Shown here piece by piece: positions 1-64,000 of a DNA stretch of 64,000 nt (position 1 is its first letter; each line of letters starts with the position of its first letter). The position numbers and the translations under genes were made by a program. This DNA is from Parasphingorhabdus halotolerans (GTDB taxonomy: Bacteria > Pseudomonadota > Alphaproteobacteria > Sphingomonadales > Sphingomonadaceae), in the NCBI RefSeq assembly GCF_012516475.1, contig NZ_CP051217.1, positions 2,604,001-2,668,000 on the forward strand, given 5' to 3'. The notes below the pieces were generated by a model. The model was not told the origin of the DNA. It searched no databases and saw nothing but the letters and a program-made list of their open reading frames with translations.

Positions 1-50
1 TATATGGACATGGAAGCTGCTGGCTTGAAGGACCGCTCCGAACGGAGAGA

Positions 51-617
51 TCAGTTACCGGTTCCAGAATAATCTCGGATCGCCGTCTTATGCGCCTTAC
101 CGTTCTCGACATAATGGGCAACGCCCATGCGCATCCCCGCCAGCGCCACTTCGGGCAGTTCGCGGATTTTTTTCGCAGGACTGCCGACCCATAGTTCTTT
201 CTCCAGCATATGCTTGCCTTCGGGCAGCAATGCGCCCGCACCGAGCATGGCGTCGCTTTCAATAATGCAACCGTTCATCACCGTGGCCGAGAGGCCAACA
301 AAGCCGCGATCCTTAATTGTGCAGCCGTGGATCATCGCCATATGACCGATTAGCACATCTTCACCGATAATGGTTGGAAAGCCATCGGGCGCGCCGGGCA
401 TCGGGCTGTCGCAATGGACAACGCTGCCGTCCTGCACATTGCTCCGCGCGCCAATCTCAATGCGATTGGCATCGGCGCGGATGACGCAATTATACCAGAT
501 TGAGACTTCCGCTCCGATAGTGACATCGCCGATAACTTTGCAACCGGGCGCAATGAAGGCGCTTTCATGGATTTTAGGTGTTTTGCCGTTGAATGGCAGA
601 ATGAGTGGGTCGGTCAT
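51..617 (-). CDS. gamma-carbonic anhydrase family protein
   Basis: A 188-residue left-handed beta-helix protein built from hexapeptide repeats, of the gamma-carbonic anhydrase/YrdA family. The three zinc-ligand histidines of the family are visible as H68 (SVVHCD) and H92/H97 (GHMAMIH). I chose the ATG at 617 because its ATGA overlaps the stop of the upstream acetyltransferase, which indicates translational coupling; an ATG 18 bases further upstream is less likely. It is the last gene of the hemB-GNAT-carbonic anhydrase operon. Many YrdA-type members show little carbonic anhydrase activity, so the reaction (CO2 hydration) is inferred from family and metal ligands only. Confidence 0.85.
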   Translation of the reverse strand: MTDPLILPFNGKTPKIHESAFIAPGCKVIGDVTIGAEVSIWYNCVIRADANRIEIGARSNVQDGSVVHCDSPMPGAPDGFPTIIGEDVLIGHMAMIHGCTIKDRGFVGLSATVMNGCIIESDAMLGAGALLPEGKHMLEKELWVGSPAKKIRELPEVALAGMRMGVAHYVENGKAHKTAIRDYSGTGN

Positions 618-1159
618 GGATTGGCTTTCGTACAATAGGTGACGTGGCGCAGCAAATGGCTGCCAGGTTCCACTAGTGGATGATCAAAGTCCAGATCAGG
701 CAGATGTGACATCCCCAGCCGTTGCATTACCGCCCGGCTGCGATGGTTGTCTACGCTGGTTATGGCCCACACCTCTTCATCGGGAAATTGATCAGCGGCC
801 CACTCGATGCATTTCTTGGCCGCTTCGGTAACATAGCCCTTGCCCCAGCTATCAAATTCCAGCCGCCAGCCGATTTCCAGCTTGTCCTTTACCGGAACGT
901 CATGCGCTCCCCTAATCATTCCGCACCAGCCTATTAAAGCACCGTCCGATTTGGTTTCGAGGGCCCAGAAACAGCATCCGTCTTTTTCCTGAAGCGCCTG
1001 CAACCGGGAAATGAGGTTTATAATCTCCTCGCGGTCCTTTAACGGCCCCAGTGTTTCCATAACCCTTGGATCGCTGTTGATAGCATGGAAGGCATCCAGA
1101 TCATCTTCATGCCATTCGCGCATCACCAAGCGCTCGGTTTCAAGTCGAAACTCAGCCAT
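614..1159 (-). CDS. GNAT family N-acetyltransferase (RimJ/RimL-like)
   Basis: A 181-residue single-domain acetyltransferase. The N-terminus (ETERLVMREW) is the usual opening of the RimJ/RimL-type GNAT group, and a GWGKGYVTEA-like acetyl-CoA pyrophosphate loop lies in the middle (WGKGYVTEA). The start at 1159 (MAEFRLETERL) was preferred over the one at 1186 because it is where homology to the family begins; it overlaps the end of hemB by 8 bases. The stop overlaps the carbonic anhydrase start by 4 bases. The substrate cannot be told from sequence; protein N-termini or small amines are typical. Confidence 0.85.
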   Translation of the reverse strand: MAEFRLETERLVMREWHEDDLDAFHAINSDPRVMETLGPLKDREEIINLISRLQALQEKDGCCFWALETKSDGALIGWCGMIRGAHDVPVKDKLEIGWRLEFDSWGKGYVTEAAKKCIEWAADQFPDEEVWAITSVDNHRSRAVMQRLGMSHLPDLDFDHPLVEPGSHLLRHVTYCTKANP

Positions 1160-2153
1160 TGATGAAGCGCGCTGCATCGGCAGCAAAATAGGTCAAAATA
1201 CCACTGCAACCAGCGCGTTTGAACGCGACCAGTTTTTCCATCATCAGCGCATCATGATCGCCAACACCTGCCGCTGCGCCAGCTTTGACCAACGCATATT
1301 CACCCGACACCTGATAGGCAAAAACCGGCACGTTAAATTCTGTTTTCGCGCGGTAGATAATGTCGAGATATGCGAGACCGGGCTTGATCATTACGCTGTC
1401 TGCGCCCTCGGCGATATCCATCGCGATTTCGCGCAAGGCTTCGTCGCCATTGGCCGGGTCCATCTGATAGGTTTTCTTGTCACCTTTCAGCAGGCCACCA
1501 GACCCGACCGCATCACGAAACGGACCATAAAAAGCGCTGGCATATTTGGCGGAGTAAGCCATGATCTGGACATTGTGATGGTTGGCGAGTTCCAGAACGT
1601 CGCGAATCGCGCCAACCCGGCCATCCATCATATCAGACGGTGCAATGATATCAGCGCCAGCCGCTGCCTGATTTAAAGCCTGTTTGGTCAGTATATCGAG
1701 CGTACGGTCATTCATGACATAGCCCGTATCGTCGAGCAATCCGTCCTGACCGTGAGAGGTATAAGGGTCAAGCGCAACATCGGTCAGTACGCCGATATCG
1801 TCACCCAGTGCGTCTTTGATCGCCTTGGTCGCCCGACACATTAAATTATCCGGATTGAGCGCCTCGCTTCCATCGTCGCTGCGCTTGTCGGCAGGTGTAT
1901 TGGGAAACAGGGCGATACAAGGGATGCCAAGATCGCGGGCTTCCGTGGCGCGCTCAACGATGCCATCCACCGACCAACGCGAGACGCCGGGTAGGCTGGC
2001 GATCGGTTCTTCAACCTGCTCTCCCTCCACGATGAAAAGCGGCCAGATCAGATCAGCGGGCGTCAGGATATTCTCGCGGACCATTGCCCGGCTCCAGACA
2101 GTGCTGCGAGTGCGGCGCAGGCGAGTGCGCGGGAAGAAACTGCTATTGGTCAT
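1152..2153 (-). CDS. hemB: delta-aminolevulinic acid dehydratase (porphobilinogen synthase)
   Basis: A 333-residue HemB, which condenses two 5-aminolevulinate molecules to porphobilinogen in cytosolic haem synthesis. The two Schiff-base lysines are visible as K203 (AYSAKYASAFYG) and K257 (SVMIKPG). At residues 125-129 the metal site reads DVALD, so the cysteines of zinc-type enzymes are replaced by aspartate/alanine, the pattern of the magnesium-dependent group. I chose the ATG at 2153 (MTNSSFFPRTRLRRTR), which gives the N-terminus usual in alphaproteobacteria. It is the first gene of an overlapping three-gene operon with an acetyltransferase and a carbonic anhydrase-like protein. Confidence 0.97.
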   Translation of the reverse strand: MTNSSFFPRTRLRRTRSTVWSRAMVRENILTPADLIWPLFIVEGEQVEEPIASLPGVSRWSVDGIVERATEARDLGIPCIALFPNTPADKRSDDGSEALNPDNLMCRATKAIKDALGDDIGVLTDVALDPYTSHGQDGLLDDTGYVMNDRTLDILTKQALNQAAAGADIIAPSDMMDGRVGAIRDVLELANHHNVQIMAYSAKYASAFYGPFRDAVGSGGLLKGDKKTYQMDPANGDEALREIAMDIAEGADSVMIKPGLAYLDIIYRAKTEFNVPVFAYQVSGEYALVKAGAAAGVGDHDALMMEKLVAFKRAGCSGILTYFAADAARFING

Positions 2154-2279
2154 GCAGGCGCAATATAGGGATGCAGTATCAGAGGGCAATTGAAATAGCA
2201 TTTTCATCAGCTTGCGGTGCAAACCAACATATCATAGTAATGGTTATGGAATATTGGCAGTGGGGCGAAAAGGGCTGAC

Positions 2280-3875
2280 GTGAATATGACAAGTTTGATC
2301 CGCCTGCTCATTATTGCGCTGCTGGCGTTTAACCTGTCTCCTGGCACCGCCGAGGCCAAACGTGTTGCGCTTGTCATCGCCAATTCCAAATATGCCAACG
2401 CCTCCGCGCTTGCCAACCCTGCGGCAGATGCACGCTTAATCTCAGCGTCGCTCAAAAATGCCGGATTTGATAGTGTCGATGTAAAATATGATCTGGGCAA
2501 AACCGAGATGGAAATCGCATTGCGTGATTTTGGCCGTCGTTCGGATGGGGCGGATGTCAGTCTGGTCTATTATGCCGGGCACGGTATCGAAGCCGGTGGG
2601 CAGAATTATCTCATTCCGACCGATGCTCGTCTGGTCCGGGACCGCGATCTGGAAATTGAGGCTACGCGGCTAGAGACGGCATTGCTGATGGTCGAGGGTG
2701 GGCGGTTGAAGATCATTGTGCTCGATGCATGCCGCAATAATCCTTTTACCGCCAGCATGCAGCGCACGATGCGCAACCGGTCGATCGGGCGAGGACTTGC
2801 CCCGGTTGAGCCAGAAGGGGAAACGCTGATAGTTTATGCCGCGAAGGCAGGAGCGACCGCTGCCGACGGGGAAGGTTCCAACAGTCCGTTTGCCGAAGCA
2901 CTTGCTCAGCGCCTGGTGCAACCGGGGCTGGAGATTAGTTTGCTGTTCCGCTCGGTGCGCGACGATGTATTGCGCAAAACCGGTCGTCAACAGGAACCAT
3001 TTACCTATGGTTCGCTATCCGGAAATGCGTTTTATTTTGTACCGGGTCAAAATATTGCAAATTCGGTCCAAGCAACTGTAGCAGGCGCGCCCACGGTAAG
3101 CGCAGAAACCAACGAATCTCTTTTTTGGCAAGGAACGGTGAGCGCAAATAGTGAAACGGCGTACCGATCCTATTTGAAGCAATATCCCAACGGACGGTTT
3201 GCCGGTCTAGCGTCCGAAAACATAGCAAGGATAAATGCTCCTCCGGCCAAACTGCCCGGCGTTCAGGGTTTCACGGTGCCAAGTTTCAGCAATGTCATTG
3301 GCAATAGTCCGGGTGCTGTCGCTGTCGCCCCGGTTTCAAATATCAGGCAATTTGAATTCAAGCCGTCAAATTCTGTTCGACAGCAAGCAATAAAAACGTT
3401 TCTGGCTCAGCTAAAAGCCAGCGACGCCAATTCGGCCAGCCTGTTCGAGCTATTGTTCTCCTCGCAGGATGTTTTTGCACTCATGCAGCAAGAGGCGTCC
3501 TCCAAATATGGCATGAGTACCAATAACCTTGCAGATAGTTTCTCGATCTTCATCGATACTTTGCGTGATGCTGCAAACGGGAAGATTACAGAGGGAACAC
3601 GCGCTCAAGCACAGGGTTTGAGAAACCAGATGGCCGCATTGCTGTTGCTCAAACCGCAAGATATTCCGCCAACCGACAGCGGAAAACAGCAACTGAGCGA
3701 TATGCTGCTGCTCAACTCTCTGGTCATGTCGATGGGTCTCGAGGCAAGTGCTTCCAATCCGGCCGCCTTGAATGAGTTTTCAGATGGTGTAGCCACTCTT
3801 GCAAAGAAGGAAATGGGGCTGGACTTGAGAGCGTTGGAACTTACTGACCAGGGTTATATAATCAAAAATCAATAG
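2280..3875 (+). CDS. secreted caspase-fold (peptidase C14) protein
   Basis: A 531-residue protein with a signal peptide (residues 1-26, cleavage likely after AEA) followed by a caspase/metacaspase p20 domain to about residue 255. The catalytic pair is present: H101 in YYAGHG and C151 in DACRNNPF. The remaining 280 residues are Ser/Ala-rich and match nothing I recognise, though residues 278-320 resemble a SEL1/TPR-like helical piece. I chose GTG at 2280 because AGGG lies 5 bases upstream; ATG at 2286 is the alternative. It stands alone between hemB (divergent) and the M23 gene (convergent). Role unknown; secreted bacterial orthocaspases are often regulatory proteases. Confidence 0.85.
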   Translation: MNMTSLIRLLIIALLAFNLSPGTAEAKRVALVIANSKYANASALANPAADARLISASLKNAGFDSVDVKYDLGKTEMEIALRDFGRRSDGADVSLVYYAGHGIEAGGQNYLIPTDARLVRDRDLEIEATRLETALLMVEGGRLKIIVLDACRNNPFTASMQRTMRNRSIGRGLAPVEPEGETLIVYAAKAGATAADGEGSNSPFAEALAQRLVQPGLEISLLFRSVRDDVLRKTGRQQEPFTYGSLSGNAFYFVPGQNIANSVQATVAGAPTVSAETNESLFWQGTVSANSETAYRSYLKQYPNGRFAGLASENIARINAPPAKLPGVQGFTVPSFSNVIGNSPGAVAVAPVSNIRQFEFKPSNSVRQQAIKTFLAQLKASDANSASLFELLFSSQDVFALMQQEASSKYGMSTNNLADSFSIFIDTLRDAANGKITEGTRAQAQGLRNQMAALLLLKPQDIPPTDSGKQQLSDMLLLNSLVMSMGLEASASNPAALNEFSDGVATLAKKEMGLDLRALELTDQGYIIKNQ

Positions 3876-3891
3876 CCAGCAATTTTACGTT

Positions 3892-5451
3892 TCAGCTCAC
3901 GCTCGTCTTCATCAGACGATTAATTTCGCGTTCCATTTTTGGCTTGGTCGATACGCTTTTCAAGCTTCGCAAAGCCGCTCCCGGTTCGACACGCTTTAGT
4001 CGCTGCAACTCGCCTTTAAACTTGCGTAATTCGCTCCCACTGAGTTCTGACCGCTGCACAAATTTTACGCTATTGGGGTTGATAGCCCGGCCGTTGCGAT
4101 ACAGCTCGTAATGGAGATGCGGTCCGGTCGATAGGCCAGTAGAGCCGATATAACCGATAATCTGACCCCTTCGGACACGACTGCCGTTGCGCACGGCGAT
4201 CCGGCTCATATGGCCATAGCCTGAGGCCAGCCCGCCGCCGTGGCGGATCTTGACGAAATTGCCATAGCCGCCATTGCGGCCTGCCATAATAATGGTGCCA
4301 TCGGTTACCGCGTAAATAGGAGCGCCATAGCCACCACCAAAATCAAGGCCGCTATGCATCCTCAAGTACCGCAATATCGGGTGTCGCCGCATGCCATAGC
4401 CGGATGTTGTGCGACCATTTGTCGGGCGAACAAGCTCACCCTGTGATTGACCTACGCCGGAAGCTTCAAACCAGTTGGTGCGCCCGTCGCTGGTCCATTT
4501 CAGCATTTGTGCTTGGGGTTTACCATCGCGCTCAACGCCCGCATACATCAGCTCACCCACCTCAACCTCGCCGGTTTCGGCGCGGCGATAATTGATGATG
4601 AGGTCAAACTCATCGGTGGCGCGAATGTCCCGGGAAACTGACATTTTGGTTCCCAGAACACGAAGATATTTCTGCACCGCTTCGGTTGGTGCGCCAGCCG
4701 CGCGGGCCGAGCGATACAGGCTCGAGCCGACAACGCCTTTGATCCGCAACGGCGTGTCGTCAACGATTATCGGTTTGCGATTGAGTTTCAGTCGGGCACC
4801 GTCGCGCAGCACTTCCAGATTGAGGTCAAAACGCGCGCGGAATGCAATTTGATCGAGCGGTCTGGCCTGGTTTTTGGCCGGACGACGGCCCAGTAACACA
4901 TCAATTTTGGTGCCGGGCTTAAGCTCTCCCAGAGCGACGGCGCTTGCAACCAGGTCGGTCGCTTGCTGCGCTTCGTTGCTGGCCACACCGGCGCGCTGCA
5001 AGACGCGGCGAAGGCTATCGCCGCGGCCGAGTGTGGCGACCAGTTCGATGGATGGACGTTCCGGGCTTTGCGCGAGTGGCCGCACGGCGTCGGTTGCGGC
5101 CATGCTAATGCCGGTGTCAGAACCGTAGGCTAAAGGTGCAATGACTTGCGAGCGCATCTGGTCTGCCCGGGAACCTGTGAGAGCCTCTTTTTGATGTCCG
5201 GAAATCGGACCGAAATCAGGGAGACAGGAAATCGCGACACCGCATAGCAGAACCAGCGTGGCCAGTCCGCGAAACCAGGTGAAGCTGCCGATGTCGCGGC
5301 CAAGGTCAGGGACCCATTCGGTATCGGCAAACTTGTCCTGCCAATCGCCCAATGTTTCGCTAAAACTCTCGCGAAATGACACGGGCGCAGGCGCAGCGAT
5401 AGCAGCTGCTCCAAAACCGTCTTCGGCAAGCATGTCGATACTCTTGAACAA
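3892..5451 (-). CDS. M23 family metallopeptidase, membrane-anchored
   Basis: A 519-residue LytM-type peptidase that would cut cell-wall peptide cross-links in the periplasm or regulate amidases. A single N-terminal membrane segment (WFRGLATLVLLCGVAIS) follows a cytosolic stretch of some 70 residues. The C-terminal M23 domain keeps the zinc ligands: H and D in RMHSGLDF and the HxH of TGPHLHYEL. I propose a TTG start at 5451: AAGGGG sits 5 bases upstream, whereas the in-frame ATG at 5502 has no such site and ATG at 5436 lies inside the conserved region. The gene is divergent from the helicase gene. Confidence 0.85.
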   Translation of the reverse strand: MFKSIDMLAEDGFGAAAIAAPAPVSFRESFSETLGDWQDKFADTEWVPDLGRDIGSFTWFRGLATLVLLCGVAISCLPDFGPISGHQKEALTGSRADQMRSQVIAPLAYGSDTGISMAATDAVRPLAQSPERPSIELVATLGRGDSLRRVLQRAGVASNEAQQATDLVASAVALGELKPGTKIDVLLGRRPAKNQARPLDQIAFRARFDLNLEVLRDGARLKLNRKPIIVDDTPLRIKGVVGSSLYRSARAAGAPTEAVQKYLRVLGTKMSVSRDIRATDEFDLIINYRRAETGEVEVGELMYAGVERDGKPQAQMLKWTSDGRTNWFEASGVGQSQGELVRPTNGRTTSGYGMRRHPILRYLRMHSGLDFGGGYGAPIYAVTDGTIIMAGRNGGYGNFVKIRHGGGLASGYGHMSRIAVRNGSRVRRGQIIGYIGSTGLSTGPHLHYELYRNGRAINPNSVKFVQRSELSGSELRKFKGELQRLKRVEPGAALRSLKSVSTKPKMEREINRLMKTSVS

Positions 5452-5685
5452 ACGCACCCCTTGATGATGCAAATATGCCCTAAAAACAGGCCGAGCTTGC
5501 ACCGCAATAGTTGACTGTCTCTGTGCAGGAATAGGGTTAATGTCAAATTAAGACGCGGGCCATGAGGCTTTACATGCGGTGAAGCGTGTAAAATGGCGGA
5601 TACGCAGTCTGTGCCTGTATCTACGGTTGTAGTTTTTACTAATAGCGCTTGCCTGAGCGCTCGAGATAAGCTGTGATGATATCAA

Positions 5686-8505
5686 ATGTCCCAGCGTCAG
5701 CATAGTTCCCTCATTGCAGTTCTTGGCCCGACCAACACCGGCAAAACGCATCTCGCGATTGAACGGATGTGCGCCCATTCCAGCGGGATGATCGGTTTTC
5801 CGCTGCGATTGCTGGCGCGCGAGGTTTATGACCGGGTGGTGAAGCTTAAAGGTTCAAACCGCGTGGCGCTGGTGACGGGCGAAGAAAAAATCATTGCGCC
5901 CGATGCACAATGGTATCTTTGTACTGCTGAATCCATGCCGTCGGTCAAACAAGATGGCAGCGATTTCGCGTTTGTTGCGATTGACGAGGCGCAACTGGGG
6001 ATCGACCCGGAGCGCGGACATATTTTTACCGACCGTATGCTATATGCACGGGGCCGGGATGAGACGATGATCCTCGGGTCCGAAAGCCTGCGACCGTTGA
6101 TCCAGCAGTTGCTCCCCGAAGCGGACATAATCACGCGCCCCCGGTTTTCGACTTTGAGTTATGCCGGCCCGCGCAAACTCTCACGGCTGCCGCGTCGGTC
6201 TGCGATTGTCGCTTTCTCTGTGGAGGATGTGTACGCGATTGCCGAAATGCTCAGGCGGCAACATGGCGGTGCCGCTATCGTGATGGGCTCGCTCTCACCG
6301 CAAACCCGCAACGCGCAGGTCAAAATGTATCAGGACGGCGAGGTTGATTATATTGTTGCCACGGATGCCATTGGCATGGGGCTAAATCTCGATGTCTCCC
6401 ATGTCGCTTTTGCTGCGCTGAAGAAGTTTGACGGTCGACGTCGGCGCAAATTGACGCTGGCGGAAATCGGGCAAATTGCGGGCCGGGCAGGGCGACACCA
6501 GAAGGATGGCAGCTTTGGCGTGCTGTCTGGGCTTGCGTCGTCTGATGAATTGCAACCCGAAGAGATTGAAAAGCTCGAAGACCATAGTTTCCCCCGCCTG
6601 AACTGGCTTTACTGGCGCAACGCTGAGCCTGATATTGGTAGCGTCGAGGCCCTGATCCAATCACTCGAAGAAAAACCCTTGGACCGGCTATTGCGCCCCG
6701 CGCCCGAAGCCCCCGATCTTGCTGTCTTAAAACGCCTTGCGCAAGATCCGGTCATTACAAATTTGGTAAGCCATCCTGATCACGTGCGTTTGTTGTGGGA
6801 GGCTTCATCAATCCCGGATTTTCGCAAAGTGGGGGCTGACCATCAGGCGCGTTTTGTCGCATCTCTATGGCCCTATCTGGCACAAGGGGCTGGCCGGATA
6901 CCACATGCCAGAATGGCACAGGAAATTTCGCGGCTGGAAAATGTGCAAGGTGATATTGCCACTCTGGCCGCGCGTATCGCCGCAGCGCGAAGCTGGAGTT
7001 ATATTGCGCAAAAGTCGCACTGGGTGGAACAGGCCGATGTAATGATCGACCGCACCCGCGATCTGGAACGCAAACTGAGCGATGCCATGCATAGCCAGTT
7101 AACGCAACGCTTCGTCGATAAACGCACCCGCGTTTTGATGCGCGGGCTACTAAAGGATGCGCTGCCGCAAGATATTGAGATAGATTCTAGGGGCAGCGTG
7201 CTGGTTGAAGGTTTGGAAATTGGAACACTCAAGGGCTTCCAATTTACCGTGCCTTCGGATAGCCGGAGGGAAGACCGCAAAATGCTGCTGGCAGCAGCGG
7301 AAAGATATTTGGGAACGATTATGACGGAAAACGCAGACGCTTTGGCCAAGGCTCCGGACAGCGTATTGGCTCTTGTTGCCGATGCTGCTGGTCAGCCCGC
7401 GATCATGTGGGGTGATGCCAGGCTGGCTGTGCTCGCCAAAGGGAAAAGTCTGCTCAATCCCGAGATCAAGTTTGACCGGTCGCTAAAGGATATGACACCG
7501 GATAATATGAAAAAGGTTGAAGACCGCGTGCGTGCCTGGGTCGAGGCGATGAAGGCCAAACATCTGGAAGGTCTGGTCAAAATTGACGCGCTGGCGAGCG
7601 AAGAAGCGACCCCCCCGTCTGTCCGCGCTCTATTTGCTCAGATTTTAGAAGCTGGCGGCATTGTTGACCGGCGGGATGTGAATGATGCGGTGCGTGCGCT
7701 CGACAATGATATGCGCGGCCACGCGCGACGTGCCGGACTGGTCTTTGGCGCTCTGGACGTGTTTCACCATGCATTGATGAAACCAGGCGCGGTCTCGTGG
7801 CGCGCTGGCTTGTTTGCTGCGCTCAATGAGCAGCCGATGACTGACTTGCCACCGGACAATGCGGTGCATCTCAAAGAATGGAAATTCGGAAACATGCAGG
7901 AAGCTAGCCGGCTGGGTTTTCGCAAGGTCGGTCAAGAATTTGTCCGCGTCGATATGGCCGAGCGTTTGATCAAACAGGCGCATGAAGCCCGCCAGCAGGG
8001 CGATGTGTTTGCGGTAGATCCCGCGCTTGCAACGTCGCTAGGCCTTGCAACCGAGGTGCATGAAGCGCTGCTCGAAGTGGCTGGATTTGCAAAGACCGAT
8101 AAAAAACCAGAGGAAGCCTCTGTTGATAATCCAGTTGTTGACAAGCCGGTAGACGGGGTTGGTGAGAACCAAACAGTCGCCGCTCCTGCTGCCCAAGCAC
8201 AAGTGGCCAATGATAAGAAATCAGACGAGGTCGCCGAAGCAGAAAAAGCACCAGACACGTCCGCTGCTTTGCCGCTTGTCTATTGGCAATGGAAAGGCAT
8301 GGGGCGCGCCAAGAACAATTACGCGAAAGCTAACAATCAACGCCGACATGTCGGGCAAAAACCGCGCGGCACAGGGAAAGGCGAATCAAAGTCGGGCCAG
8401 AATTTGGGCCATAAGAAAGCTGCGCGCAAACCAGAGCCTGTCCTTGCAACGGCTGGCGGCGCATTTGCCGAATTGGCGGCGCTCAGGGATTCCCTAAAGA
8501 AATAG
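5686..8505 (+). CDS. SUV3/MgpS-like DEAD/DEAH-type RNA helicase
   Basis: A 939-residue superfamily 2 helicase of the alphaproteobacterial group related to mitochondrial SUV3, expected to unwind RNA using ATP. Walker A is GPTNTGKT (residues 14-21), motif II is DEAQ (100-103) and motif VI reads QIAGRAGRH, so the catalytic core is intact. The last 120 residues form a low-complexity tail rich in Lys, Ala and Gln that ends in a basic stretch likely to bind nucleic acid. The ATG at 5686 puts Walker A at the normal distance from the N-terminus. The S4-domain gene starts 39 bases downstream, so the two are probably one operon for RNA handling. Confidence 0.9.
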   Translation: MSQRQHSSLIAVLGPTNTGKTHLAIERMCAHSSGMIGFPLRLLAREVYDRVVKLKGSNRVALVTGEEKIIAPDAQWYLCTAESMPSVKQDGSDFAFVAIDEAQLGIDPERGHIFTDRMLYARGRDETMILGSESLRPLIQQLLPEADIITRPRFSTLSYAGPRKLSRLPRRSAIVAFSVEDVYAIAEMLRRQHGGAAIVMGSLSPQTRNAQVKMYQDGEVDYIVATDAIGMGLNLDVSHVAFAALKKFDGRRRRKLTLAEIGQIAGRAGRHQKDGSFGVLSGLASSDELQPEEIEKLEDHSFPRLNWLYWRNAEPDIGSVEALIQSLEEKPLDRLLRPAPEAPDLAVLKRLAQDPVITNLVSHPDHVRLLWEASSIPDFRKVGADHQARFVASLWPYLAQGAGRIPHARMAQEISRLENVQGDIATLAARIAAARSWSYIAQKSHWVEQADVMIDRTRDLERKLSDAMHSQLTQRFVDKRTRVLMRGLLKDALPQDIEIDSRGSVLVEGLEIGTLKGFQFTVPSDSRREDRKMLLAAAERYLGTIMTENADALAKAPDSVLALVADAAGQPAIMWGDARLAVLAKGKSLLNPEIKFDRSLKDMTPDNMKKVEDRVRAWVEAMKAKHLEGLVKIDALASEEATPPSVRALFAQILEAGGIVDRRDVNDAVRALDNDMRGHARRAGLVFGALDVFHHALMKPGAVSWRAGLFAALNEQPMTDLPPDNAVHLKEWKFGNMQEASRLGFRKVGQEFVRVDMAERLIKQAHEARQQGDVFAVDPALATSLGLATEVHEALLEVAGFAKTDKKPEEASVDNPVVDKPVDGVGENQTVAAPAAQAQVANDKKSDEVAEAEKAPDTSAALPLVYWQWKGMGRAKNNYAKANNQRRHVGQKPRGTGKGESKSGQNLGHKKAARKPEPVLATAGGAFAELAALRDSLKK

Positions 8506-8539
8506 AAGATGCAGAAATAGAATATGCAGGAATAGGATA
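8501..8539 (+). repeat. 15-bp tandem repeat, about 2.6 copies
   Basis: Three consecutive units starting AATAGAAGATGCAGA, AATAGAATATGCAGG and AATAGGATA. The first unit carries the TAG stop of the helicase gene and the last supplies the AGGA that serves as ribosome-binding site for the TTG start of the S4 gene. Read directly from the sequence. Confidence 0.85.
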
Positions 8540-8544
8540 CAGTT

Positions 8545-8853
8545 TTGAGCGGTAAACGTGCGGTATCTCTCATACTTGGCGCTTCGGCTCCGGCCTTGCG
8601 CATCGACAAACTGCTTTGGTACCTTCGCTTCGCCCACACGCGGACAATGGCCCAGAAAATGTCTGCCAAAGGGCATGTGCGCCTCAATGGCCGTCGCGTG
8701 GACCGGGCGCATTTGATGGTCAGGGAAAATGATATTTTGACAATCCCTCGAGGCCGCGAAGTGCACGTTATCAGAGTTTTCCGGCTTCCAGAGCGCAGGG
8801 AAAGCGCGGCCGGAGCGCAAACCTGTTATGAAGAACTGAAAACTGGTGATTAA
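8545..8853 (+). CDS. S4-domain RNA-binding protein (HslR family)
   Basis: A 102-residue protein that is almost entirely an S4 RNA-binding domain. The signature LRIDKLLWYLRFAHTR starts at residue 18 and GHVRLNGRRV follows, as in HslR/Hsp15, which rescues stalled 50S-nascent chain complexes. The start is TTG at 8545, preceded by AGGATA; no ATG lies in frame before the domain. It follows the helicase by 39 bases on the same strand and is likely co-transcribed. Function inferred from family; other short S4 proteins (YlmH, tyrosyl-tRNA-type) have different partner domains that are absent here. Confidence 0.88.
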   Translation: MSGKRAVSLILGASAPALRIDKLLWYLRFAHTRTMAQKMSAKGHVRLNGRRVDRAHLMVRENDILTIPRGREVHVIRVFRLPERRESAAGAQTCYEELKTGD

Positions 8854-8955
8854 AATAGTCTGCTAAATGGGCGGTTGACGCCATCAAATTTGCACAATAG
8901 CAAGGCGAGAATAGCCGTGGTTTTCGCGGTCTGGTTAAGGGGAGTTTCGCGCCAG

Positions 8956-9291
8956 ATGACTTATGTAGTGACTGAAGCCTGCATTAAATGCAAATATATG
9001 GACTGTGTGGAAGTCTGCCCCGTCGACTGTTTTTATGAAGGCGAGAATATGCTTGTCATCAATCCTTCCGAATGTATTGATTGCGGCGTCTGCGAACCGG
9101 AATGCCCGGCTGAAGCGATTCTGCCGGACACCGAAGATGGTCTTGAAGCAATGCTGGAGATCAACACCAAATACTCCGAGGAATGGCCGAATATTACGGT
9201 AAGCCGCGATCCGCCAGCCGATGCCGATGACTATAAAGGCAAAGATGGCAAGATGGAGTTGTTTTCCGAAAAGCCTGGCGAAGGTGATTAG
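8956..9291 (+). CDS. fdxA: 7Fe ferredoxin FdxA
   Basis: A 111-residue ferredoxin carrying one [3Fe-4S] and one [4Fe-4S] cluster. The clusters are supported by [14 protein letters not shown] at residues 9-22 and [12 protein letters not shown] about 30 residues later; the remaining C-terminal extension is the usual length for the Azotobacter FdI/FdxA type. I chose the ATG at 8956 (MTYVVTEAC), the conserved N-terminus, over in-frame upstream starts that would add a non-conserved leader; GGGGAG lies upstream. It acts as a low-potential electron carrier in the cytosol. The neighbouring carD gene is 277 bases away. Confidence 0.95.
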
Positions 9292-9568
9292 ACTTTAGTT
9301 TGGCATTGCGCGCCGGACGCTTATTTCGCCCTGCCGGAGGCTTTCGCTTAGCGAACTGCCGCGAGACACGGCGTTTGAGGCAAGATAAGTTGTGCGCTGC
9401 AACGAAAAATTGCTTTTTTGTTACGAATCTGTTAAAACCAATATCAGAAAGCGGCTGAACGGGGGAAGTTCGGTCGCTCTTGTATATGGTCGAAAGGATT
9501 TTTTCGTCGGGGTTTGAATAGTTTGAACGAAACTATCCATAATTTTTCAAGAATCAGAAAGGCTTTTT

Positions 9569-10099
9569 ATGGCTGCGAATGTGCTGCTCTTTGATGTGGG
9601 CGATTATGTTGTATATCCGAAACACGGTGTAGGCCGGGTGATTGAACTGCAAAATGAAGAAATTGCAGGGATGCAACTCGAACTTTACGTGCTGCGCTTC
9701 GAAAAGGAACGCATGACATTGCGTGTTCCAACCAACAAGGCAGAAGGCGTCGGGATGCGTAAATTGTCTTCCGACAAAACGCTCAAGGAAGCGCTTGAAA
9801 CGCTTAAAGACAAGCCAAAGGTCAAGCGCTCCATGTGGTCCCGCCGGGCGCAGGAGTATGAAGCGAAGATCAACTCCGGTGATCTGGTTTCGATTGCCGA
9901 AGTGACCCGCGATTTGTTCCGCGCTGACGATCAGCCAGAGCAGAGCTATTCCGAGCGGCAGATTTTTGAAGCAGCGTCCAGCCGTCTCGCCCGTGAACTG
10001 GCAGCGATGGAAGAAACCGACGAGCCAACCGCGCTGGAGAAAATTCTGGAAATCCTCAACATTGCCGCACCGCAATATTATGAGGTGAAGGAAGACTGA
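9569..10099 (+). CDS. carD: CarD family transcriptional regulator
   Basis: A 176-residue CarD/CdnL protein that binds the RNA polymerase beta subunit through its N-terminal Tudor-like domain (DVGDYVVYPKHGVGRV at residues 9-24) and stabilises open promoter complexes with its helical C-terminal DNA-binding domain (from about residue 75). An AGAAAGG ribosome site precedes the ATG. A 277-base gap upstream holds no gene that I can see, leaving room for its own promoter, and a strong terminator follows the stop. The partner subunits RpoB/RpoC are encoded 22 kb further on in this same window. Confidence 0.95.
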   Translation: MAANVLLFDVGDYVVYPKHGVGRVIELQNEEIAGMQLELYVLRFEKERMTLRVPTNKAEGVGMRKLSSDKTLKEALETLKDKPKVKRSMWSRRAQEYEAKINSGDLVSIAEVTRDLFRADDQPEQSYSERQIFEAASSRLARELAAMEETDEPTALEKILEILNIAAPQYYEVKED

Positions 10100-10145
10100 T
10101 ACATTTCTTTTGATCGAAGCTCCTCGCTGCTTCATCGAAATATCC

Positions 10146-10178
10146 AAAAAGCTGCCGCAGAAATGCGGCAGCTTTTTT
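10146..10178 (+). terminator. rho-independent terminator of carD
   Basis: A perfect stem GCTGCCGCA / TGCGGCAGC around a GAAA tetraloop, preceded by five A and followed by six T. It lies 46 bases after the carD stop. Confidence 0.95.
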
Positions 10179-10220
10179 GTATCGACAAACAATAGTTGAA
10201 TATCCGATATCACCGTGTTA

Positions 10221-10234
10221 CTGTATTATTACAG
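10221..10234. promoter_or_regulatory. palindrome CTGTA-TTAT-TACAG before a DUF2807 gene
   Basis: A perfect 5-base inverted repeat with 4-base spacer located 14 bases upstream of the DUF2807 start codon, overlapping where the promoter would be. It could be an operator; no regulator is encoded next to it. Confidence 0.4.
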
Positions 10235-10247
10235 CAATGGAGGTTTT

Positions 10248-10985
10248 ATGAAAAAGATAGTATTCGCAATACCACTTTTGGCACTGGCAGCCTGTGAAGG
10301 TTCAATTGCCAATGCCGTTGGTGGCAGCAATGGAAGCATGTCGGATGGAGAACGCATAACGACGTCTGATACCAATCCCGGGAATTTCGAAGGCATTTCT
10401 CTGGCGGGGCCGGACAATGTCGTTTTTACAACATCCGATAACTATTCCATCCGCGCAGAAGGTGATGCTGACGTTGTTGAGCGCTTGCGTTACGAATTGC
10501 AGGATGGAAACTTGAAAATCGGCCGTGAGAAAAAAACAGGCTGGAGCGGAGGCTATAGCTCCGCCACCGTATATGTAAGCGCGCCATCTTTGAAAAAAGC
10601 GAAACTGGCTGGATCAGGCAACCTTCGGGCGGACAAACTGAGTGGGTCGGAAGTCGCAGTCAGTGTCGCCGGTTCTGGCAACGTAAATGTCGATGCTGTT
10701 GAAGCCGATGATTTGACTGCGCGGATATCGGGCTCAGGCGACATGAACCTCGCGGGGCAGGCGAAAAATGTCAGCGCCAATGTGACGGGATCAGGCGTGA
10801 TGAAAGGCAAGGCATTGAAAACCAATGATGCAGTCTTGAAGGTCACTGGTAGCGGCGATCTCACGCTCACTGCGGATGGAACAGTTGATGCCAAGGTTAC
10901 GGGTTCCGGAGACATCCGCGTCCACGGCAAAGCTAAATGCACCACCAAAACAACGGGATCGGGCGAAATTACCTGCGGGCAATAA
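10248..10985 (+). CDS. DUF2807 lipoprotein (GIN/adhesin-head-like)
   Basis: A 245-residue envelope protein. The N-terminus MKKIVFAIPLLALAAC is a lipoprotein signal with lipobox LAAC, so it should be lipidated at C16. The rest is a DUF2807 domain in which GSG triplets recur every 20-25 residues (AGSGNL, AGSGNV, SGSGDM, TGSGVM, TGSGDL, TGSGDI, TGSGEI), the pattern of a parallel beta-solenoid. ATG at 10248 has GGAGG 6 bases upstream; an in-frame start at 10215 would destroy the signal peptide. A second, diverged DUF2807 gene lies 700 bases downstream. Function unknown; such proteins are commonly annotated as putative auto-transporter adhesin heads. Confidence 0.88.
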   Translation: MKKIVFAIPLLALAACEGSIANAVGGSNGSMSDGERITTSDTNPGNFEGISLAGPDNVVFTTSDNYSIRAEGDADVVERLRYELQDGNLKIGREKKTGWSGGYSSATVYVSAPSLKKAKLAGSGNLRADKLSGSEVAVSVAGSGNVNVDAVEADDLTARISGSGDMNLAGQAKNVSANVTGSGVMKGKALKTNDAVLKVTGSGDLTLTADGTVDAKVTGSGDIRVHGKAKCTTKTTGSGEITCGQ

Positions 10986-11068
10986 GCGTCCTTTTGCATT
11001 GAATTCTCTTGGCGAAGTGGCTTCGCTGTGGCAGCTTCAACCGGTCAGTTAATGACGGGAGATCAGTC

Positions 11069-11692
11069 ATGCCGAATTTATGGGAAAAATATGCGGTTCC
11101 GCGTTTCATAAAATTCGCCTGTTCCATGCCAGCGGTGATGAAAGACCGCAGCAAGATTGTCCCCAAAGCCAGCGGCAAAGTGCTCGAACTGGGCTGTGGG
11201 GGCGGGATCAACCTGCAATTTTATGATCCGTCAAAGATTGAGAGCCTGACCGGGCTTGATCCGTCTGCCGAGCTTCTGGATTATACGCGAAGCGAGGCCA
11301 AATCGCGCGGTATCGATATGGATATTCTGGACGGTATAGGCGAGGCGATGCCATTTGCTGACGCCAGCTTTGACACGGTGTTGACGACATTCACGCTTTG
11401 CTCCGTGCAGGACGGCGAGCAGGTTCTTTCAGAAATGCGCCGGGTGCTGAAACCAGGCGGCAAAATATTATTTCTCGAGCATGGCCGCGCGCCGGACAAA
11501 GGTCCTGAAAAATGGCAGCAACGCATTGAACCGGCATGGAAGCACATCGCCGGCGGATGCCATTTACAGCGACCGGTATCCAAATTATTTGAGAGCAACG
11601 GCTTTGCATTGACAGGTAATTCGGGGCATTATGCGCCCAAGACTCCGCGTTGGCTGGGCTGGATGGAAATGGGAGAGGCACGGCCGCTATGA
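11069..11692 (+). CDS. class I SAM-dependent methyltransferase
   Basis: A 207-residue methyltransferase of the Methyltransf_11 type. Motif I (VLELGCGGGINL) is at about residues 36-47, the acidic strand-2 residue is in TGLD, and the post-motif regions FDTVLTTFTLCSV and VLKPGGKILFLEHG are intact. The ATG at 11069 (MPNLWEKYAVPRFI) has GGGAGA upstream; an in-frame upstream start would add 20 residues without conservation. The stop overlaps the next gene (DUF2807) by 4 bases. The substrate is not evident; the C-terminal half resembles phospholipid or quinone methyltransferases, but this is weak. Confidence 0.87.
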   Translation: MPNLWEKYAVPRFIKFACSMPAVMKDRSKIVPKASGKVLELGCGGGINLQFYDPSKIESLTGLDPSAELLDYTRSEAKSRGIDMDILDGIGEAMPFADASFDTVLTTFTLCSVQDGEQVLSEMRRVLKPGGKILFLEHGRAPDKGPEKWQQRIEPAWKHIAGGCHLQRPVSKLFESNGFALTGNSGHYAPKTPRWLGWMEMGEARPL

Positions 11693-12390
11693 TGAGATTT
11701 CTACTTGCAATCATTGCGCTATGCGCCGCCGGTCCTGCTTTGGCCGTAGAACGCAGCTATTCGATTTTCGGATTTGACGAAATTCGCGTGCGCAGCGGCA
11801 TTAATGTTATCATCGAAACTGGCAGGGGGCCATCGGCCAAGGCCGAGGCTGAGACCCGGGAAATACTGGATCGGGTCACGTTGAGGAAAAGCGGCAATAT
11901 CCTGATGGTGGCGATCGATGCGAAACCGGGCAATGGTAAATCCTTTGCTCCCGATGGCGAGGTCACCCTCCGGCTGAGCACAAACCAGCTAAAAACTATC
12001 ACCCACTCCGGGGCGGGCAGGGTCGTTGTCGATAAAATGGCGGCTCGAACGTCCAATATTCGTTTGAGTGGTTTTGGCAGCTTGTCCGTGGACGCCCTGG
12101 ATAGTGACGTGCTCAATCTTTCGATGAACGGGGGTGGTCAGGTGCGTGTATCGGGCAAGGCAGATAGCGCAAAAATCGAGTTGCTGGGATCAAGCGTATT
12201 CGATGGCGCCGCCCTCACCGTCGACAAACTCGATCTGCTCCATCGCGGCCCGGCCAGCAGCCATGTTAAAGTCTTGGAGCAAGCCGATTTGAACAATAGC
12301 GGGACCGGCTCTATCCTGATCGACGGACGCCCCAATTGTCTTGTTCGGTCATCTGGTTCGGCCCAGATAACCTGTAATCCAAAAGGCTAA
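11689..12390 (+). CDS. secreted DUF2807 protein
   Basis: A 233-residue protein with a cleavable signal peptide (MMRFLLAIIALCAAGPALA, cleavage before VERSYS) and a DUF2807 beta-solenoid domain. Unlike its paralogue upstream it has no lipobox cysteine, so it should be periplasmic or exported. It starts with ATGA overlapping the methyltransferase stop, hence translational coupling. A pair of cysteines near the C-terminus (NCLVRSSGSAQITC) matches the corresponding pair in the upstream paralogue (KCTTKTTGSGEITC), supporting common descent. Function unknown. Confidence 0.85.
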   Translation: MMRFLLAIIALCAAGPALAVERSYSIFGFDEIRVRSGINVIIETGRGPSAKAEAETREILDRVTLRKSGNILMVAIDAKPGNGKSFAPDGEVTLRLSTNQLKTITHSGAGRVVVDKMAARTSNIRLSGFGSLSVDALDSDVLNLSMNGGGQVRVSGKADSAKIELLGSSVFDGAALTVDKLDLLHRGPASSHVKVLEQADLNNSGTGSILIDGRPNCLVRSSGSAQITCNPKG

Positions 12391-12635
12391 TGCACGGTCC
12401 CGATTGTCTGCTCGATCGAGAGCAAAACACACAGCCGTTCTACTTGACGCCACTTCACATAATGTAGATGATTGCCCAAGGCGCGGCTTTTGTCGGCGCG
12501 ATTGGCCGCTTCCAGCCCGGCTTCATCGCCAAAATTGGCTCTGAGCTGCTGGGCATCAGAATAGTTGGTGGAGTCTATAAATACCGGTAGTTGCAAAACA
12601 GGCTCCTGCGTATTCGGGGCCTGCCAATCGGGCAA
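12387..12635 (-). CDS. conserved hypothetical protein, 82 residues
   Basis: A short soluble protein, convergent with the DUF2807 gene so that the two stop codons overlap. The middle (FGDEAGLEAANRADKSRALG) and the following HYVKWRQVERL look like a conserved helical protein seen in other sphingomonads, as I recall it; I cannot name a function. The only start available is TTG at 12635 with AAAGGG immediately in front, too close for a good ribosome site, so the start is uncertain. No membrane segment or metal motif is visible. Confidence 0.6.
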   Translation of the reverse strand: MPDWQAPNTQEPVLQLPVFIDSTNYSDAQQLRANFGDEAGLEAANRADKSRALGNHLHYVKWRQVERLCVLLSIEQTIGTVH

Positions 12636-12777
12636 CCCTTTACATCTGTTTGCATCTAGCCGCGAGGCGTGGAGATAGTGTCAAAAGCAATGGTGAATAA
12701 AAGTTTACCAAGCAATATTCGAGCGAGAAAATGATAGTTTTCTGGCTAAGCAGCAACGATCATGGCATTGAGAAAAA

Positions 12778-12972
12778 ATGAACAACAAACATGATTCCAA
12801 TCGTTCCACATCGCCTGCTTCGGAAAAAAGCGCTGGCGGTATTTTTATTGCCTTTGGTGCCATTGCAGGCGTGCTGGTTGGTGGCATGCTTGGCCAGCCT
12901 TCTCTAGGGTTTCTCAGTGGACTGGCGCTCGGCAGTATCGTCGCTCTCATCATCTGGCTCCGCGAGCGCTAA
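12778..12972 (+). CDS. small glycine-rich membrane protein
   Basis: A 64-residue protein with a polar N-terminus (residues 1-20, Ser/Lys-rich) and a hydrophobic Gly/Ala/Leu-rich region (21-60) able to form two membrane helices joined by GQPS, ending in WLRER, which places a positive charge on the cytosolic side. No family recognised. It has only a weak upstream ribosome site (GAGAAAA). It precedes the sorbosone-dehydrogenase-like gene by 63 bases on the same strand and could be co-transcribed with it. Confidence 0.65.
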   Translation: MNNKHDSNRSTSPASEKSAGGIFIAFGAIAGVLVGGMLGQPSLGFLSGLALGSIVALIIWLRER

Positions 12973-13035
12973 GCCGATTTTCCGTATCAAACTGCGCTTG
13001 TCACAGCGGGTTCCACTTTCTATTATTGGTATATT

Positions 13036-14385
13036 ATGAAACATTTCCGAAATCTGCTCATTCTGGCGCTGGTAATTGCAATCGGTGCGGGTTTTTATCT
13101 TATGCGAGGCGACACGGCACGTCTGCCTCTTGAAGCGACGACGGGGGTTGAGCCCAATCTCACCAATGTGCGAAAAGAGAATTTTCCGACGATCAACGTT
13201 GCAGAGGCGGAGCCCTGGAATGAAGGCGAAGGGCCGGTTGCTGCCGATGGCTACGTGGTCGAACGGTTTGCTGAAGGCCTTGATCATCCGCGCTCAATGT
13301 TCCGCCTGCCCAATGGCGATATTTTGGTTGCTGAAACCAATAGCCCGCCGCGCACTATGGGCGGTATCGAAGGCTGGATCATGCGCAATTTGATGAGCAA
13401 GGCGGGTGCAGGAACGCCTTCCGCCAATCGCATCACCTTGCTACGAGATAGCGACAAAGATGGCAAAATTGACGAGCAATTTGCGTTTATGGAAGGCCTC
13501 AATTCTCCCTTCGGAATGGCGCTGATTGACGACCTGCTCTACGTTGCCAATACCAACGAAATCCTCGCTTTCCCTTATAAGCAGGGTGACACCAAGATTA
13601 CAGCCAAGGGCCGCAAAGTGGCCAATCTCAACGCCAAGGCGCCCAATAATCATTGGACCCGGGATTTGCTGGCCAGCAAAGACGGCAAATATCTGTATGT
13701 CTCGGTCGGTTCGAACAGCAATATCGGCGAGAACGGTATGGAACTTGAAAAGGAACGCGCTGCCGTTTTGCGGATTGAACTCGCAACCAACAAAAAGATC
13801 ATATTCGCGGATGGCATGCGCAACCCGGTCGGCATGGCCTATCTGCCCGGGACCGACAAATTCTACACGGTGGTGAACGAACGCGATATGCTGGGTAGTG
13901 ATATGGTCCCGGACTATCTAACAGAAGTGCGTTTTGCCTCCCACTATGGCTGGCCATGGCATTTTTGGGGCGGCAATATTGATCCGCGCGTTGAAAAAAA
14001 TCTGGATCATCGCCAATATGAGCGACGCCCGGACTATGGTCTTGGCGCGCATGTCGCACCGCTCGGGATTGCTTTTTCGCATGACCAAGGCCTTGGCGCA
14101 CCATATGATCGTGGCGCGGTTGTTGCGCGGCATGGCTCATGGAATCGCAAACCGCTCGCGGGTTATGATGTGGTCTATGTAAACTTTGACGATAAAGGCG
14201 AGCCAACAGGAAAGCCGAAAACCCTGCTGAGCGGATTTGTTGACGAGAACGAAAAAGCGCGGGGTCGTCCGACCATGGTGGCGTTCGACCAAACTGGCGC
14301 ATTGCTGGTGAGCGATGATGTTGGCGGAATAATCTGGAGGATTTCCAGGAAGGGCGCGGCTAAGCCAGAAGCAGCGGCAGAATAA
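13036..14385 (+). CDS. PQQ-dependent sugar (sorbosone-type) dehydrogenase
   Basis: A 449-residue six-bladed beta-propeller of the GdhB/L-sorbosone dehydrogenase family. A hydrophobic N-terminus (LLILALVIAIGAGFYLM) acts as signal or anchor, so the enzyme faces the periplasm. Family landmarks include FAEGLDHPRSM, GLNSPFGMAL, FADGMRNPVGMAY, SHYGWPWHFWG and VARHGSWNRKPL; the last two surround the quinone-binding histidines and arginines. It would oxidise an aldose or similar sugar and pass electrons to the respiratory chain. No PQQ biosynthesis genes are in the window. Convergent with the AAA ATPase gene, stop codon to stop codon. Confidence 0.88.
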   Translation: MKHFRNLLILALVIAIGAGFYLMRGDTARLPLEATTGVEPNLTNVRKENFPTINVAEAEPWNEGEGPVAADGYVVERFAEGLDHPRSMFRLPNGDILVAETNSPPRTMGGIEGWIMRNLMSKAGAGTPSANRITLLRDSDKDGKIDEQFAFMEGLNSPFGMALIDDLLYVANTNEILAFPYKQGDTKITAKGRKVANLNAKAPNNHWTRDLLASKDGKYLYVSVGSNSNIGENGMELEKERAAVLRIELATNKKIIFADGMRNPVGMAYLPGTDKFYTVVNERDMLGSDMVPDYLTEVRFASHYGWPWHFWGGNIDPRVEKNLDHRQYERRPDYGLGAHVAPLGIAFSHDQGLGAPYDRGAVVARHGSWNRKPLAGYDVVYVNFDDKGEPTGKPKTLLSGFVDENEKARGRPTMVAFDQTGALLVSDDVGGIIWRISRKGAAKPEAAAE

Positions 14386-15216
14386 TCAATCGAGCGATTT
14401 TCCAGCGCGCCCAGCCAGTTCAACGATATATTGCCATGCAACCCGGCCAGAGCGGCTTCCACGCTGTTTCGCCCAGAGCAACGCATCGCTTTCTTCAAAA
14501 TCCAGCGCATGAACCGCAGCGTAGCGCGTGATCATTGCGAGATAGTCATCCTGAGATGCAGCATGGAAACCGAGCCGCAATCCAAACCGGTCTGATAAGG
14601 CCAGTTTGTCATCGAGTGCGTCGCGCGGGTTCACCGGATCATCCTGTTCCGACATCTGCCGAGGCAGGATATGGCGACGGTTTGATGTGACATAGAGCCG
14701 GACATTGTTGGGGCGTTGGGCCGCTCCGCCTTCGAGCAGGGAACGCAATAGTCGCGGCGCCTTGCTGTCCTCGTCAAAACCTATATCGTCGATGAAGAGA
14801 ATGTAAGCGCGCGAATCTTTCCCCAGTAACGCAAATAACATCGGCAAGCTTTCGAGATGATCCGCAGCGGTTTCGACAAGCGCGATATCTTTGCCGGAAC
14901 TCATAAGTTCGCCCACCGCCGATTTCGCCATCGCTGATTTGCCCATACCCCGCGCGCCCCACAGCAACACATCATGCGCGGCAAAGCCATCTGCTAGCCG
15001 CATGGTGTTTTCGAGCAGGCGGTCTTTCTGGTCATCAATGCCTGTGAGCATATCCAGCGCGATGGGTTTGAAGTTCGCAATGGCTCGGATGCTTGCGCCA
15101 TCCCAGAAATAAGCGGGATTGCTTGTGAGATCAGGCCGTGGGGGCGGAGAAGGAGACAGGCGCTCCAGCGCATCGGCAATGCGCTTCAGGCTGGTTTGAT
15201 TCTCCTCGTCCGCCAC
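14386..15216 (-). CDS. DUF815 family AAA+ ATPase
   Basis: A 276-residue P-loop ATPase. Walker A is GARGMGKSAM (about residues 86-95), Walker B is ILFIDDIGFD (about 138-147), and a sensor-type SNRRH follows. Length and order match the DUF815 family of stand-alone AAA+ proteins, whose role is not established. It starts 3 bases after the stop of the upstream acyl-CoA dehydrogenase gene on the same strand, so both are likely co-transcribed. Confidence 0.88.
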   Translation of the reverse strand: MADEENQTSLKRIADALERLSPSPPPRPDLTSNPAYFWDGASIRAIANFKPIALDMLTGIDDQKDRLLENTMRLADGFAAHDVLLWGARGMGKSAMAKSAVGELMSSGKDIALVETAADHLESLPMLFALLGKDSRAYILFIDDIGFDEDSKAPRLLRSLLEGGAAQRPNNVRLYVTSNRRHILPRQMSEQDDPVNPRDALDDKLALSDRFGLRLGFHAASQDDYLAMITRYAAVHALDFEESDALLWAKQRGSRSGRVAWQYIVELAGRAGKSLD

Positions 15217-15218
15217 TG

Positions 15219-16970
15219 TCAGGCTGCCAGTTCGTCGCTGCTCAATGTGTAAAGGATATCTGCGCCACCCATTGCCGCTGCTTTGAGGCCCATGACTTCG
15301 GGCACCAGATGGTCGAGATAATAACGCGTGGTCACCAGCTTGGCTTTGAGGAATGGATCGTTGCCGTCAGCAAGTTCTGCTTTGGCGATCCGGTGCTGCT
15401 TTTTCATCAACATCCCGCAGGTCGCTGTCGCCAGCATGGTCATGAAAGGGTAGCTGCCCGCTAGCCGGTCATCGATTGACGCATCGCCACTCGCCATCCA
15501 GTTTGCGATATCTTCACAGGCACCAGCCAATAGCATCAGCGCGTCTTCATCTTGCGCTTCTGCTTTAATGTCAGTGATTAACGCCATCATTGCATCACCG
15601 CCATCAAGGCCGAGTTTGCGCCCGACTAGATCCGCCGCTTGAATGCCGTTGGTACCTTCATAAATCGGGGCAATCCGCGCATCGCGAAAATGCTGCCCCG
15701 CACCGGTTTCTTCAATAAAGCCCATACCGCCATGCACTTGCACGCCAATGGATGCGACTTCGTTGCCAACATCCGTGCCATAACCCTTGATGAGCGGCGT
15801 CAGGATTTCCGCGCGGGATTTCGCACCTTCGATGTCGAGCGTCGCCTGATCGACATGCGACGTCGCATAATAGAGCAAAGCCCGAGCCGCCTGGGTCAGC
15901 GCTTTGGATCGCAGCAGCATCCGCCGCACATCGGGATGTTCGATAATCGCTACCGGGTCTTTCGAACCGCTGCCAGCCCGCGCCGATTGTACCCGATCCA
16001 TCGCAAACATGATCGCCTGCTGGGTTGCCCGCTCGCCGATTTGCACACCTTGTGAACCAACATTGATGCGCGCGTTGTTCATCATCGTGAACATCGCTTT
16101 CATCCCGCCAAATTCGTCGCCTATCATCTCGCCGATACAATCGTCATTCTCGCCATAAGCCATCACGCACGTGGGCGACCCATGAATGCCGATCTTATGT
16201 TCGATGGAAACGCAGGTCACATCATTGGGCGCGCCGGGATTCCCATCGGCATCAAGATGAAATTTGGGAACAATGAACAGCGATATACCGCGCGTGCCTT
16301 CTGGTGCGCCGGGTGTCCGGGCCAAAACCAGATGGATGATATTGTCCGTCAGATCATGCTCGCCGAAGGTGATATAAATCTTCTGCCCTTTGATCTTATA
16401 TTTCCCCGCATGCTCGCCCTCGCTGATCGGATCGGCCGTCGCGCGCAATGCACCAACGTCGCTGCCCGCTTGCGGTTCGGTGAGGTTCATCGTTCCAGTC
16501 CATTCGCCGGAGATCATTTTCGGCAAAAAAGCAGCTTTTTGGTCATTGCTACCGTGGGCGTGAATGGCCTCGACGGCGCCAAAACTCAGCATCGGGCATA
16601 AGGTGAAGGCAAAATTCGCCGCGCCGCAGGTTTCCAGTATGAGCGCAGAAAGCGAATAGGGCAGGCCCTGACCGCCAAATTCTTCCGGCCCGTCAATCGA
16701 AGCCCAGCCGCCGTCGACGAACTGCTGATAAGCTTCTCTAAAGCCCGGGGGCGTAGTAACCTTGCCGCTATCCCATTTTGCGCCGACAGTATCACCAGTC
16801 CGGTTAATCGGCGCAAACTCGCCCGCTGCAAATTGCCCGATCCCCTCGACGATCGCCTCAACCATATCCTCGCTCGCGTCAGCAAAACGCTCATGCTCGG
16901 CAAGCGCGCCGATATTGGCGATATGTTTGAGAACGAAATTCTGTTCGCGGCTGGGGGCGGTAAAACTCAT
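15219..16970 (-). CDS. acyl-CoA dehydrogenase (long, DmdC-like subfamily)
   Basis: A 583-residue flavoprotein that introduces a trans-2 double bond into an acyl-CoA. The N-terminal, middle (MNLTEPQAGSDVGALR) and C-terminal ACAD domains are followed by an extra helical domain from about residue 470, as in the 590-residue subfamily containing 3-methylmercaptopropionyl-CoA dehydrogenase DmdC and related fatty acyl enzymes. The catalytic glutamate is in IYEGTNGIQA. Chain-length specificity cannot be read from sequence. It lies upstream of the AAA ATPase with a 2-base gap and is divergent from the threonylcarbamoyl-AMP synthase gene. Confidence 0.93.
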   Translation of the reverse strand: MSFTAPSREQNFVLKHIANIGALAEHERFADASEDMVEAIVEGIGQFAAGEFAPINRTGDTVGAKWDSGKVTTPPGFREAYQQFVDGGWASIDGPEEFGGQGLPYSLSALILETCGAANFAFTLCPMLSFGAVEAIHAHGSNDQKAAFLPKMISGEWTGTMNLTEPQAGSDVGALRATADPISEGEHAGKYKIKGQKIYITFGEHDLTDNIIHLVLARTPGAPEGTRGISLFIVPKFHLDADGNPGAPNDVTCVSIEHKIGIHGSPTCVMAYGENDDCIGEMIGDEFGGMKAMFTMMNNARINVGSQGVQIGERATQQAIMFAMDRVQSARAGSGSKDPVAIIEHPDVRRMLLRSKALTQAARALLYYATSHVDQATLDIEGAKSRAEILTPLIKGYGTDVGNEVASIGVQVHGGMGFIEETGAGQHFRDARIAPIYEGTNGIQAADLVGRKLGLDGGDAMMALITDIKAEAQDEDALMLLAGACEDIANWMASGDASIDDRLAGSYPFMTMLATATCGMLMKKQHRIAKAELADGNDPFLKAKLVTTRYYLDHLVPEVMGLKAAAMGGADILYTLSSDELAA

Positions 16971-17036
16971 CGTATCAATTCCTGGATATGTATATCTGCT
17001 GTTGCTTGAAATTCGGCTTCGCTATAGCGCCCTATC

Positions 17037-17990
17037 ATGTCTGGCTCAAATGATCATATTGGCAGCGCCGAGCGACGTTACGGCACAGTGACGATTGCCG
17101 AAGCCGCGCAGCGTTTGCAGGAAGGCGGTCTTGTCGCTGTCCCAACGGAAACGGTCTACGGTCTCGCTGCTGATTCGACCAATGGAACCGCTGTGGCCGA
17201 AATTTACCGGACCAAAGGCCGTCCGGATTTCAACCCGCTCATTGTGCATGTTAGCAATCTTGAAGCGGCGCTGACGCTTGGGCAGTTTAATGATCTTGCG
17301 AGAGAGCTGGCGGAAACATTCTGGCCGGGTCCGCTCACTTTGGTGGTTCCCAAAACTGGCGACTGCCCTGCTGCTCCGGCTGTCACAGCTGGGCTGGAAA
17401 CCATCGCAATCCGGTGTCCGGCCCACCCTGTCATGCGCGCACTTTTGGAAGCGAGCGGTCTCTTTTTGGCGGCACCCTCGGCTAATAGAAGCGGCGGCAT
17501 TAGCCCGACTCGCAGGGACCATGTCAGCGAAAGCCTTGGTGATGCTGCACCGATAATATTGGATGGCGGCCCCTGTGAAAGCGGTTTGGAATCGACCATT
17601 GTTGCCATTCGCGGCAATGGTTATGAGATTTTGCGCCACGGGCCGGTTACCGCTGAGCAGCTTTTTGAGGTCGCTGGTGTGGCTGCGATGATCCAACAAT
17701 CAAGTGATATTGAAGCACCCGGTCAACTTGCTAGCCATTATGCGCCAATCAAGTCTTTGCGGCTCAATGCAGAGCAGTCGGAACAACGGGAGTTTTATAT
17801 CGGTTTTGGCGATATTCATGGTGATCGCTGTCTGTCAGTTGACGGAGACCTTGCCGAAGCCGCCAGCAACTTATTCGCCGTTCTGCATGAAGCTGACGCC
17901 AGTGACCGCACCAGTATCGCCGTAGCGCCGATACCACATCAGGGCATTGGTGCCGCCATCAATGATCGTCTGCAGCGTGCGGCGCACTGA
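17037..17990 (+). CDS. tsaC: L-threonylcarbamoyladenylate synthase (Sua5 form)
   Basis: A 317-residue enzyme making threonylcarbamoyl-AMP from threonine, bicarbonate and ATP for the t6A37 modification of tRNAs. The YrdC/TsaC domain fills residues 15-205 (GGLVAVPTETVYGLAADS, KGRPDFNPLIVHV, APSANRSGGISPT) and the Sua5 C-terminal domain follows with SPGQLASHYAP-type sequence (APGQLASHYAPIKSLRL), so this is the long Sua5 form. The ATG at 17037 lies 66 bases from the divergent acyl-CoA dehydrogenase start. The aquaporin gene follows after 112 bases. Confidence 0.95.
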   Translation: MSGSNDHIGSAERRYGTVTIAEAAQRLQEGGLVAVPTETVYGLAADSTNGTAVAEIYRTKGRPDFNPLIVHVSNLEAALTLGQFNDLARELAETFWPGPLTLVVPKTGDCPAAPAVTAGLETIAIRCPAHPVMRALLEASGLFLAAPSANRSGGISPTRRDHVSESLGDAAPIILDGGPCESGLESTIVAIRGNGYEILRHGPVTAEQLFEVAGVAAMIQQSSDIEAPGQLASHYAPIKSLRLNAEQSEQREFYIGFGDIHGDRCLSVDGDLAEAASNLFAVLHEADASDRTSIAVAPIPHQGIGAAINDRLQRAAH

Positions 17991-18102
17991 TGGTAGAGGT
18001 CTCGCGTTACAACAATTGACAGCATAAAGTTTGTGATAATAGCAGTTTTGCGTTAAATTGCCTCTGATCTGGTTCGACTAAAACTATAAGTGGGAGGGTG
18101 TT

Positions 18103-18819
18103 ATGACTGCAATTCAAAAGGCTCTGGCAGAAGCTATAGGTACATTCTGGCTTGTTTTCGGCGGTTGCGGTAGTGCTGTTATATCAGCAGCGTTTCCGGA
18201 GGTAGGCATTGGCCTGCTCGGCGTATCACTGGCATTTGGTTTGACTGTGGTGACTATGGCTTATGCAATCGGCCATATCAGCGGCTGCCATCTCAACCCT
18301 GCGGTGACCATAGGACTTTGGGCCGGCGGACGGTTTCCGGCCAATGAAATTCCGGTCTATATCATTGCGCAGGTTGTTGGCGCGGTTGCAGCAGCAGCGG
18401 CGCTATATCTTATTGCGACCGGCCATGCCGATTATAATATCGTGGAAAACGGTCTGGCATCTAATGGATATGGTGATAGGTCGCCGGGCGGCTATGCCAT
18501 GGGCGCTGCGCTGGCTATTGAAATATTGCTGACCTTCTTTTTCCTGATGATAATTTTGGGTGCAACCGACGGCCGTGCGCCAGCAGGTTTTGCGCCTTTG
18601 GCGATTGGACTGGGCCTGACGCTGATTCATTTGATCAGCATCCCGGTTACTAACACGTCGGTCAATCCTGCGCGCAGTACCGGCCCGGCGCTTATCGAAG
18701 GTGGCGCGGCCATGGGCCAACTTTGGCTCTTCTGGGTAGCCCCGATTATCGGCGCCATTCTCGCTGGTTTTGTCTATAAATTTTTTGATGGTTCCGGACA
18801 GGATGTCGTTGGCGAGTAA
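18103..18819 (+). CDS. aqpZ: aquaporin Z
   Basis: A 238-residue six-helix water channel of the inner membrane. Both NPA boxes are present (HLNPAVTIG and SVNPARSTG). The selectivity filter residues of water-specific AqpZ can be read in helix 5 and loop E: His in LIHLISIPV and Thr...Arg in [10 protein letters not shown], which argues for water rather than glycerol. GGGAGGG lies upstream of the ATG. It is a single-gene unit closed by a terminator. Confidence 0.96.
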
Positions 18820-18848
18820 GCCAAAGCCCATTCTCAAGCACTGTAAAC

Positions 18849-18878
18849 AAGGTCCGGTTGACAAAACCGGACCTTTTT
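18849..18878 (+). terminator. rho-independent terminator of aqpZ
   Basis: A perfect 11-base stem AAGGTCCGGTT / AACCGGACCTT with a 5-base loop, followed by T residues, 29 bases after the aqpZ stop. Confidence 0.93.
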
Positions 18879-18962
18879 GGTTGCAAAACGCAATTTTTTG
18901 TTGGTCCAAGTCGATTTCGCCACTTAAGAAGGGGCATTCTTAGGGGGATAGATATCCGAGTT

Positions 18963-20015
18963 ATGGCGCGGTTACTGCACAGATACCTACTTCTGGTTTT
19001 GCCAGCATTGTTGCTCGGTTGCAGCGAAACTGAAGCAGAGGAAAAACCGAAGAACCGTGATCCTATCCCAGCCGCTGTTCAAACAGTCTTGCCTGCCAGC
19101 GGAACCGAGATTATCACTAGTGCTGGTACTGTGCGTCTGCGGCGCGAAACGGAACTTGGGTTCACCACTTCTGGCAAAGTCGCTTCGGTCCGCTATGATG
19201 AAGGCGATCAGGTAAAACAGGGTGCTGTGCTGGCCGCTTTGGATAACAGCACGGTTTCTGCCGATTTGGACGCCGCGCAGGCCGAGCGTGAACGGGCCGA
19301 CGCTGAACTCAGCCGGATAGAGTCACTCTACAAGGATGGCTGGGTTACCAAAGCGCGTCTAGAACAATCAGAGGCGGCTTCAAAAGCGGCCTTGGCGCGC
19401 GTGAATGCGAGCGGATTTGCTAGCCGCACGGCGCGGATAACCGCTCCGAGCGGTGGTATTATTTTGGCACGCAACATTGATGCGGGCCAGATCGTGGCGG
19501 CGGGGCAAACCGCTCTCGTGCTCGGTGAAACTGGTAAGGGTTTTGTGTTGCGAGTGCCTTTGACCGATGCCGATGCCTCCCGGGTGCGGGTGGGTATGCG
19601 GGCAAATGTTACTATATCAGCGGTGAGCGACGAACCGTTTGAGGCGGTTGTCAGCGAAAAAGATGGTCGCGCTGATTCTAGCACCGGCACGTTTGAAGTC
19701 AGTTTCCTGCTGCCTGCCAGTGGTCGTTTGCGGTCCGGTCAATTGGGCACCGTGGATATTGAAGTGTCTCGCAACAATGACGGGTCAATAGCTGTTCCGG
19801 CAACCGCAATTTTTGGACTGCGTACCGGTGAAGGCCTGGTTTTTGTCGTCGACAAGAAAAACCGGGTCAAACAGCGCGGCGTGATCATTGGCGCGCTAAA
19901 CGACAAGACTCTCGAGATCGCCTCAGGCCTGAATGAGGGCGACACCATTGTAACCCGTGGCGTCGAAAAACTTCGCGATGGTGATATCATCAAACCCATT
20001 CGGGCCGCGAAATAG
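18963..20015 (+). CDS. RND efflux periplasmic adaptor lipoprotein
   Basis: A 350-residue membrane-fusion protein. The N-terminus (RYLLLVLPALLLGC) is a lipoprotein signal with lipobox LLGC. Then come the barrel-sandwich half-motif (GFTTSGKVASVRYDEGDQV), a short alpha-hairpin (AQAERERADAELSRI...), the returning lipoyl part (ITAPSGGIILARNIDAGQ) and a beta-barrel plus membrane-proximal domain. The short hairpin is typical of HlyD/MexA-type adaptors of RND pumps. I chose ATG at 18963, which gives the lipoprotein signal; longer in-frame starts run through the aqpZ terminator. The RND pump gene follows after 91 bases. Confidence 0.9.
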   Translation: MARLLHRYLLLVLPALLLGCSETEAEEKPKNRDPIPAAVQTVLPASGTEIITSAGTVRLRRETELGFTTSGKVASVRYDEGDQVKQGAVLAALDNSTVSADLDAAQAERERADAELSRIESLYKDGWVTKARLEQSEAASKAALARVNASGFASRTARITAPSGGIILARNIDAGQIVAAGQTALVLGETGKGFVLRVPLTDADASRVRVGMRANVTISAVSDEPFEAVVSEKDGRADSSTGTFEVSFLLPASGRLRSGQLGTVDIEVSRNNDGSIAVPATAIFGLRTGEGLVFVVDKKNRVKQRGVIIGALNDKTLEIASGLNEGDTIVTRGVEKLRDGDIIKPIRAAK

Positions 20016-20106
20016 CGGTTGATGGTATTGATGACCGAGCAGAGCAAACTTTCAAGCTGCGGCTTCCTGAAAATGGATCGACCAGCGCTCCGGGTCATTA
20101 ACTGAA

Positions 20107-23100
20107 ATGCTGGCAAGATTTGTTATTGAGCGCTGGCAGCTCACCATGGTACTCTTCCTGTTGCTGGTGCTGCTTGGCCTCAACGCGCTTTTTACGATTC
20201 CCCGAGCGGTTGATCCGCATTTTCCTATTCCTTCGGTCAACATCATTGCCGTGCTGCCCGGCGCTGATGCGCAGGATATGGAGGAGACGGTTGCCAAGCC
20301 CATTGAAGATGCAGTGCAATCGCTGGATGATATCGACGAGATTGTCTCAACGAGTACCGATGGCGGTACGACTATCCGGGTGACATTCACGGAATGGCGC
20401 GGGGCCAAGGTCGAGGGTTATTTCGATGATGTCATACGGGAAATCTCTGCCATTCGCAGTGACTTGCCGGCGAATTTGCAGCGTCTCGAATTTCGCCGGT
20501 ACCGGACGACCGAAGCGGCCGTCGTTCAGGTCGCGCTGGTAAGCGAAACTGCGTCCTGGCGGCGGATGGAAAAATATGCTGATGATCTGGTCGATAAATT
20601 GACCCGTTATGACGATGTCAGGGAAGTACAAATCTTCGGCCTGCCGCAACCGGAAGTCAGTATTGAAATCAATGCGGCGCGAATGTCGGAACTTAAAGTG
20701 GCGCCCAGTGCATTGGCGGATGCGGTGCGGCAGGGTGGTCTGGATTTTCCGGGCGGGGCGGTGCAAAGTGGCGGCCGGCGATTGAATGTCGATGCTGGCG
20801 GCGTTTTCCGTGATCTGGATAAAATCCGCGAATTGCCGCTGCGGGCATCAGGCGGAACTTTGCTGACTGTCGGTGATGTGGCGGACATAAAATGGGGCGC
20901 TGCCGAACAAATCTACCGCACCCGCCACAACGGCAAGCGGGCGGTGTTTTTGGCCGCGACGCAAAAAGATGGCATTGATGTTTCGCGGCTTATCAAACAG
21001 CTGGACACAGAACTGGACGGGCAGCGCGATATTTTGCCGCCGGACATCAAGCTTGAGATGCAGATGGATCAGAGCCGCGACGTGGAGCGGCGTTTGGGCG
21101 AGTTGAGCCGAGATTTTCTGATTGCTATCGGGCTGGTGATCATCACACTGTTGCCGCTCGGCTTTCGCGCATCGGGGATCGTGATGATTTCCATTCCGCT
21201 CTCTTTGGCTTCCGGGTTGGTCGCACTACAGGCGTTCGGATATAACCTCAGTCAGCTCTCCATTGCGGGCTTCATTGTTTCGCTGGGGTTACTGGTTGAT
21301 GACAGCATTGTCGTGACCGAAAATATCGCCCGGCATCTGCGGATGGGCAAAACCCGCAAACAGGCGGCCATAGATGCCTCTCTGGAAATTCGGGGCGCTG
21401 TGATCGGTTCTACGTTCGTGCTGGTGTTTGCCTTTGCGCCGTTGCTTTTTTTGCCGGGCGGTGCGGGTTCCTATACCAATTCATTCTTCCTCGCGATCAT
21501 GTTGACCGTGCTCGCTTCGCTGGTAATTTCGCTTTCGCTGATTCCATTCTTTGCCAGCAAGATGCTCAAGCGGGATGAGAATCCGGAAGGCAATTTTGCG
21601 TTTCGTTGGGTCAGTGAAAAAATCCAGCGCTTCTACCGGCCGTTTCTTCATGTCGCATTGGGTGCGCCTTGGAAAACCGTGGTAATCGCGCTGGTCCTGT
21701 GCACCTCTGCATTTGCACTGGTGCCCTCGATGGGGTTCTCGCTCTTCCCTGTCGCCGACGCGCCCTATTTCCGGGTTTCCGTTGAAACAGAGCAGGGCAG
21801 CAGTCTCGACCAGACTGATATTGTCATCAAGGATGTCGCTGAAATATTGGAAAATGAACCGTCGGTGGTGGTGCGCGCCGAGAACATTGGTCGGGGCAAC
21901 CCGCAAGTTTTCTACAATGTCGGGCCAGGAGCAGAACGGACCAACTACGGTGAGATATTGGCGGTCATGGATGAGTGGGACAAGACCGACAGCCCTGAAA
22001 TGGTCGAACGCCTGCGCAAGAAATTTGATACGATTCCCGGTGCACGAATCAAGCTGGAGTTGTTTAACAACGGACCACCAATTGAAGCGCCTGTTGCTAT
22101 CCGCATTGCCGGACCCAAGCTGGATGAACTGAAAACTCTTGCCGGGCAAGTGGCAGACATATTGCGAGATACTCCCGGTGCTCGGGATATTAACAACCCC
22201 GTGGCGACTGATAAAATTGACCTGGACATAGGGCTGGACGAGCAAAAGGCCGCATTGCTCAATATTCCCGCAGGCGAACCGCGCCGCGCTATCAGACTGG
22301 CGCTAAGCGGTGAGCGCGCAGCGACATTCCGGGATGAAGAAGGCGATAATTATCCGGTGACCGTGAGATTGCCGCTCAGAGATACCCAGCCGGTGTCTGC
22401 GCTTGATGATGTTTATCTGGCTACCCGGAGCGGGGATCCGATCGCCTTGTCTCAAATCAGCAACCCCAAACTTACCAATGCACCGCCACAAATTCAGCGT
22501 TACCAGCTCGAACGATCGATTTCGGTAACAGCGCAGGTAGAGCTTGGCGCGGTAAGTGCAACGGTGACTGACAGGGCGGTTAGGAAGATTAAACAGATCG
22601 ACTTTCCTGAAGGTTACTCATTCGAAGTGGGCGGCGAAAGCGAGGCGATTGGCGAGACATTTGGTGATCTTGGACCTATTGTTATTACATCGCTACTGGT
22701 GATATTCGGCATTCTGGTTGCCGAGTTCCGGCGGTTTAAGGAGACTATTGTGGTTGCCGGCGTCATCCCCTTGGGAACGTTCGGCGGATTGATCGCGCTG
22801 TTTATCACCGGTAATTCGCTGAGTTTCATGGCGGTCATCGGGTTTATTGCGCTGATCGGCATCGAGATTAAAAATTCGATATTGCTGGTCGATTTTACGA
22901 CCCAGCTCAGGGATCAGGGAATGGGGCTTCGTGATGCAATCGAGAAGGCCGGCGAAGTTCGCTTCCTGCCCGTTTTGTTGACGTCGGTCACGGCCATTGG
23001 CGGGCTTTTGCCGCTGGCGATATTGGGCGGGTCGCTCTACGCGCCGGTTGCGATCATAATTATCGGCGGTTTGATCAGTTCGACCTTGCTTTCCCGCGTT

Positions 23101-23202
23101 GTAACCCCAGCTATGTATTGGCTGGTAGCGCGTCGTGATGAAGAACGGCGCGTTGCCAAGAATGGAAATGGCGGTACTGGTGATAAACCGGCCCCTGTCT
23201 GA
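20107..23202 (+). CDS. RND family efflux transporter permease
   Basis: A 1031-residue inner-membrane proton antiporter with the two-fold RND layout: helix 1 (MVLFLLLVLLGLNALFTI), periplasmic porter domain, helices 2-6 with the proton-relay pair DD in LLVDDSIVVTENI, helix 7, a second porter domain from about residue 540, and helices 8-12 (FMAVIGFIALIGIEIKNSI). Full length, no breaks. It pairs with the adaptor just upstream; no outer-membrane TolC-like gene is nearby, so one encoded elsewhere must be shared. The substrate is unknown. Sequence is nearer the uncharacterised AcrB-like alphaproteobacterial group than to heavy-metal CusA types (no methionine clusters seen). Confidence 0.93.
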   Translation: MLARFVIERWQLTMVLFLLLVLLGLNALFTIPRAVDPHFPIPSVNIIAVLPGADAQDMEETVAKPIEDAVQSLDDIDEIVSTSTDGGTTIRVTFTEWRGAKVEGYFDDVIREISAIRSDLPANLQRLEFRRYRTTEAAVVQVALVSETASWRRMEKYADDLVDKLTRYDDVREVQIFGLPQPEVSIEINAARMSELKVAPSALADAVRQGGLDFPGGAVQSGGRRLNVDAGGVFRDLDKIRELPLRASGGTLLTVGDVADIKWGAAEQIYRTRHNGKRAVFLAATQKDGIDVSRLIKQLDTELDGQRDILPPDIKLEMQMDQSRDVERRLGELSRDFLIAIGLVIITLLPLGFRASGIVMISIPLSLASGLVALQAFGYNLSQLSIAGFIVSLGLLVDDSIVVTENIARHLRMGKTRKQAAIDASLEIRGAVIGSTFVLVFAFAPLLFLPGGAGSYTNSFFLAIMLTVLASLVISLSLIPFFASKMLKRDENPEGNFAFRWVSEKIQRFYRPFLHVALGAPWKTVVIALVLCTSAFALVPSMGFSLFPVADAPYFRVSVETEQGSSLDQTDIVIKDVAEILENEPSVVVRAENIGRGNPQVFYNVGPGAERTNYGEILAVMDEWDKTDSPEMVERLRKKFDTIPGARIKLELFNNGPPIEAPVAIRIAGPKLDELKTLAGQVADILRDTPGARDINNPVATDKIDLDIGLDEQKAALLNIPAGEPRRAIRLALSGERAATFRDEEGDNYPVTVRLPLRDTQPVSALDDVYLATRSGDPIALSQISNPKLTNAPPQIQRYQLERSISVTAQVELGAVSATVTDRAVRKIKQIDFPEGYSFEVGGESEAIGETFGDLGPIVITSLLVIFGILVAEFRRFKETIVVAGVIPLGTFGGLIALFITGNSLSFMAVIGFIALIGIEIKNSILLVDFTTQLRDQGMGLRDAIEKAGEVRFLPVLLTSVTAIGGLLPLAILGGSLYAPVAIIIIGGLISSTLLSRVVTPAMYWLVARRDEERRVAKNGNGGTGDKPAPV

Positions 23203-23214
23203 TAGGAGTTTCAC

Positions 23215-23760
23215 ATGGCAATGCAGGAAGCAATTTTCGCAGGCGGATGTTTTTGGTGCACGGAGGCGGTGTTCAACGATATCGCCGGCGTTAAATCGGT
23301 CGAAAGCGGATATATTGGCGGTAATAATCCCGACCCTAGCTATCGGGAGGTTTGCTCCGGAACGACCGGACACGCCGAAGCGATAAAAATTGGTTTCGAC
23401 GACGCGGTGGTCAGCTATTCCGATTTACTGGATATTTTCTTTGCGACCCATGACCCGACCCAGTTAAACCGGCAGGGCAATGATGTAGGCACACAATATC
23501 GCTCGGCAATTTTTCCGTTAAATGATGGACAGCGGACCGAGGCCGAAGCGGGCATGTCCCGCGCTGCTGAAGGCCGTAATGAACCGATCGTGACGACGAT
23601 TGAAGGGCCTGCCACCTGGTATGTGGCCGAGGACTATCACCAGCAATATTGGGCTGATGAGGGGCGCGGTAATCCTTATTGCGTTGCCACTATTCCACCA
23701 AAGCTACAAAAGCTGCGGACCAGTTTTGCTGACAAGCTAAAGGACAATGCAAAGGCATGA
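23215..23760 (+). CDS. msrA: peptide-methionine (S)-S-oxide reductase MsrA
   Basis: A 181-residue MsrA that reduces methionine-S-sulfoxide in oxidised proteins. The active-site motif GCFWC is at residues 11-15 ([11 protein letters not shown]), with the substrate pocket sequences [12 protein letters not shown] and [11 protein letters not shown] in the right order. AGGAG precedes the ATG. The stop overlaps the galU start by 4 bases, so the two are translated together, and the RND pump ends only 12 bases upstream. Confidence 0.96.
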
Positions 23761-24626
23761 AGCCGATTAAAAAAGCCGTTTTTCCAGTTGCAGGCATGGG
23801 AACCCGTTTCCTTCCGGCGACCAAGGTGATGCCCAAAGAGCTTTTTCCGATCGTGGACCGCCCGCTGTTGCAATATGCGGTGGATGAGGCGCTGGAAGCC
23901 GGAATCGAACAGATGATCTTCGTCAATGGCCGTGGCAAGGGGATGATCGAGGATCATTTCGACATGGCCTATGAGCTCGAACGGACGATGGCGGATCGCG
24001 ACAAGGATGGTTCAGCACTGGACGGTACAAGGCTCAAGCCGGGCGACTGTGTATTTGTGCGCCAACAGGAGCCGCTGGGGCTTGGGCATGCAATCTGGTG
24101 CGCACGGGATATTGTCGGTGATGAACCCTTTGCAATATTTCTGCCGGACGAATTTATGGTTGGCAGCCCTGGCTGTATGAAACAGATGGCCGATGCCTAT
24201 GATAAGCTTGGCGGAAATCTGGTTTGCGCGCTGGAAATTCCAATGGAAGATACGCCATCTTACGGGGTGATCGACCCTGGCTATCGTGATGGCGCGATTA
24301 CCGAAGTCAAAGGCTTAGTTGAGAAACCCGCAGCCGGAACAGCGCCGTCCAACCTGATCGTTCCTGGTCGCTATATCTTGCAGCCCGAAGTTATGCGCAT
24401 ATTGGAAACGCAGGAAGCAGGCGCTGGTGGTGAGATTCAGTTGACCGACGCAATGGCGCAGATGATCGGGCAGCAGCCGTTTCACGGGATGACCTTTGAT
24501 GGCAAGCGTTACGATTGCGGGTCGAAGCAAGGCTATGTCGAGGCCAATCTGGCGCTCGCATTGGCGCATCCCGAAATTGGTAGTGATATTCGGGAGATTG
24601 CGACCAAGTTGCTGGCCGAGGGCTAA
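23757..24626 (+). CDS. galU: UTP--glucose-1-phosphate uridylyltransferase
   Basis: A 289-residue nucleotidyltransferase that makes UDP-glucose for envelope polysaccharide synthesis. The N-terminal signature [19 protein letters not shown] gives the nucleotide loop and the catalytic lysine region; [18 protein letters not shown] and VEKP follow as in GalU. It begins in an ATGA overlap with msrA. A small lipoprotein gene follows after 61 bases. Confidence 0.96.
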
Positions 24627-24687
24627 AATGACATTCATGCCAGTTTCAGCCAAAGACGCGCATGAACATGTCGAGTAGGAGAATATC

Positions 24688-24960
24688 ATGCGCATTATCA
24701 CACTGGTTTTGATTTCATCCATTCCCGTCATGCTATCTGGCTGTGTCGCCAGCAAGATCATCTCGGCTCCTTTCAAGGCCGCAGGCACGGTGGTTGAAAC
24801 CGCCGTCGATGCAACCACTCAATCGCAATCCGAAAAAGAAGAGGACGTGGGCCGGAAGGTGCTGGCCGAACGCAAAGCCCAACGCAAATTATGCCTTGAT
24901 GATGCGCGCAACAAGCAGGAACGCAAGGATTGCAAGGAACGCTATAGCGATGATTATTAA
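24688..24960 (+). CDS. small lipoprotein, function unknown
   Basis: A 90-residue protein with a lipoprotein signal (MRIITLVLISSIPVMLSGC, lipobox LSGC) and a charged, probably helical mature part: an Ala/Thr/Val stretch (FKAAGTVVETAVDATTQS) and then a strongly charged tail containing two cysteines (KLCLDDARNKQERKDCKERY) that could form a disulphide. No named family recognised. GTAGGAG lies upstream of the ATG. Probably the last gene of the msrA-galU unit. Confidence 0.7.
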   Translation: MRIITLVLISSIPVMLSGCVASKIISAPFKAAGTVVETAVDATTQSQSEKEEDVGRKVLAERKAQRKLCLDDARNKQERKDCKERYSDDY

Positions 24961-24979
24961 CGCGCCCGGTCCGTTCCTG

Positions 24980-24997
24980 CTTCGACAGGCTCAGCAC
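24980..24997. repeat. dispersed intergenic repeat, CTTCGACAGGCTCAG type
   Basis: The core CTTCGACAGGCTCAGCAC sits between the 3' ends of two convergent genes. A close relative, CTTCGACAAGCTCAGGA, occurs at 56630 upstream of rplK. Short extragenic repeats of this type are common in sphingomonads as I recall them. Confidence 0.6.
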
Positions 24998-25008
24998 CAA
25001 AGGTAAGA

Positions 25009-26037
25009 TCAGGGTTTGTCAGCGGTCAACAATGGCGGAGCATATTTCCCGCTTGTCGGCCCCATCGCTGCCATTTTTGCTATCTCGTCCTCAAAAAGCA
25101 TCACCCTTTTCTTCCATTTATAATGGGTGGAAGCAGAGAAAATGCCTTTGCCATGCTCCTTGCCATAGCGCGTCCAGAACCGGATCGCGGCCTGCGGATC
25201 ATAGCCTGCATTGGCCATCAGCCAGACCGACAGCCGGTCCGCCTCTATTTCGGTTTCCCTGATCCGCCCGGCGCTTTTACCGAACTGGCCGAAAAACCCG
25301 CGATTGACATTTTGTTCGTTTAACCGGTCTTTGTGATGGAGTAAATTATGAGCCAGTTCATGCGCTGCCACGGCAGCAAATTCATCATCGCTCTGAAAAT
25401 ATTCGGCGAGCGCGGAGGATATGCTGACCATCCTTCCATCGGCCGACGCGCTGCGATCATCGCTAACACGAATCTGGAATCGGCTTGGGCAGGTTTGGAC
25501 CGGATCGACGGTAACAATCTGCCTGATCCCGCCGACACTAACGGTCAATTGGGTTTGTCCCTTATTTAATGCATTTTCCAATGCCGCATTAACCGCAGCG
25601 AGCCGGCGATATGCGGGCACTTCAGAATCCAGCTCCTGATTGCTGACCGCAATATCGGCTATGGCAAGATTGTTAATCACGAACAAATCATTGCCCGGAG
25701 CCAAGCCTGTATTTGCAGCCGGGCTGTCCTGGGCAACCGCATTAATCGCTACCGGACCATCAAAACCCAGCGCGAAACGGGCTGCGGCCTGATCACCATA
25801 TTGATTGATATCGTGTAGCAATAGTCCGGCACCTGCTACCTTGGTTCTGCAAAACGGCTCGTTTGCGGACACCAACCGGTAGCCAACGGTGTACAGGCGC
25901 TGATCCAGCAGTTGCAGGTTTTTAAGCGCCAATATGGTTTTGGCGTTGAATGCCGGTTCGGTGGTCTCTTGCGCCGACAAGGGTGCAGATATTGCCAATA
26001 TACATATCACGGGCCAGAAACGAAACATGTTGGGCAT
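25009..26037 (-). CDS. M48 family metallopeptidase with PDZ-like domain
   Basis: A 342-residue secreted protease. A signal peptide (residues 1-22, cleavage after LSA) is followed by a domain with PDZ-like sequence (SPAANTGLAPGNDLFVINN, residues 105-123) and then an M48 catalytic domain with HELAH at 226-230 and the third ligand glutamate in ETEIEADRLS. The organisation resembles periplasmic BepA-like quality-control proteases but lacks the TPR part. Its ATG directly follows the LysE stop, and AGGA is placed 5 bases upstream, so it belongs to the LysR-LysE-M48 operon. Confidence 0.87.
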   Translation of the reverse strand: MPNMFRFWPVICILAISAPLSAQETTEPAFNAKTILALKNLQLLDQRLYTVGYRLVSANEPFCRTKVAGAGLLLHDINQYGDQAAARFALGFDGPVAINAVAQDSPAANTGLAPGNDLFVINNLAIADIAVSNQELDSEVPAYRRLAAVNAALENALNKGQTQLTVSVGGIRQIVTVDPVQTCPSRFQIRVSDDRSASADGRMVSISSALAEYFQSDDEFAAVAAHELAHNLLHHKDRLNEQNVNRGFFGQFGKSAGRIRETEIEADRLSVWLMANAGYDPQAAIRFWTRYGKEHGKGIFSASTHYKWKKRVMLFEDEIAKMAAMGPTSGKYAPPLLTADKP

Positions 26038-26718
26038 TTATCCTACCAAGACTTTCGGCAAGTTGAACGCAGTTTGCATAGAGTCATCAGTCAAATTCCA
26101 CCATGACAATATAAGCGCCGCGCCAACCAATACTGCAGCTGCAATTTTCTGGAAAAACGGCTGAGCGGAATCGGCATTGCCCAGGTTGCGCGCTTTGGAA
26201 GCTAGCGCGGCATAAAATGTCAGGCCGGTTGTCTCGGTTATCACGGTCAGGCCCGCCAAAATTGCAAATTGCAGTAGCACATTGCCCGACGGATCAATAA
26301 ATGGCGGGATGAATGCGACGTAGAACATCAGTGCTTTCGGGTTGGACATGTGGACCGCCAGACCATTTAGAAAGCCGCGCTTGAAATTGGCAGATCTCGC
26401 CGACTGGCTGGCAAGGCGACTATTGCCACCGCGCAGCATTTGCAAGCCCATCCCGGCAAGATAGGCCACACCAATCCATCGCAGTGCAGAATAAGCGACT
26501 GGCACCGCCTGAATCAAGGCGATCAGGCCGAAAGCGGTCAGCCCGTACCAGACAAAGTTGCCAAAATTGACTCCAAGAATGGGGCCCAATGCACCCCGCA
26601 TCCCGCCAGCAGGCCCCTGTGGCAACGCGTGACTGACGGTCACCATAGTTGCCGGCCCCGGCGTCAGGCAGAACATCAGATCGGCGATCAGAAATAGCAG
26701 GATGGTTTCCAGAGGCAC
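26038..26718 (-). CDS. LysE/RhtB family amino-acid exporter
   Basis: A 226-residue inner-membrane protein with about six helices. The family signature is at the N-terminus (FLIADLMFCLTPGPATMVTV) and in NPKALMFYVAF. It would export amino acids or homoserine-lactone-like compounds; the substrate is not readable. The start is GTG at 26718, whose G is the last base of the upstream LysR TAG stop, so translation is coupled to the regulator. A LysR regulator joined to a LysE exporter fits the ArgP-ArgO or LysG-LysE type of control, except that here both genes are on one strand. Confidence 0.9.
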   Translation of the reverse strand: MPLETILLFLIADLMFCLTPGPATMVTVSHALPQGPAGGMRGALGPILGVNFGNFVWYGLTAFGLIALIQAVPVAYSALRWIGVAYLAGMGLQMLRGGNSRLASQSARSANFKRGFLNGLAVHMSNPKALMFYVAFIPPFIDPSGNVLLQFAILAGLTVITETTGLTFYAALASKARNLGNADSAQPFFQKIAAAVLVGAALILSWWNLTDDSMQTAFNLPKVLVG

Positions 26719-27608
26719 TAGTTCAAATTTTCTTTCAAATGGTCGATCAGCGCATTTACGCGTGCGGGACGCAGTGGGGAAGGGGGCATGACGATGTTGA
26801 GATCAATGGGTTCAAACTGCCAGTCTTTCAGGATTTTTTTGAGTTTGCCTGATTGCAAATGCTCGTCAATCAGAAAGTCTGGAAGGTTGCTGATGCCATG
26901 CCCGGCGATCAGGGATTCCAGCTCCAGCGAGCCGTTGTTGGAGCGCAGGCGGCAGCGCGGCTGGACGCTGACCTTCTTGCCCCCCGGACCGGACAGATGC
27001 CAGATTTCGGGCGTGGGTATGTTGGAATAGATGAAACAATCATGGTCGCTAAGTTGATCCGGATGCTTGGGTTCGCCATTGCGCGCAATATAGGCAGGTG
27101 ACGTGACAAAATGCCTTTCGATGCGGCGCAGTCTGATGGCGCGCAGGCTGCTATCGGGCAGAGCGGCAATCCGGACAGCGACGTCGAAACCCTCATCAAC
27201 CAGATCAATTTTGGCGTCGCTCAATTGCACATCCACAGCGATTTCCGGGTATTTTGTCATGAAGCTTGCGATCACCGAAGCGAGATGGGACAGACCGTAG
27301 CTGAGCGGTGCAGCCATGCGGACCTGACCACGTAGCAGATGAGCGGTATCTCTTGCGGCATCCATCGCCGCTTCGCCGTCCTGCGCAATTTGCTGGGCGT
27401 GCGGCAGCAAGGAACAGCCTGCTGTGGAAAGTGATATTTTCCGCGATGTTCGATGGAATAATACTGTACCAAGCGACTGTTCCAACCGGGTTATCGCCTT
27501 GGATATGGTTGGTTTTGAAAGACTAAGTTCCGCTGCCGCAGCGGTGAAGCTACCGAGCCGCGCTACCGCTGCAAATATCGCCCATGCTTCATAATCGGGT
27601 AATGCCAT
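26718..27608 (-). CDS. LysR family transcriptional regulator
   Basis: A 296-residue regulator. The winged helix-turn-helix occupies residues 1-60 (FAAVARLGSFTAAAAELSLSKPTISKAITRLE), followed by the substrate-binding domain (VRIAALPDSSLRAIRL, LSDHDCFIY). Its type resembles the group close to YhaJ/DmlR. It reads away from the pirin and azoreductase genes with a 124-base spacer containing an inverted repeat, so it is a good candidate regulator of both sides. It leads the operon with the LysE exporter and M48 protease. Confidence 0.92.
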   Translation of the reverse strand: MALPDYEAWAIFAAVARLGSFTAAAAELSLSKPTISKAITRLEQSLGTVLFHRTSRKISLSTAGCSLLPHAQQIAQDGEAAMDAARDTAHLLRGQVRMAAPLSYGLSHLASVIASFMTKYPEIAVDVQLSDAKIDLVDEGFDVAVRIAALPDSSLRAIRLRRIERHFVTSPAYIARNGEPKHPDQLSDHDCFIYSNIPTPEIWHLSGPGGKKVSVQPRCRLRSNNGSLELESLIAGHGISNLPDFLIDEHLQSGKLKKILKDWQFEPIDLNIVMPPSPLRPARVNALIDHLKENLN

Positions 27609-27629
27609 CGGGTTACATTAGATAAAAAA

Positions 27630-27667
27630 TAGAAACAATCAATTTCTATCTTGTCTATTTTAGAAAC
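27630..27667. promoter_or_regulatory. candidate LysR operator in divergent spacer
   Basis: An inverted repeat TAGAAA-N7-TTTCTA at 27630-27648, plus a third copy TAGAAAC at 27661-27667. It lies in the A+T-rich spacer between the LysR gene and the pirin gene, where a LysR protein would bind to control both directions. Confidence 0.5.
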
Positions 27668-27732
27668 TAAAAGATGTGCCTATCTCAATCTCAAGTCGAG
27701 CGGAAATGATCCGCTCCAACAGGAGAATGACA

Positions 27733-28449
27733 ATGATCGAGAAACGCGCATTTAAAGACCTGGCTCATGTGGACCATGAATGGTTACAGGCCCGCCACCA
27801 TTTTTCCTTTGGCAAATATTGGGATCCCGCTCGCATGGGGTTTGGCCCGATCCGCGTGTGGAATGATGACGAGATCAATCCGCACACCGGTTTCCCGATG
27901 CACGGACACAAGGACATGGAAATCATCACCTATGTCCGCGAGGGGGCGATCACCCATCGCGACAATATGGGCAATGAGGGCCGTACCGAGGCCGGTGATG
28001 TTCAGGTGATGAGTGCGGGCAGCGGCGTGATGCACAGCGAATATAATCTGGAAGGTGAGCAGACAAAGCTCTTTCAAATCTGGATCGAACCGCGTGCGCC
28101 CGGCGGCGATGCCCACTGGAATGCGAAAGCCTTTCCGAAAGGCCAACGGTCCGGGCAATTGGAGATTCTCGCCAGCGGTTTCGATGCAGATATCGAAAGC
28201 GGCGCGCTGATGATCCGGGCTGATGCAAGGCTTTATGGCGCAACGCTCAGCAAAGGCACAGCCATAATCCACAAAATTGCCGATGGTGCGCATGTCTATC
28301 TTGTCGGTTCCGCTGGCAAGCTGCGAATCAACGGCGAAGAAGTGAATGCCCGCGATGCACTGGCTATTCGGGATATTGCATCGCTGGACATTGAAGCGCT
28401 CAGCGACAGCGAGCTGGTCTTTGTCGAGGCGTTCGAAACCAAACACTGA
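27733..28449 (+). CDS. pirin family protein
   Basis: A 238-residue bicupin. The first cupin carries the metal-binding residues (FPMHGHKDMEIITYVREG and MSAGSGVMHSEYN), the second is degenerate, as in YhaK/YhhW-like pirins, some of which act as quercetinases or redox sensors. Start: AGGAG at 27721 is 7 bases before ATG 27733 but almost touches ATG 27727, so I chose 27733 (MIEKRAFKD). It is divergent from a LysR regulator, as yhaK is from yhaJ in E. coli, and precedes an azoreductase gene; together they look like a response to quinones or electrophiles, which is an inference. Confidence 0.9.
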   Translation: MIEKRAFKDLAHVDHEWLQARHHFSFGKYWDPARMGFGPIRVWNDDEINPHTGFPMHGHKDMEIITYVREGAITHRDNMGNEGRTEAGDVQVMSAGSGVMHSEYNLEGEQTKLFQIWIEPRAPGGDAHWNAKAFPKGQRSGQLEILASGFDADIESGALMIRADARLYGATLSKGTAIIHKIADGAHVYLVGSAGKLRINGEEVNARDALAIRDIASLDIEALSDSELVFVEAFETKH

Positions 28450-28502
28450 CACCCGCGAAGGAGGGGGCGCTTACTTCCCCTAAATATAGGCGCCCCTTCA
28501 AC

Positions 28503-28542
28503 GTCGCTCTATTCCAAACAATGTCGCTCTATTCCAAACAAT
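28503..28542 (+). repeat. perfect 20-bp tandem duplication
   Basis: The unit GTCGCTCTATTCCAAACAAT occurs twice in direct succession (28503-28522 and 28523-28542) in the leader of the azoreductase gene, ending 17 bases before its ATG. Confidence 0.95.
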
Positions 28543-28559
28543 TCAAAGGAAAAACAATC

Positions 28560-29141
28560 ATGACGCAGTCCAATAGCATCCTCCGCATAGACGCCAGCGC
28601 CCGCAAAAGCGGTTCATCTTCGAGAAGGCTCACTGACTCGGTGATCGAAAAGCTTGCACCCGAAACGGTCACTATCCGCGATTTAACTGATGGTGTTTCA
28701 TTTGTGACCGAAGATTGGGTGAACGCCAATTTCACCGATGAGGCAGATCGCACCCATGCCCAGAAGGCCGAACTGGCTTATTCTGATGCGCTGGTCGAAG
28801 AACTTGTTGCTGCCGATACGCTGGTAATCGGAACGCCAATATATAATTTCGGTGTTCCCGCGGCGCTCAAAGCATGGATCGACATGATCGCCCGGGCGCG
28901 CAAGACATTTCACTACACCGCCAATGGCCCGGAAGGCTTGCTGACAGGCAAAAAAGCTTATGTGCTTGTCGCATCTGGTGGCACGGAGATGGGCAGCGCA
29001 ATTGATTTTGCGTCCGGCTACCTTCGCCATGTTCTTGGTTTCGTCGGCATAACCGATGTAACTTTTATTGCGGCGGACCAGCAAATGGTGAAAGGCGACG
29101 CCGCGCTGGACACGGCCATGGATCAGGTGTCGACACTTTAA
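28560..29141 (+). CDS. azoR: FMN-dependent NADH-azoreductase
   Basis: A 193-residue flavodoxin-fold NAD(P)H oxidoreductase of the AzoR/AcpD family, which reduces quinones and azo compounds in the cytosol. The FMN phosphate loop is near the N-terminus (DASARKSGSSSRRL), the family motif is TPIYNFGVPAALKAWIDMI, and ASGGTE follows around residue 140. I chose the ATG at 28560 with AAAGGA 8 bases upstream; an in-frame ATG at 28521 lies inside the tandem repeat. It is 110 bases downstream of the pirin gene and is followed by a terminator. Confidence 0.93.
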   Translation: MTQSNSILRIDASARKSGSSSRRLTDSVIEKLAPETVTIRDLTDGVSFVTEDWVNANFTDEADRTHAQKAELAYSDALVEELVAADTLVIGTPIYNFGVPAALKAWIDMIARARKTFHYTANGPEGLLTGKKAYVLVASGGTEMGSAIDFASGYLRHVLGFVGITDVTFIAADQQMVKGDAALDTAMDQVSTL

Positions 29142-29155
29142 ATATTGGACTGATG

Positions 29156-29193
29156 AAAAAGACCTCGCCGGATCGTCTCTGGCGAGGTTTTTT
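29156..29193 (+). terminator. rho-independent terminator of azoR
   Basis: Stem ACCTCGCC / GGCGAGGT with an 11-base loop, preceded by A residues and followed by six or more T, 15 bases after the azoR stop. On the other strand it also faces the 3' end of the lipoxygenase gene, so it may serve both. Confidence 0.9.
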
Positions 29194-29208
29194 GTTATCC
29201 AATACTCC

Positions 29209-31104
29209 CTATATGTTCGTGCTGGTCGGGATCAGGCTGGGTTGCAGATATGTATAGGGATGCATTCGCTGCTTGTTGCGGGCAATAATCCGCGCTTCAA
29301 CGGCCCGCAGGCCAGCTTGAAAGCGTGCCAGAGGCCCTTCACTTTCCGTAATCACCGCATCCCGGAACCATTGCTGATAGGGGAAGCGATTGGTTTGATA
29401 TTCGCCAAGCGGCCGATAGTAAACCGAACCTAACAGAATTAATGAGCTTTGCTGCACTAGAGCCAGAGACATCGGCGGCATATAGTTGAGCCACTCCTGT
29501 TTATCATGACCTTGTTGCTCTGTCGGGGCCGCTGTCCAGCCACCGCCGGTTATTGCTGGGGCAAAGGCCATAAGAGATTTTTGCGGAAAATTAACCGCCG
29601 CATGTTGGGCGCTGGCGGTGAATATGATCATCGTGCACACATCGACCAACTGCTCGCGCGATGTGATTGCTGTAAAACCCGCAACATGGCCTTCGCATGC
29701 AATCGATTTAGCCCAGTCAGCGAGCTCGGTGTCGCCGGTGATGGCGTCATCATCTGCATAATAGACATTGATATATTGCTGTGCCCAGTCGTGGATAGCA
29801 TCCCACACCAGCCGCGCATCATCGCGGTAAGGAAAGTCGGGCAGCTTGGTAGAATCGCCGACAGCGCGTTTTGCCATGTCGTTGTGCAACATCTTGTCAT
29901 AAAAATCGAAAGACAGGCGTGCTTTGACCGCAGCCATCTGGCTGGATGTGATCGTCCCGCCAAAGAAGGCGTCTATCGGACCGCCTTTATTGATCAATGT
30001 CTGTGTTGCAAGATTGTTGATAAACAAAGTGCCTTCAAAATGCGGCACAAGCAGCGACCAGAGAGGGTGTTTATTGGCAAGGTTTCGCCGGGTGGCAACC
30101 GCAATGGCCTCGCTCACCAGATGCGTGTCGGCAAGATGCACAAACAGCTCATGGTAATTACAGTCGGCCACCTGAACGACGAATTTGGCTAGTTCCCAAC
30201 CCCATTTTCCAGAGGATGCAGTGGTCGGTGTCACGACCGGATACTGATTGTTGTCCTGACCGCATTGGATGGCAACCGGTTTCAAAGATGATCCGCCCGG
30301 AGGCACGGCGAACAAAGCCATTGGCTGATAAACATATTTGGCCTGGCCTTTCCAAACTCCGGCCGCCAAAATCTCCAACTCCGCATAGTCAAGCAAGTAC
30401 ACCCGACCATCAGCTAGGGCGGTCGTGAGATCATCACCCGCAATGGCTGCGGCATATTGCTCGGCGCTAACCGGGAAATTGTCGGGTACCGCATCAATAC
30501 CTTTGATCAGCATGGGGTTAGGCCCGGCGATGCGAAGGCGGGCAAACAGATCATCGTCCTGAAAGTTATAGGCGATCGCCGGTACGGGCGTGGTTTGATA
30601 GAGATTGCGATACGCTTCGATTGAGCGGGTATCGGCGGTCTCCACAGCTTTCAAAATGTCCATGATGATGTCGATAATATCACGAATTTCGTTGTCATGT
30701 TGTTTCAGTTGATCGATATCGGATTGCTGCTCTGCTTGATGCACTTCGGCTTCGAGATCAGTGATATCTTTCGACAGTGTGTGTTTTAACCGGATCGCAT
30801 CCACCGCGTTTGAAACTTCCTGCGCCACATGTAAGGCCTGATCGATAATCTCTTTCTCTGCAGCGCTCAGACCGGAGAAAATGGGCTGGGTATAAACGGC
30901 GGCGATATTCTTGATGATATCCAGGCCGACGTGCAGAACATCAAGCCACCACGCAATAGAAGGATCATCGTCGGACGGCATGGCTTTTGCCAATGGCACT
31001 CCAGGCAAAGCCTCCACTTCGGTAGTCCATTGATATTGCTCGCATGTGTTGGAAATTTGCTGCTCGCGTTCCGTTTTTTGTTCGGGGCTGTCATTTTGCG
31101 GCAA
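29209..31104 (-). CDS. lipoxygenase (complete catalytic domain, no PLAT)
   Basis: A 631-residue non-haem iron lipoxygenase that would dioxygenate polyunsaturated fatty acids. All iron ligands of the family are in place: H318 and H323 (HELFVH), H501 and N505 (SAQHAAVN), and the C-terminal isoleucine I631 (PTSTNI). Flanking signatures agree: THLVSEAIAVATRRNL, HPLWSLLVPH, RIAGPNPMLIKGI. The N-terminal 170 residues are helical (long coiled stretch at about 80-150) and replace the PLAT domain of eukaryotic enzymes. No signal peptide is seen, so it should be cytosolic, unlike the secreted Pseudomonas enzyme. It stands alone, divergent from a diguanylate cyclase across 251 bases. The regio- and stereospecificity cannot be read off. 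Confidence 0.93.
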   Translation of the reverse strand: MPQNDSPEQKTEREQQISNTCEQYQWTTEVEALPGVPLAKAMPSDDDPSIAWWLDVLHVGLDIIKNIAAVYTQPIFSGLSAAEKEIIDQALHVAQEVSNAVDAIRLKHTLSKDITDLEAEVHQAEQQSDIDQLKQHDNEIRDIIDIIMDILKAVETADTRSIEAYRNLYQTTPVPAIAYNFQDDDLFARLRIAGPNPMLIKGIDAVPDNFPVSAEQYAAAIAGDDLTTALADGRVYLLDYAELEILAAGVWKGQAKYVYQPMALFAVPPGGSSLKPVAIQCGQDNNQYPVVTPTTASSGKWGWELAKFVVQVADCNYHELFVHLADTHLVSEAIAVATRRNLANKHPLWSLLVPHFEGTLFINNLATQTLINKGGPIDAFFGGTITSSQMAAVKARLSFDFYDKMLHNDMAKRAVGDSTKLPDFPYRDDARLVWDAIHDWAQQYINVYYADDDAITGDTELADWAKSIACEGHVAGFTAITSREQLVDVCTMIIFTASAQHAAVNFPQKSLMAFAPAITGGGWTAAPTEQQGHDKQEWLNYMPPMSLALVQQSSLILLGSVYYRPLGEYQTNRFPYQQWFRDAVITESEGPLARFQAGLRAVEARIIARNKQRMHPYTYLQPSLIPTSTNI

Positions 31105-31259
31105 GCTGGGGTGGGATGCACCACGTTTTACTGTCGTGGCGGCGCTGCTTGGGGGACTATAGATTTGGCGTTCTCGAATGACATGGCGTTTCCCGGAGTG
31201 TGTGGAACAGAAGCACCGAAATATCGAGTTTATGGTTAAAAAATGGTAAATCTATCACA

Positions 31260-31285
31260 ATGTAAAATTCGTAATCATCTTACAT
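31260..31285. promoter_or_regulatory. inverted repeat ATGTAA-N14-TTACAT
   Basis: A 6-base inverted repeat in the A+T-rich spacer between the lipoxygenase and diguanylate cyclase genes (31105-31355). It could be a regulator site; the arms are short, and nothing else in this spacer is recognisable. Confidence 0.25.
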
Positions 31286-31355
31286 CGCAGGATTTTTTGC
31301 TCAAATGCGCATCGTGGTTAACAGGTCGTTTACCAAATATTGATAGCGCAGATGA

Positions 31356-32516
31356 ATGAGAGCGATACTAGATAACCTTTGGCGGCAGACGTTCCCACCG
31401 GTGCCCGAATCAATCAGCGACGAATTTGCCGTGCTAAGCGCGACCCGGCTGCAAATTCAGTCGCGCTGGCTTTCGCTTGCCATGTTTCTAACTATTCCCA
31501 TGGTGCTCTATGCCTCGATGCCGGGCACGTCGCCGATGATCCGCTTTGGTGTTCCGATTGCCGTCGGCTCGTCCTGCCTGATTTGCTTTCTTGCGTTGAT
31601 TAAGGATCGCAATGCATCCGGAAGCGCCGAATTAGCCAGAAAGTTCATCACAGAATCAGCGGTATTCTCCGCCACAATCTGCGTCTTGGTCAGCATATGG
31701 TGCCTCAATAGCTGGTTTAACGCGCCGCCGGAAATGAAGCTATTCTATCCTTTCACATTGGCCATGGGTTCGCTGACAACCATCTATTGCCTCTCCACGG
31801 TGCGCTGGGCAGCAATATTGAATATTGTGATCGGGATAATCCCAATAACGGCACTGCTGCTTTTGACAGCCGATCGCGTTTATATGTCGGCTGCTGCAAG
31901 CCTCACCATGGTGACGATATTCCTCTTTCGCATGATCACTCAGCAGAATAATCAATTTATCAAACTGTTGCTGCTGCGCCGCGAGATGCAAGACTTGGCA
32001 AATACCGATCCATTGACCGGTCTGCACAACCGGCGCGCTCTATCTGAATTTCTGGAACAAGAAATTGCGACTAATAAGAGTGAGGGCGGGTTTGCCATCG
32101 CGCTGATGGATCTCGATGGTTTTAAACCGGTAAACGATCAATATGGGCACGCGATTGGCGACAAGCTGCTTATTGAAATAGCGGGTCGCCTGCGCTCAGC
32201 TTGCGGCGATGAGGCCATTGTAGCGCGCATGGGCGGTGATGAATTTGCGATTTTGGTGCGCCATGGGTCGTCGCTGGAAAGCGCAACCATAGCCGACTAC
32301 GCGCTGGCTGCTCTTGCGCCGCCATGTCATATTGATGGCCATGTCATTCGGGTGGGGGCAAGCGTCGGTGTCGCGGAATGGCCAAATGATGGAAATACCC
32401 AGGAAGCCTTGTTTGAAACTGCCGATCGGGCGCTTTACGCTGCAAAAGCAGAGGTGTCCGGTCAACATGATACCGTCCGGCGCAAGAATCGCAGCGATCC
32501 TAAAAAAGCGACTTGA
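31356..32516 (+). CDS. membrane-bound diguanylate cyclase (GGDEF)
   Basis: A 386-residue protein with about six hydrophobic helices in residues 35-205 (for example LSLAMFLTIPMVLYASM, FTLAMGSLTTIYCLS) and a C-terminal GGDEF domain (DPLTGLHNRRAL, then MGGDEF). The intact GGDEF predicts synthesis of cyclic di-GMP at the inner membrane. The RxxD product-inhibition site that normally sits a few residues before GGDEF is missing (CGDEAIVARMGGDEF). No EAL domain is present. The sensor region belongs to no family I can name. A PilZ protein, a possible c-di-GMP receptor, is encoded at 59760. Confidence 0.92.
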   Translation: MRAILDNLWRQTFPPVPESISDEFAVLSATRLQIQSRWLSLAMFLTIPMVLYASMPGTSPMIRFGVPIAVGSSCLICFLALIKDRNASGSAELARKFITESAVFSATICVLVSIWCLNSWFNAPPEMKLFYPFTLAMGSLTTIYCLSTVRWAAILNIVIGIIPITALLLLTADRVYMSAAASLTMVTIFLFRMITQQNNQFIKLLLLRREMQDLANTDPLTGLHNRRALSEFLEQEIATNKSEGGFAIALMDLDGFKPVNDQYGHAIGDKLLIEIAGRLRSACGDEAIVARMGGDEFAILVRHGSSLESATIADYALAALAPPCHIDGHVIRVGASVGVAEWPNDGNTQEALFETADRALYAAKAEVSGQHDTVRRKNRSDPKKAT

Positions 32517-32576
32517 ACAAATAGCAACGTTCTTGTGCGCACCTCCTGAATTTCCAGCCACAGCGTTTTACGAAAC

Positions 32577-32607
32577 AAAAAACCCCGCAGGATTATCTCC
32601 GGCGGGG
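32577..32607 (-). terminator. terminator of the rpoB-rpoC unit
   Basis: On the minus strand a stem CCCCGC / GCGGGG extended by a further GG/CC pair is followed by six T, 28 bases after the rpoC stop. On the plus strand it is also a stem but the T run is weak. Confidence 0.9.
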
Positions 32608-32634
32608 CTCTTTGTTTGCTGTTGAAGGAAGAGT

Positions 32635-35600
32635 TTAGTCTTCCTTGCCAGTCGCTTCTGCTGCGTCTGCGGGCGCTTCGGCTTCATCGACTGGCGCTTC
32701 CGCCACTGCCACGTCCGCTTCTGCGGCCGGCGCTGCAAAAACATCCTCAGCGGTCGGTTCTGCTGTAACTGGAGCCGCAGCCTTGGCAACTTCTTCCGCC
32801 TTCAGATCTTCGGCAGCCTGCATGGCATCGACCATTTTTTGCTGTTGCGCCCGAAGAGCCGCATCGCGGCTGGTTGCTGCGATGCGCGCACGGTTCATGC
32901 CTGCACCTGTACCAGCCGGGATCAAGCGTCCAACGATCACGTTTTCCTTGAGGCCGATTAGCTGATCCTTCTTCCCTTCAACCGCCGCCTGGGTAAGTAC
33001 CCGGGTGGTTTCCTGGAAAGAAGCAGCAGAGATAAATGAACGCGTTTGCAGCGATGCTTTGGTGATGCCGAGCAATACTGGCTTACCTTCAGCAGGGGTC
33101 TGCTTTTTGGTTAGCTTGGCGTTATATTCCAGCATCTCTTCCTTGTCGATTTGCTCGCCAGGAAGAAGGGTTGTATCGCCACCATTGGTGATCTCAACTT
33201 TTTGCAGCATCTGACGAACAATCGTTTCAATGTGCTTATCGTTGATTTTCACGCCCTGCAGACGGTACACTTCCTGAATTTCCGCAACCAGATATTCGGC
33301 CAGAGCTTCAACGCCCATGACTTCCAAAATGTCATGCGGATCAGGCGAACCGGAAACCAGATTATCGCCCTTCTTCACAAAGTCGCCCTCTTGCACGTCG
33401 ATGACTTTTGTCTTCGGCACGAGATACTCAACCGGATCGCCCTCTTCCGGAATAATCGCGATTTTACGTTTTGCTTTATAATCGCGAACATATTCGATCC
33501 GGCCATCAATTTTGGCGATGATCGAGTTGTCCTTTGGAATACGTGCTTCGAACAATTCAGCAACGCGTGGCAAACCACCGGTAATATCACGCGTTTTCGC
33601 TGCTTCGCGAGAGACACGGGCAATAACGTCGCCAGCTTCAACAGTCTGACCATCGGCAGCTGACAACGTCGCTCCGTTGGCCAGCATGTAGCGACCTGCT
33701 TCGCCGCTATTCTCGTCCAGCAAAGTCATCCGCGGACGCAGATCTTCCTTGTTGGCTCCGCGGCCGGAAGCCCGATATTCCATGATTACGCGCTGGGCGA
33801 TACCGGTCGCCTCGTCGGTAATCTCGGTCATCGTTTTGCCTTCGATCACGTCCTGATATTTAATGACACCCGGTTTCTCGGTAATCATTGGCATCGTGAA
33901 CGGATCCCATTCAGCCAGACGATCGCCCAATTTAACCTTCGCGCCATCTTTGATCAGCACGCTGGTACCATAAGGCACTTTATCAGCAGACCGTTCGCGG
34001 CCATCATTGTCGATCACGGCAATAACACCGGAGCGAGCGAGTGACAGGAACCGTCCGTTCTTGTCCTCGATCACCGGCATGTCGCGATATTCAACCGTAC
34101 CCTCAGCAACGGATTCCAGATTGGATTGCTCGTTCAGCTGTGCTGCGCCGCCGATGTGGAAGGTCCGCATCGTTAGCTGTGTACCAGGCTCACCGATAGA
34201 CTGGGCAGCGATAACACCAACCGCTTCGCCGATATTAACCGGTGTACCGCGAGCAAGATCACGTCCGTAACAAGTGCCACAGACACCCATTTTGGATTCG
34301 CAAACCAGAGGAGAGCGAATGCGAGCCGACTGAATTCCGAGTTCTTCGATCACCTTGATGGCTGCTTCGTCAAGCAATGTGCCCGATTTGATCACAACGC
34401 TGTCGTCTTTGCTGTCTACAATATCTTCAGCCATAGTCCGGCCCAAAATACGTTCGCCCAAGGATGCGATAACCGAACCGCCCTGAACAATCGCTTTCAT
34501 CTCCAGCGCGTTTTCAGTCTTACAATCGTCTTCAACGATCGTACAATCCTGCGAAACATCAACGAGACGGCGGGTCAGATAGCCCGAGTTAGCGGTTTTC
34601 AACGCCGTATCCGCGAGACCTTTACGCGCACCGTGGGTGGAGTTGAAATACTCAAGAACCGTCAGGCCTTCCTTAAAGTTCGAGATAATTGGTGTTTCAA
34701 TAATCTCGCCAGAAGGTTTCGCCATCAAGCCGCGCATACCGCCAAGCTGCTTCATCTGCGCTGGCGAACCACGCGCACCGGAGTGGCTCATCATGTAAAT
34801 CGCGTTGATCTCTTTTTCGCGGCCATTCTCGTCGAGCGGGGTTGCCGCCAGTTCGTCCATCATCGCATTCGCAACCGTGTCACCACAGCGCGACCAGGCG
34901 TCAATAACCTTGTTATATTTTTCCTGCTGGGTGATCAGGCCGTCTTGATACTGCTGCTCGTAGTCAGCCACCAAAGCGCGGGTTTCGTCCACTGTTTTGT
35001 CTTTGGAGTCCGGGATGATCATATCATCCTTACCAAAGGAGATGCCGGCCTTGCAGGCATGGCGGAAGCCAAGGCCCATGATCGCATCGGCAAACAGCAC
35101 TGTGTCTTTCTGTCCAGTGTGACGGTAAACCTGATCGATCACATCACCGACTTCTTTCTTCGTCAGCAAGCGGTTTACAATGTCAAACGGTACCTTGTGC
35201 GATTGCGGCAAACATTCCGCAATCAGCATCCGGCCCGGGGTTGTTTCAAACCGCTTCATGATTTCATTGCCGTCTTCATCGGTCTGAGGAACACGCGCGA
35301 TGATCTTGGAGTGGAGCGTAACCGCGCCAACTTCCAATGCCTGATGCACTTCGGCCATGTCGGTGAGCATCATGCCTTCGCCGGGTTCGCCTTTGCGATC
35401 CATTGTCAGATAATAGATGCCCAAAACCATATCCTGTGAAGGAACGATAATTGGTTTGCCGTTTGCTGGTGAAAGGATGTTGTTGGTGGACATCATCAAG
35501 ACACGGGCTTCCAGCTGCGCTTCCAGTGAAAGCGGAACGTGAACGGCCATTTGGTCACCGTCAAAGTCGGCGTTAAAGGCGGAACAAACCAGCGGGTGAA

Positions 35601-36948
35601 GCTGGATAGCCTTGCCTTCGATCAGTACCGGCTCAAATGCCTGGATGCCCAAACGGTGCAGCGTAGGCGCGCGGTTCAGCATTACGGGATGCTCGCGGAT
35701 CACTTCCTCGAGGATATCCCAGACTTCCTTGCGCTCTTTCTCGACCCATTTCTTAGCCTGTTTGAGCGTCATCGAAAGACCCTTGGCGTCGAGGCGCGCG
35801 TAGATAAACGGCTTGAACAGTTCAAGTGCCATCTTTTTGGGCAGACCGCACTGATGCAGTTTCAGCTCAGGACCGGTCACAATGACGGAACGACCGGAAT
35901 AGTCGACGCGTTTGCCAAGAAGGTTCTGCCGGAAACGGCCCTGCTTGCCTTTCAGCATGTCGCTGAGAGATTTCAGAGGACGTTTGTTTGCGCCGGTAAT
36001 CGTGCGACCACGACGACCGTTGTCAAACAGCGCATCAACGGATTCCTGAAGCATACGCTTCTCGTTACGGACGATGATGTCCGGCGCGCGCAGTTCCATC
36101 AGGCGTTTCAGGCGGTTGTTCCGGTTGATCACGCGGCGATAGAGATCGTTCAGATCGGAGGTTGCGAATCGGCCACCATCCAAAGGAACAAGAGGACGCA
36201 ACTCAGGCGGAATAACCGGAATAATCTCAAGGATCATCCATTCCGGCTTGTTACCAGAATCGATAAAACTTTCGACAACTTTCAGGCGCTTGATGATCTT
36301 CTTTGGTTTCAATGTGGATTTGGTAACCCGCAGTTCTTCCATCAGATCGTCGCGTTCCTGCTTCAGATCGAGATCCTGCAGCATGATCTTGACTGCTTCC
36401 GCACCGATACCGGCAGAGAAAGCGTCTTCGCCATATTCATCCTGCGCTTCGAGCATTTCGTCTTCGGTCAGCAGCTGGAATTTTTCCAATGCTGTCAAAC
36501 CAGGCTCGATAACGACATAGCTTTCGAAATAGAGCACACGCTCAAGCTGCTTGAGCTGCATGTCGAGAAGCAAACCGATGCGCGATGGCAGCGATTTCAG
36601 GAACCAGATATGCGCAACAGGAGCGGCAAGGTCGATATGACCCATGCGCTCACGGCGGACCTTGGTTACTGTGACTTCAACGCCGCATTTCTCGCAGACG
36701 ATGCCTTTGTATTTCATGCGCTTGTACTTGCCGCACAGGCATTCGTAGTCCTTTACCGGACCAAAGATACGGGCGCAGAACAGACCGTCCCGCTCTGGTT
36801 TGAACGTACGGTAGTTGATGGTTTCCGGCTTTTTAATTTCACCGAATGACCAGCTGCGGATGCGCTCAGGTGAGGCAAGACCGATTTGTATCTGGTCAAA
36901 TGTTTCCGGCTTTGCGATCGGATTTGCGAAATTTGTTACTTGGTTCAT
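32635..36948 (-). CDS. rpoC: RNA polymerase beta' subunit
   Basis: A 1437-residue beta' subunit. The N-terminal zinc finger ([20 protein letters not shown]), the active-site triad in [15 protein letters not shown], the bridge-helix/trigger-loop region and the second zinc site ([16 protein letters not shown]) are all seen. The last 45 residues form an Ala/Glu/Asp-rich acidic tail after the conserved end. The ATG has GAGG 8 bases upstream, within the last codons of the preceding 171-codon gene, from which it is separated by 2 bases. It is therefore translated after that gene rather than directly after rpoB. Confidence 0.99.
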
Positions 36949-36950
36949 AA

Positions 36951-37466
36951 TTATTTCCTCGACAATGCTAGGATTGCTTTTTCTAAAGACTTAATTCGAT
37001 CCCCAAAATCAAGCCAGTCAGGGACATCGGTCTGTATCTTCGATAATTTCAATCTGGAATGCTGCAATTTAACCCTACCTAACTCTTTCTTATACCTTTT
37101 CCTCGTAATTTCTGGATCGGACAGGTACGATTTAACTTCGGCCAAGTGATTGTAGGCTGTTGGGAAGTCCTCACAGGTACTTTTTGCCAGAAGCCCAAGA
37201 GATCTGAGAATTTCAGGTAAATCAGGGAAAGGCGGTTTGATGCCATCGGCGGGTTCGTCGCGTGTCCAACATGGATCTTCGAGTAATCGGACGAGGAATT
37301 GCTGGTCCGATCGGTCGCGTATCCATGTAAATCGGACGCCATGGCCGGAAATTGAGGCTTCACAATGCCCGAATCCGGAACGGCAACCTTCATCATTCCA
37401 ACCACCTTCTTCCATCAAAATTCCGAATTCCTGCACACGGTCAGCAGCAAGACCTTCGGCTACCAT
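36951..37466 (-). CDS. unrecognised protein inserted between rpoB and rpoC
   Basis: A 171-residue protein I do not recognise. The N-terminal half is rich in Gly, Glu and Trp ([16 protein letters not shown], then a segment [19 protein letters not shown]) and looks like a small alpha/beta fold; the C-terminal half is Lys/Leu-rich and helical. No signal or membrane segment is present. It fits tightly between its neighbours: 4 bases after the rpoB stop with GGAG 7 bases before its ATG, and 2 bases before rpoC, whose ribosome site lies in its last codons. By hand count 71 of 180 bases at 36961-37140 are G/C (39%) against about 58% in the adjoining end of rpoB, which suggests a foreign origin. Confidence 0.8.
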
Positions 37467-37470
37467 CGCC

Positions 37471-40400
37471 TTACTCCGCCGCTATCGCAATGCCGTCGCC
37501 GCCTTCTTCATCTTCGTCGCCGAAGCTGGAGAGTTGGACGTTGAGGCCGAGTGACCGCATTTCCTTGACCAGAACGTTGAAGCTTTCAGGCACGCCGGCT
37601 TCAAAAGTATCGTCGCCTTTGACGATTGCTTCGTAAACCTTGGTCCGTCCGATGACGTCATCGGATTTGACTGTCAGCATTTCCTGCAGCGTGTAAGCCG
37701 CGCCGTAAGCTTGCAGTGCCCAGACTTCCATTTCCCCGAACCGCTGTCCGCCAAACTGCGCTTTACCGCCCAGCGGCTGCTGCGTGACAAGGCTGTAAGG
37801 CCCGATGGAACGTGCGTGGATCTTGTCGTCAACCAAGTGATGCAGTTTGAGCATATAGATATAGCCCACTGTCACTTTGCGATCGAACTTGTCGCCGGTA
37901 CGTCCGTCATAGAGGTTTACCTGACCGCTACGATCCAGACCTGCCAGCTCGAGCATATCGGAAACATCGCTTTCATGCGCACCGTCAAACACTGGCGTTC
38001 CCATCGGGATACCATGCCGCAGATGGCCAACCATTTCGACAATCTCATCGGTATCGCGGCTGTCAATATCTTCATGATATTGCTCACCGTAAATCGCTTT
38101 CAGGCGATCTCTCACTGCGTCAGGCGGAGATGCTGCTTGCGGATCCGGGTTAGCCAGCTTCCACTCTTCCAGCGCTTTCGTTACCTGCTCACCCAAGCCG
38201 CGTGCGGCCCAGCCAAGGTGGGTTTCAAAAATCTGCCCGACATTCATACGCGAAGGCACGCCCAACGGATTGAGCACGATGTCTACCGGCGTACCATCTT
38301 CGAGGAAGGGCATATCTTCCTGCGGAAGAATGCGGGAGATGACCCCCTTGTTTCCGTGACGGCCAGCCATTTTATCGCCCGGTTGCAGCTTGCGCTTAAC
38401 CGCGACGAAGACTTTGACCATTTTCAATACGCCTGGCGACAATTCATCACCACGCTCCAGCTTCTCACGGCGATCTTCAAAGCGTTCGTTAATCTCTTTG
38501 ATCGCTTCGTCATATTGGCCGCGGGTCGCTTCAAAATCGGACTGGAACTTGTCGTCCTTGACCGCGATTTTCCACCAATCAACCTGCTCGAGTTCGGCAA
38601 GGCTTTCCTCGGTAATCGTCGCGCCTTTCTTCATCGGTTTTGGCGCAGAGGTTGCGGTTTGACCGATCAGCATGTCTTTCAATGCATTGAAGGTTGCACG
38701 GTTGAGGATGGCGCGCTCGTCATCTCTATCTTTCGTGAAGCGCGAAATTTCTTCGCGTTCAATCGCCAGAGCGCGTTCGTCTTTGTCGATGCCGTGGCGG
38801 TTAAATACGCGCACTTCAACGACAGTACCGGCAACACCGGGAGGCAGGCGCAACGAGGTATCGCGAACATCGGATGCTTTTTCACCAAAGATCGCGCGCA
38901 GAAGTTTTTCTTCCGGCGTCATCGGGCTTTCGCCTTTTGGGGTAATTTTGCCGACGAGAATATCGCCCGGCTCGATCTCAGCGCCAATGTAAACAATGCC
39001 GGCTTCATCAAGGTTGCGCAGCGCTTCCTCACCGACATTGGGAATATCACGCGTGATATCTTCGGGGCCAAGCTTGGTATCGCGCGCCATGACTTCAAAT
39101 TCCTCGATATGGATCGAAGTGAAGACATCGTCTTTCACGATACGTTCGCTGATGAGGATGCTATCCTCGTAGTTATAGCCATTCCAGGGCATGAACGCGA
39201 CGAGGCTGTTCTTGCCCAGCGCCAGTTCACCCATATCTGTCGAAGGACCATCAGCGATTGTGTCGCCTTCCTGAACCATTTCGCCCACCTTCACCAGCGG
39301 TCGCTGGTTGATGCAGGTGTTTTGGTTGGAACGCTGGAATTTTTGCAGCGTGTAAATATCCACGCCGGATTTGCCAGCTTCGACATCGCCTTGCGCGCGG
39401 ATAACGATACGGGTTGCATCGACTTGGTCGACGATACCGCCGCGGCGCGCCGAGATGGCAGCGCCGGAATCGCGGGCGACGGTTTCTTCCATGCCGGTTC
39501 CGACAAACGGCGCTTCGGCTTTCACCAAAGGCACAGCCTGACGTTGCATGTTCGATCCCATGAGTGCGCGGTTGGCGTCATCGTTTTCCAGGAAAGGAAT
39601 GAGCGAAGCTGCGACCGATACGAGCTGTTTCGGCGAAACGTCCATCAGGGTAATGGTGTCGCGCAGCGCCATAAGGAATTCACCGGCCTGACGTGAAGAG
39701 ACGATTTCTTCCACGAAGCTGCCGTCCTCATTAAGGTCAGCGTTTGCCTGCGCAACCGTATGCTTCTGCTCTTCCATGGCGGAGAGATAGACCACATCGT
39801 CAGTCACTTTATTGTCGACGACTTTCCGGTATGGCGTTTCGATAAAGCCGTATTTATTCACGCGGCTAAATGATGCCAGCGAGTTGATCAGACCGATGTT
39901 CGGGCCTTCCGGCGTTTCAATCGGGCAGATACGGCCATAGTGGGTAGGGTGAACGTCGCGGACTTCAAAGCCAGCGCGTTCACGCGTCAGACCACCGGGG
40001 CCCAATGCTGAAACGCGGCGTTTATGGGTAACTTCCGAAAGCGGGTTGGTCTGATCCATAAATTGCGAAAGTTGCGAGGAGCCGAAGAATTCGCGAACGG
40101 TTGCAACCGCAGGTTTCGCATTGATTAGATCGTTTGGCATCACAGTGGATACATCGACGCTGGACATGCGCTCTTTAACAGCGCGCTCCATGCGCAGGAG
40201 GCCAACCCGATACTGGTTTTCCAGCAGTTCACCAACAGAACGAACACGGCGGTTGCCAAGGTTGTCAATATCATCGACTTCGCCCTTGCCATCTTTCAGA
40301 TCGACGAGGGTTTTGACAACGGCAAGAATGTCTTCCTTGCGCAAAATTGTGTAATCATCCGGAGCATCCAGTTCGAGACGCATGTTCAATTTTACACGGC

Positions 40401-41874
40401 CCACTGCGCTGAGGTCATAGCGATCAGGGTCAAAGAACAGGCCTTCGAACAGCGCTTCTGCTGTTTCGCGGGTTGGTGGTTCGCCGGGGCGCATGACGCG
40501 ATAAATATCGGACAGCGCACCATCACGGTCATCCGCTTTGTCGACTTTCAGCGTGTTGCGGATCCACGGACCGGTGGTGACATGGTCGATATCCAGCAGT
40601 TCCAGATGATCGATACCGGCACCATCCAGCTTCTCGAGATTTTCAACCGTCACTTCGTCACCAGCTTCGATGTAAATTTCGCCGGTTTTCTCGTTAATCA
40701 GATCAAACGCGCTGTAGCGACCGAAAATTTCTTCTGTTGGAATAACGACATTTGTCATGCCGTCAGATTGGGCCTTGGCAGCGCCGCGTGGTGTAATCTT
40801 GGTGCCTGCCGCAAAAACGACTTCGCCACTTTCTGCATCGACAATATCAAAGGTCGGCTTCTGGCCGCGCCATTGCTCCGAAACAAACGGGATAGTCCAG
40901 CCGCCGCCGTTCTTTTTGGAAGCGCGCTTGTAAGTAATGCGATCATAAAACAGGTTGAGGATGTCTTCCTCGGAATAACCCTGCTTCAGGATGCCAGTGA
41001 TTTCAGCCGATTTGGTGCGGCCTTCATCTTCAATCTTGCCACCGATTTCAATCGCACCCATAGGTTCTTTGATGGTGATGCGATTGCCTTCGACCTCAGT
41101 GATTTCAGCAGGCTGCTTCATACCGCCAACGCGAACCATTTCGCCAACCTTGAACGGCGGCTTCTTTTCTTTGACTTCAAGAATGGCATCACCAAGCGAA
41201 CGCAGCAATGCGGTCACGGGCAATTTACGTTTCCGGTCGATACGGACGTTGACGATGTCTTTCGCGTCAAATTCAAAGTCCAGCCAGCTACCACGGTAAG
41301 GAATAACGCGGGCGGCGAACAGGAATTTGCCGGACGAATGGGTTTTGCCGCGGTCATGGTCAAACAAAACGCCGGGCGAACGGTGCATCTGGCTGACAAT
41401 AACGCGCTCTGTGCCGTTGATGACGAAGGTGCCGTTCTTGGTCATCAAAGGCATGTCGCCCATATAAACGTCTTGTTCTTTAATATCGAGAACCGAACGC
41501 GCTTCTGTTTCCGGATCAACTTCAAATACGATCAGGCGCAGCGTTACTTTCATCGGAGCAGCATAGGTGATGCCGCGCTGGCGACATTCTTCGACATTAT
41601 ATTTAGGATCTTCGAGCACATAGTTGACGAAGTCCATTTCGGCAGTGCCGGCAAAATCGCGGATCGGGAATACGCTGCGCAGTGTTTTTTCCAGACCGGA
41701 AACATAACCAACGGAAGGATCAGAGCGTAGGAATTGCTCATACGACTCGCGCTGCACCTCGATGAGATTCGGCATTTCGATGACTTCATGAATGTCGCCA
41801 AAGATTTTGCGAATACGCTTCTTGCGGGTTGGGGTCGGAGCCGTCGTTTTAACAGACGCTGCTTGGGTAGCCAT
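37471..41874 (-). CDS. rpoB: RNA polymerase beta subunit
   Basis: A 1467-residue beta subunit, about 125 longer than that of E. coli. The rifampicin region [15 protein letters not shown] / [14 protein letters not shown] is wild type. Other landmarks: [44 protein letters not shown], and the C-terminal clamp contact [19 protein letters not shown]. Residues of about 229-298, between LLRSLG and [11 protein letters not shown], have no counterpart in E. coli beta and read like a small beta domain. A promoter 230 bases upstream shows that rpoB is not transcribed from rplJL, which lies 10 kb away. Confidence 0.99.
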
Positions 41875-42106
41875 ATGTGTTTTGCCTTCTCGCCATCACC
41901 GGATTTGCGCTGCGATTGCAACGCACTGCCGGTGGAAATTCAAAATTTATGAGGCGCTTCAGAACAATAAAAGCCGCATATCTCCGATGCCCTTTTCTGG
42001 GTCTGGAAATTGCAGCTTCTTAGCGTCCTGAAAACCGGTCAGAAATCATTTCTTATGGCGCACTGCGCAACTGCACGCCCTGTCTCGAAATCTGCGGTGA
42101 GCGAAC

Positions 42107-42135
42107 GATATAGGGAGATGTTGGATTTGGGTCAA
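42107..42135 (-). promoter_or_regulatory. sigma-70 promoter of rpoB
   Basis: On the minus strand TTGACC and TATATC are separated by exactly 17 bases. The predicted transcript start is near 42100, giving a leader of about 225 bases before rpoB. Confidence 0.7.
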
Positions 42136-42208
42136 GGGGCGGATGTTCGTCTGGAATGCTTTGCAATGGAATGGATGGAGGCTTGTTTCAGGCCTGGAAA
42201 CCCCGGTA

Positions 42209-42263
42209 ATTATTGATAAACAATAAATTACTTGATGTTTATCAATATGGTGATATTGATAAA
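42209..42263. promoter_or_regulatory. cluster of palindromic operators before DUF2975-XRE operon
   Basis: Three copies of TTGATAAA/TTTATCAA lie within 55 bases. Copies two and three form a perfect 11-base inverted repeat (TTTATCAATAT, 4-base spacer, ATATTGATAAA; 42238-42263). The first is the core of a second palindrome (TTATTG-ATAAA-CAATAA, from about 42210). They end 36 bases before the first gene of an operon whose second gene is a small XRE-type repressor, the obvious candidate binder. Confidence 0.75.
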
Positions 42264-42298
42264 CGATAAGCAACGCGAATCGAGAATGGAATTCAACA

Positions 42299-42859
42299 AT
42301 GACTCAGACCAAAGAATCAAATGATATCGTGCTGAAATCGGCGCGGGGAATATTGACTTTTAGCAAGTGGGCTTTGCTTGTTGGGATAAGCGTGGTCGTG
42401 CTTTGCTTACTGGCCATACCGTTCACATATCAATTTTTGCTGGCGGAAATGTCAAAGGCTTTTGTGAACCCGCCTGAGCCTGAAATGTTCGGGATGATCG
42501 CATTGATCATGATACTGGCGATTGTCATGTTGCTGCTGACGCTTTTTGCGGTCGATCGCCTGCGACGCATCGTGAACTCGGTTGGCGAGGGCAATCCATT
42601 TACACATATCAACGGCACCCGGCTGCGCGGGATCGGTATCGCGGCATTTGCAATCCAGATTGTTACATTTTGCGCTAGCCTGCTGGCTATTGGTGTTGTC
42701 ACGATGCTCGGCGACCCGAAACCCGGCGTTGATTTTGAAATGCCAGCAGATGCCAGCATTTCAGTGTCCGGCGTGCTGCTGGTCCTGCTTCTGATCATCC
42801 TTGCAAGGGTATTTGACCGCGGTGCCGAGATGCAGGAAGAGTTGGAAGGGACGGTCTAA
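42299..42859 (+). CDS. DUF2975 membrane protein
   Basis: A 186-residue inner-membrane protein with four predicted helices: residues 21-47, 67-88, 115-138 and 156-172. RLRRIVNSVGEGNPF between helices 2 and 3 is the conserved motif of DUF2975, a family usually encoded beside a small XRE regulator, as here. The function of the family is not known. It leads a three-gene operon: its TAA stop shares a base with the ATG of the XRE gene (TAATG). Just upstream is the palindrome cluster, so the operon is probably autoregulated. Confidence 0.85.
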   Translation: MTQTKESNDIVLKSARGILTFSKWALLVGISVVVLCLLAIPFTYQFLLAEMSKAFVNPPEPEMFGMIALIMILAIVMLLLTLFAVDRLRRIVNSVGEGNPFTHINGTRLRGIGIAAFAIQIVTFCASLLAIGVVTMLGDPKPGVDFEMPADASISVSGVLLVLLLIILARVFDRGAEMQEELEGTV

Positions 42860-43077
42860 TGGCAATTTCCGTCAAACTCGACGATCTGCTGCACGATAAC
42901 CGCATGACCCTGACCGAATTGGCCGAGCGTGTCGACATCACGCTGGCCAATCTGTCGATCCTGAAAACCGGCAAGGCCAAGGCGATGCGGTTTACGACGC
43001 TGGAAGCGATTTGCCGGGAATTGAAATGCCAGCCGGGGGATTTGCTGGCGTTTGAAGATAAGGAACCTGACCAGTGA
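42859..43077 (+). CDS. XRE family (YozG-like) HTH regulator
   Basis: A 72-residue DNA-binding protein that is little more than a helix-turn-helix (LDDLLHDNRMTLTELAERVD followed by ITLANLSILKTGKAKAMRF), of the YozG-like Cro/C1 group that accompanies DUF2975. It overlaps both neighbours (TAATG with DUF2975, GTGA with the next gene). It most likely binds the inverted repeats at 42209-42263 as a dimer and represses its own operon; this is inference from position and symmetry. Confidence 0.9.
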   Translation: MAISVKLDDLLHDNRMTLTELAERVDITLANLSILKTGKAKAMRFTTLEAICRELKCQPGDLLAFEDKEPDQ

Positions 43078-43490
43078 CAGCACCGTCTATCTCGCCGCTA
43101 CGGCTTAATCTGCTCCGCGTTGCTTATGCCATTATAGGTTTCGGTCTGGCGCTGACGCTATGGCCGCAATTAATCGAGCCGGTGCAGGACTGGCCGCTTA
43201 AATCCGGCGTTGTGGCTTCGATGCTCGGTGCGATGTCTCTGCTTGCCTTGTTGGGTCTCTGGCGACCATTAATGATGCTGCCAATACTGATCTTCGAGGT
43301 TATGTGGAAAACGATATGGTTGCTCCGAATGGCTCTGCCGCTTTGGCTGGGTGACCGTATGGACGAGGACACCATGATGACCGTGTTTGAATGTCTGTTG
43401 GTCATTCCCGTCGCGCTGCTGATTCCGTGGGATTATGTGTGGAATAGATATGTTCGCCGTGATCCGGTTGCAGCACGAAACGACTTGTGA
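43074..43490 (+). CDS. hypothetical four-helix membrane protein
   Basis: A 138-residue membrane protein with helices at about 13-30, 43-62, 66-84 and 105-124 and a short charged tail (RYVRRDPVAARNDL). No family recognised with confidence. It starts with GTG in an overlap with the XRE stop and so is the third gene of the DUF2975-XRE operon. Its presence as the coupled third member suggests a role with the DUF2975 protein in the membrane. Confidence 0.7.
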   Translation: MTAPSISPLRLNLLRVAYAIIGFGLALTLWPQLIEPVQDWPLKSGVVASMLGAMSLLALLGLWRPLMMLPILIFEVMWKTIWLLRMALPLWLGDRMDEDTMMTVFECLLVIPVALLIPWDYVWNRYVRRDPVAARNDL

Positions 43491-43592
43491 GGACTATTCT
43501 CACCCTGCCAAGGCAACGGCGTGTTCAAAAATGCTGGATTTTTAGAAGCAACAGTTAGATGCAGGAGCATCAAAACTGGAATAGATCACAAC

Positions 43593-44102
43593 ATGCAAAT
43601 ATCGTCCATAACAACCGACCGGCTGGTCCTTCGCAAACCGCAATTGTCCGACAGCGAGCAATTGATACTGCTGGCCAATGACTGGGAGGTTGCGAAATAT
43701 CTTGCCCGTTTGCCCCATCCCTATGGTTTGGAAGATGCCGATTTCTTTTTCACCGAAGTTGTTGAAAAGGAAATGACATGGGCGCTCATTCTGGATGATA
43801 AATTTATCGGCACTATCGGGCTGGTCCGCCATCACGACAGCTCGCTGGAGCTTGGCTATTGGATTGGTCGACCCTATTGGGGCAAAGGTTATGTCACCGA
43901 GGCTGCACGCGCTGTGCTGCAATGGGCGCAGACGGTTTTGCCAGACTCCAGAATTGTCTCCGGCTGTTTCATCGGGAATGATGCATCATACAAGATACTC
44001 GAAAAACTGGGCTTTGTCGAAACGGGGCGTTCATCGCGTTTTGCGCTCGCCCAAGTCAAGGATCTCGAGCATCGGGATATGATGTTGCGCTCTGAAGAAT
44101 GA
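43593..44102 (+). CDS. GNAT family N-acetyltransferase (RimJ/RimL-like)
   Basis: A 169-residue acetyltransferase with the family opening ITTDRLVLRKPQLSDSEQL and the acetyl-CoA loop WGKGYVTEAARAVLQWA, followed by VSGCFIGNDASYKILEKLGF. It belongs to the same broad group as the enzyme at 614-1159 but shares no closer resemblance. ATG at 43593 was chosen because family homology begins there; upstream in-frame codons add a non-conserved leader. Its stop overlaps the ATG of a short-chain dehydrogenase remnant. Confidence 0.85.
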   Translation: MQISSITTDRLVLRKPQLSDSEQLILLANDWEVAKYLARLPHPYGLEDADFFFTEVVEKEMTWALILDDKFIGTIGLVRHHDSSLELGYWIGRPYWGKGYVTEAARAVLQWAQTVLPDSRIVSGCFIGNDASYKILEKLGFVETGRSSRFALAQVKDLEHRDMMLRSEE

Positions 44103-44224
44103 CTCGGAGGTCAAACCGGACCAGACTCGAAGCTATCGCGGTGTTTCTGGCTTCAAAAGAAAGCGATTTCATGCCGGGACAAAGCATTGTCATCGACGGC
44201 GGTCGCACCATCTTTCCGCTTTAG
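44099..44224 (+). pseudogene. C-terminal remnant of a short-chain dehydrogenase
   Basis: The 41-codon frame from ATG 44099 ends in EAIAVFLASKESDFMPGQ and then IVIDGGRTIFPL before TAG at 44222. This is the typical C-terminus of SDR oxidoreductases (FLAS..A.FITGQ..VDGG). The Rossmann core and the YxxxK active site are missing, so only the last 30 or so residues of the old gene survive, next to the GNAT gene. Confidence 0.75.
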
Positions 44225-44243
44225 CGTGAAGACACGCCAATGA

Positions 44244-44272
44244 TTGACTTTACTGTATTGCTCTAATAATAC
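44244..44272 (+). promoter_or_regulatory. sigma-70 promoter of a probably leaderless gene
   Basis: TTGACT and TAATAC are separated by 17 bases. The -10 box ends only 7 bases before the ATG of the DUF4386 gene at 44280, which puts the expected transcript start on the start codon itself. Confidence 0.6.
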
Positions 44273-44279
44273 ACATTGA

Positions 44280-44993
44280 ATGAAAGATGTATCGACTGCA
44301 GTTCCGCTGAAGCTTGAAACAATCGCTCATATTGTCGGCTGGTCGTTGCTGGGGACTATCCTTGTCGGCGTTCTCGGTGCGCTGACGGTGGGGCAGGGCA
44401 TTGACATTAATCTCTCCGCCGATGTCATTGTTACGGCGCAGAATATGCTGGAGGCGGAAACCCAATTGCGGGCCAAGGCCTATATCGCACTGCTGGTTTT
44501 CGCGCTGCAGGTTGTGATTAGTGCCGGTCTATTCATGCTCTTGCGGTCAATCGGTCAATTGCTTGCCGCGTGGAGTCTGATCGTCAGTCTGGGTGCGGCG
44601 CTGCTCGTGCTCATGAGTGCTGTATTTAATCTCAACGCCGCCGAACTGGCGGGTGACATAGCTTATGCCGAATTGGCGGATGAGGAACTGAGACTGCTTT
44701 TAACTGGATTACAGGCAACATCGGACTATACTTCTTTCCATCTCGGTCTGATCTTGTCGAGTATTTCGATGGTCGGCTTTGCTTATTTGTTCCTGCGGTC
44801 CGGAATGATCCCGAAGCTGATCGCCGGATGGGGTATATTTGCCTTTTCTTTCATGGCTGCGGCTGTTGTAGCTCGCGACTTCATTCCGATCATTGGTCAC
44901 AGTACGGTGACGGCGTCGTTCATGATATCCAATCTGATTGCCCTGGTTGCGATGGGATCATATCTTGCCATCAAGGGCGTGCGTTCAGTCTGA
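44280..44993 (+). CDS. DUF4386-like membrane protein
   Basis: A 237-residue protein with about six membrane helices, the order and lengths of which fit DUF4386 (ARAYIALLVFALQVVISAGL-like second helix, SSISMVGFAYLFLRSGMIPK, GWGIFAFSFMAAAVV). The family has no assigned role. There is no ribosome-binding site before the ATG, and a good promoter ends 7 bases upstream, so the mRNA may be leaderless. It converges on the TetR gene with a 9-base overlap of the 3' ends. Confidence 0.75.
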   Translation: MKDVSTAVPLKLETIAHIVGWSLLGTILVGVLGALTVGQGIDINLSADVIVTAQNMLEAETQLRAKAYIALLVFALQVVISAGLFMLLRSIGQLLAAWSLIVSLGAALLVLMSAVFNLNAAELAGDIAYAELADEELRLLLTGLQATSDYTSFHLGLILSSISMVGFAYLFLRSGMIPKLIAGWGIFAFSFMAAAVVARDFIPIIGHSTVTASFMISNLIALVAMGSYLAIKGVRSV

Positions 44994-45611
44994 TTGTTTC
45001 AGGCGAAAATCCGTCATGGTCACCACCTTGCGGATCATCGCCGGATCATATTCCACCTGACCATCCAAAATAAGCATCGCCAGCCCGTGGACCAGTGACC
45101 AGGTGTGCAGTGCGGCTACAGCGCGCTCTTCGACATTCATGCTTTTGGGCATCATCGCCGCGATCCCGGTGCGGAGCTGGCGAAACGCTTCTCCCATCTG
45201 GCTGGCATCCTCAATGGTCAAATCAACTTCTCCGACGCGGGAATAGATGAGCCGCATTTGCGCCGGGTTTTTCACCGCCCATTCAACATAGGTAATACCA
45301 ACCTCGACAAATCCCTCGCGGCCACCGCCCGCCGCCATCGCCGCTTTGGCCTGATTCGCGCCGAGCCGGTTGAGCGCTTCCATCGCCAGAGCATCCAACA
45401 GCGCATCCTTATTCGGAAAATGGCGATAAAGCGCAGTAGCCGATACACCTAGATCGCGAGCGAGAGCACGTAGCCCTATATCCGGATGATCCAGATTCTC
45501 GATTTGCTCCATACCGAGCGACAGCGCTGCGCTGCGCAAATCGCCGTGGTGATATGTGCCGGTTTCCTTGGCACTTTCTTTAATGTTGACACTGTTACCT
45601 TTTTTCGCCAT
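44985..45611 (-). CDS. TetR/AcrR family regulator (WHG domain)
   Basis: A 208-residue repressor. The helix-turn-helix is at residues 35-70 (LRALARDLGVSATALYRHFPNK) and the C-terminal ligand domain is of the WHG type (AMRLIYSRVGEV-like region, LHTWSLVHGLAMLILDG). I chose the ATG at 45611 (MAKKGNSVN); an in-frame ATG at 45650 is the alternative. It is divergent from a small membrane-protein gene and the carotenoid oxygenase, which are only 50 bases away, and probably controls them. Confidence 0.9.
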   Translation of the reverse strand: MAKKGNSVNIKESAKETGTYHHGDLRSAALSLGMEQIENLDHPDIGLRALARDLGVSATALYRHFPNKDALLDALAMEALNRLGANQAKAAMAAGGGREGFVEVGITYVEWAVKNPAQMRLIYSRVGEVDLTIEDASQMGEAFRQLRTGIAAMMPKSMNVEERAVAALHTWSLVHGLAMLILDGQVEYDPAMIRKVVTMTDFRLKQSD

Positions 45612-45661
45612 GTTAACAGCATAAACATTCAGAGTCGAAATGCCAAGCAAGAAGGTAACTC

Positions 45662-46030
45662 ATGCAAATCTACGCAATCATTGTGGCCACTTTGGGCGTC
45701 ATAGTTGCAGTGGCCCATTCCACGCTCAGCGAGCGGATTTTGCTGGAGCCGTTGTATCGCGAACGCACTGACGGTATGCTGGCCGCCAAACCGATGCGGG
45801 ATATCATTCGGGCGGTGTTTCATATGCCGTCTATTGCCTGGGCGGGCCTTGGTATCGCGGTTATGCTCAACCGCATGCAGGATGGCAGCGATCTGCTTCC
45901 GATCATCGCTGCGATAATTTTTATGCTGTCAGGGATTGGCAATCTTGCGGCCCTGCGCCGACCGCATCCCGGCGGACTTGTTTTACTGGCCATGGCCATA
46001 GCGACCATCGCCGATATCTGGATTAACTGA
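45662..46030 (+). CDS. small hypothetical membrane protein
   Basis: A 122-residue protein with four hydrophobic segments (residues 3-20, 51-69, 79-97, 104-120) and a basic first loop. No family recognised. It precedes the carotenoid oxygenase gene by 15 bases on the same strand, and a TetR gene lies divergently upstream, so it is probably co-expressed with the oxygenase and controlled by that repressor. Confidence 0.72.
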   Translation: MQIYAIIVATLGVIVAVAHSTLSERILLEPLYRERTDGMLAAKPMRDIIRAVFHMPSIAWAGLGIAVMLNRMQDGSDLLPIIAAIIFMLSGIGNLAALRRPHPGGLVLLAMAIATIADIWIN

Positions 46031-46045
46031 AAAGGAAATTCTTCA

Positions 46046-47488
46046 ATGACCTCTGTTATCGAAAAAACCATCCGCGCTGCCGTCACGCCTGTCATGGGTG
46101 CCGTTGCCAATTATAACCGCAAGAGACTTCCCGATCCGGAAGAGGGTCATCCTTATTTGACCGGAGTGCACGCCCCGATGCAGAGCGAGGAAACCATTTC
46201 GGCGATGCAGGTGACCGGCACCATCCCGTCCGGACTTGACGGCCGTTACATGCGAATCGGTCCCAATCCGGTGACCCCGCCGCAAGCAGGCAGCTATCAC
46301 TGGTTTGTCGGCGACGGCATGGCGCATGGCATCCGGATCAAGGACGGCGAGGCGGTTTGGTATCGCAATCGCTGGATCCGCAGTAATGCCGTGAGCGATG
46401 CGCTTGGCGAAGAACGCAAACCCGGAACCCGCAAGCCGCGAACCGATACGGCCAACACGAATATAGTTGGCATCAACGGCCGGACCTTTGCGATTGTCGA
46501 GGCGGGCGGTTTTCCGGTCGAGCTTGATGATGAGCTAAATACAATCAAACATAATCCCTTCGACGGCACGCTGACCCATGCCTTTTCCGCGCATCCGCAC
46601 GAGGACCCGGAAACTGGTGAAATGCACGCGATTTGCTATGATGCGCCGATTGGCGATAAAGTCTGGCATGTGGTAGTCAGTCCCGATGGCAATGTGACCC
46701 GCGAAGAACCGATTGCGGTAAAGGACGGTCCGTCAATCCACGATTGCCAGATCACCAAAAATAATGTGCTGGTTTTTGATCTGCCCGCAACCTTCTCGAT
46801 GAAGCGCATGCTGGCTGGCTATGCCTTCCCCTACGACTGGAACCCCGATCATGGCGCGCGGGTTGGGTTGCTGCCCAAGACCGGAAGCAATGCTGACATT
46901 ATCTGGTGCGAGCTGGACGAGCCTTGTTATGTTTATCACCCCGCCAATGCGTTTGAGACGGCTGATGGCAAGACTGTCGTTGATGTAGTGGTGCATGAAA
47001 GTACTTATGCGCAGACCACATTTGGCCCTGGCGGCAGCTGGTCGCGGTTCGAGCGCTGGACGATTGATCCGGTTTCAAAGAAGGTCGACCGCAAGATATT
47101 ACATGATCGCCCGCAGGAATTCCCGCGCTACGATGAGCGACTGACCAGCCAGCCCTATCGCTATGCTTATGCGGTTTCACTGGGCGGCGAGCATGGTGAT
47201 TTTGATGTCGCGGGGACAGAGCTGTACAAACATGATCTGGAGAGCGGCGAAACGCTGACCCGCGATTTTGGTGATAGTCGCCATCCGGGGGAATTTGTCT
47301 TTGTTCCGAGCAGCGATGCTGCTGACGAAGATGAAGGCTGGTTGATCGGATTGGTGATTGATTCCAAGAACGAAACCAGCGAGCTGACTATTTTGAAAGC
47401 CGATGATTTTCTGGGCGAGCCGCAAGCGGTTATCCACGTTCCGCACCGGATTCCGCCAGGGTTTCACGGGAATTGGGTGGCTTCATAA
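46046..47488 (+). CDS. carotenoid oxygenase family protein
   Basis: A 480-residue seven-bladed beta-propeller with a non-haem iron held by four histidines. The expected histidine sites are FSAHPHEDPETG, GPSIHDCQ, CYVYHPANAFE and PPGFHGNWV. Such enzymes cleave C=C bonds of carotenoids, apocarotenoids or stilbenes; the substrate is not readable. AAAGGAAA stands before the ATG. The neighbourhood includes a carotene hydroxylase-like desaturase on the opposite strand, which makes an (apo)carotenoid substrate more likely than lignostilbene, but this is inference. Confidence 0.92.
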   Translation: MTSVIEKTIRAAVTPVMGAVANYNRKRLPDPEEGHPYLTGVHAPMQSEETISAMQVTGTIPSGLDGRYMRIGPNPVTPPQAGSYHWFVGDGMAHGIRIKDGEAVWYRNRWIRSNAVSDALGEERKPGTRKPRTDTANTNIVGINGRTFAIVEAGGFPVELDDELNTIKHNPFDGTLTHAFSAHPHEDPETGEMHAICYDAPIGDKVWHVVVSPDGNVTREEPIAVKDGPSIHDCQITKNNVLVFDLPATFSMKRMLAGYAFPYDWNPDHGARVGLLPKTGSNADIIWCELDEPCYVYHPANAFETADGKTVVDVVVHESTYAQTTFGPGGSWSRFERWTIDPVSKKVDRKILHDRPQEFPRYDERLTSQPYRYAYAVSLGGEHGDFDVAGTELYKHDLESGETLTRDFGDSRHPGEFVFVPSSDAADEDEGWLIGLVIDSKNETSELTILKADDFLGEPQAVIHVPHRIPPGFHGNWVAS

Positions 47489-47498
47489 CATAAATCCA

Positions 47499-47522
47499 TC
47501 TCCCCTGAAGGGCGAGAGTGAA
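47499..47522. repeat. intergenic hairpin-type repeat
   Basis: CTCCCCTGAAGGGCGAGAG in the gap between two convergent genes. A similar element (GCCCTCTCCCTTGAGGGCGA) lies at 54941. Both are extragenic. Confidence 0.5.
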
Positions 47523-47527
47523 GTGGG

Positions 47528-48394
47528 CTACCGCAAATCCCCCTCAAACCGGCACCCCCTTGCCTCTAATATCGGCTTCAACTCGCGATAAGCCTTGGGC
47601 GTGTCGGTCAGCGGAATAAACGGATGCAAGTGATGGATCAGATGATATTGCATCCCCATCGAGGCGATATTACCGACGCGGCTGGTCCAGAATTTGGCGT
47701 TTGTGTAACGTCCCCGTTCATGCGCCGGATGATGCGGCGCCCAGCTGAAGAAAAACTGGATATAGGCAATGCCGATATGACGCGGTGCCCACCAGAGCAG
47801 TGCGGCCTCAATCGCATAGTCATTCCATGCCAGCGCAAATAATATCCCGAAAAAACTGAGTTGGTACAATGCGCCGTCGACCAGCACGTCATTGCGCCCG
47901 ACTTTTTCGAGAATATAGCCATAGCCGCGCATCGCGCCGCCTTTACCGCGCTGACGCTGGACAAAGCTCTGCCAGATCGCATCCAGTGGCCCTTTGGATT
48001 GGGTGGTGATGTCAGGATCATTTTCGGGATGATTTACATGCTTGTGATGCTCCATGTGCGTCACCTTCTGGAGCCGGTATGGCATCGCCATGGGTAACAG
48101 GCTTAAATGGCCAACCAGTTCGTTGAGCCAGCGCAGCTTCTCGCCGGGTCGCGCGATCATGCCGTGCACAGCCTCATGCGCCGGCAGGAAACAGGCCATA
48201 ACATTGACGCAGGCAATCGGAAAAGCGATCCAAAGCGGCAAGATATCCATGAACACCAGTGGCCAGAGCGACACCCAGATCAACATATTGCCCAGGCCCC
48301 AGGTCGGCACTTCCCAAGGGAAGCGGTCGGCATATTTGCGGGCAATCAAGCGTTCCTGTTTTCGCAGTTCTGCGTCGGTCATGGTATCGCTCAT
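47528..48394 (-). CDS. fatty-acid desaturase / beta-carotene hydroxylase-like protein
   Basis: A 288-residue membrane di-iron enzyme. The three histidine boxes are HEAVH, HMEHHKH (THMEHHKHVNHPEND) and HLIHHLHP, separated by hydrophobic helices. This is the integral-membrane desaturase/hydroxylase superfamily, which includes CrtR-type carotene hydroxylases. I chose ATG at 48394 because it overlaps the stop of the upstream 71-residue gene (ATGA); a start at 48406 is possible. The nearby carotenoid oxygenase favours a carotenoid substrate, but acyl lipids are equally open. Confidence 0.88.
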   Translation of the reverse strand: MSDTMTDAELRKQERLIARKYADRFPWEVPTWGLGNMLIWVSLWPLVFMDILPLWIAFPIACVNVMACFLPAHEAVHGMIARPGEKLRWLNELVGHLSLLPMAMPYRLQKVTHMEHHKHVNHPENDPDITTQSKGPLDAIWQSFVQRQRGKGGAMRGYGYILEKVGRNDVLVDGALYQLSFFGILFALAWNDYAIEAALLWWAPRHIGIAYIQFFFSWAPHHPAHERGRYTNAKFWTSRVGNIASMGMQYHLIHHLHPFIPLTDTPKAYRELKPILEARGCRFEGDLR

Positions 48395-48606
48395 GGGCGC
48401 GCCCATATCCAGCTGCCTCTAAAGAACGCGAATATGCCCCATGCGCCGCCGATAATCAGGCCCAATGTTAGGGTGGATAGGCCTAGCGGCGAAACCCAAC
48501 CTAACCCGTCCATGATCTGCGCAAATAGCGGTCCGAAAAACGCAAATCCGAATATGATCGGCATGAAATGCAGGATGTTTTTTACTATAAATTCAATGAC
48601 CGGCAC
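48391..48606 (-). CDS. small membrane protein coupled to the desaturase
   Basis: A 71-residue hydrophobic protein with two membrane helices (IVKNILHFMPIIFGFAFFGP and LTLGLIIGGAWGIFAFF) separated by a short loop. No family name recognised. Its stop overlaps the start of the desaturase gene by 4 bases. The tight coupling suggests it works with, or stabilises, the desaturase in the membrane. Confidence 0.75.
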   Translation of the reverse strand: MPVIEFIVKNILHFMPIIFGFAFFGPLFAQIMDGLGWVSPLGLSTLTLGLIIGGAWGIFAFFRGSWIWARP

Positions 48607-48676
48607 GCGGTTTTGCTCCTAAATACTGAGCGACCAAATGTTTGTGACCAAGTTTTCAAACAGATGTCAATTGCAA

Positions 48677-49369
48677 TCAGAGCAACTCGATAAAGCGAGC
48701 CGCCTCATCGGCTGCGCGGTTGGCAGCCTGTTCGAGATTTGCATGGAAGTCTCCGGAACTGTCGCTATTAGCTCCGTCAGTTACAGCCTTGATGCTCGCC
48801 CATGGAATGCCGAGTAGGTTCGCAATCTGCGCCACGGCAGCGGTTTCCGTATCCACCAGATCGGCCTTTAGCTCATCACGCAGATAACCTGAGCGTTCGG
48901 GGCATTTCACAAAGCAATCGGCGGTCGCGATGCGCGCGTTGGGCAGGTTCAGGCCATTCGGTTGCGGCAATGCTGCGAACGGTGACCAGTCGGCTGGTCC
49001 AATTGGCCAGGTCCCAGCATCATAATGGGTAAAGCCTTCATGATCGCCGAACTTTTCCAACGTGCCATAATCTGCCTGCAGGGCTTCATGCAGATAGAAG
49101 CAGCCGCCCCCTACATCGCTCACTTGACCGGCTGTGCCGATGACCAGAAAAAGATCCGGTTGGTAGTTTTGATGCAAATACATGGCCGCCGCGCCTGCAT
49201 GAACCTTGCCAATACCGGAACATGAAATGATCACTTCCCTGTCTGCAAAGTCCATCCTGCGTACTTGCCCCATTGGGCTGATATCAATCCGCGCACCATG
49301 ATCTTTCAAGAAAGCTTCCGCCTCATCCTGAACGCCAGCAATGATGGCAATCCGCTCAATCACCGGCAA
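48677..49369 (-). CDS. 5'-methylthioadenosine/adenosylhomocysteine nucleosidase-like
   Basis: A 230-residue nucleoside phosphorylase-fold protein. The N-terminus (ERIAIIAGVQDEAEAF) matches MTAN-type nucleosidases, VDTETAAVAQIANLLGIPW carries the ribose-binding glutamate, and the catalytic aspartate is in VTDGAN. It would hydrolyse methylthioadenosine or S-adenosylhomocysteine, releasing adenine, which the apt product just upstream can salvage. The start is TTG at 49369, overlapping apt by 14 bases; GTG at 49363 is an alternative. The substrate assignment within the fold is moderately sure. Confidence 0.82.
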   Translation of the reverse strand: MPVIERIAIIAGVQDEAEAFLKDHGARIDISPMGQVRRMDFADREVIISCSGIGKVHAGAAAMYLHQNYQPDLFLVIGTAGQVSDVGGGCFYLHEALQADYGTLEKFGDHEGFTHYDAGTWPIGPADWSPFAALPQPNGLNLPNARIATADCFVKCPERSGYLRDELKADLVDTETAAVAQIANLLGIPWASIKAVTDGANSDSSGDFHANLEQAANRAADEAARFIELL

Positions 49370-49895
49370 AGGCCATCAGCGCCATTGGTTCGACTTGAAC
49401 GGCTGTCAATTTTGCACTGCCGCCCAGGTCGGGCAGATCGACGATGAACAAGGCCGTATCCACCACTGCCCCTTGCCCACGTAGCAATTCCACACCCGCC
49501 ATCGCCGTTCCGCCCGTCGCGAGCAGATCATCGACCAGCAGCACTCGCTGTCCCGGCCGGATCGCATCAGTGTGCATTTCAATCTGGTCGGTGCCATATT
49601 CCAGTGCGTAGTCGATGCTGACCGATTGCCCCGGCAGCTTGCCCGGTTTGCGGAGCATCACTTTGCCCTTTTCCAGCGCGTAGGACATAGCCGCAGAAAC
49701 AATAAAGCCGCGTGCCTCAATACCCGCGATAAAATCAAAGCTATCCGGATCAACCAGCGCGATCATCCGGTCGATGGTTTTGCGAAAGGCGGGGCCATCA
49801 AGCAGCAAAGTCGAAACATCGCGAAACTGGATGCCCGGTTTGGGATAATCGCGGATGGTCCGGACCAGGACTCTCAGGTCGTCATTTTCTCTCAT
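49356..49895 (-). CDS. apt: adenine phosphoribosyltransferase
   Basis: A 179-residue purine salvage enzyme making AMP from adenine and PRPP. The PRPP loop is VLLVDDLLATGGTAMAG, and the N-terminus (IRDYPKPGIQFRDVSTLL) and GIEARGFI are typical of Apt. Its 3' end overlaps the nucleosidase gene, and the two make a short adenine-recycling pathway. Divergent from the P450 gene across 99 bases. Confidence 0.96.
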   Translation of the reverse strand: MRENDDLRVLVRTIRDYPKPGIQFRDVSTLLLDGPAFRKTIDRMIALVDPDSFDFIAGIEARGFIVSAAMSYALEKGKVMLRKPGKLPGQSVSIDYALEYGTDQIEMHTDAIRPGQRVLLVDDLLATGGTAMAGVELLRGQGAVVDTALFIVDLPDLGGSAKLTAVQVEPMALMAFAGD

Positions 49896-49994
49896 CGCTT
49901 TCCGAATCCCCTGCCGCTATGCACCTTAACTCTAAAGCAGCGGCTTGCCTTTCTGCAACCATACGATAGGCTGCGGGCAAAAGAGAGGAATGAC

Positions 49995-51230
49995 ATGGCC
50001 GATTCTGATGTTCTTGAAAAGCGGGCGATCACCCCTTTTGATGTGAGTGAAGGCGCGCTGTACAGCGAAAATCGATGGCAGGAACCGTTCGCGCAATTGC
50101 GCCGCGATATGCCGGTGAGCTTTCTGCCCGATAGTCCTTATGGTCCCTATTGGTCCGTCGTGACCCATGATCTGGTGCAGCAGGTGGAGCTGGACGCACA
50201 GACCTATTCGTCATCCTACGTCCATGGTGGAATAACAATTACTACTGGCCTGGTGGAGGATGAATTTCCAAATTTCATCGCCATGGACGCGCCCAAGCAC
50301 ACCGCGCAGCGCAAGGTGGTGCAGCCATCCTTCAACCCCAGCGAGATGCTGGTCCGCGAACCGGAAATCCGGCAGCGGACGAAAGAGCTATTCGATGCGC
50401 TGCCAGTTGGCGAAACATTTGACTGGGTGGAAGAAGTATCGGTCAAACTGACCATCGGCATGCTCTGCACCTTGTTCGATTTCCCCTGGGAGCAATGGCG
50501 CGACATGAAACGCTGGTCCGATACCGCGAGCGATGTGAATCCCGATTTTAGCGAGGAGCGGCGTCAGAAATTTTACGCCGAAATGTTCCAGATGCTGCAA
50601 AAATTCGATGAGCTTTTTGAGCGGGAACGCCAGCAGGAACCCAATGACAAAATCCTCAACCGGATCATTCACAGCGAAGCGATGGGCAATATGCCACAGC
50701 TCGAACGGCTGGCGAATATAGCGCTTTTGATTGTCGGAGGAAATGACACCACTCGCAATTCGATGAGCGGATTTGTCCATGCGTGCAACCTCTTCCCCGA
50801 CCAGTTTGAATTGCTACGCAAAGACCCCTCACTGGTACCTAATGCAGCGCAGGAAATTATCCGCTGGCAGTCGCCTGTCACCCATATGCGGCGGACCTGC
50901 ACGCAGGATACCGAACTTGGTGGGCAGCTTCTGTCCAAAGGCGACAAGGTGATTATGTGGTATATCTCGGCCAATCGTGATGAGAATGTCTTTTCCAATC
51001 CTGACGTCGTGGATTTCACCCGCGACAATGCCCGGCGCCATATCGGCTTTGGCCACGGCGTCCACCGATGTGTCGGCGCACGGCTGGCGGAAATGCAATT
51101 GGCGATACTGTTTGAAGAAATTTTGGGCCGCAATGTCCGGATAGAGCAGGATGGACCATTGACTTATTCGGGCAGCTGTTTCCTGCATGAAATTGACAAT
51201 ATGCCGGTGAAAATGCTGCCAATCGGCTAA
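49995..51230 (+). CDS. cytochrome P450, CYP153-like
   Basis: A 411-residue soluble P450. The I-helix motif is GGNDTTRNS (from residue 248), the K-helix ExxR is E287-R290, and the haem cysteine is C359 in FGHGVHRCVGARLAEMQL. The stretch RWQSPVTHMRRT and KGDKVIMWYISANRDE closely resembles CYP153 alkane/fatty-acid terminal hydroxylases as I remember them, but the family cannot be fixed by eye. GAGAGGA lies 6 bases before the ATG at 49995. No ferredoxin or reductase gene adjoins it. It is followed by the PagL-like gene. Confidence 0.93.
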   Translation: MADSDVLEKRAITPFDVSEGALYSENRWQEPFAQLRRDMPVSFLPDSPYGPYWSVVTHDLVQQVELDAQTYSSSYVHGGITITTGLVEDEFPNFIAMDAPKHTAQRKVVQPSFNPSEMLVREPEIRQRTKELFDALPVGETFDWVEEVSVKLTIGMLCTLFDFPWEQWRDMKRWSDTASDVNPDFSEERRQKFYAEMFQMLQKFDELFERERQQEPNDKILNRIIHSEAMGNMPQLERLANIALLIVGGNDTTRNSMSGFVHACNLFPDQFELLRKDPSLVPNAAQEIIRWQSPVTHMRRTCTQDTELGGQLLSKGDKVIMWYISANRDENVFSNPDVVDFTRDNARRHIGFGHGVHRCVGARLAEMQLAILFEEILGRNVRIEQDGPLTYSGSCFLHEIDNMPVKMLPIG

Positions 51231-51250
51231 GTTAAGACATTCTAGCGTGT

Positions 51251-51264
51251 CTGACCCAGATCAA
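51251..51264. promoter_or_regulatory. FNR/CRP-type site CTGACCCAGATCAA
   Basis: A near match to the FNR-type consensus TTGAT-N4-ATCAA (TGACCCAGATCAA), centred about 60 bases before the PagL-like start codon and after the P450 stop. A single 14-base match; moderate at best. Confidence 0.4.
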
Positions 51265-51318
51265 GACTTGAGGGCAATGCCGCTTCCCCAGTTTCGGGTT
51301 TTCGGATAGCAATCTTAT

Positions 51319-51858
51319 ATGATCAGATTGCACTCATTTTTCGTAGCTAACCTAATGGGCCTGGCAATTGCCTCGCCGACGAAAGCTAACGAGATTTTCG
51401 ATGGGATTGCATCACAGGAAATTGCTACGCCAGTCGCGCAGGATACAGGCGCTGAAGGTGTTGATTTTCAATTTGGCTATCGCGGCAACCGGATTGACGG
51501 TCTGTCCTTCATTGGCAAACCATCGCCTTATATTTTGGGATCGATCAATAGTGCCGGTAGCACCAGCTTTGCTGCGGCTGGGTTAAGCTGGAAGATCGGC
51601 GATAAAATTTACGCCCGTCCCGCTATTGGCATTGCTATCCACGACGGCCCAGAACTCGAATTCGCACCTGACGGTTCGCAGACGCAGCTGGGATCCCGCG
51701 TTTTGTTTGCACCGGAACTGGCGCTCGGTGTGCGCCTGTCCCAGCGGGTTGATCTGGAAGCCAGCTGGGTGCATCTCAGTCACGCGCGGATATTCAGCAG
51801 CGTTCAAAACCCGGGCCTTGACAGTATCGGCATGCGACTGGTCGTAAAACTCCCATAG
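51319..51858 (+). CDS. PagL-like lipid A 3-O-deacylase
   Basis: A 179-residue outer-membrane beta-barrel protein with an N-terminal signal peptide (to about residue 23, SPTKA). The catalytic stretch ASWVHLSHARIFSS followed by NPGLDSIGMRL is that of PagL/acyloxyacyl-hydrolase proteins; His and Ser of the catalytic triad are at 149 and 151. The mature protein would remove a fatty acid from lipid A. Many sphingomonads use glycosphingolipids in place of LPS, so the true substrate deserves attention. It converges on rplL with a terminator between. Confidence 0.85.
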   Translation: MIRLHSFFVANLMGLAIASPTKANEIFDGIASQEIATPVAQDTGAEGVDFQFGYRGNRIDGLSFIGKPSPYILGSINSAGSTSFAAAGLSWKIGDKIYARPAIGIAIHDGPELEFAPDGSQTQLGSRVLFAPELALGVRLSQRVDLEASWVHLSHARIFSSVQNPGLDSIGMRLVVKLP

Positions 51859-51887
51859 AAAAAAGCGGCCTCCGCAGGGGAGACCGC
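51859..51887 (-). terminator. terminator of rplJL
   Basis: On the minus strand a stem GCGGTCTCC / GGAGGCCGC (one G-T pair) with a 5-base loop precedes six T, 30 bases after the rplL stop. It shows that rplJL transcription ends here rather than running into rpoB. Confidence 0.9.
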
Positions 51888-51916
51888 CTTTGTTCTTATC
51901 AATAAACCGGAAGGGC

Positions 51917-52291
51917 TTATTTCAATTCTACGGTACCGCCAGCAGCTTCGATCTTGCCTTTGATTTCTTCAGCTTCGGCTTTGTTGACGCCTTCTTTAAT
52001 CGCTTTCGGTGCGCCTTCAACCAGAGCTTTTGCTTCGGTCAAACCAAGCTGGGTGATCGAACGGACTTCTTTAATCACCTGGATTTTCTTGCCGCCGTCG
52101 CCGGTAAGAATGACGTCAAATTCGCTCTGCTCTTCAGCAGCCGCGCCGCCAGCAGCAGCTGCTGGTCCAGCAACTGCTACAGCAGCAGCGGCAGATACGC
52201 CCCACTCTTCTTCAAGCGCTTTGGACAGTTCAGCCGCTTCCATCACGGTCAATTTTGAAAGTTCTTCAACTAATTTTGCTATGTCAGCCAT
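51917..52291 (-). CDS. rplL: 50S ribosomal protein L7/L12
   Basis: A 124-residue stalk protein. The N-terminal dimerisation helix region ([20 protein letters not shown]), the Ala/Gly-rich hinge ([20 protein letters not shown]) and the C-terminal factor-binding domain ([20 protein letters not shown]) are intact. It lies 42 bases after rplJ on the same strand. In most bacteria rpoB follows; here a terminator and 10 kb of other genes intervene. Confidence 0.99.
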
Positions 52292-52333
52292 TTTAATATG
52301 CTCCGATTTTTCTAAATATTATAATAGTTTAAG

Positions 52334-52846
52334 TTATTCACCCGTAGCGGCATAAGCGCCGACTACACGTGCAAGGCTACTGGCCGGCTCAACAAGAACA
52401 CGAGCGATTTTCGTTTGTGGTGCAACAAGCAATCCAACAATCGTTCCGCGCAGTTCATCAAGAGAAGGCATGGAAGCCAGGGATTTTATGCCTGCTTCGT
52501 CGAGAAGGGTATCACCCATTGCGCCGCCAACAATCTCAAGACGATCATTGGTTTTTGCAAATTCAACTGCGATTTTCGCAGCCGCCACCGGATCATCCGA
52601 TGTGGCAAGAGCGACCGGCCCCGTCAGCATTTCTGCTAGCGGTGCATAGTCGGTTCCTTCCAGAGCCAGCTTGGCAAGGCGGTTTTTTGAGACTTTGAAG
52701 CTTGCACCTTCATCCCGCATTTTCGTCCGCAGCTCGGTAGACTGAGCAACGGTAAGGCCAAGATTGCGTGTTACCACGACAACGCCGGCTTCCTTGAAAA
52801 CAGCGTTCAGTTGCGCAACGGCTTCGGTCTTTTGACCACGATCCAT
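52334..52846 (-). CDS. rplJ: 50S ribosomal protein L10
   Basis: A 170-residue L10, anchoring L7/L12 dimers to the 23S rRNA. The conserved N-terminus (MDRGQKTEAVAQLNAVFKEA) fixes the ATG at 52846, with AAGGAG 7 bases upstream; an in-frame start at 52876 would be non-conserved. It is first in the rplJL unit and is preceded by a long leader with hairpins, where L10 autoregulation usually acts. Confidence 0.98.
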   Translation of the reverse strand: MDRGQKTEAVAQLNAVFKEAGVVVVTRNLGLTVAQSTELRTKMRDEGASFKVSKNRLAKLALEGTDYAPLAEMLTGPVALATSDDPVAAAKIAVEFAKTNDRLEIVGGAMGDTLLDEAGIKSLASMPSLDELRGTIVGLLVAPQTKIARVLVEPASSLARVVGAYAATGE

Positions 52847-53143
52847 ATTTTGCTCCTTCACGTGGGCGCCGCCCAAGAGCGATGCCCAATTACAAAATTC
52901 GTCATCCCGGTGAGGGGGTGGCGAGCGAAAGAAACGGTCGAAACCATTTCTGTATAATCCGAAGGGGGGTTTTGGTCGCTGGACGCGCTCAATAAATAGA
53001 GCGCTTCACCAGACCCGCGTTTGGCAAAGCCAAAGCACGAAAAAACTGATCCCCGTCTAGGCTGGAAATTAAGAGGGTCAAATTACCCTCACCCGCTGTC
53101 TCGGACGGAAATTGTGGATCCTGTTAGGGAGTCACAATTTGTG
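52847..53143 (-). promoter_or_regulatory. long structured leader of rplJ
   Basis: About 300 bases without a gene between the rplJ promoter and start codon. Hairpins visible: GAGGGT-CAAATT-ACCCTC (53073-53090) and GCGCTC-AATAAATA-GAGCGC (52985-53004). L10 leaders in other bacteria bind the L10-L12 complex and repress translation. I did not attempt to match the consensus kink-turn, so this is inferred from position and length. Confidence 0.5.
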
Positions 53144-53149
53144 AGATGG

Positions 53150-53177
53150 GCATTAGCGGGGTGGGTGGGAATGTCAA
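53150..53177 (-). promoter_or_regulatory. sigma-70 promoter of rplJL
   Basis: TTGACA and TAATGC on the minus strand with a 16-base spacer, starting 27 bases after the end of the broken gene upstream. The -10 sequence resembles that before rplK (TAATGG). Confidence 0.6.
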
Positions 53178-53203
53178 GGGTTGGTGACTGTTGCCCAGTC
53201 ATA

Positions 53204-53379
53204 TTATTGGACAGGATGCACGCATTTAAGATACTCTGGTGGAAATTCGAGCGTGATTGCATCTGAAAAGTCTTGTGAATTGAATCGTTTCAAAGGTCCC
53301 CAACGTTCTCTCATTGCCCGGAAGATAAAATATATGAAGACAACCGCAACCCGATAGTAGCGATCAATACCACTTCTTA
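53204..53379 (-). pseudogene. C-terminal piece of a gene split by the IS element
   Basis: Reading on the minus strand straight out of the IS end gives SGIDRYYRVAVVFIYF and continues through RERWGPLKRFNSQDFSDA to VHPVQ and a TAA at 53204, about 57 codons with no start. If the IS and one 3-base target copy are removed, this frame joins in phase to the piece on the other side (VDL-R-SGIDRYY). The protein is unknown; the N-terminal piece is at 54369-54845. Confidence 0.75.
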
Positions 53380-54333
53380 GAGTCTGACCGATAATTATTC
53401 TATTTAATATCATTATCTTGCGATACGTCTCGTGAGGAGTTGGACGGAGGCCATGAAGATCCATGCCGTTGCCGAAGCGATAGATTGCTCGAAGTCCTTG
53501 GCAAGGCGGCGGTTGCGGTTCAACCATGCGAAAGTGCGTTCGACGACCCATCGGCGGGGGAGAACGATGAAGCCTTTTGCGCGATCTGACCGTTTGATAA
53601 TCTCGATGGTCCAGTCGCCGATTTTTGTCAGTGCCTTTCTGAGCTTGTCGCCTGCATAGCCGCCATCGGCGAAGACATGACGCAGCCACGGGAAGGTGGA
53701 ACGGATGTTGGCGAGCACAAGCGGCGCGCCATCGCGGTCTTGTATGTCGGCGCTGTGGATGACGGCATGAACCAGAAAGCCATTGGTATCGGTAATGATA
53801 TGGCGCTTTCTGCCTTTGGTCTTCTTGCCCGCGTCATAGCCGCGTATCCCGCCGCTTTCTGTCGTTTTGACCGCTGGCTATCGATGACACCAGCGCTGGG
53901 CGAGGCTTCACTGCCTTGCGCTATTCGCGCATCCTGGATCAGGTAATGGTTGATCCGCGCCCATGTGCCATCGTCGCGCCAGAGGTAAAAATAGTGCTGC
54001 ACCGTGGTTGCTGGGGGAAAGCCCGGTGGCATCATCCGCCAAGGCAGGCCGCCGCGCAGCATATACAGCATTGCCTCAACGATCCGCCGCATCGGCCATT
54101 TGCGCGGGCGGCCAACATGACAAGGGCGGGGCAGAAACGGTTCAAGCAAAGCCCATTCCCCATCGGTTAAATCACTTGGCAAACGCTGCTCTTTGCGGGC
54201 ATGTTGCATGCGGGTGGTATCAGTCCACATCATCGGTCCTTTGCGAAGTTTTGTCACTTGCGTTGAATCAATGACCTGGGAATGCGTCAAGCTAAACCGC
54301 TGATACCACTCAACTTAGTTTTCGGTCAGACAC
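53380..54333 (-). mobile_element. IS5-family insertion sequence, about 954 bp
   Basis: Ends carry inverted repeats GAGTCTGACCGATAA (53380-53394) and GTGTCTGACCGAAAA (complement of 54319-54333), matching at 13 of 15 positions. It encodes one DDE transposase on the minus strand, interrupted by a frameshift. The flanking trinucleotides are TAA (53377, read on the minus strand) and TTA (54336), both of TNA form but not identical, as in the TNA-targeting IS5 subgroups. It lies inside a gene in the rplA-rplJ interval. Confidence 0.88.
53413..54233 (-). pseudogene. IS5-family transposase, frameshifted
   Basis: Together the two frames make a transposase of about 270 residues. The N-terminal part (LPSDLTDGEWALLEPFLPRP, then VIDSQ, the first catalytic Asp) is in one frame and the C-terminal part (RSTFPWLRHVFADGGYAGDK with the second Asp, and RRWVVERTFAWLNRNRRLAK with the Glu) in the next. 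The shift falls right after VIDSQ at about 53870, where family members I recall continue SVKTTESGG. One missing base explains it. Slippage on the AAAA run there would also restore the frame at the same length, so a programmed -1 shift cannot be excluded. Confidence 0.85.
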
Positions 54334-54368
54334 TAAGGTCAACGGCCTTTACTTCGGTTTCTCTTCCA

Positions 54369-54845
54369 TCACCAAAATAGGTTGTCACGAGTGCCGACAA
54401 TGGACTCAATCCGGGTCTTGCAATTGAAGTTCGGACCTTTTTTTTTGAATTCTGATTTCACAAGATGGCCACAGTACCTGTTCCGTTGGTTCCGAATTGT
54501 TGTCCAGTCCGTATGGTCAGTTACTCCGGTCAATGGCGTTTTTTCTGAAATTTCGATACCGGTCAGTGACCAGTACATCTCATTCAGTGCATCTTGTTGA
54601 ATGAAAATTGTTTGCAGCACTCCCCAAAACTCAACATATGCAAGGTCTTTCCTGCCTGTATTGTCCTGTTCAAGAATAGCAAATATTCCAGTATTTGTAT
54701 CTTGCAGCGCGTCCTGAGCAACGCAAAAAGCTGTATGTTTGTCGGTATCATCAAATCCCGCATTGGATTCCAAAAGGCGATTATTCAATAAATCATACAA
54801 ATATCCGCGATATTGTTCGAATTTTTCTAAACGGTGTTTTGTCAT
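54369..54845 (-). pseudogene. N-terminal piece of a broken unknown gene
   Basis: A 158-codon frame of unknown function (MTKHRLEKFEQYRGYL..., rich in Asp, Thr, Trp; ALNEMYWSLTGIEISEK). It stops 36 bases before the IS. One base dropped near 54385-54395 would carry the reading into YFGDGRETEVKAVDL and, past the IS, into the fragment at 53204-53379. The gene therefore seems to have suffered both a frameshift and the insertion; the original would be about 220 residues. Its ATG lies at the edge of a dispersed repeat and lacks a ribosome site, so the 5' end may be altered too. Confidence 0.65.
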
Positions 54846-54922
54846 GCTGAACTTGATTCAGTATCCAGAGCGGCAGCAGTCAACCTTTGTGAATCGGGAT
54901 TCCGGATCAAGTTCGAAATGAC
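54841..54922. repeat. 82-bp imperfect inverted-repeat element
   Basis: The ends GTCATGCTGAACTTGATTC and the complement of GGATCAAGTTCGAAATGAC match at most positions in inverted orientation. The left arm covers the start codon of the broken gene. It looks like a small non-coding mobile repeat (REP/MITE type) of a kind I recall from sphingomonad intergenic regions. Confidence 0.6.
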
Positions 54923-54940
54923 AATGCAGTTCATAGGACT

Positions 54941-54958
54941 GCCCTCTCCCTTGAGGGC
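54941..54958. repeat. hairpin GCCCTC-TCCCTT-GAGGGC
   Basis: A perfect 6-base inverted repeat just after the 3' end of the GFA-family gene, related to the element at 47499. There is no T run, so it is not a clear terminator. Confidence 0.5.
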
Positions 54959-54964
54959 GAGGGT

Positions 54965-55360
54965 TTATTGATCCCGCTGCAAAACCCCATCGTCAATCTG
55001 ATAATAATCTCCCTTGTCTGCGACAAAGATATGGCTCCACAGCTTCGTCCTTGTCGGCGTATCAAAACAGCCCATCGCCACAGCGGTTTTATCCACGGTG
55101 TTCGCATCCCAGAACAGGAAGGAACCGCAGGTTTTGCAAAACCCACGCCGCACTTTTTCTGAGGATTGATACCACGAGACATTCTCCTCGCCGCGCACGG
55201 TCAGCGCACCGGCGGGGATGTCGGTGGAAGCCCAGTAATGGCCAGATTGTTTGCGGCAATTTGTGCAATGGCATGCATCGGCTTCTGGCAGGTCGCCGGC
55301 GACTTCAATCTGCACCGCGCCGCAGAGGCAGGAGCCTTTATGGTTGTTGGTCTCGGTCAT
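54965..55360 (-). CDS. GFA/CENP-V family zinc protein
   Basis: A 131-residue protein of the Gfa (glutathione-dependent formaldehyde-activating) fold. The zinc-binding cysteines are GSCLCGAVQ, CHCTNCRKQSG and GFCKTCGS, so both sites look complete. Most family members have no proven formaldehyde activity. It sits in the interval between rplA and the broken gene upstream of rplJ, on the same strand, behind the rplKA terminator. Confidence 0.9.
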   Translation of the reverse strand: MTETNNHKGSCLCGAVQIEVAGDLPEADACHCTNCRKQSGHYWASTDIPAGALTVRGEENVSWYQSSEKVRRGFCKTCGSFLFWDANTVDKTAVAMGCFDTPTRTKLWSHIFVADKGDYYQIDDGVLQRDQ

Positions 55361-55378
55361 GTGGGGACTCCTGCAAAG

Positions 55379-55405
55379 AAAAAGGCCGGGGGGTTAGCCC
55401 GGCCT
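55379..55405 (-). terminator. terminator of rplKA
   Basis: On the minus strand a stem GGCCGGG / CCCGGCC with a 7-base loop is followed by TTTTT, about 60 bases after the rplA stop. Confidence 0.9.
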
Positions 55406-55465
55406 CTTTTATATCAAAAATATCCTCGTACTGAACTTCTTTCAGCATAAGGGAAAAAGCGGTTC

Positions 55466-56167
55466 TTAAGCGCCTTCAATCTCGCTGAGATCGATTTTCA
55501 AGCCCGGACCCATGGTCGTGCTCAATCCAACCTTGCGGACATATTTGCCCTTCGCGCCGGCTGGTTTTGCGCGAACCACTGCATTTACCAGCGCATCAAA
55601 GTTTTTGCGCAGATCCGATTCCTTGAAGCTCATCTTGCCGATGCCGTTATGGATGATACCGGCTTTTTCAACGCGATATTCAACCTGTCCGCCTTTGGCG
55701 TCTTTGACAGCTTGTCCGACATTTGGAGTCACGGTGCCGAGTTTCGGGTTGGGCATAAGGCCTTTTGGACCCAAAACCTTACCGAGACGGCCAACAACGC
55801 CCATCATATCCGGAGTGGCAATGATGCGGTCATAGTTGAGGTCGCCGTTTTGCATGGCTTCCATCAGGTCTTCCGCGCCAACTACATCCGCGCCAGCTTC
55901 TTTCGCTTCGTCCGCTTTCGCGTCCTTTGCAAATACAGCAACACGGGTTTCTTTACCGGTGCCAGCAGGAAGGCTGATAACGCCGCGGACCATCTGGTCA
56001 GCATGGCGCGGGTCAACACCCAAGTTGATTGCAACATCCAATGTTTCGTCAAACTTGCTGGAAGACGCGAGGTCTTTCAGCGTTTTGATGGCTTCATCGA
56101 TGCTGTATATTTTCGTGCGATCAACTTTGGCGTTGATCGCTTGCATTTTTTTAGAGAGTTTAGCCAT
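55466..56167 (-). CDS. rplA: 50S ribosomal protein L1
   Basis: A 233-residue L1, which forms the mobile L1 stalk and may repress its own operon. The conserved stretches [40 protein letters not shown] and [14 protein letters not shown] are present. It starts 3 bases after the rplK stop. A terminator follows. In most bacteria rplJ follows immediately; here 2.5 kb of other genes intervene. Confidence 0.99.
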
Positions 56168-56170
56168 GTC

Positions 56171-56602
56171 CTATCCCTCCACCACGTCGATGCCCATCGA
56201 ACGGGCGCTGCCGGCGATGATTTTCATGGCTTGCTCGATGCTGTTCGCATTGAGGTCAACCATTTTCGTTTCCGCGATTTCTTTAATCTGTGATGATTTA
56301 ATTGTGCCGCCGGAAACTTTGCCGGGCTCGCTCGAGCCCTTCTTCAGTTTGGCGATTTTTTTGATCAAAAAGCTCGCCGGTGGTGTTTTGGTTTCAAAGG
56401 TGAAGCTGCGATCCGCATAGACCGTGATCTTGGTCGGGATCGGCGCGCCTTTTTCCATTTTATCTGTGGCGGCATTAAACGCCTTACAGAATTCCATGAT
56501 GTTAACACCGCGCTGACCGAGTGCTGGTCCGATTGGCGGGGATGGATTTGCAATACCGGCAGGTACTTGCAAATTGATATAGCCATCAATTTTTTTAGCC
56601 AT
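56171..56602 (-). CDS. rplK: 50S ribosomal protein L11
   Basis: A 143-residue L11 of the GTPase-associated centre. The conserved [20 protein letters not shown] and the C-terminal rRNA-binding domain ([20 protein letters not shown]) are intact. The ATG at 56602 ([16 protein letters not shown]) is the standard N-terminus, with AAAGGA upstream. First gene of the rplKA unit. Confidence 0.98.
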
Positions 56603-56629
56603 TTGGCTGTCCTTTCTTTCTATTCCCGC

Positions 56630-56650
56630 CTTCGACAAGCTCAGGATGAG
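56630..56650. repeat. dispersed intergenic repeat in the rplK leader
   Basis: CTTCGACAAGCTCAGGA, related to the element at 24980. It lies 28 bases before the rplK start codon, within the predicted transcript leader. Confidence 0.6.
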
Positions 56651-56721
56651 CGAGTCTAGGGTGGGTCAAATTAAGCGGTACTGGCGGCTTGTCCGGAGAC
56701 TCGCCTCCCGCAGGAACGGAG

Positions 56722-56750
56722 CCATTAGTCGAGATCGGCGGGCAAAGCAA
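56722..56750 (-). promoter_or_regulatory. sigma-70 promoter of rplKA
   Basis: TTGCTT and TAATGG with a 17-base spacer on the minus strand, about 115 bases before the rplK start. It supports a separate transcript for rplKA. Confidence 0.55.
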
Positions 56751-56849
56751 GCCTGTCCGGATAAACACTCGTCAATCAATAATTTACCAATAAATTTGGA
56801 AAGATGTTCAAGTTTTTAAGGCACATAACGAACCAAGGGATCGATTAAA

Positions 56850-57398
56850 ATGGGGCAACAAAATATGAAGAAGGTTGGTGTGGCTACTGCAGCGCGCGTA
56901 TTGGGGGCTTTATTAGCCGCAACGACGGCCAGCGCCGCACATGCAGAGGCAGATACGGCGACCAGTTCCGCGACTATCGCAACGCCGATTTCCATCATTA
57001 AGACACAGGACCTGAATTACGGCTCGGTTGTTGTCGGCCCGGGTGCCAATCCTTGGGTAGCGATGGATGTGTGGACCGGAAACCGGTTTTGCGCCAACGA
57101 TACCGTGTGTTTCGGCAGTGCAACGGCGGCTCGTTTTACCGTTTATGGTTCGACGGATGCCAATATTTCCTACCAGCGTTCAATCCCGTTCACCGGATCT
57201 GCCGGACCGGACATGCGAATAGACCTGACCTGCCAGGCCAGTAATTCAAGTGGGCCGCTTATCGTTCCCGAAGGCCATGTTCTACCGCTGGTAACAACGG
57301 GCACAGCGATCGGTTGCGCGGGCGTGCTGCATGCTAACCCGGGCCAGCCCGACGGCAATTGCAGCGGCTCGATGACGCTCAACGTTGATTATCTTTAA
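56850..57398 (+). CDS. DUF4402 secreted protein
   Basis: A 182-residue exported protein with a signal peptide (residues 1-32, cleavage after AHA) and a DUF4402 beta-sandwich domain (ATIATPISIIKTQDLNYGSV at the start, MTLNVDYL at the end). Two cysteine pairs (FCANDTVCFG and TCQ...GCAG) could form disulphides. The family is thought to be surface or pilus-like. It lies on the plus strand between rplK and nusG, both on the minus strand, so it interrupts the nusG-rplK link. ATG at 56850 has AAGGGA upstream; 56865 is an alternative. Confidence 0.85.
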   Translation: MGQQNMKKVGVATAARVLGALLAATTASAAHAEADTATSSATIATPISIIKTQDLNYGSVVVGPGANPWVAMDVWTGNRFCANDTVCFGSATAARFTVYGSTDANISYQRSIPFTGSAGPDMRIDLTCQASNSSGPLIVPEGHVLPLVTTGTAIGCAGVLHANPGQPDGNCSGSMTLNVDYL

Positions 57399-57478
57399 GT
57401 GGTATTTTTCGGCGCGTTTCGACTTGATACGCGCGCTTCAGAAAAGGGCCGATGTCCAGTAACGTCAAGTCATTAAAG

Positions 57479-57501
57479 GCATCGCACTCGCCGGGCGATG
57501 C
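57479..57501 (-). terminator. probable terminator after nusG
   Basis: Stem GCATCGC / GCGATGC with a 9-base loop, 8 bases after the nusG stop on the minus strand. The T run after it is short (CTTT), so termination may be partial. Confidence 0.5.
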
Positions 57502-57509
57502 GGAACAAT

Positions 57510-58046
57510 CTACTTCGCGACTTCAACCTGTTCAAAATCGAGTTCAACCGGTGTAGCCCGGCCAAAGATCGACACAGACACTTTCACGCGGTTTTTCTCG
57601 AAATCCAGTTCCTCTACAATACCGTTAAAGCTGGCAAACGGACCATCGAGAACCTTGATCTGGTCGCCAATTTCGTAATTGACGGTGATCCGCGTTTTCG
57701 GTGCGTTGGCGGCTTCCTCTTTGGTGTTGAGAATGCGCGCAGCTTCCGCTTCGCTGATTGCTTGCGGCTTGGTGGTGCCGAGAAAGCCGGTAACCTTTGG
57801 CTGGTCTTTGACCAGGTGATAGACATCATCGGTCATTGTGAGCTTGGCAAGCACATAGCCGGGAAAGAATTTCCGTTCCGATTGTACCTTCTTGCCGCGG
57901 CGAACCTCGGTGATGGTTTCGGTCGGAACTTCGATCTCTTCAACCAGCTGGGTGAGTCCCAAACGCTTGGCATCCGCCTCAATCGCTTCTTTGACCTTAT
58001 GCTCAAAGCCAGAATAAGCGTGAATAATATACCAGCGTGCTGCCAT
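57510..58046 (-). CDS. nusG: transcription termination/antitermination factor NusG
   Basis: A 178-residue NusG. The NGN domain (WYIIHAYSGFEHKVKEAIEA; RKFFPGYVLAKL; VTGFLG) and the C-terminal KOW domain (GDQIKVLDGPFASFNGIVEE) are intact. It follows secE by 43 bases on the same strand, the usual order. The rplK gene normally next is displaced by the DUF4402 gene and a 0.9-kb gap. Confidence 0.98.
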   Translation of the reverse strand: MAARWYIIHAYSGFEHKVKEAIEADAKRLGLTQLVEEIEVPTETITEVRRGKKVQSERKFFPGYVLAKLTMTDDVYHLVKDQPKVTGFLGTTKPQAISEAEAARILNTKEEAANAPKTRITVNYEIGDQIKVLDGPFASFNGIVEELDFEKNRVKVSVSIFGRATPVELDFEQVEVAK

Positions 58047-58089
58047 GGGTGGACCTTATCCTAAATTCTCAAATTACTGTGTGGGACGA

Positions 58090-58284
58090 TCAAGCCAGCG
58101 TGAGTAGCCAGCCGACAGTCCCGTTAAATACCGCATCAACGCCAAGGAAGAAAAGTCCGAGGATCGTCGTCATGATCAGCACCAAAATCGCCGTACGCAC
58201 GGTCTCTGGCCATGTTGGCCACACAACCTTACTGGTTTCGGTGCGGACCTGCCGCATGAACTCGCCTGGATTTACTTTTGCCAT
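58090..58284 (-). CDS. secE: preprotein translocase subunit SecE
   Basis: A 64-residue SecE of the short, single-helix type. The amphipathic N-terminal part (PGEFMRQVRTETSKVVWPTW) is followed by the membrane helix (TAILVLIMTTILGLFFLGVD). It works with SecYG in protein export. In most bacteria tRNA-Trp sits just upstream; here a PhyH-family gene is in between. Confidence 0.97.
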   Translation of the reverse strand: MAKVNPGEFMRQVRTETSKVVWPTWPETVRTAILVLIMTTILGLFFLGVDAVFNGTVGWLLTLA

Positions 58285-58425
58285 TGCTTCGTTTCCGTTT
58301 TAGTTCCCGGTTTCAACATAAACTCCGGGTGTCAGTCGCTGGACTGTGATCGGATATATGCATGATTTCGGAAAGAACCAGCCCCTTAACTGCTGATTCA
58401 CAGATTCGCAAGGGGAGAGTGTGGC

Positions 58426-59304
58426 TTAACTGTGCAGTGCCCGCCGCGGATGCATGCCATCGACGTAACCCATAAACGGTTCATGGATAGAATAGCCGAG
58501 TAGCTCCTGCACTCGCGATGGTAATTTTGCCGCCTTTTCCGGCGGTACAGCCAGCAACATGGTTTCCAGTGGTCGCATCCAGCCGGGGCAATATTGCGGG
58601 GTTACGATCAGCCGCGATTGGCCTGATTTGTTCGCCCCGCCGCGATGCCATAGGTTTCCCTTGGCGATCATCAGGGAGCCGGCAGGCATGACCGCTTTGA
58701 TAGCGTCCGGGTGATAGCCGGGGTCGTCCTTATGGGCGTAATCATCAGCATTGAAAAAATCGGAAAGAGCGTTTGCTCCGACGGGTTTTTCATCGCCCCA
58801 CGCATGACTGCCCGGCAATATTTCCGTTGCGCCATTGTCTTCGGTCATCGCATCAATCGTCCAGAACGTACTCACACCCAAAGCCTTGCGCGGCATTTTC
58901 TGGCGGCAGTGTTCGTCATCCATATGCCATGGCTGCACAGTTTCGCCCGGATGCAGGTTTATCGCCAGACAAGCAGAAAGCAGGCAGGATTTGCCTAGTT
59001 CTTTTTCGGCAAAGGCGAGTTGGAGGGGGTGGGTAATTAGGTCTGCGAAGATCGGATCTTTGCTTAGCATGGCGTATATGCGGTTGGACTCTGTGCCCTC
59101 AAAAACATTGCGGCCTCTTACGTCCGCGTCAATCCATGGCTGAAGCGCTGCGCGTTGCCGCGCGACTTCCTCCGACGTCATGATCGCCGGGAAAATTACA
59201 TAGCCATTGGTTTCATATTCATCCCAGCATTGGTCAAACGTCCGACCGCCGAGCCAGGGTTCCAATGCGGCAAGCGCCATATCTATCGTCTGTTCAAGCA
59301 TCAT
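58426..59304 (-). CDS. phytanoyl-CoA dioxygenase (PhyH) family protein
   Basis: A 292-residue Fe(II)/2-oxoglutarate dioxygenase. The iron-binding HxD is H127-x-D129 (VQPWHMDDEH), and the distal histidine is in NLWHRGGANKSGQSR, which also supplies the 2-oxoglutarate arginine. The substrate is unknown; PhyH proteins hydroxylate lipids, secondary metabolites and phosphonates. I chose ATG at 59304 (MMLEQTIDMALAAL) over in-frame starts up to 59346. It sits between tRNA-Trp and secE on the same strand, with a 141-base gap to secE. Confidence 0.88.
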   Translation of the reverse strand: MMLEQTIDMALAALEPWLGGRTFDQCWDEYETNGYVIFPAIMTSEEVARQRAALQPWIDADVRGRNVFEGTESNRIYAMLSKDPIFADLITHPLQLAFAEKELGKSCLLSACLAINLHPGETVQPWHMDDEHCRQKMPRKALGVSTFWTIDAMTEDNGATEILPGSHAWGDEKPVGANALSDFFNADDYAHKDDPGYHPDAIKAVMPAGSLMIAKGNLWHRGGANKSGQSRLIVTPQYCPGWMRPLETMLLAVPPEKAAKLPSRVQELLGYSIHEPFMGYVDGMHPRRALHS

Positions 59305-59415
59305 ATGAATATGGCAGAAAACGGGGCTTCTGGCAATGCAACACAAGACGCTACGGCATGGCCGAAAAGCCGATATCTGACAGCAATCTCATTGCGAGTT
59401 CATTGCGAGAGAAAA

Positions 59416-59491
59416 TGGCAGGGGCGCACGGGATCGAACCGTGGGCCTTCGGTTTTGGAGACCGACGCTCTACCATCTGAGCTACACCCCT
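59416..59491 (-). tRNA. tRNA-Trp (CCA anticodon)
   Basis: A 76-base cloverleaf with CCA encoded. Acceptor stem AGGGGTG / CGCCCCT, D-arm TAGCTCAGATGGTAGAGC, anticodon loop CTCCAAA with anticodon CCA, and T-arm GGTTCGATCC. In most bacteria it lies directly upstream of secE; here the PhyH gene separates them. Confidence 0.98.
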
Positions 59492-59759
59492 ACATCAGCC
59501 GATCCGTTGTAATGGAAATCAACTGAACGGCGCATTAGCGCCATGCGCGGGTAAGAGCAAGCGCCATATTAGCGTATTTCAAATATGAAAAAATGGTTAA
59601 GATAATGAGAGTCACTGTTTACCGCGCGGGACAAGAACCAGTTTACTCGCTTATGAGAGTGTGTCCTTGCGATACTGGCTTTCTGGTTATTTTCCGGGCG
59701 TAATTCGGTGAAATCCGGCATCTGCACTGAAATCAAACTCCAACCCAAGGATATGCGAT

Positions 59760-60137
59760 ATGATAGATTCCCCGACCCGAAAAATTTTAAGGATTCCGCC
59801 GCTCAGCCGTTATGTCTTTGCTTCAGAGGTAGATCGCTGCGCTCCGCGCCATAAATTACTTATCCCCGCGCGATTGCGGTTCTCTGGATCGACCAGTTTT
59901 GCGGTTCAGGTGACAGATTTGTCGCTTGCCGGCTTCGCCTGTGATGCCCTTTTGCAAACCCATCCCGGCACGCGATGCTGGCTCAAATTGCCCACGCTTG
60001 CCGCGTTGGAAGCCGAGACAGTGCACTGCAACCGCGACAGTCTCGGTTGCGCGTTCCAAAACTTGCTGAGTCCGGCCGTGGTAGACCGGTTTATTGCGCT
60101 CTATCCCGTGCCGGAAACTTTGAAAAACCAGACTTAG
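59760..60137 (+). CDS. PilZ domain protein
   Basis: A 125-residue protein. The PilZ signature is present: the RxxxR-type motif RCAPR (then HKLLIPARLRF) followed by VTDLSLAGFAC, matching (D/N)xSxxG. This is the c-di-GMP binding fold, so it is a possible receptor for the product of cyclases such as that at 31356. A 268-base gap to the tRNA gene holds no other feature that I see. Confidence 0.85.
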   Translation: MIDSPTRKILRIPPLSRYVFASEVDRCAPRHKLLIPARLRFSGSTSFAVQVTDLSLAGFACDALLQTHPGTRCWLKLPTLAALEAETVHCNRDSLGCAFQNLLSPAVVDRFIALYPVPETLKNQT

Positions 60138-60192
60138 TTTTACCTCGCGAACTTCTTTGTTTATGCTCCTTTCGTAAATTCTGGAGAAAGAC

Positions 60193-60741
60193 ATGTCTGA
60201 TATCCGCACAAGGCCGGAACCGCTAAAAGTTCTGCGCATTTTCAGATCTGAGGATGCACAGGAATTTAACGAAGCGGGGCATATGTCCTATGTCGATGAT
60301 GCGCCGGTCATTCTCGACGGCCTGACCAAAATGGGCGAAGCCGGGGTGGCGGAAGGCTATTCCGGCAAGTGCCTGTTCAGCGGTTTTGGTTTTTCGCTTC
60401 ATCATTTCTGGTTCAAACCCGGCTATCCGCTGCCGCTGCATAGCCACGATAGTGATTGTCTATATTACGTAATCGCCGGTGATATCCGCATGGGGACTGA
60501 AGAGATGAAAGCAGGCGATGGCTTTTTCCTGCCGGCCGAAACGCCTTATACCTATACCATTGGCGAGAACGGTGTGGAAATACTGGAATTCCGTACGCAG
60601 GAAGATTTCAACATCCAGTTCAAGGGCAAAACCGAAGCCTATTGGGAGCAGATGCTGGAGAAGCTACGCACACAGAGACCCGGCTGGTCGGACGCTCTAC
60701 CGCCCAGTTTATCGCCTACTTCTGATGTTCAGAACGCCTGA
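60193..60741 (+). CDS. cupin domain protein
   Basis: A 182-residue protein with one central cupin (PLPLHSHDSDCLYYVIAGDI and KAGDGFFLPAETPYTYT). The metal-binding histidines are in HSHD. GGAGAAAG lies upstream of the ATG. It converges on the Rieske oxygenase gene with a gap of 34 bases. Function unknown; possibly a small-molecule dioxygenase or isomerase. Confidence 0.85.
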   Translation: MSDIRTRPEPLKVLRIFRSEDAQEFNEAGHMSYVDDAPVILDGLTKMGEAGVAEGYSGKCLFSGFGFSLHHFWFKPGYPLPLHSHDSDCLYYVIAGDIRMGTEEMKAGDGFFLPAETPYTYTIGENGVEILEFRTQEDFNIQFKGKTEAYWEQMLEKLRTQRPGWSDALPPSLSPTSDVQNA

Positions 60742-60775
60742 TGTTTGCACGCGCAACACAGGTCGCGCAGCTAGA

Positions 60776-62011
60776 TCACTCCGCTGCTTCCAATTGATCG
60801 TCAAGCTTTTGTGAAGCAAAAATCCGGTCCAGTTCGGCATCGTCGGCATCGATCAACCGATCAACCCATTGGTGGAAAACTTGCCCGCCACCTTCGTTGC
60901 GGCCGAACCAGACTTTTTCGATCAATCCGGATTGCAGCGATTCATGCTGGCGTTTGCCGGTGGTATAATCCTCATCCGCCACCACGGTTTTCAAAAAGGC
61001 AAACTGGTCGTTTGCGCCCTGGCGGACAGCATCGTCGGTGGGTTCATGTTCCATCACGTAAAATTGCGTGGTGAAACTCTCACCAACCGTCTTGCCGGGG
61101 AAAAGCTGGGAAATCATCGCGCCACGTCCGCCGCCGCCGTAAAAGCTGGCAATCGATATATGGGGAAAGATCGTCCAGACACCCTGCAACAGTGCATCAA
61201 TCGGCCAGTCTTGCGGAGAAATTTCCGTCAAATCAATCTGTTCGTCGCTGCCAGTTTTTTGAACAAATTTCGATGGTGCCGACAATCGTTGATGCGGACC
61301 CCAGGCAAAATAGTTGGCTTGATTAAAAAAATCGGCTCCGAAAGTATCTTTGTGAAGCACGGGCAGATGATAGAAATCCAGATAGCCATCATAAGCGGTC
61401 TTCCAGTTCGGGCCCGGAATCGTCCGCTGGTCAAACAAATGCCAGTTGTCAAAACCGAAATGAGACAGCATTTCGTCGTAGCCGCAAAGATAAGTCTCAA
61501 TATCCAACGCGCTTTCGGGATCGAGCGTGGCCCAGATCAAACCGGCCCGCTCCAGCGTGGGGAATTTCTGGAGGCAGAATTGCGCTTTGTCGACTGTGCC
61601 GAAATCTTTCGGGGAAGCAATTGCGAGCAAGTCACCATCGTTTTTAAACGTCCAGCCATGATAACCGCAGGTGAAGCGGGTTGCATTGCCGCTGCCTTGC
61701 GCCACCGGATTGCCGCGATGGGTGCAGCTGTTGAGAAACGCTTGCGCGGTACCATCTTTCTGGCGTGTGACCAATACCGGAATGCCGGCCATGTCTATCG
61801 CCTTATAGCAGCCAGGTTCTGGGAGTTCGCATGAAGGCGCCAGCATTAAGGGCAGGCGCTTGAAGATTTTTTCCGTTTCCAGCGCAAAGCGCGCCTCGTC
61901 GGTATAATCAGATGCTGGAACGGCCACGACATCGTCGGTGAGCTCCATCGTGCCAGCCTCGGCATGATCGATTAGTGATTGAGTCATTTCCATCAATTTC
62001 TGACGCGACAT
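60776..62011 (-). CDS. Rieske non-haem iron aromatic ring-hydroxylating oxygenase alpha subunit
   Basis: A 411-residue oxygenase. The Rieske centre is C96-x-H98 (NSCTHRG) and C115-xx-H118 (FTCGYHGW). The mononuclear iron site is in the C-terminal domain (YDGYLDFYHLPVLH, giving the two histidines). No beta subunit, reductase or ferredoxin gene is nearby, as is usual in sphingomonads, where these are scattered. The substrate is unknown; demethylases and carnitine/choline-type monooxygenases share this architecture. Confidence 0.93.
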   Translation of the reverse strand: MSRQKLMEMTQSLIDHAEAGTMELTDDVVAVPASDYTDEARFALETEKIFKRLPLMLAPSCELPEPGCYKAIDMAGIPVLVTRQKDGTAQAFLNSCTHRGNPVAQGSGNATRFTCGYHGWTFKNDGDLLAIASPKDFGTVDKAQFCLQKFPTLERAGLIWATLDPESALDIETYLCGYDEMLSHFGFDNWHLFDQRTIPGPNWKTAYDGYLDFYHLPVLHKDTFGADFFNQANYFAWGPHQRLSAPSKFVQKTGSDEQIDLTEISPQDWPIDALLQGVWTIFPHISIASFYGGGGRGAMISQLFPGKTVGESFTTQFYVMEHEPTDDAVRQGANDQFAFLKTVVADEDYTTGKRQHESLQSGLIEKVWFGRNEGGGQVFHQWVDRLIDADDAELDRIFASQKLDDQLEAAE

Positions 62012-62063
62012 TATTCTCTCCTGAATTTTGGGCAGAGAATATCAGAAAGGCGGCCGCAAAAAA

Positions 62064-62489
62064 CTATTCTTTATGCGTAGGCGATTCTGCTTCCCGCATG
62101 GAGACAGGTTCATTACGTGTCCAGATCCATGTGCCACCGATCAGCGCTGCGGCGATGGGTATCAGATTCCAGGGCATTTTCACGAAAATCAACGCGATGA
62201 TTATGCTTGCCAGAAAGGCGACCAGCGCCGCACGCTTCCCTTTCTTGGTGATAGCCCGGTTGTTGCGCCAATTCAGGATATGCGGGCCGAATATTTTGTG
62301 ATCCAGCAACCATGCCTCAAGCCTCGGCGAACTTCGGGCAAAGCAGAAAGCAGCAAGGATCACAAAGGGAACGGTCGGCAAGAGCGGTAAAACCACGCCG
62401 ATGGCTCCAAGCCCCAGAGCGGTCAGTCCAGCGAGAAGATAAAGCTGTCGTTTCACACTACGGAGATAGCATGGTTGTTCAAATAACAT
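62064..62489 (-). CDS. DUF454 (YbaN-like) membrane protein
   Basis: A 141-residue inner-membrane protein. The conserved DUF454 core is GAIGVVLPLLPTVPFVILAA, followed by FCFARSSPRLEAWLLDHKIFG. Three to four membrane helices are predicted. It starts 12 bases after the nhaA stop on the same strand and is likely co-transcribed. GTG at 62456 is an alternative start. The function of the family is not established. Confidence 0.87.
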   Translation of the reverse strand: MLFEQPCYLRSVKRQLYLLAGLTALGLGAIGVVLPLLPTVPFVILAAFCFARSSPRLEAWLLDHKIFGPHILNWRNNRAITKKGKRAALVAFLASIIIALIFVKMPWNLIPIAAALIGGTWIWTRNEPVSMREAESPTHKE

Positions 62490-62501
62490 GAGCCAAATTT
62501 T

Positions 62502-63680
62502 CTATCGCGTTATTCCGGCAGACTTGGTGAAACGCAGAATACAAAAGCCGAGAACACCAGAGATCAATGATCCGCTGATCACGCCAAGCTTTACGGTTTC
62601 GATCTGTTCTGCATCATCGAAGGCGAGGTTGCCGATAAACAGGCTCATGGTGAACCCGATACCGGTGAGACAAGAAAGTCCGTATAATTGTGTCCACGAT
62701 ATATTTGGAGGGCGTTTCACAATCCCGGCTTTCGTGGCCAGCCACATCGAACAGAATACCCCAACCTGTTTGCCAACGACCAGACCAGCGGCAATGCCCA
62801 AAGCTAATGGTGCCATTAAATCGCTAATCTGCAATCCGGCCAGAGACACTCCGGCATTGGCAAAGGCGAATATCGGTAGAATTAAAAATGCCGTCCACGG
62901 GTGTAGAATATGTTCAAGATGCTTGAGTGGTGAACTTCCGTCCTTTGCATTGAGAGGAATTGCCAGCGCTGCAATAACACCGGCCAGTGTCGCGTGGACG
63001 CCCGACTTTAGTACGCATATCCAGAGGAAGGTGCCTACCAGAATATAAGGCGCGACGCGGACCACACCAAGGCGGTTCATGCCGATGAGAATGAGGGTTC
63101 CTCCGCCAGCCAGCAGCAGTGCAAGATTCGACACTTCGGCAGTGTAAAATAGCGCGATAATAATTATCGCGCCGATATCATCAATGATCGCGATCGCCAG
63201 TAGCAAAACTTTCAACGAAACCGGCGCATGTTTACCAAGCAGCGCCAATACGCCCAAAGCGAAGGCAATATCGGTGGCAGCAGGGATCGCCCAACCATTT
63301 ACATTCTCCGGCATCTGCCAGTTGAAATAAAGAAATACTAACGCCGGAACCGCCATGCCGCCGACCGCAGCAACAGCAGGTAACGAAGCCTGTTCCATCG
63401 TCGATAGCTGACCTTCGACAATCTCGCGTTTCACCTCCAGGCCAACGAGAAAAAAGAATATCGCCATCAACCCGTCGTTTATCCACAATGACAGTGGTTT
63501 GGCGATATCAAGCGCGCCAAATTGAATGGCTACAGGGATGTTCAGAAAGGCCAGATAAAGCGGACTAAACGCGCTGTTGACAGCAATCATTGCAAGAACG
63601 GCGGCAATGAACAGCACAATTCCAGCGCTGGTCTCGCGGGCTAGAAACTCCTGGAGCGCAGTTTTTGGAGCTGATTGCAT
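62502..63680 (-). CDS. nhaA: Na+/H+ antiporter NhaA
   Basis: A 392-residue antiporter with twelve helices that exports Na+ in exchange for H+ and sets sodium and pH tolerance. The ion-binding pair is the DD of AIIDDIGAIIIIAL, and the N-terminal FLVGLEVKREI and KPLSLWINDGLMAIFF signatures are clear. Full length. The DUF454 gene follows. Sodium export fits a marine or saline habitat, an inference. Confidence 0.96.
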   Translation of the reverse strand: MQSAPKTALQEFLARETSAGIVLFIAAVLAMIAVNSAFSPLYLAFLNIPVAIQFGALDIAKPLSLWINDGLMAIFFFLVGLEVKREIVEGQLSTMEQASLPAVAAVGGMAVPALVFLYFNWQMPENVNGWAIPAATDIAFALGVLALLGKHAPVSLKVLLLAIAIIDDIGAIIIIALFYTAEVSNLALLLAGGGTLILIGMNRLGVVRVAPYILVGTFLWICVLKSGVHATLAGVIAALAIPLNAKDGSSPLKHLEHILHPWTAFLILPIFAFANAGVSLAGLQISDLMAPLALGIAAGLVVGKQVGVFCSMWLATKAGIVKRPPNISWTQLYGLSCLTGIGFTMSLFIGNLAFDDAEQIETVKLGVISGSLISGVLGFCILRFTKSAGITR

Positions 63681-63704
63681 AGTTAAAAGTCTCTCGAGAA
63701 GATC

Positions 63705-63746
63705 AAAAAAAGGGACGGCAGCCTGTGGAGGGAGTGCTGCCGTCCC
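63705..63746 (-). terminator. terminator of ydcH
   Basis: On the minus strand a perfect 10-base stem GGGACGGCAG / CTGCCGTCCC is followed by seven T, located between the ydcH stop and the nhaA start. It makes ydcH a separate unit from nhaA. Confidence 0.92.
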
Positions 63747-63784
63747 CGAGGATTAGGGTAGGGACCTGGGAAGGAAGTTGAGGA

Positions 63785-63952
63785 TCAGGCGGTTTGCCTC
63801 TGCGGCCCGCGCTGGATCCTTTGTATGCGATCTTTCAGCCGCAATTTCAGTTTTTTCAATTCCGCAATCTGGCTGGAGCCCGGTTTGGCGGTCGCAATTT
63901 TCTTGTCGAGTGTCCGATGTTTGCGAATAAGGCTATTCAAATAGTTTTTCAT
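63785..63952 (-). CDS. YdcH/DUF465 family small protein
   Basis: A 55-residue, strongly charged helical protein (MKNYLNSLIRKHRTLDKKIA; then AELKKLKLRLKDRIQRIQRG), of the DUF465 family found throughout proteobacteria and without a proven function. Start: AGAAAGG is 9 bases before ATG 63952 but is directly next to the ATGs at 63958/63961, so I chose 63952. It is closed by its own terminator. Confidence 0.82.
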   Translation of the reverse strand: MKNYLNSLIRKHRTLDKKIATAKPGSSQIAELKKLKLRLKDRIQRIQRGPQRQTA

Positions 63953-64000
63953 CTGCATCATCCTTTCTAAATACGTCCTCGTTCAGAAGCTGTGTTCTGT

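Follow-up and report, generated by a model that had tools for sequence, protein, structure and literature searches.

A gene between rpoB and rpoC

Few gene pairs stay together in bacteria as consistently as rpoB and rpoC. In the window (the whole 64,000-nucleotide stretch of Parasphingorhabdus halotolerans DNA analysed here), the gap between them is occupied by a 171-codon gene that runs from ATG to TAA on the minus strand, as read from the sequence and the list of open reading frames (ORFs). The locus comprises the following features.

37471..41874, minus strand: rpoB, 1467 codons, stop at 37471–37473; its C-terminus finds rpoB tails in relatives by tblastn
37474..37477, minus strand: GGAG within the last rpoB codons, likely ribosome site of the inserted gene (sequence)
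37467..37470, minus strand: 4-nt gap from the rpoB stop to the ATG of the inserted gene (sequence)
36951..37466, minus strand: the inserted gene, 171 codons, a member of the rpoB–rpoC junction family (ORF and homology)
36954..36959, minus strand: AGGAAA, likely rpoC ribosome site, coinciding with the final two sense codons of the inserted gene (sequence)
36949..36950, minus strand: 2-nt gap from the stop of the inserted gene to the rpoC ATG (sequence)
32635..36948, minus strand: rpoC, 1437 codons, with its ATG at 36946–36948 (ORF list)

These coordinates agree with the original prediction, which had described a 171-codon gene filling the gap with 4 nt before it and 2 nt after it; the likely ribosome sites also lie where they had been placed, at the rpoB stop (GGAG) and in the last codons of the inserted gene (AGGAAA). 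The A+T-rich part reported at 36961–37140 was recounted exactly, at 71 G/C of 180 bases. This value lies below the 180-nt minimum within rpoB and rpoC (81, among 837 sampled segments), and values of 71 or less occur in 53 of 6383 segments of the whole 64-kb stretch. The inserted gene is real, is located where it was said to be, and is foreign in look. No promoter or terminator of its own was seen in 36600–37800, as the two promoter-like sites detected there both lie on the opposite strand and the sole terminator-like site on the coding strand falls within rpoB. A search for RNA families at gathering threshold found none at the junction and one tRNA away from the site. Judging from the gene anatomy, the inserted gene would be expressed at polymerase level.

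Coding statistics give an ambiguous picture. Among 20000 order-2 Markov sequences with the composition of the gene, 20 stayed open over the same length when read in one fixed frame. Codon use, which the original prediction had proposed to compare with that of the neighbours, places the inserted gene third lowest among 50 ORFs. Its amino-acid score (z 1.97) is the best of the six frames; the 38 control gene pieces, on which the score was itself trained, reach 3.1–6.5, and out-of-frame shadow ORFs range from −3.3 to 6.8, thereby enclosing the value of the inserted gene. The period-3 signal is 11.4 overall (20.6 in the first half and 4.7 in the second), compared with a minimum of 14.3 for the 38 genes and with 1.0 to 23.1 for six stretches taken as intergenic. 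Because the controls overlap non-genes, with shadow ORFs up to z 6.8 and intergenic stretches up to 23.1, these statistics decide little, and the case for a real gene rests on its relatives. Four out-of-frame ORFs at the locus matched no Pfam family.

An orphan by direct search

Searches with the window protein against Pfam, NCBIfam and PADLOC returned no family up to E 10, and none of the Pfam or NCBIfam models for known RNA polymerase subunits and factors (omega, delta, epsilon and others) was matched within the same limit. A word-based search of 5.8 billion proteins, which requires shared 5-residue words and similar length, recovered only the protein itself. A search of 196 relatives gave only noise (best foreign E 0.02), phages, plasmids and viral contigs provided neither a match nor a donor, and the best E in a sequence profile search of the PDB was 0.25. 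At the DNA level, no second copy was found in the genome itself, where matches elsewhere span only 15–30 nt, and none was found in plasmids or in any of the 297 other genomes of a 298-genome family set. Several weak matches were discarded: of those seen in 385 class genomes, which came from 4 genomes (E 0.003–0.006), one is embedded in an unrelated 435-aa frame and the other three are interrupted by one to three stop codons, while two PHROG matches (E 0.1 and 0.33) were disregarded. An integron attC recombination site measures some 57 nt or more; none follows the ORF, with merely 2 nt between its stop and rpoC. A search of the open-licence literature, which also covered orphan genes, coupling and cassettes, yielded no report of a gene between rpoB and rpoC; the one paper returned for such a gene or for rpoBC in Sphingobium concerns gene-cluster methods (PMC3009537).

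The orphan reading was dropped when a survey of the same junction in relatives revealed a homologous family. The earlier label of an unrecognised gene holds with respect to Pfam, NCBIfam and PADLOC, but the gene belongs to a family that recurs at the rpoB–rpoC junction. An apparently solitary "orphan" can thus be part of a genuine family that genomic position alone reveals.

The rpoB–rpoC junction in relatives

Of the 31 congeners searched, 28 had a usable rpoB–rpoC junction, and in all 28 the spacer measures 62–66 nt and contains no gene. Inspection of this junction in related genomes, as proposed at the outset, thus points to a lineage-specific, foreign-looking insertion. The survey was extended to 198 Sphingomonadaceae junctions, comprising the window, the 28 congeners, 122 other family members and 47 more Sphingobium; two further family genomes were fetched, with no rpoB in reach. 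Long ORFs occupy the junction in eight of the 198: the window, four Sphingobium genomes (G434, G303, G894 and G903) with ORFs of 143–184 aa, and G033, G265 and G314, three genomes that belong to a different genus. None of the remaining gaps exceeds 215 nt. Because Sphingobium junctions were added after ORFs had been seen there, the frequency of carriers among the 198 does not represent a random sample. A second, named and partly overlapping set gave 77 measurable junctions out of 80, of which only that of S. estronivorans (identical with G434) exceeds 250 nt.

A fast-diverging protein family

The genes of G303, G894 and G434, all located between rpoB and rpoC, were matched by sequence to proteins of S. 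baderi (P0003), S. amiense (P0004) and S. estronivorans (P0002), each named merely "hypothetical protein" in the database; P0003 equals the G303 protein at 183 of 184 residues. A profile built from the window protein (P0001) and the G303, G894 and S. estronivorans proteins returned six sequences, namely those four by construction plus P0005 and P0006, two unnamed proteins encoded on ENA and JGI contigs that measure 1.2 and 1.6 kb. The G303 protein aligns with window residues 53–171, reaching the C-terminus, with a BLASTP E of 1e-5 as a single comparison, and two further single comparisons of the window protein with family members gave 9e-7 and 6e-6. Identity of the window protein to the other members is 19–28%, P0002–P0004 included.

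Profile comparison, which the original prediction had recommended, found nothing in Pfam or NCBIfam, but was successful with the family's own profile. Against a profile of P0003–P0006, from which it had been excluded, the window protein scored 41.1 in hhalign (E 5.3e-6), whereas the best of 81 unrelated control pieces of up to 160 residues scored 17.7 (lowest E 0.052). Shuffled versions of the window sequence matched the real score in none of 2000 trials against P0003, P0005 and P0006, and in 4 of 2000 against P0004. On this sequence evidence, the S. baderi-type (G303) and S. amiense (G894) proteins, P0005 and P0006 are clear relatives of the window protein.

The two remaining Sphingobium ORFs are less firmly placed. 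Direct alignment with the window protein showed no link for either of them, since 592 of 2000 shuffles did equally well for S. estronivorans and 1386 of 2000 for G903, and scores against P0003–P0006 were reached by 31 to 123 and by 2 to 373 of 2000 shuffles, respectively. Their profile scores nevertheless exceed those of all 81 controls: that of S. estronivorans rose from 20.0 (best control 17.7) to 27.5 (best control 18.7) when the window protein was included in the profile, and G903 scored 24.9 and 25.2 (best controls 18.7 and 21.4), so that membership of both rests on profiles that in part contain the window protein. S. estronivorans (G434, P0002) is therefore considered a probable member and G903 a possible one. 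The S. estronivorans ORF is gene-like in both coding tests (z 3.69, period-3 29.1).

When 397 family genomes were searched with the six-protein profile, only its own members in G000, G303 and G434 were found, each at the junction; no copy away from it was detected. A search of 94 Sphingobium genomes with the G303 protein found G303, G894 and a weak match inside a 552-aa frame (E 0.004), and missed the ORFs of G434 and G903. P0003–P0006 share the C-terminal end SLSR[N/S]SK, the codons for which in G303 and G894 contain AGGAA and run into the ATGA of rpoC. Since this end is common to the G303 and G894 junction genes, it suggests that P0005 and P0006 may also lie at an rpoB–rpoC junction. The picture is that of a rare, undescribed and fast-diverging family of 143–184 residues, all located members of which reside between rpoB and rpoC. 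Its members have no Pfam or NCBIfam match above cut-off and none of note in PADLOC, where the six gave one weak match (mad2, E 0.015) and the window protein none.

AlphaFold2 returned a pLDDT of 34.7 for the window protein alone, a single-sequence model that was not used, and a pLDDT of 73.4 (pTM 0.68) for the same protein with the six-sequence alignment. The latter model predicts an N-terminal helix, a four-stranded beta-meander and C-terminal helices. A fold search with it gave no confident match among the solved folds of the PDB, and no viral protein at E 0.001 or below.

Junction anatomy and the native spacer

The tight fit on both sides of the window gene, a central point of the original prediction, recurs in most of the relatives. 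Relative to the rpoB stop, the ORFs start at +4 nt in the window, +3 in G303 and G894, −4 in S. estronivorans (a GTGA overlap) and +6 in G903, with the start codons of the relatives (TTG, GTG or ATG) chosen as the first fitting codon. Relative to rpoC, they end at +2 nt in the window, −4 in G303, G894 and S. estronivorans (ATGA overlaps) and +33 in G903. As in the window, AGGAA lies within the last codons of the G303 and G894 ORFs.

In the carriers, the native spacer has been replaced rather than interrupted. All 28 congener spacers (L002, L004–L030) hold, in their last 36 nt, a stem with at least three G-C pairs located 7–14 nt before the rpoC ATG. In the window, this hairpin is gone and a weak 5-pair stem with two G-C pairs remains upstream of rpoC. 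Folding energies of the last 36 nt are −2.6 in the window, −2.8 in G303 and G894, −5.8 in S. estronivorans and −2.4 in G903. The corresponding values are −6.0 to −10.1 for the empty spacers of congeners and −4.4 to −5.4 for four from Sphingobium that are likewise empty, and the new ends of the carrier junctions can fold into other stems. The stem in the empty spacers may regulate rpoC. The four empty Sphingobium spacers checked (L327, L326, L316 and L146) contain stems of the type CCCT-loop-AGGG. By eye, three other Sphingobium spacers, L275 (G880, 184 nt), L142 (G343, 160 nt) and L301 (G937, 93 nt), have a common stretch with the inverted repeat CGTTCGTCCTGAG ... CTCAGGGCGAACGG or a close variant.

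Composition, distribution and selection

In all five carriers (the window, G303, G894, S. estronivorans and G903), the ORF has a GC of 0.47–0.52 and a GC3 of 0.44–0.58; the GC3 of the flanks is 0.84–0.90 in Sphingobium and 0.62 in the window. The ORF is absent from 52 of 56 Sphingobium junctions, and a tree of these 56, with good support for 24 of its 53 inner branches, requires four changes to accommodate the four carriers (G903 included); well-supported branches force at least three of these changes. G303 carries the gene, whereas G907, with flanks 98.7% identical, has an 86-nt spacer. Between these two genomes, 3 of the 14 SNPs in 817 nt of rpoB fall in the last 19 nt (nominal p 0.0025, for a pattern noticed post hoc), which fits short-tract replacement and a recent gain or loss.

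The S. baderi-type and S. amiense pair (G303 and G894) is under purifying selection, with a dN/dS of 0.32 (bootstrap 0.21–0.46), compared with 0.81 and 2.15 for frames +1 and +2 over codons 1–123. Over the same codons, dS is 0.28, with 0.27 and 0.33 in the flanks; codons 124–165 are saturated. The window copy is known from one genome. In alignment columns 1–60, P0004 is 90% identical to P0003 and 51% to P0005, while in columns 112–166 it is 62% identical to P0005 and 38% to P0003; the S. amiense gene (L273 987–1541, G894) thus looks like a mosaic allele. Taken as a whole, the gene is neither present in all close relatives, its distribution being patchy, nor devoid of conservation, given its relatives and the one selected pair. 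The lineage-specific, foreign-looking and tightly coupled insertion that was first proposed has stood, with relatives now known at the same site; the recurring family could not be seen at that stage.

Possible origin and function

Most probably, the rpo operon hosts a family of cassettes that circulate horizontally. Entry would have relied on homologous recombination in the flanking rpoB and rpoC sequences, which are highly conserved, and its sole trace is the cluster of three SNPs between G303 and G907. The source was presumably an AT-richer donor pool, although none was found among the plasmids, phages and viral contigs searched. Once in place, the gene would be started by ribosomes leaving rpoB, and rpoC by ribosomes leaving the inserted gene, so that its production would keep pace with that of the beta subunits. 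Given what is generally known of translational coupling and Rho polarity, rpoC would depend on translation of the inserted gene; deletion or frameshift of the inserted gene would probably be hard without harm to rpoC.

The weakest step concerns function. The protein may act on RNA polymerase or guard it against an attacker that itself varies, for example a phage inhibitor or a peptide antibiotic, a role that would explain both the location and the fast change. Only its location connects the protein with RNA polymerase. A working analogy is provided by small hypervariable immunity or counter-inhibitor proteins, as the junction family is likewise small, fast-changing and patchy, with a mosaic-looking allele, although it has no known partner toxin or inhibitor. 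As for possible attackers, RNA polymerase is inhibited by lasso peptides, among them microcin J25 and capistruin, according to a review whose section on lasso-peptide expression includes Sphingobium japonicum in its species list (PMC7549694); this literature shows only that such attackers of RNA polymerase exist. In its most specific form, the proposal is a family of circulating guard proteins that recombine precisely between rpoB and rpoC, are made one-for-one with the beta subunits, bind the polymerase and block a phage inhibitor or a lasso peptide, a version that we advance only tentatively. With moderate confidence, we favour the broader view of an imported junction family that is coupled to rpoB and rpoC and is a candidate guard of RNA polymerase.

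A family that keeps replacing the spacer between rpoB and rpoC, coupled to both genes and under selection in the pair tested, would represent a hidden partner of RNA polymerase, a guard of it, or else a clear case of a gene that shelters in an essential operon. The last of these would be an immunity or selfish gene unrelated to RNA polymerase, for which the conserved flanks provide landing homology, the operon assures expression, and any loss cuts into rpoC. Shared site, coupling and patchiness would all follow, and such a passenger accounts for most of the same facts. The junction does take unrelated cargo, since an FkbM-methyltransferase-like gene also sits there in all three measured genomes of genus g3, which belongs to the same bacterial family (G033, G265 and G314; L044, L238 and L272), with the G033 copy matching PF05050 at E 2.6e-5. 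That gene is likewise an extra one between rpoB and rpoC, but it encodes a different protein, its gap of 914–917 nt is GC-rich (0.64–0.65), and it is not flush, keeping by eye some 50 nt of spacer before it and 70 nt after it, unlike the junction family. Purifying selection in G303 and G894 argues that the protein is used, although a selfish gene can also be selected. A sheltering passenger is possible, if rather doubtful.

Two further explanations fare worse. The frame could be random DNA in the spacer that is kept open merely to avoid Rho-dependent polarity, the protein itself being inert; the weak coding statistics of the window gene, its orphan status in direct searches and its precise coupling are what such bridging DNA would look like. 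However, significant homologs occupy the same site, dN/dS in the G303/G894 pair is 0.32, and the model folds once relatives are added. This explanation was dropped as the main one once the relatives had been found, is largely refuted for the G303 and G894 members, and strikes us as scarcely credible. An old gene, inherited by these genera from their ancestor and then lost repeatedly, would fit the occurrence of members in two genera, and in G303/G894 the dS of the gene (0.28 over codons 1–123) is close to that of the flanks (0.27–0.33). Such an ancestry is at odds with the absence of the gene from every measurable congener (28 of 28) and from most Sphingobium junctions (52 of 56), with the four changes needed on the tree (at least three on well-supported branches), with the AT-rich composition, and with the near-identical neighbour without the gene (G907), all of which make it very unlikely.

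Other features of the window

Elsewhere in the window, two ORFs on the minus strand (53204–53689 and 9554–10213) have low host codon scores and no Pfam family at E 0.001. A lipoxygenase gene (29209–31104, minus strand; PF00305, E 5.2e-66) adjoins a gene for a GGDEF protein (31356–32516, plus strand).
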